Positions 1 through 36,097 of a stretch of DNA of 36,097 nt are shown here, piece by piece (position 1 is the first letter of the stretch; every line of letters begins with the position of its first letter). Both the position numbers and the translations under genes were made by a program. This DNA is from an uncultured Actinomycetes bacterium (lineage in GTDB: Bacteria > Actinomycetota > Actinomycetes > S36-B12 > UBA10799). The notes under the pieces were generated by a model that was not told the DNA's origin, did no database searches, and saw only the letters and a program-made list of their open reading frames with translations. The DNA is taken from contig CAMPEQ010000001.1 of the NCBI GenBank assembly GCA_946803585.1, forward strand, positions 1 to 36,097, read 5' to 3'.

Positions 1-2668
1 GTCATCCAGGCAGTACCCGCGTCATAACCAGTCCGAGTCGTGCCCACCGTCAACCGCGCCTCAACACCATCACCAAGATCAGTGACCGTGACCAGACCAG
101 ACTCAGAAATCACACACTCCGTACCGCAACCAATCGGATCAGTACCGGGCACCGCGAGAACCGAGGTGACCGCGAACGAGACCGCCGGATCAGCATCGCC
201 GAAGTTCGCGATCTGAACCGTGAACCCACCATCAGTACGAGTCGGCTCATCAAAGGTCGGCGTGAACGCCTCACCATTGATCGACGTCGTTGACGCGACG
301 GCCGTGCCCTCGACGTAGCCCGGCCTATTTGCACTTACCGTGACTGAGGTTGCGGTGCCTGGATCGACGTCAGTAACGGTGACCACCCCGTCGAGTTCAC
401 CGACCGAGCCCTGAGCACCTTCGGGAGTCAGCGACTTCACTGCGAAGGTGAAACCGTCGTCCGTCAGGTCATAGTTCTCGATCGCAACTGTGAATCCGTC
501 AGCTGTCGGTACCGGTTCGCCAAGAACTGGGTCTTCCTGTGGATCATTCGCAAAGCCGGTGACGGGGGCACTACCGCTCGTGTAGCCGGTCCGAACGGTT
601 TGGATCGTCACGGTGGCCGACTCGCTCTGGTCGAGACCAGTCACGGTAACCAGACCCGTTTCCAAGTCCAGGTCAGCATCAGCCTCTACGGGATCCACAC
701 TGAGAATCGACCAGGTGAAGTCGTCACCGGCGGGCGAGTAGTTGCTGATCGGTACCGAGAACCCAACATCGGTTCGAGCGATATCGCCGAAGGTCGGGGT
801 GAGCGCGTCACCGACAATCGAGGTCTCTGTCGCTTCAGCACTACCACCGACGTACCCGGCCTTCTCTGTGGTGACCGTGGCAGTCGATTCGGTCCCCGGA
901 GCGACACCTGTCACCGTCAGGAGGCCGGTCTCAGGATCGATCGTTCCGTCACCATCTGCAGTCACCGACGGAACCGCCCACTCGAACCCGTCGCCGGCCG
1001 TCCCGTAGTTGGTGATCTCGGCGGTGAACCCATCCGTGGTCGGGGTGTAGTTGTCGAAGGCAGGAGTCAGGGCGACATTCAGCGACGTTGCAGTGGCCGT
1101 ATCGCTGCCACTGTCGTAGCCCTCTCGGGTCGTCATGACGGTCACAGATGCTTGCGTACCGGGCGCGACGTCGGTCACGGTCAGGAGACCTGATTCGTTT
1201 ATCTCCGCAGATGCCGTATCGGGATCGATCGTGGTCGGGGTGAATACCCAGTCCAAGGCGACCGCCGCGTCGTAGTTCGTGATCTGCACATCGAAGCCCA
1301 CGGCCGTGGCAGTCGGCGTCCCAAACACCGGATCAACAGCTGCGCCGAGCGCTGAACCGGTCTTGGTTGCCACTCCCGGGGCATAGCCCTCTCGGGTGGT
1401 CCGAACAGTGATCTCTTCGGTCTGGCTTGGGTCGAGGTTACTTACCTGGACGTAGGCCACCGGCTCTTCCTCGACGATCGCCTCGACGATCTGGGCCGTT
1501 GCTGGCAAGGTGAGTGGGTCTACTGACCACGCGTAGTTCGTGTTGTTGTTGTCTGTGTAGAAGTTGGTGATCGGAACAGTGAAGCCAGTCGCTTCACGAT
1601 TGACATCACCAAGGATCGGCGTGCCAGCACCCGCAAGTGCGGTCCCCATGACAGGTGCGCTGCCGTCCACGTAATCGGCTTTTTCGGCGGTGATCGTGAC
1701 AGTTGCCGAGGCCAACGCATCAAGACCCGTGACTGTTACCAGACCCGTGGTCTGGTTGAGGTCGACAGTCGCGGTATCTGGATCCACTGACTCGTCGTTC
1801 CAAGTGAATCCATCACCGGCATCGCCAAAGTTGGTGATTTGTGCGGTGAAACCGTCAGGGGTAGATACTGGTTCGGCGAACGTCGGGGTGCGCGCCGCAT
1901 TCAACGACTTCGAGCTCTCGGTGGCACTTCCGCCAGCAAATCCCTCTTGCGCTGTGGTGACCGTGACCGTGGTGTCGGTATTGGCCGCAACACCTGTGAT
2001 GGTGACCGCTCCCGTTGTCTGATTCAGCTCAGCAACAGAGCCATCTGGAGTATTAGCCGAGATCGCCCAGGTGAAGTCATCAGCTGGGCCGAAGTTGGTG
2101 ATGTCGACGGTGAATCCGTCTGCCGTTGGAACAGGCGAATCGAACTCCGGAACCAAGGCCGCCTTCAGCGACGTCTCGGCGATCACGTCGATACCCGCTG
2201 CATACCCTTCGCGGGTGGAAGTGACTGTCACGCTGGAGGAAGTGTCGGGCTGAACTCCGGTGACCGTCATGTACCCGGTCGCGCTGATAGCGGCGGTACC
2301 AGTCGAGGCGACCCCTGCCCAATCATAAGAGTCGTTGAAGTTGGAAATCTGCACCTCGAAGCCGTCAGCGGTCGGGATCGCAGCATCAAACTCGGGAACG
2401 AGTGCCGCGATCAGCGACGTTGCCTCGGTGTCCGCAGATCCATCGACGAAGCCGGTCCGCACCGTGGTGATCGTGGCAACCGAGAGCGTCTCAGGCGCAA
2501 CGTTCGTCACGGTTACTAGACCGGTTAGCTCGTTGACGTCGACGATGCCGGACTCAGTAGCGGTTCCGCTCCACGCGTACTCCGGATCGAAGTTGCTGAT
2601 CTGAACTGTGAAGCCGTCTGCAGTGGGCACCGCAGTGTCGAAGGTGGGCGTCTTCGCCGGGGCCAGCG
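1..2668 (-). repeat. At least ten tandem ~83-97-residue beta-rich repeats
   Basis: Each unit starts with a pattern like TPTFD-x-x-x-PTADGFTVQI-x-NF. It continues with a W-x-V/I strand, a G-L-V-T-V-T-G-V-x-P-x-T strand and a T-T-x-R-x-GY-x-x-GSA ending. Unit starts lie near 2660, 2410, 2155, 1895, 1630, 1338, 1075, 808, 538 and 273, and the last unit touches the window edge. The final visible unit has an insertion with two cysteines (GCGTEC), not seen in the others. The fold is probably an Ig-like beta sandwich; I cannot assign a named family. Confidence 0.75.
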
Positions 2669-5600
2669 GAGTCACCGCGTTCGAGATGCTGGAGGGATCG
2701 GAGGTGCCACCGTCGTTACTCGCTACCGCGGTGAACGTGTACTCAGTTCCGTTGGTCAATCCAGTGACGACACAAGTCAGCGGTTGTTCCAGATCGGTGA
2801 TGGCACAAGTGAGCGCATCAGGAGAGGAGCTAACGGTGTAGGCGGCCACCGGTCCACCGGAGGTCGATTCCGTGATGGTCACCGTTGCACTCGCGTCGTC
2901 ACTGGTTGCAACCGGAGTACCAGGTGCGCCAGGACGAAGCATCGGGTAGGGGTCAGAGGCCGGTGATGTGCCGATGTCGTTTGTCGCGGTGACGGTGACC
3001 GAGTACTTGAATGCCTCGTCGGGATTCAGCCCCGTCACGACACACTCGGTGGTTGCTGACTCACAGGTCAGCCCACTTGGATCTGTCGTCACGTCGTAGG
3101 CGGTGATGGGGCTACCGTTGTCCGCTGGTGCGGTCCAGGTGACCGTCGCTTCGGTGCCATCTCGAACCATCGAGATTCCAGTTGGCGCGTCTGGAACGTT
3201 GGCGTCCGCGGCTCCGCCATCAACAATCGCCCAACCCGCATCAACGAGGCTCTGGCGGGCGTCGGTGGCAGCAGTCCCGTAGTACTTCAGGCCATCTGCG
3301 CACTCAATTGAGCTATCGACGGACCCACATGCGGTAAACGGAACGGAGTCGGCGCCTCGGGTTGGGATCTCCTGATCTGCCCAGCCAATCAACAACGCGT
3401 TGTACCAGTTGATCGTGTCGGATCCGGTGAGATCGGGGATGTTCTGCAGCATCCCGTCAAGGTCGGTGACGGCCGTGACATCCCAGCCACTGATATCGCC
3501 GGTGAAGGCCGAGCTATTGAACAGCGCAGACATATTCGTGACCGTGGAGGTATCCCACTGCGACAGGTCCTGGTTGAAGTCGCTGGCACCCTGGAACATC
3601 GACGATAGGTCTGTGACGCCGTTGATATCCCAACCGCTAATCGACTGGTTGAACGGGCTAGCGGCGAACATCCCCGCCATGTTCTGCGCAGCAGTTGGCT
3701 GCCAGGCGGAGAGATCACCATTGAAGGCTGACCCGGAGAAGACCTCGCTGAAGTCGACCACATTCGTGACGTTCCAGGTAGAGATGTCGGCGTCGAAGCT
3801 TGTCGTGTCCTTGAACGCCTCGCTGAGGTCAGTCGTTCCGGCAATGACCGATCCGTCAACGGCAGTCGGCGCGAAGTTCGCTGCACCGTTGAAGTAGCCG
3901 CCAGAATCACCGAGGGTTAGTGGGCCCCAACTCGTGACATCGGTCAGCTTCAGCCGATCGCCGGTGCCGTCGAAGCTCCAGCCATCGATCGTGCCGGTGA
4001 TCGAGATGTTCACGTCGCCGCGGTCTGTGTAGACGTGAGTGGCGTCCTCGTCGGCGGCACTCGTGACCTCGCCGCTAGTGCCGTCACCCCATGTCACCGT
4101 GAAGTCATAGTTTCCGCCATCAACCAGAGGCAGCGCCACAGTTGTTGAGTTCGACGATCCGGCTGAAGTACTGGTGGTATCCCAGGCACTGGTGAAGACG
4201 TCAGCGGTTGGTGCAACGGCCACCGACGGATCCGAGAGTGGGCTCTCGCCGACCCAGTTCACCGCCATCGCTCGGAACTCGTAGGCCGTGCCATTCTCGA
4301 GGCCCGACACCAAGCACGACTGCTGGGGAGAGCTGAACTGGCACAGCCAAGGTCCACCGTTGGTGTCCACGACCAGGTAGTCCTCATCGATGCCCGCTGG
4401 GGTGGCGGAGTCGATAGTTACCCGCAGTGTTCCGCTTCCTGCCGGTTGGACGATAGGAGCATTCAGCGCTGGAACCACCACGGCCGAGGGGACAGAGGTT
4501 CCGATGGCATTGGTGGCGGTGACACTGAAGTAGTAGTCGCTTGATTCCTCCGAGCAGATTGCGGACAGTTCCACCGACGTAGCGCAGAGCTCAACGTCGT
4601 CAAGGTCGATCTTGGAAACGGCATAGACCTGGTATTCCTGGATCGGGCTGCCGTTGTCGGCTGGCGCAAGCCAAGAAACGATCGAGTTTCCGGTACCGAC
4701 AACGGTCACCACGTCGACGATCTGATCTGGCACGTTCAGCTCACTTAGCCCACCATCAATGATCGTCCAACCATCATCGATCAGATTGAGGCGATCGTTC
4801 TCAGCGGCGCCCGCCGTGTACTGCGGCGCCCCTTCTCCACAGGCGCCGTCAGTTGAGGCGGCCGAGCCACAAACCGTCAGCGTGACCGCGCTCTCGGTGC
4901 TGATCTGCGGTTCCCAGCCAGCCAGCAGTTCGCCGTACCATCCGATTGATTCAGGCAACGTGATGTTCGGGTTACTGACGAACATGTCAGTGAAGTCGGT
5001 GACCGCGGCGATCTCCCACTGCGAGAAGTCACGCGTCGTATCGATACCACTTCCGGCGAACATGCTGCTCATGTCCTCGACGTTGGTTGTCGTCCAACCG
5101 CTCAGGTCTTGGTTGAAGGCACTCGCGCCGGAGAACATCAGCGCCATATCTTCAACGAGGCCGGTGCTCCATCCACCGATTGGCTGATCGAAGGAAGCGG
5201 CGTCGGCGAACATCCGGTTCATATCGGTGGCGCTCGTGGTCACCCAGCCGGAAATATCAGTCTCGATACCGGAGGACTCAAACATCGCATCGAACTGATC
5301 GACTCCGCTGACATCCCAGCTCGCGAGACCCGTTCCTTGGAACGCGGCCGCGCCCTTAAACGCGTTTGTCATATCGGTGACTTGGTCGACGTCCCAATCA
5401 GTGACATCGGCGTTGAAGGCTGCCGCGTTGTAGAACGCGTTGAAGAAGCTCGTCGTGCCGCTGAGGTTGAAGTCATCGGTCGCACTAACGGTCATGTTCT
5501 CGGCGCCGTAGAAGTAGCCGTTGGCGTTACCTAGTTGCAGGGATCCCCACGTACTCACGTCGAGCAGCTTCAGGCGATCGCCGCCGGCGTTGAAGCGCCA

Positions 5601-8600
5601 GCCATCGATGGTGCCGGTGATAGTGACGTTCTTCGTTCCGGCGAACGCGTAGGTATGCGTCACCTCAGCCTGGTCGTAGGCAGTGATGTGATCGGTCGAG
5701 CCGTCGCCCCAAGCGACGTAGAAGTCGTAGGTTCCAGTGTCCGTCAGCGGCAACTCAATCTGGTTGACGGCCGTCGATCCGGCAGACTCGTTGTTCGTTC
5801 GCCAGGTCGAGGCGAATACCTTGCCAGGAATCGCGACATTTGAGGCAGCAGATGCCGCCGATGAGCCCACCCAGTTAGTAGCAACCGCGGTGAAGGTGTA
5901 ACTATCGCCGTTGATCAGCCCGGTCACCACACAGGAGGATGCAGGGACGGTAATGGTGCATTGCGCGCCGTCTTCAACTGAAGTGACCGTGTAGCTCGTC
6001 GGGGCTGCCCCCACGATAGGCGGAGTAATCGAGACCGTGGCCTTCCCGTCTCCAGCGACTGCGACCGGGGTGGCCGGAACATCCGGGACTTCAGTGGCCG
6101 ATGGTGCTGACGTACCAACCGCGTTGGTTGCGGTGACCTCGTACACGTAGTTGTCGGCGTCATCCGGTAGATCAGTGAACTCACAGGTCAGCGTTGCCGT
6201 TTGGCAGACCACATTGGGGTAGGTGCCCGGGTCTGTCGTGTGAATCGCTGTGACTGTGTAGCCGGTGATTGGGCTGTCGTGGTCGTCCGGTTCCGCCCAC
6301 TCGATTGTTGCGGTATTCCCCACCTTCTCGCCGTCGACGTCGGCAGGGGCATCCGGGACATCCAGGGTTGTTTGGCCGCCATCGGTCATCGTGAAGCCAC
6401 GGGCCACTAGTTCAGCACGAGCATCCGTTGGTAAGCCCAGAGAGTATTTCGCGGGTGCGGAGTCGATTGTCCGATCGGCGACTGTTGTACCGGACCCGGT
6501 CGCGGGAACAACATTCTGCGAGGCGAGCCGTTCCAGGAACAGGTTGTAGTTGTAGATCCCGCTTGCCTCGTTGAGGTTCGCCAGTGCGCTGTTGTTGAGG
6601 AACTGGCCAAACCGAGTAACACCCTCGAACTGCCAGGTCGAGAGGTCTTGGTTGAACGCGGTTGCGTTGTGGAAGGCATCTGTGAGGTTCTGCGCGCTGG
6701 CGGTATTCCAGTCCGCGAGCGGCTGGTTGAACGCGGACGCATCAGCGAACATGCTGCTGTAGTCCGCCAGCGCCGCGACGTCCCATGCCGCCAATGGCTG
6801 ATTGAACGCCTCTGCACCAGCGAACATGCTGGCGGCAGTCGTGACACCCGACATATCTAGTGTTGAAACATCACCGTTGAAGTCCGCTGCCCCACCGAAC
6901 ATGCTTGAGGTATCGGCAAGTGCTACTTGGGTGCCCGGCCAGTTCAGCGGCTGGTTGAACACGTCTGCTTCGCTGAACATCGCTGTGGTGGTAGCCAGAC
7001 TCGAAAGGTCACTCCACGCAATCGCCGAGTTGAAGGAATCTGCCTCGTTGAACATCGACTCCATCGTCGTGACACTGCCTAAGTCACCCCAGCCAGAGAG
7101 CGGCTGATCGAAGGCGCTCGCACCGGAGAACATCGACTCCATCGTGGTCACCGCGGCCGGCTGCCAGGTGCTGAGGTCCTGATCGAACGACGTGGCTTGA
7201 GAGAACATGCTGGACATGTCCGTCACGTTCGAAACGTCCCAGTTACCGATGGCTCCGTTAAAGGCGGTAGCACCGGCGAAGGCCTCGGCCAGACTCGTCG
7301 TTCCGGTCAGATCCAGCGCATCGGTGGCGGTCACCTCAAGATTGGTCGCGTCCTTGAAGTACTGACCTTGATGATCTTCGGTGCCCAACTGAACGGGACC
7401 CCATGCGCTGATCCCGGTGAGTTTCAGCCGTTCCGTTGCTCCGCTGATATTGGTCGCCATATTCCAGCCGTTGACGGTGCCGGTAATCGTGAGGTTCTTA
7501 ACGCCCGGGGTGTCGTAGGTGTGGGTGATACCAGCAGGCGAACCGGGTACAACGTCTCCGGTGACGATGTTGCTGAACGTTCCATCTCCCCAGCCGACGA
7601 CGAAGTCGTAGTCACCATCGGCCACCAGCGGTAGGCGCACCTGATTCTGATTAGATCCACCGGCGACGTTCGTGGTGTCCCAAGTGGATTCGAATGTCGG
7701 GCCGGGAATGACTGAGTTACTTGCCCCGGATGGACTTGAATCCCCGCCGATATTGGTCGCAGTTACGGTGAAGGTGTAGGGCGTTCCGTTAGTTAGGCCG
7801 GTTACGTCACAGGTGGTGGCTGGATAGTCGGCGGAACAGGTTTGAGCACCGGGACTTGCTATCGCCGTGTACGAGGTCGGGACGTTTCCGCCTACTGGAG
7901 CCGTCCACCAGACCGTCGCCGCGGTCTCCAAGGGGAGGGCGCCATATTGCGCACTAACGGTGGGGGCATTCGGAGGATTGATCTGCGGGACCACCGTGGC
8001 CGGTTCGGATTCTGGGGAGGTTCCGATCACATTCGTGGCCGTCACGACAACCGAGTAGGTCTGGCCATTGGTCAGGTCATCCCAGGTACAGCTACGAGGG
8101 TTGTTGCCTTCAACGAGACAGGTCGCCGAACCGGTATTGGGATCCGGGGAAATCGTGGCAACGTATTCCAGGACGGGCTCGTTGTTTGATTCGGCGGCAT
8201 TCCACGTAGCGGTTGCTCCGCTGTCAGCGCGGGCAGCCTGCACGCCAGTGGGCGCATCTGGTGCGCTGGTGATCCCGCCGTCGGTGATCGTCCAGCCATC
8301 ATCCCCAGTCAACTCATCGTGCGCGACGCTGGCTGGACCGAGGGTGTACTTACTTGTACCCGCATCGAAGGGAACGTTCTGCCTTACCGTCTGAGCAGCC
8401 CAGCCGATGAGCACCGCGTCGTAGGTAGTCCGACTCAAGCCAGCGGAGGCGAACATTGAGGCCATGTCAGTGACCTTGCCGATATCCCATGTCGCGAGGC
8501 TGCGGTCAAAGGCCGGGGCCGAGTCGAACGTTGACACCATGTTGGTGACGTTGCCAACCTGCCAGCCGGAGATATCGGAGTTAAACGCGGTTGCACCCCG

Positions 8601-9296
8601 GAACGTTCCGACCATCGACGTCACCGAGGAAACATCCCAGTTGGAAATATCGCCGTTAAACGAAGTCGCGCCTCGGAAAGCATTGTTGAGGTTCGTAACT
8701 CCAGAGACGTCCCAGCCTGTCAGGTCCGCATTCAGGCTGGTTGCGCCCAAAAACACTCCGGACAGATCCGACGTCGAGGTGAGGTTGGGGCCATCGGTCG
8801 CGGTCGGATTGAAGTTCTCGGCGCCCCAGAAGTACCCACCGGCACTTCCCAACTGCAGGGGACCCCACGCGCTGACGTCGGTCAGTTTGAGTCGGTCACC
8901 GGTGTTCCCGAAGCGCCAACCGTTGATGACTGTCCCGGCGATGCTGATGGTTTTGACACCTTCAGTCCCGTAGGTGTGGGTGACCTCTGCCTGGTTGTAG
9001 CTCGTGATCGTATTACTGGTCCCATCACCCCAGTTGACGACGAAGTTGTAGCTTCCCGTAGCCACTAGCGGCAGGGAGATCTGGTCGCTGTTGGAGGAGC
9101 CCGCGGACGTGAGCGTCGTATCCCACGTACTCGTGAAGGTGGTTCCGGCAGCATTTGCTACGGGTGCGGCTAGGCCAAGCCCAGCGACCACCATGAGGGA
9201 TGCGGTCAGGGCGCTTAGAATCGAGCGCCAGGTCCTCCTGCTGACTGAAAAACTAGGCGCGGTTGGGCGCGAATCGTCGATTGCTGAATTCGCCAT
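1..9296 (-). CDS. Giant BspA-like (DUF285) modular surface protein, 3' end missing
   Basis: A single minus-strand frame stays in phase at every point checked (near 9296, 7499, 4019, 2099, 110 and 11) and runs off the window, giving at least 3,098 residues. The ATG at 9296 has a GAGGA ribosome site four bases upstream. A long signal peptide (about residues 1-50: basic start, hydrophobic core, then APVANAA) indicates export. Four modules follow, each beginning with a F-x-S-x-W-x-T stretch and a WGDG(T/S) PKD-like domain. DUF285 repeats come next, with the typical A-x-x-FN-x-x-(I/L)-x-x-W and V-T-x-M-x-x-MF pattern. Each module ends in a DGG turn and fibronectin-III-like domains (PDAPT, VTGLTNGT-Y-F-V-A-N). 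The last 2.6 kb encode tandem beta-rich repeats. DUF285/BspA families are surface proteins, several involved in adhesion; binding or biofilm function here is inference. The anchor, whether LPXTG, transmembrane or other, lies outside the window. Apparent frames on the opposite strand are shadows. Confidence 0.9.
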   Translation of the reverse strand, partial: MANSAIDDSRPTAPSFSVSRRTWRSILSALTASLMVVAGLGLAAPVANAAGTTFTSTWDTTLTSAGSSNSDQISLPLVATGSYNFVVNWGDGTSNTITSYNQAEVTHTYGTEGVKTISIAGTVINGWRFGNTGDRLKLTDVSAWGPLQLGSAGGYFWGAENFNPTATDGPNLTSTSDLSGVFLGATSLNADLTGWDVSGVTNLNNAFRGATSFNGDISNWDVSSVTSMVGTFRGATAFNSDISGWQVGNVTNMVSTFDSAPAFDRSLATWDIGKVTDMASMFASAGLSRTTYDAVLIGWAAQTVRQNVPFDAGTSKYTLGPASVAHDELTGDDGWTITDGGITSAPDAPTGVQAARADSGATATWNAAESNNEPVLEYVATISPDPNTGSATCLVEGNNPRSCTWDDLTNGQTYSVVVTATNVIGTSPESEPATVVPQINPPNAPTVSAQYGALPLETAATVWWTAPVGGNVPTSYTAIASPGAQTCSADYPATTCDVTGLTNGTPYTFTVTATNIGGDSSPSGASNSVIPGPTFESTWDTTNVAGGSNQNQVRLPLVADGDYDFVVGWGDGTFSNIVTGDVVPGSPAGITHTYDTPGVKNLTITGTVNGWNMATNISGATERLKLTGISAWGPVQLGTEDHQGQYFKDATNLEVTATDALDLTGTTSLAEAFAGATAFNGAIGNWDVSNVTDMSSMFSQATSFDQDLSTWQPAAVTTMESMFSGASAFDQPLSGWGDLGSVTTMESMFNEADSFNSAIAWSDLSSLATTTAMFSEADVFNQPLNWPGTQVALADTSSMFGGAADFNGDVSTLDMSGVTTAASMFAGAEAFNQPLAAWDVAALADYSSMFADASAFNQPLADWNTASAQNLTDAFHNATAFNQDLSTWQFEGVTRFGQFLNNSALANLNEASGIYNYNLFLERLASQNVVPATGSGTTVADRTIDSAPAKYSLGLPTDARAELVARGFTMTDGGQTTLDVPDAPADVDGEKVGNTATIEWAEPDDHDSPITGYTVTAIHTTDPGTYPNVVCQTATLTCEFTDLPDDADNYVYEVTATNAVGTSAPSATEVPDVPATPVAVAGDGKATVSITPPIVGAAPTSYTVTSVEDGAQCTITVPASSCVVTGLINGDSYTFTAVATNWVGSSAASAASNVAIPGKVFASTWRTNNESAGSTAVNQIELPLTDTGTYDFYVAWGDGSTDHITAYDQAEVTHTYAFAGTKNVTITGTIDGWRFNAGGDRLKLLDVSTWGSLQLGNANGYFYGAENMTVSATDDFNLSGTTSFFNAFYNAAAFNADVTDWDVDQVTDMTNAFKGAAAFQGTGLASWDVSGVDQFDAMFESSGIETDISGWVTTSATDMNRMFADAASFDQPIGGWSTGLVEDMALMFSGASAFNQDLSGWTTTNVEDMSSMFAGSGIDTTRDFSQWEIAAVTDFTDMFVSNPNITLPESIGWYGELLAGWEPQISTESAVTLTVCGSAASTDGACGEGAPQYTAGAAENDRLNLIDDGWTIIDGGLSELNVPDQIVDVVTVVGTGNSIVSWLAPADNGSPIQEYQVYAVSKIDLDDVELCATSVELSAICSEESSDYYFSVTATNAIGTSVPSAVVVPALNAPIVQPAGSGTLRVTIDSATPAGIDEDYLVVDTNGGPWLCQFSSPQQSCLVSGLENGTAYEFRAMAVNWVGESPLSDPSVAVAPTADVFTSAWDTTSTSAGSSNSTTVALPLVDGGNYDFTVTWGDGTSGEVTSAADEDATHVYTDRGDVNISITGTIDGWSFDGTGDRLKLTDVTSWGPLTLGDSGGYFNGAANFAPTAVDGSVIAGTTDLSEAFKDTTSFDADISTWNVTNVVDFSEVFSGSAFNGDLSAWQPTAAQNMAGMFAASPFNQSISGWDINGVTDLSSMFQGASDFNQDLSQWDTSTVTNMSALFNSSAFTGDISGWDVTAVTDLDGMLQNIPDLTGSDTINWYNALLIGWADQEIPTRGADSVPFTACGSVDSSIECADGLKYYGTAATDARQSLVDAGWAIVDGGAADANVPDAPTGISMVRDGTEATVTWTAPADNGSPITAYDVTTDPSGLTCESATTECVVTGLNPDEAFKYSVTVTATNDIGTSPASDPYPMLRPGAPGTPVATSDDASATVTITESTSGGPVAAYTVSSSPDALTCAITDLEQPLTCVVTGLTNGTEYTFTAVASNDGGTSDPSSISNAVTPLAPAKTPTFDTAVPTADGFTVQISNFDPEYAWSGTATESGIVDVNELTGLVTVTNVAPETLSVATITTVRTGFVDGSADTEATSLIAALVPEFDAAIPTADGFEVQISNFNDSYDWAGVASTGTAAISATGYMTVTGVQPDTSSSVTVTSTREGYAAGIDVIAETSLKAALVPEFDSPVPTADGFTVDITNFGPADDFTWAISANTPDGSVAELNQTTGAVTITGVAANTDTTVTVTTAQEGFAGGSATESSKSLNAARTPTFAEPVSTPDGFTAQITNFGDAGDGFTWNDESVDPDTATVDLNQTTGLVTVTGLDALASATVTITAEKADYVDGSAPVMGTALAGAGTPILGDVNREATGFTVPITNFYTDNNNTNYAWSVDPLTLPATAQIVEAIVEEEPVAYVQVSNLDPSQTEEITVRTTREGYAPGVATKTGSALGAAVDPVFGTPTATAVGFDVQITNYDAAVALDWVFTPTTIDPDTASAEINESGLLTVTDVAPGTQASVTVMTTREGYDSGSDTATATSLNVALTPAFDNYTPTTDGFTAEITNYGTAGDGFEWAVPSVTADGDGTIDPETGLLTVTGVAPGTESTATVTTEKAGYVGGSAEATETSIVGDALTPTFGDIARTDVGFSVPISNYSPAGDDFTWSILSVDPVEADADLDLETGLVTVTGLDQSESATVTIQTVRTGYTSGSAPVTGFANDPQEDPVLGEPVPTADGFTVAIENYDLTDDGFTFAVKSLTPEGAQGSVGELDGVVTVTDVDPGTATSVTVSANRPGYVEGTAVASTTSINGEAFTPTFDEPTRTDGGFTVQIANFGDADPAVSFAVTSVLAVPGTDPIGCGTECVISESGLVTVTDLGDGVEARLTVGTTRTGYDAGTAWM
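3220..9143 (-). repeat. Four long WGDG + DUF285 + Fn3-like modules inside the surface protein
   Basis: Approximate module starts on the minus strand are 9143, 7700, 5825 and 4200, and each begins with a related W-D-T/W-R-T stretch. Their DUF285 parts end near 8270, 6370, 4755 and 3220. The number of ~25-residue DUF285 units differs: roughly four in the first, ten in the second, six to seven in the third and five in the fourth. Fn3-like pairs separate the modules. Boundaries are read by eye from the translated frame and are accurate to about ten codons. Confidence 0.75.
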
Positions 9297-9300
9297 TTGA

Positions 9301-9305
9301 TCCTC
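9301..9305 (-). promoter_or_regulatory. Ribosome binding site of the giant surface protein
   Basis: The reverse complement reads GAGGA followed by TCAA and the ATG at 9296. The short spacing supports this start over any other for the surface protein. Confidence 0.6.
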
Positions 9306-9565
9306 AACACTCACTCTAAGTACATCTGCGCCTAACAAAGAGTTACCCGCGCTTATAGAACCACCCCGAGCCGCCCGAAGGCGAGCGATGACGGCCACAT
9401 TGGGCCGGGTGGGTGAGCCCACTCACGGTTCCGTGTGGCGAACGGGTGGGAATCGGCCAATGCGCGCTTCCAGAACTACTGAGGGTCACCATTCGTGGCA
9501 GCAGAATCACCGAGTTGCATCCGGCTGATTGGCAAATACCTCACCAGGTGGGCAATGATGGCAAT

Positions 9566-10174
9566 ATGCCAATTCGACGGAAAATGATCCTGGGCTATTC
9601 GACACGAAATTTGCGAGTCGCCCACGAGCACGATGACCTCACCTACGACACGATTGGCATGAGCTTGGCTCCGGTTGATGCACCAAAGCCGGAAGGCCGC
9701 TGGCATTCGGTCAACGAGTCAAAGGTTGTCGGACACGGGCGAGATGCCTTTGACGCCGTTGGCTATGCACTCATGCACTGGCAACTTCACGAAGAGGCGG
9801 GTTTCTTTGTCGAATCTCCTGGTGGTGTGGTTCGCGCCGGCGAGACGGCTGCTGCTGGCCTACCGGTCTGGTTCATGGGAGTCACTGCCGTCTACCGGGT
9901 CGTGAAGGTCGTCGATGGTCCAAACCGAATCGGTTTTGCCGTGGGAACTCTGCCTGGTCATCCCGCGCGTGGCGAGGAGTCATTTGTTGTCGAACTACGC
10001 GACGACGATTCCGTGGTCTTGACCGTACGGTCCTTCTCTCGACATGCCGCGTGGTTCGCGAAACTGGGAGGCCCGATTGGCACTTCCATTCAGCACCGCG
10101 CGACCAAACGCCTCCTGGCAGCTGCGGGGAAGGCAGCAACCGCTCCCGAGCTGCTACGTCCGGTCATCCGCTAG
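9566..10174 (+). CDS. DUF1990 (UPF0548) family protein
   Basis: The product is about 202 residues from the ATG at 9566. The frame also opens from a GTG at 9413, adding 51 residues that do not look like the family, so I prefer 9566, although its ribosome site is weak. Family features are visible: LTY-x-x-(I/V)G near the start, then GR-D-A-F-x-A-x-x-A-L-x-x-W-x-x-H, VV-x-x-P-x-R-I-GFA-x-GTLPGHP-x-RGEE-x-F-V, and a C-terminal S-R-x-A-W-F-A-x-L-x-GP segment. The biochemical function of this family is not established, and no signal peptide is evident. The gene stands alone between the divergent giant surface protein and a convergent lipoprotein gene. Confidence 0.8.
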   Translation: MPIRRKMILGYSTRNLRVAHEHDDLTYDTIGMSLAPVDAPKPEGRWHSVNESKVVGHGRDAFDAVGYALMHWQLHEEAGFFVESPGGVVRAGETAAAGLPVWFMGVTAVYRVVKVVDGPNRIGFAVGTLPGHPARGEESFVVELRDDDSVVLTVRSFSRHAAWFAKLGGPIGTSIQHRATKRLLAAAGKAATAPELLRPVIR

Positions 10175-10197
10175 TCGCTGAATAGCCTGCCAGAGAA

Positions 10198-10983
10198 CTA
10201 GCCACCGTGTTGATGCGATGACGCGGCATCAGTGGCCATATGCGACATCTCGGGGGTATCCGCCCACTGAATCGCCGTGAACAGCTCCGCACCGGGCGCC
10301 AACACTGACTTCTTATCGATCTTTCTTGGCTTGGCAAGATCGACGCAAAGGTCAACGATCAGATACGCGTTGCCATCCTCATCGCCAAGGGCGTAGGTCG
10401 GCGGCATCCAAGTCCCAGCCGTGTTTGTAGTCGCCAGGGTCAGTCGATTGACGCACGGTAATACCGTCGGGGCTGCCGAGACGAGGGCGGAAATCGTTCC
10501 ATCAGGCTTCGTGACTTGGAAGAACGCATTGGAACTGCCCTGTACTGGTTCAACCCCCGACAGGAACGACTCTCCGCCGTAGGAAGCCATGCCTGCTCCG
10601 TCGGGGAAGCTAACTGTCGATCCGTTGGTGGAGACGCCAATCTCAGCACTGCGCCATTCCTTCTGAAAAGTCATAGCTGGTGTGACATTCGCCGCAGCAG
10701 ACTGGGCGGTGACCTCGACCGAGGCCTTCACTAGGTCAACATCGATGGCGGTTGTCAGCCCCTGCTGCACTTTCAGGAAACCCTCGAGGTCGGTTGTCGG
10801 ATTCGGGATCTCGAAGTCACCGTCGGCGTTCTGCAGTTCGGGAACGAGGGTCATCAACCCATCCGGCGAGCAAAGGTTGTCGCCCGTGGGCGTGACTGAC
10901 CCGGAATCTGAGCAACTCACCGTAGCTGCGGTGAGCGCTACAACAGCCAGGCCTACGAGCGGAATCCTGCGATCCAGTTTCAT
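10198..10983 (-). CDS. Putative lipoprotein of unknown function
   Basis: The product is about 261 residues from the ATG at 10983. An in-frame GTG at 11034 would add 17 residues ahead of the signal sequence and is less likely. The N-terminus is a lipoprotein signal: KLDRR, a hydrophobic core, then the lipobox-like T-V-S-C with cysteine near residue 24. The mature part has two further cysteines that could pair (DNLC near the start, VLPC later) and ends in a histidine-rich tail (SSHQHGG). I recognise no domain. It probably sits on the outer face of the membrane. The gene is convergent with the DUF1990 gene and divergent from the secreted peptidase gene, with about 118 bases between the start codons. 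Confidence 0.65.
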   Translation of the reverse strand: MKLDRRIPLVGLAVVALTAATVSCSDSGSVTPTGDNLCSPDGLMTLVPELQNADGDFEIPNPTTDLEGFLKVQQGLTTAIDVDLVKASVEVTAQSAAANVTPAMTFQKEWRSAEIGVSTNGSTVSFPDGAGMASYGGESFLSGVEPVQGSSNAFFQVTKPDGTISALVSAAPTVLPCVNRLTLATTNTAGTWMPPTYALGDEDGNAYLIVDLCVDLAKPRKIDKKSVLAPGAELFTAIQWADTPEMSHMATDAASSHQHGG

Positions 10984-11101
10984 GATTAGCCAAGCTAACG
11001 CGAGTCGAGCCCCAGGTGCGCGTTGTGAGCGCACATCGAATGTCCACTGTTCGGATCCGGCAAAGTTGCGACTAGCCGTATACCGGTCATAGCTTCGGCG
11101 T

Positions 11102-12721
11102 ATGACGATTGCTGTGTCTCACTCCGACTCGCGCGACTATGTAGTTCGACGCGACAGGCGGCGACGAGTCGTGACCGCGGCTGTAACTATCGCCCTAGTC
11201 GGAACCAGCTTCTCCACATCTGCTGCAATCGCATCCCCCCTCCCAACTTCTGAACCGGTTCTTAGTCCTGTTGCGGAAGCCGAGGTTCTCACCGAACTAA
11301 GAGGAACTACCGGGCAGCGAATCAACTGGAAGAAGTGCAAGATCACGGGCACCCAACGCTCTCAATGCGCCCGGTTCGCTGTGCCGCGCGACTACGCCAA
11401 ACCCAATGGCAAGCAGTTCAAACTCAAGCTCTATCGCCTCAAAGCACTCCCAAAGAAGCAGCGCGGCGGTAAGCCGGTCATCGGATCGGTCTTTGCCAAC
11501 CCTGGCGGCCCTGGAGCTTCCGGCGTTGAGCTTCTGCCTGGACTCAGCGATCTGCAAAAGCGCCTCCACGTTGTGACATGGGCACCGCGCGGAGTGGCAG
11601 CGTCAAAGCCGCTTCTGCGGAACTGTCCCGAGGACCCAAACGCTAGCTTCGGATCCGAGTACCCACTGACTGGCGCATTTGCGTGGCAAGAGGCGGCGAA
11701 GGCAGCCTTAAAGACTCGCGGCCCGAGCAAAGCATTCTGCTACGGAAGCAGCCCCCATTTGGTCCCGACGATCGGAACCAACAACGTCGTGAAGGATCTC
11801 GATGCGATGCGGGCGGCGGTCGGCGATAGCAAGTTGACTTACCTGGGGTTCAGCTACGGAACCCGCATCGGTCGGCTTTACGCCCAGACCTACCCGAACC
11901 GCGTCCGGGCGATGGTCCTCGATGGCGTCGTTGACCCGACTGAATCGATGGAGGACTTCGCCGTTCTGGGCGCAAAAGGTGGAAAGGCTAGCTTCAAGTA
12001 CACCAAGCGTGCGCTCTCGACCGGCGAACTGCGGGCATATAGAAACGTCAACAAGGTTCTGCAATCTGACTACGCGCCTAACTTCAATCGTTTCATCTGG
12101 TGGCAGATGGCCCTCAACGCCGGGAATAGCTCGAGTGGCCTCGAGAATCTGAAGGTCGCGTCCTGCCAGGTAGCCCAGGCATTGAGTGTCCCTGGATGCA
12201 CCGGCGACGACGTCAGGAAGCGTTCGGTGAAAGCGACCATGCGCAAACTCCAACGGCAGCTTCGTAAGCGCACCGGACCCGCTGATCTGACGTCGCTGAT
12301 CAACTGCGTCGATCTCCGTGGTCGGCCAAGTCCGGCTCGGGTCGGGCAGTACTTGGAGGGCGCGGTTAAGACCAACCTTGCCGGACAGGTCGGACGCACG
12401 AATGGGTTGAACTACGGCGCAACCTGCCTTGGGCTACCGGAACCTGCCGATCCGGTGCCTGCACTTCCACAGGGGGTGCAACTGCCGACTCCTCCGCTGC
12501 TCATCAACGGTAAAGGCGACGCGCTGACGCCGTATATCGGCGCAAAGCAAACGCACAAGCGGTTCAGCGGCTCGCGCTTGATTACGGTCAACACCTCCCA
12601 TCATGCGCTCTTCCGCGGTAAGTCGCAGACAAGTGGATGCATCGTGAAGCCCGTCTTGAAGTACTTGAAAAAGCAAAAGCTCCCGAAGAAGAACAAGTAC
12701 TGCAAGCGCACCGAGAAATGA
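11102..12721 (+). CDS. Secreted S33-family alpha/beta hydrolase (tripeptidyl aminopeptidase-like)
   Basis: The 539-residue product has an N-terminal signal sequence (arginine-rich start, hydrophobic core, ending near AAIASP). The alpha/beta hydrolase fold shows the oxyanion-region NPGGPG-x-SG at about 133-141, the nucleophile elbow GFSYG with Ser251, an acid candidate Asp473 in KGDALTP and a His at 500-501 in TSHHAL. The C-terminal cysteine-containing TAP-like region matches Streptomyces SlpD/SlpE and mycobacterial Hip1-type enzymes in length and order. Those enzymes cleave short peptides from N-termini outside the cell or at the envelope. One oddity is that the usual W/F-DPRG-V-G stretch reads WAPRG here, replacing an Asp that is normally conserved. 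The C-terminus is lysine-rich. No clear ribosome site precedes the ATG, so the mRNA may be leaderless. Confidence 0.85.
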   Translation: MTIAVSHSDSRDYVVRRDRRRRVVTAAVTIALVGTSFSTSAAIASPLPTSEPVLSPVAEAEVLTELRGTTGQRINWKKCKITGTQRSQCARFAVPRDYAKPNGKQFKLKLYRLKALPKKQRGGKPVIGSVFANPGGPGASGVELLPGLSDLQKRLHVVTWAPRGVAASKPLLRNCPEDPNASFGSEYPLTGAFAWQEAAKAALKTRGPSKAFCYGSSPHLVPTIGTNNVVKDLDAMRAAVGDSKLTYLGFSYGTRIGRLYAQTYPNRVRAMVLDGVVDPTESMEDFAVLGAKGGKASFKYTKRALSTGELRAYRNVNKVLQSDYAPNFNRFIWWQMALNAGNSSSGLENLKVASCQVAQALSVPGCTGDDVRKRSVKATMRKLQRQLRKRTGPADLTSLINCVDLRGRPSPARVGQYLEGAVKTNLAGQVGRTNGLNYGATCLGLPEPADPVPALPQGVQLPTPPLLINGKGDALTPYIGAKQTHKRFSGSRLITVNTSHHALFRGKSQTSGCIVKPVLKYLKKQKLPKKNKYCKRTEK

Positions 12722-12802
12722 AACGAACTAGTGTCGATCTAGAACCCAACCTCACCACAGAGCCTTGCCAGTCAGCTGACAGCGACAGCCCTATCTTGGC
12801 CG

Positions 12803-14065
12803 CTAGGAGTGACCCGCTATCCCGCGAGCCGACTTCGATGCAGCCTTTGCCTCACGTACGAGCGCCTCGAAGGTCTCACTCGTTGCGCTCCCAGCGGCAG
12901 TTCCCACATTGGTCCTGATCGGAATTCGACCAAGTGCGTGTCCGGAACTGGCGATTGTGGCCTCGATCCGATCAGACAGCGAATGGGCGTCGGGCTTGTC
13001 TCCGAGCCCGGCGATCACGAAGGCGTCTCCGGCGTATCGGGCGACAAGGTCCCCTGACCGCACGTTGACAGCGATGGCCTCCGCGACGATCTTTAGAACA
13101 CTATTTCCATAGTCGATCCCGTACTTCTTATTCGCCTCACCGAGCTGGTCGATCTCCAGGTAGATCACACAAACGTTCGACTCCATTCGGTCGGCGATCC
13201 CCCCGAGGGCCGGCATGAGCGTCTGCAATCCGTTGCGCGTGAGCATGCTTGTGGCAAGGTCCGTCGTTGCAAGGGCATTCGCCGCCACCGTCTCGTCGGC
13301 GAGCGAATCTACTGCGAGCAAGCGCAGGCGCAACAGTCCAAGGCCCGCGAATGCGGCAACCACGCTGACGAAGGCGATCCGGTAGTCCTCACCACCGGAA
13401 ATACCCCAAGCACCACCGATCAGTCCCGCGAGGATGAGGCAGCTGCCAACCACCGACGGGTACCAGGCCATCGTCAGTGACGGGAACCCGACTAACAAGA
13501 TCAGCAGGTAGGAGAGCGGTGATTGATTGCCTGAGTAAACGCTATCGACGATGAGTGCTGCTGCCACCAAGATGTTCGATACCGACCAAAGCCATCTGAG
13601 ACCCGCAACACTGATGCTTGAACGAATTACGACCTGACTGGCAATGAGAACCGCGAGTCCCAACGCAAGGCCGGCGAGCTCGACGAGTTGCCGGTCACCG
13701 GAATCGTCGGTCGCCAAGGTGATTAGCGAGAGGACGGTCGTCAAACCACCGAGAACGATCAAGCCAGTTGGAATGTAGCGCTTGGCAACGGTAGTCCGCA
13801 TAAGCTCATGCGGATCATCCGATTCCGTCCAGGTCGTCTCGGGTAGGGCTTTCATAGCGACTTCCTCATCTATCGTGATCCCGAATTTCCCTAACCACCG
13901 GCGTACCGAGGCGGTGCGAGCTGGCTTCGGTAGCGGAGCCAGCTTCGACAGAGTTAAACCGATGTAGACCAACGTATTGAACGCAACAACGGTCGCGAGC
14001 ACACTGAACCAGGTGCTACTTAAGACCGATTGCGGTAGCAGCAAGCCACCAACGACATCGTTCAT
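12803..14065 (-). CDS. Multi-pass membrane protein with degenerate GGDEF domain
   Basis: The 420-residue product has about seven hydrophobic segments in the first ~250 residues, then a GGDEF-type domain. The signature motif is degenerate: RYAGDAF at about 343-349 instead of RYGGDEF. The upstream metal-binding stretch reads LEID, so the first metal Asp is replaced by Glu. Known diguanylate cyclases need the Glu of GG(D/E)EF and that Asp, so catalysis is doubtful; a GTP- or c-di-GMP-sensing or purely structural role is possible. The ATG overlaps the TGA of the upstream glycosyltransferase (ATGA, 14062-14065), implying translational coupling. The likely job is control of that synthase at the membrane, which is inference from gene order. 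Its stop lies about 80 bases from the convergent peptidase gene. Confidence 0.8.
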   Translation of the reverse strand: MNDVVGGLLLPQSVLSSTWFSVLATVVAFNTLVYIGLTLSKLAPLPKPARTASVRRWLGKFGITIDEEVAMKALPETTWTESDDPHELMRTTVAKRYIPTGLIVLGGLTTVLSLITLATDDSGDRQLVELAGLALGLAVLIASQVVIRSSISVAGLRWLWSVSNILVAAALIVDSVYSGNQSPLSYLLILLVGFPSLTMAWYPSVVGSCLILAGLIGGAWGISGGEDYRIAFVSVVAAFAGLGLLRLRLLAVDSLADETVAANALATTDLATSMLTRNGLQTLMPALGGIADRMESNVCVIYLEIDQLGEANKKYGIDYGNSVLKIVAEAIAVNVRSGDLVARYAGDAFVIAGLGDKPDAHSLSDRIEATIASSGHALGRIPIRTNVGTAAGSATSETFEALVREAKAASKSARGIAGHS

Positions 14066-15540
14066 TTGACTGGGTCTTCTGTCGTATGGACAACATGACC
14101 CCAGGTCGTCCCCTTCGCGCGCGCGATATCAATCAAGCACGTCACGAACACGACTTGGAGGAAGACGTCGTAGGCCAGCTCCGGCAGTAATAGGAGTGCC
14201 AGGAGTCTGGCCTTGGGGCCGCCTGACCAGGCGGTAACCACCCGCTCAACGACGAAGATGGCGCCAATCACCAGCCAGAAGGGAAACCAGATCCACGTGT
14301 CGACCGCTAGGAAGGTGATGAGCATCAACAGGATCGCCAGGTTCAGCGCAATTGTTCCGTACCCGATACCAACCTGCTGACCCCAGTACCGAATCGTTGA
14401 ACGTGTAACCCCGTACGCGGCCAGGTTCTCAAGCGCCCCGCGCTGCCACCGCTTGCGCTGAGTCCACAGCGCCTTCCACGTCGGCATGATCTCGGTTGTG
14501 ACCTTACATTCGATCGGACTGTTCATTGATGCGCCCAGAGACTTCAGGGCGAGCGTTAACTCGTTGTCTTCGGTCAGCGCAGCCGTGTCGTAGACGTTTC
14601 CGGTATCCCCTGGAATGAAGACCCCGCGGGCGGCGGCCACGTCGAGCAGAACCTCCGCTCTAAACATGGATGCGGTGCCGGTGAGCACGAAGACCCTTCC
14701 ATGGCGCGACCTGATCTGAAGGGAGTAACGGGCATACTCATTGCGCTGGAATTGCCCGATGAGTCCCTCGCCATCCTCGCCGTAGAAGACACCTCCGACA
14801 GCTGACAGGTCCTCATCTGCGGCGAACCGCGCAACCCCTGTCTCGAGGAAGCGCGCACTAAGACGAGTGTCCGCATCCATGATCATGATGACGTCTCGCG
14901 CATCTGTGCTCACAAGCAACTGCTGTAGCGCCTGGTTGAGGGCTCCACCCTTCTTGTGGGTGTTGCCGACAGTCTCGAATGCCTCGTAGCCCATCTCTTC
15001 GGCGATAGCGACGGTTCTATCCGTGCAGTTGTCCGCAACTACAATCACCCGGTCAGGTGCACGTGTCTGCTGTTTCAGCGCTTCGAGCGTTCCGGGGAGC
15101 GAGGCTTCCTCATTGTGGGCCGGCATCACGATCGTGAGCCGAAGCGGGCCGGGTTCGGTCTCGTCAAACTGCTCCCGATATGACGCAAGGAGATCACGCT
15201 TGGGGCTAACAGTAAGTAGTGCGGCGATTGCCTCAAACGCGAATGCGCAGCTCGCAACACCAACCAACGTCAGAATAGACAGGAAGATCAGCATCGAAGG
15301 TGGGGCTTCCGCTGAAACGCTAAGCGTGAATGGCCCGACCTCGACCTGCTTGATATTTCCGAACTCAACCTGGGAGTTCTGCAGAATCTGACTCAGCGCG
15401 GCAACTGCTGCCCCGGCAGTAACCACGATCGCAACCACGAGGCCAACGACAAGGCGCGCGTGGTCACTATCCGCTCGAGGTGTCCGAACGTTGACCGGCT
15501 GAGCGAATACATGCGGGGAGCGCTCCGACTGGTTGGCCAC
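14062..15540 (-). CDS. Membrane glycosyltransferase family 2 (processive polysaccharide synthase type)
   Basis: With the GTG at 15540 the product is 492 residues. That start is chosen because GGAGG lies seven bases upstream; the frame is open to a GTG at 15588. Two transmembrane segments precede a GT-A domain with ADNCTD (about 169-174), the metal-binding MDAD (222-224), TED (323-325) and the acceptor-site QRKRW (361-365). Three to four transmembrane segments follow. This order is typical of cellulose, hyaluronan and poly-N-acetylglucosamine synthases, which add sugars from UDP-sugars while extruding the chain. The sugar cannot be told from sequence alone. The gene is followed by the coupled degenerate-GGDEF gene and is divergent from a GH26-like glycanase, suggesting an exopolysaccharide locus. 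Confidence 0.88.
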   Translation of the reverse strand: MANQSERSPHVFAQPVNVRTPRADSDHARLVVGLVVAIVVTAGAAVAALSQILQNSQVEFGNIKQVEVGPFTLSVSAEAPPSMLIFLSILTLVGVASCAFAFEAIAALLTVSPKRDLLASYREQFDETEPGPLRLTIVMPAHNEEASLPGTLEALKQQTRAPDRVIVVADNCTDRTVAIAEEMGYEAFETVGNTHKKGGALNQALQQLLVSTDARDVIMIMDADTRLSARFLETGVARFAADEDLSAVGGVFYGEDGEGLIGQFQRNEYARYSLQIRSRHGRVFVLTGTASMFRAEVLLDVAAARGVFIPGDTGNVYDTAALTEDNELTLALKSLGASMNSPIECKVTTEIMPTWKALWTQRKRWQRGALENLAAYGVTRSTIRYWGQQVGIGYGTIALNLAILLMLITFLAVDTWIWFPFWLVIGAIFVVERVVTAWSGGPKARLLALLLLPELAYDVFLQVVFVTCLIDIARAKGTTWGHVVHTTEDPVK

Positions 15541-15853
15541 GTTGGGACCTCCGATGGTCACTTTCGCGCGACTAGGTCGCCGAGGCACTCGGGCTTTCTG
15601 CCACTGGCACTTGTTGGTGCGTCCCCCCGACCGTCCTACGCAATCCGAGTATCCCCATTTGGGTGGGAGTGAAGCGCGGTGAAACGGTCGGTACTCAGCT
15701 CCGGTTTCGGCTTGAAGCCCTCACTACGCTAAGCGGGTGATTGCTCACGATAATTCCAGTTCTTGAGTCTGTTCGACTAATAGTCACGTCTCCGCCGACC
15801 GATACAGCAAGCGAACGGTCAGGAATTCCAACGAGGGGGCGAGGTCCGAGTCG
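15541..15853. other. Divergent intergenic region between GT2 and GH26-like genes
   Basis: About 310 bases separate the two start codons. The region must contain the promoters of both transcription units. I see no convincing -35/-10 pair, riboswitch or RNA gene. A GAGG at 15841-15844 is a plausible ribosome site for the ATG at 15854. Confidence 0.5.
15548..15552 (-). promoter_or_regulatory. Ribosome binding site deciding the GT2 start
   Basis: The reverse complement GGAGG lies seven bases before the GTG at 15540. It lies inside the longer open frame that begins at 15588, so it argues for the shorter protein. Confidence 0.6.
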
Positions 15854-17149
15854 ATGTCTGGAGTGCGCGCTCGCCGATCGCTGTCGATACGGATCGTTCT
15901 GGCTCTCACCCTCGTGGCAGCCCTGGCACTGACCACGGTCTCTACCGCTACGGCGGCGGCCGCGGCACCGACGCCCGCTACTCAATCCGGCGCGACCCAT
16001 GCACTTGCCGCTCCCTCGACCAAGGTTGCTGCATCGTTGAGAACAGTGCGCAAAGCCGCCCGGAAGGCCTGCCGGATGGACATCAAGGCCAAGCGCGCTG
16101 GGTTCCGGTCGAATCGCGCGAAGAAGAAGGCACTGAAGCGTTGCGTACGCAAGACCGTCAAGAAGAAGGGCGCCAAGAAGAAGGGCGCCAAGAAGAAGCC
16201 AGCCACGATAGCCCCGCAGGAACCGCTTCCAACTCCCCAGCCAGAACCATCCCCGAGTACTCCGCCAGCACCGACTCCAACTGAGGAGCCATACGTTGCG
16301 GGCGAGGACACGGTGTTCGGGTGGTCATCTCGGAACTTGACGGCAGTCAGAGCAACGGAGGCAGCCGTTGGAGTCCGGGCGGGCGCACTCAGCGTCTTTA
16401 CAGACTTCACCCAAGACTTCAACACCGAGGAAGCAGCGTTTGCAGCCCAGCGCAGCGCCCCCCTGGTGGTCAGCTGGGAACCATGGGACTCGAGCCTGTC
16501 GACAAGGACTCAGCCCGCCTTCTCACTGGGATCGATCGCTGCCGGTGATCATGATGTTTACGTCAAGCGGTATCTGCTGGCCGCTAAGCAATCAGGTATA
16601 CCGGTCATGATTCGGTTCGCGGGCGAGGTCAATGGTGACTGGAATGCCTGGGCACAGCCGATCGCCGGTAACTCATCGGCCGACTTCGTCGCAGCCTTCA
16701 GGTATCTGGTCACCACTTCCCGCGAACTCAATGTCACCAACGTGTCATGGATGTTCAACTCGATCGTGTCCTACGAGGGATCTACTCCCCTCGCCGACCT
16801 GTACCCGGGCGATGCCTACGTCGATTGGGTAGCGCTAGACGGGTACAACTGGGGCGCCCTCAAGTGGGGCTGGCAGTCCTTCAAGGACATCTTCACCCTC
16901 GGACTAGCCGAGATCGAATCGGTCGCGCCGGATAAGCCGCTAGCGATCGCCGAGATCGGGTCCACCACCGGGCCAGGCAAGGCGGCTTGGGTGAGCGACT
17001 CGCTTAACTCAGCGCGGGCTGCCGGAGCCAAGATGGTGCTCTGGTTCGATCACAACAAAGAGACTGACTGGAGGATCGGTGCCGATCCAGCGGTGGCGTC
17101 CGCAACCAACGAAGTAGTCACTGGGAAGGGCTGGCAGACCGGAAAGTAG
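15854..17149 (+). CDS. Secreted GH26-like endo-glycanase with lysine-rich linker
   Basis: The 431-residue product has a signal peptide (RARRS start, long Ala/Leu/Val core, cleavage near residues 35-40). A strongly basic segment of about 50-115 follows with a K-K-K-G-A repeat, then a Pro/Thr/Glu linker, then a catalytic domain from about residue 145. That domain resembles GH26 beta-mannanases and related glycanases: VSWEPW, the acid/base Glu in RFAGEVNGDW, W-V-A-L-DGYNW, and the likely nucleophile Glu in AIAEIGS, followed by LWFDHNKE-x-DWR. It probably hydrolyses a beta-linked polysaccharide outside the cell. Because it is divergent from a polysaccharide synthase, it may trim or release that polymer; alternatively it digests external mannan or glucan. 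The basic region could hold the enzyme to anionic wall polymers. Confidence 0.8.
   Translation: MSGVRARRSLSIRIVLALTLVAALALTTVSTATAAAAAPTPATQSGATHALAAPSTKVAASLRTVRKAARKACRMDIKAKRAGFRSNRAKKKALKRCVRKTVKKKGAKKKGAKKKPATIAPQEPLPTPQPEPSPSTPPAPTPTEEPYVAGEDTVFGWSSRNLTAVRATEAAVGVRAGALSVFTDFTQDFNTEEAAFAAQRSAPLVVSWEPWDSSLSTRTQPAFSLGSIAAGDHDVYVKRYLLAAKQSGIPVMIRFAGEVNGDWNAWAQPIAGNSSADFVAAFRYLVTTSRELNVTNVSWMFNSIVSYEGSTPLADLYPGDAYVDWVALDGYNWGALKWGWQSFKDIFTLGLAEIESVAPDKPLAIAEIGSTTGPGKAAWVSDSLNSARAAGAKMVLWFDHNKETDWRIGADPAVASATNEVVTGKGWQTGK
16160..16198 (+). repeat. 15-bp tandem repeat coding for a Lys-Lys-Lys-Gly-Ala segment
   Basis: The unit AAGAAGAAGGGCGCC occurs twice exactly (16160-16174, 16175-16189), followed by a nine-base partial copy. 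It lies within the basic region of the GH26-like protein and keeps the frame, so copy-number change would only lengthen or shorten the basic stretch. Confidence 0.85.
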
Positions 17150-17201
17150 CTAGAACGCCTACGGCAGAGCGGGATTAGTTCAACGATGAGATAGTCAACG
17201 T

Positions 17202-17456
17202 ATGGGAAAACCGGTTCTGTCCGACGCAACTCGTGGTCCGGCCCGTAGGGTGATCACCATCGTCGCCCTCCTGGCGGCCGCAACCGCGCTGATCATGACT
17301 GTTGGTCTCGTCGTCGTTGCGTTGGCTGGCTTCTCCAGCGACGTTCTGCGGATGTGCTTCCTCATCTGGATCATCTCGCTCGGGATCGTCTTTGGCGCGA
17401 CTCGTCTGCTCCGCGTTCCCGAGGAACCGCAGTACGAGGACGAACGAGTTGAGTAA
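17202..17456 (+). CDS. Small two-helix membrane protein
   Basis: The 84-residue product has two hydrophobic segments (about 17-43 and 49-66) and a charged C-terminus (PEEPQYEDERVE). I recognise no family. Its last eight bases overlap the TTG start of the next gene, which suggests co-transcription and coupling. The ATG has no strong ribosome site. An overlapping frame on the other strand has low-complexity composition and is treated as a shadow. Confidence 0.6.
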   Translation: MGKPVLSDATRGPARRVITIVALLAAATALIMTVGLVVVALAGFSSDVLRMCFLIWIISLGIVFGATRLLRVPEEPQYEDERVE

Positions 17457-18087
17457 ACAGCCGCTGAGTGAGCGGCTCTGGCGAGTTCAGCCCGGAACTG
17501 CACGCCGGGCTGTCTTCTCCTCGTTGGCAGCACCTCTTTGTCTCATCGGCGGTTGGTTCGCCGCTGCCGCCGTTCAACCGAACGGTTTCGACTCGGTCAC
17601 GGACACGATTAGTGCCCTAGCCGGAACCGACACTCCCTATCGATGGATCATGACCGCGAGCTTCGTGGCCACGGGTGTGGCTCACATGGTGACGGCTAGC
17701 GGACTCGGTGACGCTCCGCGCTCAGCCCGACTTGCACTTGCTGTGGGTGGCGCATCGCTGCTGGTAGTTGCTGCCGTACCCGTTTCGAGTACAAGTGCCC
17801 CGGTATTGCACGGTGCAGCAGCGATGGTTGGCTTCATCTCTTTGGCTGGCTGGGCGGGCCTAGGTCGATGGGATGACACCGCTGGCGCTGGCACGAGTTA
17901 TGTGACCAGGTCATCTGTGCGCTACGGCGTAACCGGGGGGCTCAGTGCCTTGACCGCCCTGTTCGTCTCCCAGGTAATCGTCGGCGGCGATCAGATCGGG
18001 CTCACTGAACGGCTAGCTGCCGGAGCCGAGGCGCTATGGCCGCTCGCGATCGCGCTCGGGACCTACGTGCCGTCACGATCCGACTAG
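17449..18087 (+). CDS. DUF998-type multi-pass membrane protein
   Basis: The likely start is the TTG at 17449, because GAGGA (17436-17440) sits eight bases upstream and no ATG or GTG lies nearby downstream in frame. The frame opens further upstream (17302), but that part overlaps the preceding gene in another phase. The 212-residue product has about six hydrophobic segments. DUF998-like features include a G-G-W-F-x-A-A first helix, then F-D-S-V-T-D-T-I-S-A-L-A-G and a later H-G-A-A-A helix. The family's function is unknown, although related proteins are integral membrane proteins. It overlaps the small membrane gene by eight bases and is convergent with the UvrA2-like gene. Confidence 0.75.
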   Translation: MSKQPLSERLWRVQPGTARRAVFSSLAAPLCLIGGWFAAAAVQPNGFDSVTDTISALAGTDTPYRWIMTASFVATGVAHMVTASGLGDAPRSARLALAVGGASLLVVAAVPVSSTSAPVLHGAAAMVGFISLAGWAGLGRWDDTAGAGTSYVTRSSVRYGVTGGLSALTALFVSQVIVGGDQIGLTERLAAGAEALWPLAIALGTYVPSRSD

Positions 18088-18099
18088 CCGCAGATTCCA

Positions 18100-18118
18100 G
18101 GCCTAAGTCACGTAGGCC
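18100..18118. terminator. Inverted repeat between convergent DUF998 and UvrA2-like genes
   Basis: GGCCTA (18100-18105) and TAGGCC (18113-18118) form a perfect six-base stem with a seven-base loop. It overlaps the stop codon of the UvrA2-like gene and lies 13 bases after the DUF998 stop. No T-tract follows, so it is only a weak bidirectional terminator candidate. Confidence 0.3.
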
Positions 18119-20463
18119 GCGAGGTGTTCGGCAGTCAACGTCGACTTCGCTGCAACTAAGTCTGCTGGGGTTCCCTCAAATACGATCCGGCCGCCGTCAT
18201 GACCCGCGCCCGGCCCTAGATCGATGATCCAGTCAGCGTGGGCCATGACTGCCTGGTGATGCTCGATGACCACCACTGACTTTCCCTCCTCAACTAGGCG
18301 GTCGAGGAGACCCAGGAGTTGCTCGACATCCGCCAGGTGCAGTCCGGCGGTCGGCTCATCAAGGATGTAGAGGTCTCCCTTTCCAGCCATCGCGGTCGCT
18401 AGCTTCAGCCGCTGGCGTTCACCTCCGGAAAGCGTCGACAACGCTTGCCCCAGACTCAGGTAGCCCAAGCCAACGTCGACTAGTCGCACCAGGATCTTGT
18501 GAGCCGCCGGAACATTCCCATCATCGGGTGCGAAGAACTCCTTGGCGTTAGCAATCGACATCTCCAGAACCTCGCTGATATTGCGCCCAGCTAGTTGGTA
18601 CTCCAAGACCGATGCCTGGAATCGCTTGCCGTCACAGACTTCGCAGACCGACGCGACTCCCGCCATCATCGCTAGGTCGGTGTAGATACTGCCGATGCCT
18701 TTGCAGTTCGGGCACGCACCCTCAGAGTTCGCGCTGAACAGTGCTGGCTTCACGCCGTTAGCCTTGGCAAAGGCTTTCCGGATTGAGTCGAGCATGCCGG
18801 TGTAGGTAGCCGGATTACTCCGACGCGAGCCACGGATCGGCGTCTGATCGACTGCAACAACCGAGTCTCGATCAGCCAGTGAACCATCGATGAGCGAGCT
18901 CTTACCTGATCCGGCGACCCCGGTGACCACGACGAGCACACCAAGCGGGATATCAACGTCAACGTCTTGCAGGTTGTGCGCCTTGGCCCCGCGGATCTCC
19001 AACGCCCCGGATGGCTCCCGCACGTCGCTCTTCAGGCTAGTTCGATCGTCGAGGTGGCGGCCGGTCACAGTGTCGCTCTTTCTCAACTGCTTGACGGTTC
19101 CTTCGAACACAATCTCTCCACCTGCAGTACCGGCAGCCGGACCGAGGTCAACAATGTGGTCGGCGATCTCGATGACCTCTGGTTTGTGCTCCACCACCAG
19201 GACAGTGTTGCCCTTGTCCCGCAGCCGCAACAGCAGCTCGTTCATCCGCGCAATGTCGTGAGGATGCAACCCAATCGTCGGCTCGTCAAAGACATAGGTG
19301 ATGTCGGTCAACGACGAGCCAAGGTGGCGGATCATCTTGGTCCGTTGCGCCTCCCCGCCCGATAGTGTTCCCGAGGAACGATCCAGGCTGAGGTAGCCCA
19401 ATCCGATCTCGACAAACGACTCCAGTGTCTGCGCGAGAGCATCCAAGAGCGGTCCGACCGACTGATCTTTCAGCGTGCGCACCCACTTCGCAAGATCGCT
19501 GATCTGCATGGAGCACGCATCCGCAATACTCACACCGTCGATTTTCGATGATCGAGCAGCTTCGGTCAGCCGGGTTCCACCGCACTCTGGGCAGGTGGTG
19601 AAGGTGATCGCTCGCTCCACGAACGCGCGAATGTGTGGCTGCATCGAGTCAACGTCTTTGGACAGCATCGACTTCTGGATCTTAGGAATGATGCCCTCGA
19701 AGGTTAGGTTAATTCCCTCAACCTTGATCTTCGTTGGCTCCTTGTAGAGCAGGTCATTGAGCTGGCGTTTGGTGAAATTGCTGATTGGCTTATCCATCGG
19801 GAAGAAGCCACTACCTTCAAAGATCCGGCCGTACCAGCCGTCCATGCTGTAGCCAGGAATCGTCAGTGCGCCATCGGCAAGTGACTTGCTGTCGTCGTAG
19901 AGCGCGGTCAGGTCAAAATCGGTGACGGATCCCATCCCTTCGCAGCGCGGACACATCCCGCCGGTGATGTTGAACTCACGACGCTCCTTGACCGTTCGGC
20001 CAGCCTTCTCGTGAGTGACCGCACCTGCGCCACTAATCGACGCGACGTTGAACGAGTAGGCCTGCGGCGATCCGATATGGGGCTCGCCAAGTCGGCTGAA
20101 GAGGATCCGCAACATTGCGTTGGCGTCGGTTGCCGTCCCGACCGTTGATCGAGCATCAGCACCCATCCGCTGTTGATCGACGATAATCGCAGTGGTCAGC
20201 CCCTCTAGCACGTCAACATCCGGCCGAGCCAGAGTTGGCATGAATCCCTGAAGAAAGGCACTGTATGTCTCGTTGATCAGGCGCTGGGAATCGGCCGCAA
20301 TGGTGTCGAACACCAGCGAGCTCTTGCCCGACCCTGAGACGCCGGTGAACACAGTCAGGCGGCGTTTAGGGATCTCAACACTGACGTCCTTGAGGTTGTT
20401 AACCCTGGCACCTTGGACTCGAATCTGGTTGTGGCTGTCGGCTTGGTGGACCTTTGCGCTCAT
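18103..20463 (-). CDS. UvrA2-like ABC ATPase (excinuclease subunit A paralogue)
   Basis: The 786-residue product has two ABC ATPase halves. Walker A motifs are GVSGSGKSS (about 41-49) and GVAGSGKSS in the second half; signatures are TLSGGEAQR and TLSGGERQR; Walker B regions are VFDEPT-x-GLH and ILDEPT-x-GLH. Two CxxC pairs in the N-half (CPRC, CPEC) and two in the C-half (CPNC, CEVC) are the zinc-binding sites of the UvrA family. The protein is about 150 residues shorter than housekeeping UvrA (~940), consistent with UvrA2 forms lacking the UvrB-binding insertion. UvrA2 proteins bind damaged DNA or are linked to DNA-intercalating drug tolerance (DrrC-like), so a main nucleotide-excision role is unlikely. 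A methyltransferase gene lies upstream on the same strand. Confidence 0.88.
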   Translation of the reverse strand: MSAKVHQADSHNQIRVQGARVNNLKDVSVEIPKRRLTVFTGVSGSGKSSLVFDTIAADSQRLINETYSAFLQGFMPTLARPDVDVLEGLTTAIIVDQQRMGADARSTVGTATDANAMLRILFSRLGEPHIGSPQAYSFNVASISGAGAVTHEKAGRTVKERREFNITGGMCPRCEGMGSVTDFDLTALYDDSKSLADGALTIPGYSMDGWYGRIFEGSGFFPMDKPISNFTKRQLNDLLYKEPTKIKVEGINLTFEGIIPKIQKSMLSKDVDSMQPHIRAFVERAITFTTCPECGGTRLTEAARSSKIDGVSIADACSMQISDLAKWVRTLKDQSVGPLLDALAQTLESFVEIGLGYLSLDRSSGTLSGGEAQRTKMIRHLGSSLTDITYVFDEPTIGLHPHDIARMNELLLRLRDKGNTVLVVEHKPEVIEIADHIVDLGPAAGTAGGEIVFEGTVKQLRKSDTVTGRHLDDRTSLKSDVREPSGALEIRGAKAHNLQDVDVDIPLGVLVVVTGVAGSGKSSLIDGSLADRDSVVAVDQTPIRGSRRSNPATYTGMLDSIRKAFAKANGVKPALFSANSEGACPNCKGIGSIYTDLAMMAGVASVCEVCDGKRFQASVLEYQLAGRNISEVLEMSIANAKEFFAPDDGNVPAAHKILVRLVDVGLGYLSLGQALSTLSGGERQRLKLATAMAGKGDLYILDEPTAGLHLADVEQLLGLLDRLVEEGKSVVVIEHHQAVMAHADWIIDLGPGAGHDGGRIVFEGTPADLVAAKSTLTAEHLAAYVT

Positions 20464-20498
20464 AGTCGCTTCTCTCGTCTAGTCCTTTGGGGCAATAG

Positions 20499-21338
20499 CT
20501 ACTGGTACTTGCGCGCCGCTGTAACGCGGATGTTCTGAGTCAGGTGGATCAGTCCGTCGGGCGCAACGCAGTCAGCCAGGCGATCCTCGGCCGCAGCAAA
20601 GAGCTCAGCATGTGACGCTTCCGGGACCGCTTGCCACATCATGCGTTGCCCATGCGACATCGTCCACTCGCGCCAATGCGCTGGATCTCTGAAGACGATG
20701 TCAAGTTCAAGGTTCCTACTCTGGATGTGGTCGAACTCGGCATCGCGGAACAGTGCGGCCAGGCTCTCATCAGATCCGAACGGGCCCCGCGCCCCACTTG
20801 TGCGCGCATCCCGCATCTCTTGGGGAATGTAGTCATCAAAGACAGCGTCGACCTCGCGCCACTTCGGATCCTGCGGCGCGAACGTCGTGACACCCACTCG
20901 TCCGCCAGGAACCAAGATTCGATTCCAGGCCCGCAGCGCCGCGAGTGGATCAGGCATGAAGAACAGGACAAGCGAGGCAGTAACAACGTCGAACGAGCTG
21001 GCTTCCAACCCCGGCGCTTGGCCATCCATAACCTGGAGGGTCGCATCACCGAATCCGGCCTGCTCCATCGTTCTACGTGCTCGGTCAATCATCCCAGCAG
21101 ATAGGTCAATGCCCGCCGATCGCGACTCGGTTCCGGATCGAGCAACGGCGCGAGCGAGCACCTGGCCCGTTCCGCAGCCGACATCGAGGACTCGCTCGCC
21201 GGGTTGGATATCGAGTTCATCGACGAGCCCCGCCGCGATGGGGCCAAAGAACTCCACGTCTACCGCGTCATACGCCACAGCAACAGTGTCGAAGAGTTCC
21301 GCAGTCATCTGCTTACGCTCGTCCGCTTGGCTGGTCAT
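20499..21338 (-). CDS. Class I SAM-dependent methyltransferase
   Basis: The 279-residue product is taken from the ATG at 21338; an in-frame upstream start at 21389 would add 17 residues with no family similarity. Motif I is VLDVGCGTGQV, motif II is G-I-D-L-S-A-G-M-I, the post-motif is V-x-D-GQAPG, and FDVVTASLVLFFM-P-D follows, all typical of UbiE/Methyltransf_11-type enzymes. An R-D-P-x-H-W-x-E-W C-terminal region is seen in several small-molecule methyltransferases. The substrate is unknown. The gene ends 35 bases before the UvrA2-like gene on the same strand, so the two may be co-transcribed. Confidence 0.85.
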   Translation of the reverse strand: MTSQADERKQMTAELFDTVAVAYDAVDVEFFGPIAAGLVDELDIQPGERVLDVGCGTGQVLARAVARSGTESRSAGIDLSAGMIDRARRTMEQAGFGDATLQVMDGQAPGLEASSFDVVTASLVLFFMPDPLAALRAWNRILVPGGRVGVTTFAPQDPKWREVDAVFDDYIPQEMRDARTSGARGPFGSDESLAALFRDAEFDHIQSRNLELDIVFRDPAHWREWTMSHGQRMMWQAVPEASHAELFAAAEDRLADCVAPDGLIHLTQNIRVTAARKYQ

Positions 21339-21447
21339 CTGCTCAGCGTACCGACGCCCGCAGCTGTCCGACGGCCCGCTGACCCGCACTGCGATTCCAC
21401 GGCCGACACGGGACCTCGCGGCTTGGATCTCATGATGAGATCACCGT

Positions 21448-23259
21448 CTACGGTTTGGTCGTCGGTAGGGTGAATCGGAAATTGGATCCTTGCCCATCAG
21501 GGTTCGAGTCCACCCACATGCGACCACCATGTTTCTCCACAATTCGCTGTGAAATCGCAAGACCAATTCCAGTGCCCGGCTTGTCGCCTTGTAGGTGAAG
21601 TCGCTGGAACATCTGGAAGATCTGCTCACGGTGAGCCGGTTCGATTCCAATGCCGTTGTCCACCACTGAGAACGTTGCTGTCGTTCCGGTCAGCTCCGCA
21701 TCAATCCGAACTCGGAGCGGCTCCTCGGACCGGTAGGCGATCGCATTCATGATCACGTTTTGGAACACACTGGCAAGTTGCCGCGCGTCGCCGTAGACGG
21801 GAGGTATGGCGACGACGTCGACGACCGCACCGGATTCGGACACCTGCGGAGCTAGCGAAGCTAGGGCTTCCGCGACTAGTTCACCCGTGTCAACCATGGT
21901 GTGCGTCGCCCCTTGGTCACTATTCACCTGCGCATACGCCCACAAGCCGTCAACCAACTCCCGCATTCGAAGTGTGCCGGCCGTGATCTCCTGCATCCAC
22001 TCACGTGTTTCGGTTTCCAGATCCAGATCTGCGGTGCCCTCTTCGAGTAGTTCAACTGAGCACGTGATCTGCCGCAGCGGTTCCTTCAAATCATGGGATG
22101 CGATCGAAGTGAACCGTTCCAACTCTCTGTTAGATCGAGCGAGCTCGTCGGCCCTTTCACTCAGGTCGTGATTCACTTTGGCTGCGTAACTCTTCGCTCT
22201 TTGCCTACCCGAAGACAGCGATCCAACAACTAGGAAAAGTAAGGCGCTGATCGTCAAACCAGCCACGGCGACAATCAACGGCTGATCCGAGCCGCCGCCC
22301 AACGGCTCGTAAGTTCCGAACACCGTTGTCCAGGTTCGGTCCCCGATGGGCAGTTGTGTGACAGCTTTCCCAACGAACTCGCTTTCATTTGCTAAGGGCG
22401 CGGCTTCCGAGCTTCGGTACAACAAGTCCCGGACTGCGGTATCGGTTCCATAGTAAATGTCGGTGGATAAAGCTTGCGCCTCCACGGGGAGGACACCCCT
22501 CATCAGGTCCTCGGTGCGGAATACCGCGTAGACCCACCCAGCAAGGGCCGACTGGCGTTGTTCAACGGTATCTAGAGGAACACCCTGGGTGTACGAAGGC
22601 ACATACATGAGGAAGCCGCGCTGCACGTCGTTGCCGGTCTCCTGCACCAGCGTCACCGGGCCCGAGACAGTAGCCGCTCCCGTATTCGTTGCGCTTTGCA
22701 TCGCTGCTCGGCGCGTTGGCTCCGAGTACATATCGAAACCGAAGGCCCGCTGGTTTCGCCAATCGAAAGGCTCCAGGTAGATGATCGCGGTATACGGGTC
22801 CCGCTTGCCACCCGGTTTAATGGCGAAATCCGGGAACCCTTCAGCACGAATACTCGCAGTCAGCGCGGCCTTGTCCGCTGGCGATACTTTCGCCGCATAG
22901 CCCAGTCCCTGAATCCCTGGGAAGTTGTCCTGCAGGTCAAGACTAGCGGCGAAACTCTTCCATTCCGCTCGGTCAACGCGGCTGCTGGCACTGACAAACC
23001 CAGCGGCACTATTGAGGGCGACCTCGTAGTCCACCATTCGGTCAGAGATGGCCTTGTTGGATGCATCGACCAACACTTTGAAGCGTTGATCTTCTGTCAC
23101 ATTGACAGCGCTGGAGGTCATTTGCCAGGCCAGAAAAGTCACGGCGAGCGACCCGAACAGCACCGCCCACGCTACTGCCGACCGGAAGAGGTTCCACATT
23201 GGATTGTGGGCGGGGGCATCGCCGACACGTTCCGTGACTGAACTGTCGGTCCTGAACAT
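21448..23259 (-). CDS. CHASE-domain sensor histidine kinase
   Basis: The 603-residue product has a transmembrane segment at about 25-47 and an extracytoplasmic CHASE domain at about 75-290, with FPGIQGLGYA and the Y-L-E-P-x-x-W-R-N-x-x-A-F-G-F-D-M core. A second transmembrane segment lies at 328-349, then a coiled linker, a HisKA domain with the phosphoacceptor in SHDLKEP (His389) and a HATPase domain with N-box NVIMNA and G-boxes DNGIGIEP and GTGIGLAI. It should sense a small ligand outside the membrane and phosphorylate a response regulator. No regulator is adjacent, so it is an orphan or hybrid-pathway kinase. The phytochrome-like HisKA style (R-E-L-E-R-F before the H-box) is common in stand-alone kinases. 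Confidence 0.9.
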   Translation of the reverse strand: MFRTDSSVTERVGDAPAHNPMWNLFRSAVAWAVLFGSLAVTFLAWQMTSSAVNVTEDQRFKVLVDASNKAISDRMVDYEVALNSAAGFVSASSRVDRAEWKSFAASLDLQDNFPGIQGLGYAAKVSPADKAALTASIRAEGFPDFAIKPGGKRDPYTAIIYLEPFDWRNQRAFGFDMYSEPTRRAAMQSATNTGAATVSGPVTLVQETGNDVQRGFLMYVPSYTQGVPLDTVEQRQSALAGWVYAVFRTEDLMRGVLPVEAQALSTDIYYGTDTAVRDLLYRSSEAAPLANESEFVGKAVTQLPIGDRTWTTVFGTYEPLGGGSDQPLIVAVAGLTISALLFLVVGSLSSGRQRAKSYAAKVNHDLSERADELARSNRELERFTSIASHDLKEPLRQITCSVELLEEGTADLDLETETREWMQEITAGTLRMRELVDGLWAYAQVNSDQGATHTMVDTGELVAEALASLAPQVSESGAVVDVVAIPPVYGDARQLASVFQNVIMNAIAYRSEEPLRVRIDAELTGTTATFSVVDNGIGIEPAHREQIFQMFQRLHLQGDKPGTGIGLAISQRIVEKHGGRMWVDSNPDGQGSNFRFTLPTTKP

Positions 23260-23687
23260 GTCACTGCTTTCGTTGCCGCGTCAAAGTTGATGCCATCAGA
23301 CCGACGGTTCCACAGATGTCGGCGCGCTTCAACTCCGGCGATGGGAACGAGCGATCAACCTTGCGACGCAGAGGCTCGCTGGGCGGGGTCACTCAGTGCG
23401 GGGTCACCGTTAGGCAAGAGGCGCAAGATCTCTGGACGTGGTCCCTTCTTTCATTGCGTGCGGACTAAGCCACATTGTTCAAGTTGGGGCAATTCTCGCG
23501 GAGTACTCCCGGCGGCCGTAAACACGCAGCTGCCGCTGGCCATGCTTCGGACGGTGCTCGAACTTGCGCGGTCACTGTCCAGAACCGCATCCGCATGGCA
23601 TCGAGGTGGGGCCATGCATACCCGCATCGGGTAGTCTCGCCTCTGCAACAAACCACCGGGATTATCGAGACGGTTTCTACGTTCCCC
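23260..23687. other. Non-coding stretch between the histidine kinase and tRNA-Lys
   Basis: About 430 bases contain several short open frames on both strands. None has recognisable protein features, a ribosome site or plausible composition. The stretch must contain the kinase promoter. A ten-base direct repeat GCGGGGTCAC occurs at 23383-23392 and 23398-23407, spaced 15 bases apart, and could be a regulator site or chance. I recognise no structured RNA. Confidence 0.5.
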
Positions 23688-23760
23688 GGGCCTCTAGCTC
23701 AATTGGCAGAGCTGCGGACTTTTAATCCGTAGGTTGCGGGTTCGAGTCCCGCGGGGCCCA
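23688..23760 (+). tRNA. tRNA-Lys (anticodon UUU)
   Basis: The 73-base cloverleaf is complete. The acceptor GGGCCTC pairs with GGGGCCC including a T-G wobble, and the D-arm is GCTC/GAGC. The anticodon stem GCGGA/TCCGT encloses loop CTTTTAA with anticodon TTT at 23721-23723. The T-arm GCGGG/CCCGC encloses TTCGAGT, and the discriminator is A. The bases after it are CCC, so the CCA end is not encoded and must be added by nucleotidyltransferase, as is common in actinobacteria. Confidence 0.97.
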
Positions 23761-23778
23761 CCCACGGATGTATGACTT

Positions 23779-23809
23779 CGGCTGATGCTTGACATTGTGA
23801 CTTCAGCCG
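23779..23809. terminator. Stem-loop downstream of tRNA-Lys
   Basis: CGGCTGA (23779-23785) and TCAGCCG (23803-23809) form a perfect seven-base stem with a 17-base loop, starting 19 bases after the tRNA. There is no T-tract. It could end the tRNA transcript or be part of the leader of the downstream transporter gene. Confidence 0.3.
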
Positions 23810-23911
23810 TCGCGTTAGCAGCAGGAAACGGCTTGGGAAACTCTGAGCGAACACCTTCGAGTTACTGACTGCTCGCCTTGCCAGCGCTTGGGCCGCTCGC
23901 GAGGATTCGGT

Positions 23912-25366
23912 ATGGCCAAATCCCCCGCCACGACCAAGTCCCGGATTCCGATGGGCGACGCACTGGATAACGCAAAGATGTCCAAGCTGCATATGACTTT
24001 CTGGTTCCTCGGTGGTCTTGGCATCATGCTCGACGGATTTGACTTCTTTATCATCGGCGTGGCAAACCCGTTGATTAAGGAGGATCTCGGCGCCAATGAC
24101 TGGCAGATCGGCCTGATATCGACCGCAGCGATTGTCGGGGCATTCGTAGGAGCCACGTTCCTCGGGCCGCTGGGGGACAAGCTCGGAAGGCAACGGATCT
24201 TCCGCTACGACCTCTTAATGTTTGTCGTCTTCTCGATCGCTTGTATGTTCGCCTGGGATATTCCCTCGTTGATCATCTCTCGCTTTCTCCTGGGCATCGC
24301 GATTGGCCTGGACTACCCGATTGCGGCCGCATTCCTGGCAGAGATCCTGCCAAAGAAGAACCGCGGCCGGTGGCTAGTTTCTGCGTTCTCACTCCAAGCC
24401 GTGGGTATGCTTCTAGGTGCTGTCATTGGCCTGCTTATCCTCCTAGCCTTCCCCAGCGAGACCTCGTGGAGGTGGATGCTCGGATTCGGGATCGTTCCAG
24501 CCCTCGTCATCATCTTCTTACGAAGGAAGGTCCCGGAAAGCCCTCGCTGGCTCGCCGAGAACGGCCACGAATCTGAGGCAGCCGCGGTCACCGAACGGCT
24601 CACGGGCGTTCCCGTTGTCGTCTCCAAGAAAGACAAACGCGAGCCCGACCACTCCCCGGAGGGCATCAAGGCGCTGATTCAGCCTGCGCTATTCAGACGG
24701 GACTTACGACGGCGCACGATCTTTACTGCAGTCCCTTGGTTCCTCATGGACATCGCCACCTACGGCGTCGGCATCTTCACCCCCACCCTACTCGCCGCGA
24801 TGATCATCACTGGCCCGGATAGTTCCGGGATTGCAGATGACATCGCCGCGACGGAAGCAACCGCGGCGCTCGATATCTTCCTCGTCCTAGGCTTCATCGC
24901 GGCGATCTTCTTGATTGAGAAGCTTGGCCGAGTCCGGTTGCAGCTAGGCGGGTTCGTGTTTATGGCCGTCGGACTCGCAATCCTGGCACTTGCCTCAGCA
25001 CTGAGTGGCGGCCCCAGTGACCACCTCGTACTCGTCTTCGCCGGTTTCGGCATCTTCAACTTCTTCATGAATGCTGGACCGAACGCAACCACCTACGCGC
25101 TACCCGCTGAGGTCTTTCCGGCTGACGTTCGGGCAGCAGGGCACGGGTTTGCAGCAGGGATGGCAAAGCTAGGTGCTGCCATCGGGGTATTCCTATTCCC
25201 GATCGTGCTCGGCATCGTCGACCAATGGGTATTGCTCGCCGGGCTCGCCGCTATCTGCATCCTCGGATTCGTCGTGACGCTGGTCTACCAGATCGAACCG
25301 GCGGGCAAGTCCCTCGACGAGGTGTCAGGGCGCAAGGCTGGCGGCCTAGCGGCTCGGGTGGATTAG
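23912..25366 (+). CDS. MFS transporter (sugar/phosphate or organic-acid symporter type)
   Basis: The 484-residue product begins at the ATG at 23912, chosen because GAGGA (23901-23905) is six bases upstream; an in-frame TTG at 23888 is less likely. Twelve hydrophobic segments are expected. Signature stretches are LDGFDFF in the first helix, the G-P-L-G-D-K-L-G-R loop between helices 2 and 3, SRFLLGIAIGLDYP, P-E-S-P-R-W-L at the end of the first half, and AEVFPADVRAAGHG in the second half. These are sugar-porter/PHS/AAHS-like proton symporter features, but the substrate cannot be told. The 3' end overlaps the convergent acyltransferase gene by four bases, so the two transcripts interfere or share a termination zone. 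Confidence 0.85.
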   Translation: MAKSPATTKSRIPMGDALDNAKMSKLHMTFWFLGGLGIMLDGFDFFIIGVANPLIKEDLGANDWQIGLISTAAIVGAFVGATFLGPLGDKLGRQRIFRYDLLMFVVFSIACMFAWDIPSLIISRFLLGIAIGLDYPIAAAFLAEILPKKNRGRWLVSAFSLQAVGMLLGAVIGLLILLAFPSETSWRWMLGFGIVPALVIIFLRRKVPESPRWLAENGHESEAAAVTERLTGVPVVVSKKDKREPDHSPEGIKALIQPALFRRDLRRRTIFTAVPWFLMDIATYGVGIFTPTLLAAMIITGPDSSGIADDIAATEATAALDIFLVLGFIAAIFLIEKLGRVRLQLGGFVFMAVGLAILALASALSGGPSDHLVLVFAGFGIFNFFMNAGPNATTYALPAEVFPADVRAAGHGFAAGMAKLGAAIGVFLFPIVLGIVDQWVLLAGLAAICILGFVVTLVYQIEPAGKSLDEVSGRKAGGLAARVD

Positions 25367-26853
25367 CTCTTCTTCGTTGTCCGGCTCGCTCGGGGCTTTC
25401 TCGGCTTCGGCAGGAAGCCACCTAGTTTCACTGGCTTACCCGTGACCTCGGCGAATCCATCCGCCATGCACTGGACCAGCACGTCGCGATCCGGGACTGC
25501 CGCGTCATCAATCGACATCCCGATACATGCCTGCTTGTTGTAGGTAAGCAGCGAAACGAACACGGCTGCGCCGATCAGTGGCGGGAACGGCACCATATGC
25601 TCGACCTTTGCCCCAGCGATCCAGATCGGGATCGGCGGTCCGGGGACATTCGATGCGGTTAGGTCGCTACTGGTGGCTGCAGACAGAACCATATTTGCTG
25701 GCAGGAACCGGCTGGCCTCACCGATCTGGTCGGAGTATCCGATGACCGGTTCGGCGCGCCACTGTGCGACGGTCTGATGGAGCTGGTTCATCAACTCGAC
25801 TTTGTCTGGTTGATTCAGCGGAAGATCGAAGTGCGAGATTCCGACCGCGTTGCCGTCATCATCTGGTGATGTGCGGGTGCTGATTGGCATGCTGATGTGC
25901 AGTGCATCAACCGGAGCACCGTGTGCCTCGTGGTAGAGCCGCATCCCTGCTGAAATCGATGCCAGGAAGATGTCGTTCGCGCTGTGGCCGGTCTTCTTTC
26001 CGGCAGCGCGGATGTTCTCGAAAGGCAACTCGAACGCCTCGAAGTGGAAGTTGACGCTGCGCTTGGTCATGATCGGCGACGCTGGTGCGGTTTCGACCTT
26101 CGAGAACTTCGCGATTGACTTCGCGACATCGATCACCTTCTCAATTGTCTCTTTCGGAGCCTTGGCCGCAGCAAGCGTCGAGGGAACGGCCTCCTTGGCC
26201 AGGGTCGTTGCAGTACTCGCGACCCAGTCGGCGTTATCGCGCAGCATGGTCTTTCCGAAGGCTCGCTTGGACGACAGGTCGCTACTCTCTGGCGCTTCCG
26301 GCATCGGTCCCAAGTCGGGAGCATCCTCGGACAAATCAACTAGTGCGGCGCCGATCCGCAGGGCACCCTGGCCATCCGCAATCGCGTGGTGCAGTTTGAA
26401 GATGAGCGCGGCGCGACCTCCAGGTAGCCCCTCCAAGACTGTGACCTTCCACAGCGAGCGGTCCCGATCGAAGTCCGCCATGCCTTCCCTTCGACCCGCG
26501 TCCAGGACGTCCTCCCAGCCCGATCCCGGCGGCAGCTGGAACCGGTTGAGATGGAACGAGAGGTCGAAGTTCTCGTCCACAACCAAACGTGGATTGGCAA
26601 TCGGAACGGGGCCCTCAACCATCTTCATTCGCATGACAGGAACCAGTCGGGAAGCGCGCTCGTAGCGATCGACTAGCCGACCCCAATCCGGCGCCTTCTC
26701 GAGGAGGTAGACCGCGATCATCGTCGACCGAAGCATCTGGTGATCGCTGGCAGTCCGCCATGTCGCGAAGTCCCAACCAGAGACTCTCGTCGACTGTGCT
26801 CTCTTCTTAGTCGAGCCTGAGTCCGATGACTTGCTGACCTTCGTTGCCGCCAC
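25363..26853 (-). CDS. Wax ester synthase/diacylglycerol acyltransferase (WS/DGAT)
   Basis: The 496-residue product starts at the GTG at 26853, preceded by GGGAGG at 26861-26866. The acyltransferase active-site motif HHxxxDG is present as HHAIADG at about 155-161, preceded by IFKL and followed by GQGALRIG, as expected. The C-terminal half carries the conserved S-N-V-P-G-P region (LTASNVPGP) and a final K-P-x-K-L-G-G-F segment. These enzymes transfer fatty acyl groups from acyl-CoA to diacylglycerol or fatty alcohols, making storage lipids at the membrane or lipid-droplet surface. The basic Lys/Arg/Ser-rich N- and C-termini are unusual extensions. The gene is convergent with the MFS gene and appears monocistronic. 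Confidence 0.92.
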   Translation of the reverse strand: MAATKVSKSSDSGSTKKRAQSTRVSGWDFATWRTASDHQMLRSTMIAVYLLEKAPDWGRLVDRYERASRLVPVMRMKMVEGPVPIANPRLVVDENFDLSFHLNRFQLPPGSGWEDVLDAGRREGMADFDRDRSLWKVTVLEGLPGGRAALIFKLHHAIADGQGALRIGAALVDLSEDAPDLGPMPEAPESSDLSSKRAFGKTMLRDNADWVASTATTLAKEAVPSTLAAAKAPKETIEKVIDVAKSIAKFSKVETAPASPIMTKRSVNFHFEAFELPFENIRAAGKKTGHSANDIFLASISAGMRLYHEAHGAPVDALHISMPISTRTSPDDDGNAVGISHFDLPLNQPDKVELMNQLHQTVAQWRAEPVIGYSDQIGEASRFLPANMVLSAATSSDLTASNVPGPPIPIWIAGAKVEHMVPFPPLIGAAVFVSLLTYNKQACIGMSIDDAAVPDRDVLVQCMADGFAEVTGKPVKLGGFLPKPRKPRASRTTKKS

Positions 26854-26860
26854 GGCAGAA

Positions 26861-26866
26861 CCTCCC
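26861..26866 (-). promoter_or_regulatory. Ribosome binding site of the WS/DGAT gene
   Basis: The reverse complement reads GGGAGG, seven bases before the GTG at 26853, which fixes the start. Confidence 0.65.
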
Positions 26867-27091
26867 TGTAAGCGCTGCAGATTCCGGCGACTGCAGCCAA
26901 TCCCGAAGCTACTACGACGGAGTTGTCCAAGCGGGAAGTCGCTGGCGAACGGGTCACCTGCCGTGGGAAACCTGCCCGACTCAGTGCAGATAGCTCGCTA
27001 TCGTTAGCGTTGGCACGAGGTTCCAGAACCTGCGGTTCAGACAGTGACAACGGCTAGAAATAGATCGAGAGATGACGATTGGCGGCAATCT

Positions 27092-27691
27092 ATGAACGAG
27101 TGGGATTCACTCGCGGATTCTTGGGACACCACTACCGGCACCCGTGCGTACTCCCAGGCAGCCTTTGAGTCGCTTCAAACAGTCCTCGCCGAGAACAACT
27201 CGAGTCTGGATGGCGCTGTCGTCTGCGACTTTGGCGCGGGCACGGGACTGCTCACTGAGCTCTTAGTCACCGCCGGGGCCAGTGTTGACGCCTTCGATAC
27301 CTCTTCCGGAATGCGGTCAGAACTTCGAGCAAAGAGTGAACGACTCGGGTGGCGCGGCGTCCGCGTCTTCGAAGATATCCCGGCGAACACCCCTGCCGAC
27401 AAGGACCGCTATGACCTCGTCGTCTGCTCCTCAGTCTGCGGCTTTGTTCCCGACTACCCAGCCACCGTTCAGGCCCTGGTTAACAAGTTGCGGCCGGGCG
27501 GCCTGTTCGTGCAATGGGACTGGGAGCGTGACCCCTCGAATTCGGAATCCAATGGTCTACTCGTTGGCGATATCCGGGCCGCGCTAGCTGAGGCGCAGCT
27601 TATTGACATAACCGTTGCTACCGCGTTCTCGATCGACGTCGACGGCTTCGAGATGGCTCCCTTGATCGGGCACGGAGTTCTAGCCGACTGA
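27092..27691 (+). CDS. Class I SAM-dependent methyltransferase, first gene of an ABC-exporter operon
   Basis: The 199-residue product is taken from the ATG at 27092 (MNEWDSLADSWD), the typical start of this group; a GTG at 27044 would add 16 polar residues. Motif I is VCDFGAGTGLL, with the acidic loop DAFDTSSGM, then YDLVVCSSVCGFVPDY and the L-R-P-G-G-L-F-V-Q-W-D-W strand. The substrate is not evident. Its TGA shares one base with the ATG of the ABC ATPase gene (27691), so the genes are surely co-transcribed and probably coupled. That suggests the methyltransferase modifies a product handled by the exporter or protects against it, but this is inference. Confidence 0.82.
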   Translation: MNEWDSLADSWDTTTGTRAYSQAAFESLQTVLAENNSSLDGAVVCDFGAGTGLLTELLVTAGASVDAFDTSSGMRSELRAKSERLGWRGVRVFEDIPANTPADKDRYDLVVCSSVCGFVPDYPATVQALVNKLRPGGLFVQWDWERDPSNSESNGLLVGDIRAALAEAQLIDITVATAFSIDVDGFEMAPLIGHGVLAD

Positions 27692-28548
27692 TGGGAAATG
27701 ACTACGCGATCGTGGCGGAAGGCCTCACCAAGTCCTACGGCGATCTGCACGCTGTTCGCGGAGTAGATCTGGCGATTGAGACTGGGGAGTGCTTCGCCAT
27801 GTTGGGTCCCAACGGTGCAGGCAAGACCACGTGTACCGAGATCTTCGAGGGATTCCGTTCGCGGACCTCCGGTCGGGTTGAGGTCCTAGGACAAGATCCC
27901 GACACTGCCGCGCGAGCGTGGAAGGCGCGACTCGGAATTGTTCTGCAGACTTCCCGCGATCTAACGGACCTGACCGTCGCGGAATCCGTAAGCCACTTCG
28001 CCGGTTATTACCCCGACGCACGAGATCCTGCCGAGGTCATCGAGGCGGTCGGCCTCTCCGAAAAATCGGGGGCACGATCAATGTCGTTGTCGGGAGGACA
28101 GCGGCGACGCCTGGATGTCGCGCTCGGGATCATCGGCAATCCCGAGGTCCTGTTCCTTGATGAACCGACTACCGGGTTCGATCCCGAAGCCCGCCGACAA
28201 TTTTGGGACTTGATCGACGGACTCAAAGATGACGGCACGACGATCCTGTTGACCACCCACTACATGGAAGAGGCCGAGGCCTTGGCCGATCGTGTCGCCG
28301 TGCTGGCTCGCGGACGGGTCGTGGCGTGTGACTCACCAGCCGAGCTCAGCGGTCGCCAAGACGGAACTGCGATCGTCACCTGGCTGACTCCGGAGGGCCG
28401 CAAGTCCGTGCAAACTTCCACTCCGACGAACACCGTAAGTGAACTCGCGTCCCAGTTCGGGGGCGAGGTTCCGGAGCTATCGATAGCTCGCCCGAGCCTT
28501 GAAGACATCTACTTGAGCTTGATCGAGAGTGAGGAGGCAAGCGCATGA
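27691..28548 (+). CDS. ABC-2 type transporter ATP-binding protein
   Basis: The 285-residue product is a single ABC ATPase. Walker A is GPNGAGKTT (about 39-47), the Q-loop is GIVLQTS, the signature is SLSGGQRRR, Walker B is VLFLDEPTTGFDP and the H-loop is LLTTHYMEE. A C-terminal extension resembles the DrrA/NatA-type regulatory tail and ends P-S-L-E-D-I-Y-L. It powers the membrane partner encoded next. It overlaps the upstream methyltransferase by one base and the permease by four (ATGA), so all three are made together. Confidence 0.93.
   Translation: MGNDYAIVAEGLTKSYGDLHAVRGVDLAIETGECFAMLGPNGAGKTTCTEIFEGFRSRTSGRVEVLGQDPDTAARAWKARLGIVLQTSRDLTDLTVAESVSHFAGYYPDARDPAEVIEAVGLSEKSGARSMSLSGGQRRRLDVALGIIGNPEVLFLDEPTTGFDPEARRQFWDLIDGLKDDGTTILLTTHYMEEAEALADRVAVLARGRVVACDSPAELSGRQDGTAIVTWLTPEGRKSVQTSTPTNTVSELASQFGGEVPELSIARPSLEDIYLSLIESEEASA
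28531..28537 (+). promoter_or_regulatory. Ribosome binding site of the ABC-2 permease
   Basis: GAGGAGG lies inside the end of the ATPase gene, seven bases before the ATG at 28545. It allows efficient restart at the overlapping stop/start. Confidence 0.6.
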
Positions 28549-29351
28549 CAACCGCGCAAGCGCTTCCTAGTGCACTGTCGTTGGGTTGGCGACGAACCCG
28601 AATCGAGGTCAAGCAGCTCTTCCGCGACAAGGAATCAGCGGTCTTCACCTTTGCCCTGCCGATGCTGCTGCTGGTCGTCTTTGGCTCGGTATTCAATACC
28701 GATATTGCGCCTGGCGTGACCTTCAGCCAGTACTTCGCCGCGGGCATGATCGCCTCCGGCATCGTCTACACCTCCTTCCAGAACCTTGCGATTACGATTC
28801 CGCAGGAACGCGACGACGGAACCCTTAAACGCCTGCAGGGTTCGCCGATGCCCAAAGTGTCCTACTTCATCGGCAAAATCGGGATGATCTTCATCGTCTA
28901 CGTCATCCAGGTCACTCTGCTGATGGCGATCGGCATTGCCTTCTTCGGCCTGTCACTCCCGGAGAGCGCCTTCAAGTGGTTCACATTTGCGTGGATCTCA
29001 GTGCTGGGGCTGATCTGTTGCACCCTGCTCGGGATCGCTTACTCGTCCATTCCGAAGACCGGACGGGGTGCGCCAGCATTGGTCACCCCAGTGGTGCTGG
29101 TTTTGCAGTTCACCTCTGGAGTGTTCTTCGTGTTCAGCCAACTCCCGCACTGGATGCAGGTCGGCTCCTCGTTCTTCCCGCTGAAGTGGCTGGCCCAGGG
29201 GATCCGGTCGGTGTTTCTGCCGGAGGATTTCGCATCTCAAGAAGTCGCGGGGAGCTGGCAGCTACCAGCCGTCGCGGGGATGCTACTGATTTGGACCGCA
29301 ATCGGCGCCCTGCTCGCGATCAAGACCTTTCGTTGGCAGGCTCGAACCTGA
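28545..29351 (+). CDS. ABC-2 type transporter permease
   Basis: The 268-residue product has about six transmembrane segments. The ABC-2 pattern is present: a cytoplasmic start ending RDKESAVFTF, then F-A-A-G-M-I-A-S-G-I-V-Y-T, the E-R-D-D-G-T-L-K-R-L coupling region (IPQERDDGTLKRLQGSPM) and a C-terminal P-L-K-W-L-A-Q-G-I-R. It is the membrane half of the exporter encoded with the preceding ATPase. Such DrrB/NodJ-like systems export lipids, antibiotics or drugs; the substrate is unknown. It is convergent with the SHOCT gene, 30 bases away. Confidence 0.92.
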   Translation: MTTAQALPSALSLGWRRTRIEVKQLFRDKESAVFTFALPMLLLVVFGSVFNTDIAPGVTFSQYFAAGMIASGIVYTSFQNLAITIPQERDDGTLKRLQGSPMPKVSYFIGKIGMIFIVYVIQVTLLMAIGIAFFGLSLPESAFKWFTFAWISVLGLICCTLLGIAYSSIPKTGRGAPALVTPVVLVLQFTSGVFFVFSQLPHWMQVGSSFFPLKWLAQGIRSVFLPEDFASQEVAGSWQLPAVAGMLLIWTAIGALLAIKTFRWQART

Positions 29352-29381
29352 GCGAGGAAGAGCTTTCCCCACCGAGTTGAG

Positions 29382-29792
29382 CTAGGCCAGCAGGCGGGCC
29401 TTCTGAGTCGCGAACTCCTCCTCGGTGAGGATGCCCTGGTTCTTGAGTTCCGCGAGCTCTTTGAGCTGGCTAACGAAGTCGACTGGCGGTGCTGCTGGAG
29501 CTGCCGGGGCTGCCGGGGCGACAGGCTGGGCTTGCTGATAGGTCGGGGCTGTCTGCTGATATCCCTGCGGAGCCTGCTGATATCCCTGAGGAACTTGCTG
29601 GTAGGCCTGGGGGGCTTGCTGGTAGGCAACTGACTGGGCACCTTGCTCGTATCCGGCGCCGCGGGTTGCCGCGATTCCGGCGTCGCGGTCGGCGAACTTC
29701 TCAGCTTGTCGGCGCTGTACGCGGCCGGAAACGGCTGTTGCGGTCCCGGCAATAGCGGCGGTCCGGGCAACTCCACGAAGTAGTCCTGGCAT
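29382..29792 (-). CDS. SHOCT-domain protein with Gln/Tyr/Pro repeats
   Basis: The 136-residue product begins at the ATG at 29792 with AGGAG (29799-29803) six bases upstream. Residues about 50-95 form imperfect repeats of the type Q-A-P-Q-G-Y-Q-Q, followed by a Pro/Ala linker and a C-terminal SHOCT motif (L-x-x-L-A-E-L-K-x-x-G-I-L-T-x-E-E-F-x-x-x-K-A-x-L-L). SHOCT is a short oligomerisation or docking element, often at the C-terminus of small actinobacterial proteins. The ribosome site overlaps the stop of the DUF6325 gene upstream, so the two are one operon. A stress or envelope role is often suggested for the pair; that is not proven. Confidence 0.85.
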   Translation of the reverse strand: MPGLLRGVARTAAIAGTATAVSGRVQRRQAEKFADRDAGIAATRGAGYEQGAQSVAYQQAPQAYQQVPQGYQQAPQGYQQTAPTYQQAQPVAPAAPAAPAAPPVDFVSQLKELAELKNQGILTEEEFATQKARLLA

Positions 29793-29801
29793 GGTGGTCT
29801 C

Positions 29802-30242
29802 CTATTCGCTTTCGAGTTCGTCAAGCACGGTGATGACATCAACTGCTGGCACGCGTTCGCTGGCGACGACGGCACCTCCGGAGTCGCGGGCGGCGGCAAC
29901 GAACGGTCCTGCCCAAGCGTTCTCGTAGACAAGTGCGATCCCAACCGTGCCGTTGTCTAGGGTCGCCGCAGCCTCAACAACATCACTTTCCAGCAGAAGC
30001 CCCGACCGAGCTCCGGCAAAGTACGCAAAGCTATCGCCGTCCGAACTCGACAAATCGCCAACATCGAAGGTCGCAAAGGAGCCATCCCGGTCCTTGCGGA
30101 TCGCCACGACGTCGTACAGCTTGATGGTCCCGGCGTCGACCAGAAGGCGTAGCTCATGAGCAGCTGACCCGGAGGGTGCTTCTTGGTCGGGAAACTCCAA
30201 CAACACGAAGTCGATTGGACCGAGCGCTTGATCTTCACTCAC
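29802..30242 (-). CDS. DUF6325 family protein
   Basis: The 146-residue product starts at a GTG (30242). Family-like features are L-G-P-I-D-F-V-L-L-E-F-P near the start, then E-L-R-x-L-V-D-A-G-T-I-x-x-x-D-V-V-x-I-R-K-D-x-D-G and a later G-x-x-x-L-V-Y-E-N-x-W-A. The function is unknown. Adjacency to a SHOCT-domain gene, as here, is common in actinobacteria in my recollection. It has no membrane segment or signal peptide. It lies 55 bases from the end of the large membrane protein gene, on the same strand, and may belong to the same operon. Confidence 0.8.
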   Translation of the reverse strand: MSEDQALGPIDFVLLEFPDQEAPSGSAAHELRLLVDAGTIKLYDVVAIRKDRDGSFATFDVGDLSSSDGDSFAYFAGARSGLLLESDVVEAAATLDNGTVGIALVYENAWAGPFVAAARDSGGAVVASERVPAVDVITVLDELESE

Positions 30243-30297
30243 GTCGTTCTACCTTCCACGGCAACTAGCTTCGGATTTGTGAGTACCTTACAAGTGC

Positions 30298-32652
30298 CTA
30301 CAAATACCCATGGTTACTCAGGTACTTCGAGGCGAAGAATCCTTCAGTTGCAGGCAGGTAGAACGTGGACACACGCCAGATCACCGCGCCACCCATCGCC
30401 ACCTCCGGGGAGACGCCAAGCGGGATGAGGAACGCCGACATGACCGCCTCGGAGACGCCAATACCACCGGGCACCGGAATGATTCCCTGTAGGAGCGAGG
30501 TCGCAACAACGACGGCGATACACGCGATCAGATCGAGCTCTGTTCCGAGCGAGCGAAGGGCCAGCCATAGCGCCATCCCCCAGCACAGCTGCACTGCCAA
30601 CTGGCTCCCCAACAACCCCAGCGCGAGCTTCGGTGAACGAAGCACCTCAGTGAGCGCCTCCCACGCTTTGCGAATCTGCGGGACGACACGATCGTGCAGC
30701 TTCGGCACCTGCCAGACCGCGACCACCACTGCGACCGCGACCCCCACAATGACGGCGATCACGACCCATGACGTACCGGTATGCGAGCCCGTCGTCGAGG
30801 TGGTTTGGGTGATGGTGAGCGCGCCCGTCAAGAAGGCCGTGATCAGGAGTACCGCCTGAACGAGGAAGCCGCTGAAGGCATCCACTGCACCCTTAGTCAC
30901 TGCCACAGCTGGAGCAACGCCGTATTTGTAGAGGAATGAACCCTCCATCGCAACCCGACCGGCGACGCCAGGAACGGCAAAGGAGATGAACGCAATGGCA
31001 GGTTGCAGAATCGTCATCGGACGCAGCGGGATGGGTCGAGCAACAGCCGACATCATCGCCGTTCCCTGCGGCAAGAACGCGAGTTGGCCCATGAACACGG
31101 CCAAGGCCACCAGCCACCAAGTGGCATTACTGATCGAGGACCAAAGCTCGGCATAATCCACGCTCGTGAGCAGCGGGATCATCGCGCTGAGGAAGAACAA
31201 CACCAATACGACGGTCAGAATCTGGCGAATACCAACTCGTCGCAGCTTGACCGGCTCCGGGATCTCCACCGCGCACTCATCGGCGACAGCTTGGCGCAAT
31301 TCCTCGAGTACCGACTTCGCATCATCGGCGTCGCGTCGTTCCCGGCGTCCGATCGCTGGCGGCTGAAGGTAGGGAAGTGCCGACTCCAACCGCGCGTGAT
31401 CTAGCCCGGCCGCAGCGGCCGTCACAGCCTGCGCGACCCCCACGCGGGTAGCCGTGGTGAAGAGGAGTTGGGCAATGTCCAACGCCTCGTCAGAACTCTG
31501 GTAGTCAATCGACGCTTGATTGAAGTCGGTGATCTCGTAGTTGGATCCGACCAGCCGAACCGTCTCGGAGTTGAGGTTCGAGTGGACGATTCCTGCCGTG
31601 TGCATCGCCGCGACCTGCCGCCAGAGTTGAACCAACGCGGCAGGGTCTAACTCGACCGCCGCGTCTAGTTGCGACAGGGGCAGACCACGTCGAGTCGTTG
31701 CGAGTACGGCAACATCATCCGTTGCTGCAGCCGCCGCCACGACCTTAGGCACGGAGACGTCCGCGCGGTCAGCGAGCATCGTCAGCAGCGCCTCGTGCTC
31801 GACCGACTGCAGTCGAGAAGCCATGATCTGTCGTGACCCACCGCGATACATCAGCGCGTGCCAGAGCTTCGCTGCTGCCTGCGAATCAGTGGCATCACGG
31901 CCGTATGCCTTAACGGTGATGGGACCACCATTCGTCGTCGTACCGACGAGGCGCCGAGCACCCCAGGACTGATCCGGGTCCAGGGCGAGGTCTGGGACGT
32001 CGATCGATAACCGGCCTAAGGCGAGGCGAACCGACTCGACATCCGGATAACCGCGCGGGGAACCGAACACGACGAGCACTCCTGCGCCCGACACCAAACC
32101 GACCCCGACCGCCGACCAAACGCCCGAAGGAACCGACAACGCCAGCGCGATGGCTGCGGCGCTAATGAGCACCACGATGACCCATCCGAGGCGACGGATC
32201 GGCCGGGCTAGATACGGCGTGGCCGCGACAAGGACTGCCGTTACGACGGCAACTCGCACGACGGGGAACTGTGGTTCTAGGGGTTCGGTGAGGAACTCGT
32301 TAAAGAATGACGGCCAAAGCTTGTCGAAGATCGATACGAGAACGAGGGTGACTGCTGTCGAGCCGATCGCGGCTAGGCCAACATCTCGCAAGGCCGCCCA
32401 TCGGCGGAAGCGCGCGAACATGATGATCACCGCGACGGCGTACAGCAGCCCAAGGGTGTAGGTGAACCGTAGGAGCGCAACGACCCACTGCGGCAAGGTG
32501 GCGGCAAACTGGCTGAGTGTTTCTTGGAAGGCATCCTGACTACCAACGACGGCGAGTCCCCAGGCCGCAAAAACCAGTCCGACGACCACAGTCGCAACAT
32601 CCGCGGGTCGACGGGCCCGAGGTTGCGCAGTGCCCGACGCTAAGTAGCTCAC
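30298..32652 (-). CDS. Pseudokinase-like domain fused to LPG synthase/UPF0104-type transmembrane domain
   Basis: The 784-residue product (GTG start at 32652) has about six N-terminal transmembrane segments and a cytoplasmic kinase-like domain at about 220-400. The C-terminal part (about 480-784) is a UPF0104/lysylphosphatidylglycerol-synthase-type membrane domain, with the conserved G-x-x-V-P-G-x-x-G-R-V and P-V-P-G-G-I-G-V-S-E-A stretches. The kinase-like part keeps the ATP-site lysine candidate (VKAY, Lys248) but has HSN (357-359) where kinases have HRD and DFN (376-378) where they have DFG, so phosphotransfer is doubtful. UPF0104 domains are linked to lipid or polyprenyl-lipid flipping. 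A nucleotide- or ligand-sensing pseudokinase controlling a flippase is a reasonable inference. Confidence 0.82.
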   Translation of the reverse strand: MSYLASGTAQPRARRPADVATVVVGLVFAAWGLAVVGSQDAFQETLSQFAATLPQWVVALLRFTYTLGLLYAVAVIIMFARFRRWAALRDVGLAAIGSTAVTLVLVSIFDKLWPSFFNEFLTEPLEPQFPVVRVAVVTAVLVAATPYLARPIRRLGWVIVVLISAAAIALALSVPSGVWSAVGVGLVSGAGVLVVFGSPRGYPDVESVRLALGRLSIDVPDLALDPDQSWGARRLVGTTTNGGPITVKAYGRDATDSQAAAKLWHALMYRGGSRQIMASRLQSVEHEALLTMLADRADVSVPKVVAAAAATDDVAVLATTRRGLPLSQLDAAVELDPAALVQLWRQVAAMHTAGIVHSNLNSETVRLVGSNYEITDFNQASIDYQSSDEALDIAQLLFTTATRVGVAQAVTAAAAGLDHARLESALPYLQPPAIGRRERRDADDAKSVLEELRQAVADECAVEIPEPVKLRRVGIRQILTVVLVLFFLSAMIPLLTSVDYAELWSSISNATWWLVALAVFMGQLAFLPQGTAMMSAVARPIPLRPMTILQPAIAFISFAVPGVAGRVAMEGSFLYKYGVAPAVAVTKGAVDAFSGFLVQAVLLITAFLTGALTITQTTSTTGSHTGTSWVVIAVIVGVAVAVVVAVWQVPKLHDRVVPQIRKAWEALTEVLRSPKLALGLLGSQLAVQLCWGMALWLALRSLGTELDLIACIAVVVATSLLQGIIPVPGGIGVSEAVMSAFLIPLGVSPEVAMGGAVIWRVSTFYLPATEGFFASKYLSNHGYL

Positions 32653-32891
32653 CTTAGGAGCCGCGTCGATGTAAGTGGCGCATTTGGAAGAGAGTAGCCA
32701 ACACGGTTGATCACGACTCTGCAGACTGGAGAACCCAAGTTACGCGATCACCTACCTGGCTCAGTCACGCTTGCGATCAGCTGAATGCCTCGCGGAACAT
32801 GGTACCGGCACTGGGCGTAGGTGCCGTGTCCCGCCTGGCAGGACCCTGCGTGGGTTGGGCGCACTTTTCCTAAGTTTGGAGCATCAAAGGC

Positions 32892-34385
32892 ATGTCACGG
32901 AAATCAACTGGTTGGAAGAAGCTCGGAGTTGTTGGGGCCTGCGGAGTAGCGGCGCTTAGCGTGGCTGCCTGTAGCTCGGGAGGATCGACGAGTCCGGGCG
33001 CCGCCAAGAAAGACGCCGCGCACGGGTCAACTGCCGGCAGCGAATCCTTCAGCTTCTTGAATATCAACTATGCGATCCCGGATGGAGTTGGTAAGCAATG
33101 GGGAACCGCGAAGGTTCCGATTGCGATGGGCTTCATCGGCTCCGGCGGCGGCTGCACCCCCGGCTTCCTCACTTCGGCTGGCCCGGTCGGGCTTGATGCC
33201 AGTGTGGGAACAATGATCTCTGATCTCAAGAGCACCTCCGGCCAGGAAGTTGCGCTGGCATTTGGCGGCGAGGCTGGCACGATGCTTGAAGGGACCTGCA
33301 CCTCCGTTGATCAACTAGCCGCGACCTACGAGGGTATCGCCAAGGAGTACCCAGGCGTCACAAACTGGCTCTTCGACATTGAGGGTTCATCGGAGAATGT
33401 TGAGCAGCAGACCATGCGGATGCAAGCTCTCAAGCAGGTAATCGCTAAGTACCCGGATCTGACGATCTGGCTCGTACTTCCCACCACGTCAACCGGTCTC
33501 GATGCCCTCGGCAAGCAAATCTTCGAGGCCGCTAAAGATGCCGGGGTGCCGGTCAAACTCGACATCATGTGCCAAGGATTCCCCGTGGGCGACGTCGTCG
33601 ACAACAGCATGGCGAAGACCTGCATCCAGGCTTTGGGCGGCGTGAACACCTACCTCCAAAGCACGCTTGGGATCAGCGAATCCGAGGCCTGGGCAATACA
33701 AGGAGCGACTCTGCAGATCGGGCCTCAGCCCAACCCTGCCCTGCCCGCGGCAACCCTCGATGACGCGCGGATACTACAAGACTTTGCTGACTCCAAGGGG
33801 TTAGCTGCCGTCATGCCTTGGTCGCTCAACCAAGACGTTGCAGTCGGATCAACGGCATCGACGTATCCGTGGGCATGGCCGGGTTGGACGTCGCAAACGA
33901 GCGACTTCGAGTTCTCCCGTCTCGCGGTGATTCCTTCGCCGACTAGCTCGCCCACCCCGACGGCTACACCGACGCCAACACCGACCGATCCGCCATCGCC
34001 AACCCAAACACCAACACCGACCCCAACAACGCCAACGCCAACCCCGGAGCCCACAAAGGCGGGCAAGGGAGTGACGGTTAGCTACACGGGCTCGGGATGG
34101 TCGAGCGGCGCCACGGTCAATGTGACAGTCACGAACAACGGACCTGCTACCTCCTCGTGGGAAGTCAGCATTCCGTGGGATGCCTCACCGGAATCCGTCT
34201 GGTCAGGGGTGAACAAGTCAACTCCCGGCGTAATCGCAGTGGCGAACGAGGAATGGAATGGCAACCTTGCAACCGGTGCCTCCACCACCTTCGGCTTTAC
34301 AGCGAACTTCAGTTCTGATCCGGCCAAGCCCACCAAATGCTCCGCCAAGACTGATGCCGGTAGCGTCAAGTGCGTGCTCAAGTAG
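32892..34385 (+). CDS. GH18-like chitinase lipoprotein with PT linker and CBM2-like domain
   Basis: The 497-residue product starts with a lipoprotein signal (W-K-K-L, hydrophobic core, lipobox S-V-A-A-C, cysteine near residue 27). A GH18-type domain follows (about 50-345) with the strand M-G-F-I-G-S-G-G-G, the VALAFGGEAG strand and catalytic motif N-W-L-F-D-I-E-G at about 158-165. In GH18 the motif is DGxDxDxE; here the last Asp and catalytic Glu are kept but the first and middle Asp are lost, so activity may be reduced or altered. A Pro-Thr-rich linker (about 352-392) and a CBM2-like domain (about 395-497: V-T-V-x-Y-x-x-x-W-S-S-G-A-T-V-N-V-T-V-T-N-x-G) follow. It should bind chitin or cellulose at the cell surface. 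Confidence 0.8.
   Translation: MSRKSTGWKKLGVVGACGVAALSVAACSSGGSTSPGAAKKDAAHGSTAGSESFSFLNINYAIPDGVGKQWGTAKVPIAMGFIGSGGGCTPGFLTSAGPVGLDASVGTMISDLKSTSGQEVALAFGGEAGTMLEGTCTSVDQLAATYEGIAKEYPGVTNWLFDIEGSSENVEQQTMRMQALKQVIAKYPDLTIWLVLPTTSTGLDALGKQIFEAAKDAGVPVKLDIMCQGFPVGDVVDNSMAKTCIQALGGVNTYLQSTLGISESEAWAIQGATLQIGPQPNPALPAATLDDARILQDFADSKGLAAVMPWSLNQDVAVGSTASTYPWAWPGWTSQTSDFEFSRLAVIPSPTSSPTPTATPTPTPTDPPSPTQTPTPTPTTPTPTPEPTKAGKGVTVSYTGSGWSSGATVNVTVTNNGPATSSWEVSIPWDASPESVWSGVNKSTPGVIAVANEEWNGNLATGASTTFGFTANFSSDPAKPTKCSAKTDAGSVKCVLK
33946..34055 (+). repeat. Pro-Thr linker-coding repeat in the GH18-like lipoprotein gene
   Basis: Short CC(A/G)AC(A/G/C)-type repeats encode alternating Pro and Thr, joining the catalytic and CBM2-like domains. 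The same kind of repeat occurs in the partial chitinase gene at the right edge, so the two regions could recombine. Confidence 0.75.
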
Positions 34386-34418
34386 GCATTTGACGGCGCC
34401 CAGCTAGATGATCGAGAT

Positions 34419-34754
34419 TCACGCCCCGATTGCGCGGAGTCTCGATAGCGATATCGAACGTTGACCGTTCGACGGCATCGTGTCCGGGAGCATCGCCCAG
34501 ACCGGGGCCGCTGGCCCGTCATAGACGGTTAACCACTCACCGGCGCGGAAATCCAGCTGGATCACGAGCAAGTCATCGCACAGAACTTCAGCATGGCGAA
34601 GGGCGACAGAGGACCTCTGCGTGGCCTTAATCTCGACCGTGCGAATGACTCCGCCCGGGTAGTGACGAGTCCCGTCCCAGCCCTTGTTCGAGGCCGGTTC
34701 CAGTTGAACCAAGTGCTGAACCTGGGCGATCAGTTCCCCAATACTGCCGACCAT
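34419..34754 (-). CDS. Small PD-(D/E)XK-like protein (DUF6998-like)
   Basis: The 111-residue product begins M-V-G-S-I-G-E-L-I-A. A nuclease-like core follows: S-N-K-G-W-D-G (acidic candidate), then T-V-E-I-K-A-T-Q with the E-x-K pair, then L-L-V-I-Q-L-D, V-Y-D-G-P-A-A-P-V-W and a final N-G-Q-R-S-I-S-L-S-R-L-R. The order resembles small PD-(D/E)XK-fold proteins of the DUF6998 type as I remember them, but this is recollection and not a search. The start lies 27 bases after the stop of the chitinase gene on the same strand, so they may be co-transcribed. No signal peptide is present. It could be a nuclease remnant or small standalone enzyme. Confidence 0.6.
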   Translation of the reverse strand: MVGSIGELIAQVQHLVQLEPASNKGWDGTRHYPGGVIRTVEIKATQRSSVALRHAEVLCDDLLVIQLDFRAGEWLTVYDGPAAPVWAMLPDTMPSNGQRSISLSRLRAIGA

Positions 34755-34781
34755 TTGTCCGTCAGGGGTGAAGAGTCGGCC

Positions 34782-36097
34782 TCACTCCATCCCGGAGTTC
34801 AGGGCATCGAGCAAGGCGTTGTCGTCGGTATCGCTGGATAGCTCCCAGAACATTCCACCGGCTAGTCCCTTGTCTCGAATGTACTCGGCCTTGTAGCCGA
34901 TCGATTCGGGATCGTCGTAGGACACAAAGGTCTTGGTCTGGGCGTTATAGAGGTAGGGGACTTTGGCGTCGTCGTCCCAGTGCCGGGTGTAGCTCGGCAG
35001 GTAGTTATCGGCGATATCTGAGTAGTCGACAAAGCCCGGTTCCCACGTCCCGGCAGCAGCGCCGGTGTGCGGCTGGAACAGACCATTGTTGTTCGCTGTG
35101 ACCGAAGTGAGGCTACGTCCGTAGAACGGGACGCCAACGACGAGTTTGTTCCCGGCCACGCCTGCGTCCAAGTAGCCATTCACGGCAGCGTCGACGTTGA
35201 GCCCGGCTGGTCCCGGATCGTTTTGGGTTGAGTACAGCGGGGCGTTGTGCCCGGCGGCCGGTTCCCACGGACCGTGGAGGTCGTAGGCCATGATGTTGAT
35301 CCAATCGACGATTGCGCCTATCTCAGCGGCCGCCATGTTCGCACGGGTTTCTGGGCCGGCGGGTGCAGCGATCGTCAGCAAGTAGTCCTTGCCGCCATCG
35401 ATCTGACCTTGTCGATCGAGCTCGGTTCGAAGTGCATCAAGTAGCAACGGGTAATTCGCCTTGTCGGCTGGAGTACCTGGCTGCAAGCCACCAGATACCG
35501 GGTACTCCCAGTCGATGTCGATACCGTCGAAGCCCCAATCCTTCATGAACTTCACACAGGAGGTTGCAAACGCGGCGCGGGATTCAGGCGTAGCCGCGGC
35601 AGCGGGGAAGTTCGCCGACCAAGTCCAGCCACCGACGGAGATCAGCGTCTCGAGGCCGGGGTTGGCTTCCTTGAGCTTATTGAGCTGGTTGAAGTTTCCG
35701 CGCTTGGAACCGGCATCCCACGAGTCGCCCGGGAAGTACTTATCGGTATCTGCGTAAGGGTCACCGAGGACGCATTGACCGTTGGCGATATTGGCGAACG
35801 CGTAGTTGATGTGCGACACCTGATCGCCGGGGATCTCGCTCACTTGGTAGTTGCGTCCATACGTCGACCACGCGGTGTAGTAGGCCACAGACTTCATATC
35901 CGCCGGTGGCTTTGGCCGACCTGGACTCGAAGGCTGCTCCGTCGGGCTAGCTGTTGGGGCCGTCGCCGTGGGCGTCGGGGTTGGGGTTGGGGTCGGGGTT
36001 GCGGTGGGGCTTGGAGTTTCGGTGGGCGTTGCGGTTGGAGTCGGAGTCACCGTTGGAGTAGGTGTAGGTGTCGGAGTTGGCGTCGGCGTCGGCGTCG
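34782..36097 (-). CDS. GH18 chitinase with PT linker, 5' end outside the window
   Basis: The frame remains open to the window edge, so the true start is beyond it; a GTG at 36050 lies within the linker and is not a real start. From the edge, about 60 residues of Pro-Thr/Ser-rich linker precede a complete GH18 domain: V-A-Y-Y-T-A-W, L-I-S-V-G-G-W-T-W, the full catalytic motif DGIDIDWEYP (about 35505-35528), I-N-I-M-A-Y-D-L-H-G and the final G-G-M-F-W-E-L. With acid/base Glu and both Asp kept, it should be an active chitinase that cleaves beta-1,4-N-acetylglucosamine chains. The upstream part, outside, probably holds a signal peptide and a carbohydrate-binding domain. It converges with the GH18-like lipoprotein gene. 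Confidence 0.92.
   Translation of the reverse strand, partial: TPTPTPTPTPTPTPTVTPTPTATPTETPSPTATPTPTPTPTPTATAPTASPTEQPSSPGRPKPPADMKSVAYYTAWSTYGRNYQVSEIPGDQVSHINYAFANIANGQCVLGDPYADTDKYFPGDSWDAGSKRGNFNQLNKLKEANPGLETLISVGGWTWSANFPAAAATPESRAAFATSCVKFMKDWGFDGIDIDWEYPVSGGLQPGTPADKANYPLLLDALRTELDRQGQIDGGKDYLLTIAAPAGPETRANMAAAEIGAIVDWINIMAYDLHGPWEPAAGHNAPLYSTQNDPGPAGLNVDAAVNGYLDAGVAGNKLVVGVPFYGRSLTSVTANNNGLFQPHTGAAAGTWEPGFVDYSDIADNYLPSYTRHWDDDAKVPYLYNAQTKTFVSYDDPESIGYKAEYIRDKGLAGGMFWELSSDTDDNALLDALNSGME
35930..36097 (-). repeat. Pro-Thr linker-coding repeat of the partial chitinase gene
   Basis: Imperfect repeats of six bases (CCNACN on the coding strand) encode alternating Pro and Thr, and at the very edge become near-perfect (ACGCCG). 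They extend beyond the window, so the linker length is unknown. Confidence 0.8.

Follow-up and report, generated by a model that had tools for sequence, protein, structure and literature searches.

The window analysed here, that is, the whole stretch of 36,097 nucleotides, is the entire contig C1 of the 11-contig, 2.71-Mb genome of an uncultured Actinomycetes bacterium. On its minus strand a frame, 3..9422(-), stays open for 3,140 codons and leaves the window across the left edge; the most favourable start of this gene, termed gene A, is the ATG at 9296, which has a GAGG-like ribosome site (TGAGGATCAA) just upstream and places 3,098 codons of the gene in the window. The translation begins with what, read by eye, is a Sec-type signal peptide, suggesting that the protein is secreted via Sec. 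The features of gene A that lie within the window are the following:

3..9296, minus strand: 5′ part of gene A, 3,098 codons; the remainder lies on contig C3, up to L033:16605, giving 3,641 amino acids in total
9150..9296, minus strand: putative Sec-type signal peptide, residues 1–49 from the ATG at 9296, ending in APVANA
7695..9146, minus strand: module 1, WGDG (possibly PKD-like) domain, DUF285 repeats, two Fn3 domains; from profiles and a structure model (pLDDT 87.7)
5817..7703, minus strand: module 2, WGDG domain, nine DUF285 coils (by our own HMM), two Fn3 domains; from profiles
4197..5825, minus strand: module 3, WGDG domain, DUF285, two Fn3 domains; from profiles
2655..4205, minus strand: module 4, WGDG domain, DUF285, two Fn3 domains; from profiles
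3..2654, minus strand: ten of 15 tandem repeats of predicted Ig/Fn3-like fold, 82–96 residues each, the tenth cut by the contig edge (two-unit model, pLDDT 96.7)
1..135, no strand: exact overlap with C3:116235-116369, at that contig's right end; here C1 joins the remainder of gene A and gene B

A search of the genome with the repeats located the same repeats in contig C3 as well, at its right end, where the 135-base overlap with the window occurs; this overlap is single in the genome, the runner-up site being 72% identical. The joined C3–C1 frame contains no stop and encodes 3,641 residues from the ATG at 9296 (3,683 codons from a GTG at 9422), so that the 3′ end, which the window lacks, is recovered on C3. 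As deduced from the unique overlap rather than from reads, the complete gene A would comprise four modules and 15 repeats followed by a lysine-rich, Fn3-like C-terminus; no LPXTG motif is present.

Each module is marked by one WGDG motif (four in gene A, at 9021-9032, 7581-7592, 5700-5711 and 4080-4091). In Pfam, gene A matches DUF285 (PF03382) with E=1.2e-175 and fn3 (PF00041) with E=8e-62 (205.8 bits, eight stretches, above cut-off), and in NCBIfam the PARCEL repeat TIGR02167 with E=1.1e-33, above cut-off; a 25-residue spacing is visible in the DUF285 tracts. The Pfam scan of gene A gave no LRR_5 match (LRR_5/TpLRR repeats; E up to 1) and detected no domain known for adhesion or carbohydrate binding. 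Three of the four WGDG domains match PF00801 and PF18911 weakly and below cut-off (19.5 bits against 23.5 and 17.3 against 27), which hints that the WGDG domain could be PKD-like. In the structure model of module 1 (pLDDT 87.7) the DUF285 region is well predicted and is followed by two Fn3 domains; the matches returned for it by Foldseek and VIA are filled by Fn3 and hardly probe the DUF285 or WGDG parts. Palindromes of the PARCEL kind were sought in the repeat-coding DNA, and the dyad symmetry was not significant: by a method other than the MEME of the PARCEL paper, and run without a positive control, local dyads in seven tracts did not exceed shuffles, and the dyad score for the consensus of 57 units was reached by 64 of 1,000 permutations.

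An HMM derived from the proteins' own sequences detected the C-terminal repeats. Within gene A the units share on average 40% and at most 52% protein identity, and no tandem array was picked up in its DNA by Tandem Repeats Finder; with units this diverged, slippage or mis-assembly cannot account for the repeats. A model of two repeats (pLDDT 96.7) has seven strands per unit, and its nearest structural matches are fibronectin type III tandems with a Z of 9.2 (4.7 Å over 164 residues), a modest value that indicates a fold and says nothing of function. The repeat HMM weakly picks up some Fn3 domains of the same protein. A Pfam scan of 50 repeat pairs gave no family matching more than eight of them (best E of those, 0.0021), leaving the repeat without a Pfam family, and a sequence search against solved structures returned nothing convincing (best E=0.008). 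Most likely, to judge from the models, the repeats are tandem seven-strand beta-sandwiches of a diverged Ig/Fn3-type family. In the DNA of the first five repeats (window 1323-2654), unlike in the DUF285 tracts, local dyads exceed shuffles of both kinds (the observed score is attained in 0 of 40; ten tracts tested, uncorrected). Repeat 10 of A (window 3-266), at the site of the contig break, is 66% identical in protein to repeat 11 of B (L033), far above other units, and both have a Cys pair (GCGTEC); gene conversion or a shared function are possible reasons.

The initial annotation had described a single unbroken frame of at least 3,098 codons combining four WGDG/DUF285/Fn3 modules with at least ten tandem beta-rich repeats, and all of this holds: the frame is open with exactly 3,098 codons from the ATG at 9296, the four WGDG motifs are present, Pfam matches DUF285 and fn3, and ten repeats of predicted beta-sandwich fold lie in the window. 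DUF285, on whose detection by profiles that account depended, is found, as is Fn3; the PKD assignment stands only as weak, sub-cut-off matches. Likewise supported is the proposal that an actinobacterium here encodes a very large adhesin-like protein, probably secreted, in which DUF285 and Fn3 are combined with a second type of repeat.

Directly after A follows gene B, the ATG of which overlaps the stop codon of A (TGATG); it encodes about 4,430 residues with three modules, 28 repeats and the same kind of tail. A comparable pair is present in the MAG HKST-UBA45 (Actinomycetota; same order as the window genome, another family), where both genes are on one contig (JAGQTY010000012.1; L069/L085) and overlap by ATGA; a further genome of that family, G036, has a GTGA overlap at the junction. 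The assignment of HKST-UBA45 to this order comes from G050, a genome of the order: it and the genome of L069 have an identical contig C33 bearing identical frames. Stop/start-coupled junctions are thus found in two genomes of the other family, and the complete pair in one. The HKST-UBA45 pair has the same two-gene unit, domain order and basic tail; its A′ (3,355-codon frame) has four modules and 12 repeats compared to 15 in A, its B′ (4,354-codon frame) three modules and, like B, 28 repeats. End to end, A and B are 47% and 44% identical to their counterparts, while A and B align with each other at a lower level, about 30–40%, over shorter or gappier stretches. In a tree of the WGDG regions, module 2 of A and modules 2 and 3 of B pair, with strong support, with the HKST-UBA45 modules at the corresponding positions; modules 1 and 3 of A do so by identity only, and for module 4 the tree gives no clear partner. 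From these identities and pairings, the duplication into A and B probably predates the split of the two families. Positional orthology of the C-terminal repeats was tried and given up, as the best-hit matrices between A/B and HKST-UBA45 are unordered bar a few units; either the arrays turn over or they are too diverged to tell. The pair is kept despite different flanks: no neighbouring gene is shared with HKST-UBA45, and genomic context therefore gives no hint of function.

Some other genes of the genome are worth recording. A third giant, gene C, is a 5,381-codon frame (L032:3853-19998) on contig C11; according to its translation and our own HMMs it has a Gly-rich N-terminus, LRR-like and Fn3 stretches and two WGDG/DUF285 modules, as well as an extended block of Cys-paired repeats of another type and a pentapeptide-like C-terminus. 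In the window, positions 12803-17149 encode a GGDEF protein, an overlapping GT2 glycosyltransferase and a divergent GH26-like gene, which looks like a c-di-GMP-linked exopolysaccharide locus. Positions 32892-36050, 26 kb from gene A, encode a cellulose-binding CBM2 protein and a member of the chitinase family GH18; close to its start, the GH18 gene has a hexamer repeat rich in Gly and Val. The bacterium probably lives by degrading polysaccharides.

The charge of protein A is strikingly uneven: it is very acidic as a whole (pI 4.05) and very basic in its last 100 residues (pI 10.75), and the same acidic body and basic tail are found in B. Neither A, B nor C contains an LPXTG motif, no covalent anchor or transmembrane tail is seen in A or B, and the 98.8%-complete genome has no match to the sortase model PF04203, the one Pfam model used, which did detect sortase in three control genomes. 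The tail domains of A and B match fn3 (PF00041) with 27.8 and 26.8 bits (cut-off 25), by which the tail is a diverged Fn3 domain, the Fn3 fold being a common one. The tail domain scores 110–136 bits in the A/B-type proteins of four genomes, a fifth genome reaching 71 bits, and all remaining Fn3 domains stay below 55 bits. As a genome-wide sorting domain the tail was rejected; a search of its own genome returned A and B and, apart from these, two weak matches. That the tail anchors the protein non-covalently to wall or matrix by its charge is a conjecture; were it a true anchor, it would explain how proteins of 3,600–4,400 residues are displayed without a detectable sortase, and would provide a sequence tag for such proteins in uncultured aquatic lineages. 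The most far-reaching version, in which the two co-translated giants form lineage-specific, sortase-independent surface fibres with DUF285 tips, unequal Ig-like stalks and a shared, Fn3-derived basic domain as a new type of non-covalent wall anchor, is offered as a speculative and rather doubtful idea.

Members of the C-terminal repeat family were detected in actinobacterial MAGs from lakes and the sea, Leucobacter, Microcella, Planctomycetes, Halieaceae, Limnohabitans and other Burkholderiales, Opitutaceae and Synechococcus MAGs; within the order, 21 of 166 genomes have the repeat, this genome among them. It is, hence, not peculiar to this protein; repeats of this predicted Ig/Fn3 fold are found in many aquatic phyla, and a repeat common in aquatic bacteria and absent from Pfam now has a searchable definition and a confidently predicted fold. 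When 18 named genomes with the repeat were checked, two also had DUF285, both with A/B-type genes. Microcella and Leucobacter have the repeat, and no DUF285 turned up in either. DUF285 has a punctate distribution, with 20 of 396 actinobacterial and 12 of the 40 nearest genomes (own genome counted in both); it is therefore not new in the phylum, and the notion that an actinobacterial DUF285 protein is exceptional is not supported. Of 162 genomes of the order, 8 encode WGDG-DUF285 modules close to the A/B type; among these are the genome studied here and the other three members of its genus, without exception. The Ig/Fn3-like repeat is also encoded in 11 IMG/VR viral contigs (L141-L151); it may be shared with, or carried by, phages that infect aquatic bacteria. 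Three records that carry the repeat (L088, L089 and L105, one within a 3,712-codon Fn3-rich frame) are titled as “Bifidobacterium breve” MAGs, have lake-type isolate names, and look wrongly named.

On balance, and with due reserve, we think it probable that A is a Sec-secreted surface or matrix fibre of the “beads on a string” type, paired with B, held by its tail in the absence of a sortase and serving in attachment. A and B would be made from a two-gene operon, presumably co-transcribed and probably by translational coupling. The variable binding part, facing outward, would consist of the WGDG/DUF285/Fn3 modules at the N-terminus, with DUF285 as a solenoid, and the Ig/Fn3-type repeats, 15 in A and 28 in B, would form an extended acidic stalk; by the lysine-rich terminal Fn3-like domain the protein would be held to the cell wall, which is anionic, or to the matrix. 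Such a fibre most likely serves an aquatic actinobacterium for attaching to particles, polysaccharide or other cells, adhesion being the role usually given to architectures of this kind.

It could be argued that the long frame is an artefact of repeat collapse or of a chimera, as gene A breaks at a contig end and its homologues in fragmented MAGs likewise break within such genes; however, with units at most 52% identical, no DNA tandem array, 3,641 codons without a stop, a 135-bp overlap that is unique and in frame, and an independent MAG carrying the complete pair on one contig, this explanation of the repeats was rejected and retains hardly any probability. Less easily dismissed, if still unlikely, is a freely secreted, unanchored pair of a biofilm matrix or sheath, in which A and B, through their acidic bodies and basic tails, would bind each other or exopolysaccharide and so cross-link the matrix. 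The acidic body and basic tail in both proteins and the lack of a visible covalent anchor or transmembrane tail would suit it, as would the GT2 gene adjoining a GGDEF gene in the window, a pairing seen in exopolysaccharide loci; yet these genes are 3 kb away and no flanking genes are shared with HKST-UBA45.

Adhesion would not be the job at all if the long, sequence-variable repeats covered the cell and served to shield it from phages or grazing protists, or to decoy them. Both the solenoid modules and the repeats of the stalk are indeed variable, and homologous repeats are present in many plankton bacteria and viral contigs; but the module architecture is kept between families, which speaks for a definite binding job. 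A shield or decoy is held to be improbable. Among the fold matches of the repeats are fragments of GhpA (9g8b, 9flx, 9flu; Z 7.6–7.8), which brings to mind prey capture or cell contact as by the giant grappling hook protein of Aureispira; as such Z values are within the range of any Ig-like tandem and a fold reveals no function, we consider this very improbable.

The literature searched, which most subscription journals lie outside, yielded no description of the A/B pair. As far as these searches reach, what is new is how the parts are arranged, together with the conserved coupled pair and the tail; all parts are of known kinds. Among the closest known systems are, besides the HKST-UBA45 pair, the PARCEL/DUF285 proteins (PF03382, TIGR02167), the sporadic spread of which was already described by Roske et al. 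2010 (PMC2996958), in a main text from which the word “actinobacteria” is absent. Like A, they are large, presumably surface-exposed, of punctate distribution and built of tandem 25-residue repeats; unlike them, A has several separate DUF285 tracts, every one of them accompanied by a WGDG domain and, in most cases, a pair of Fn3 domains, and all carried on a long Ig-like stalk; the dyad symmetry of its DNA is not significant by our method, which differs from the MEME of that paper. The BspA-like LRR_5 proteins of Tannerella and Trichomonas (PMC2843621) are also large surface proteins with a solenoid domain, but in A, by Pfam, this domain is DUF285 and not LRR_5. With stalk proteins such as fibronectin, titin, SraP and GhpA of Aureispira, A would share tandem beta-sandwich domains as an extended rod, a likeness of fold only, at 10–16% identity. 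In these terms A and B would be PARCEL/DUF285 surface proteins on an Ig-like stalk, made of known building blocks and ending in an unusual tail where a wall anchor is customary.
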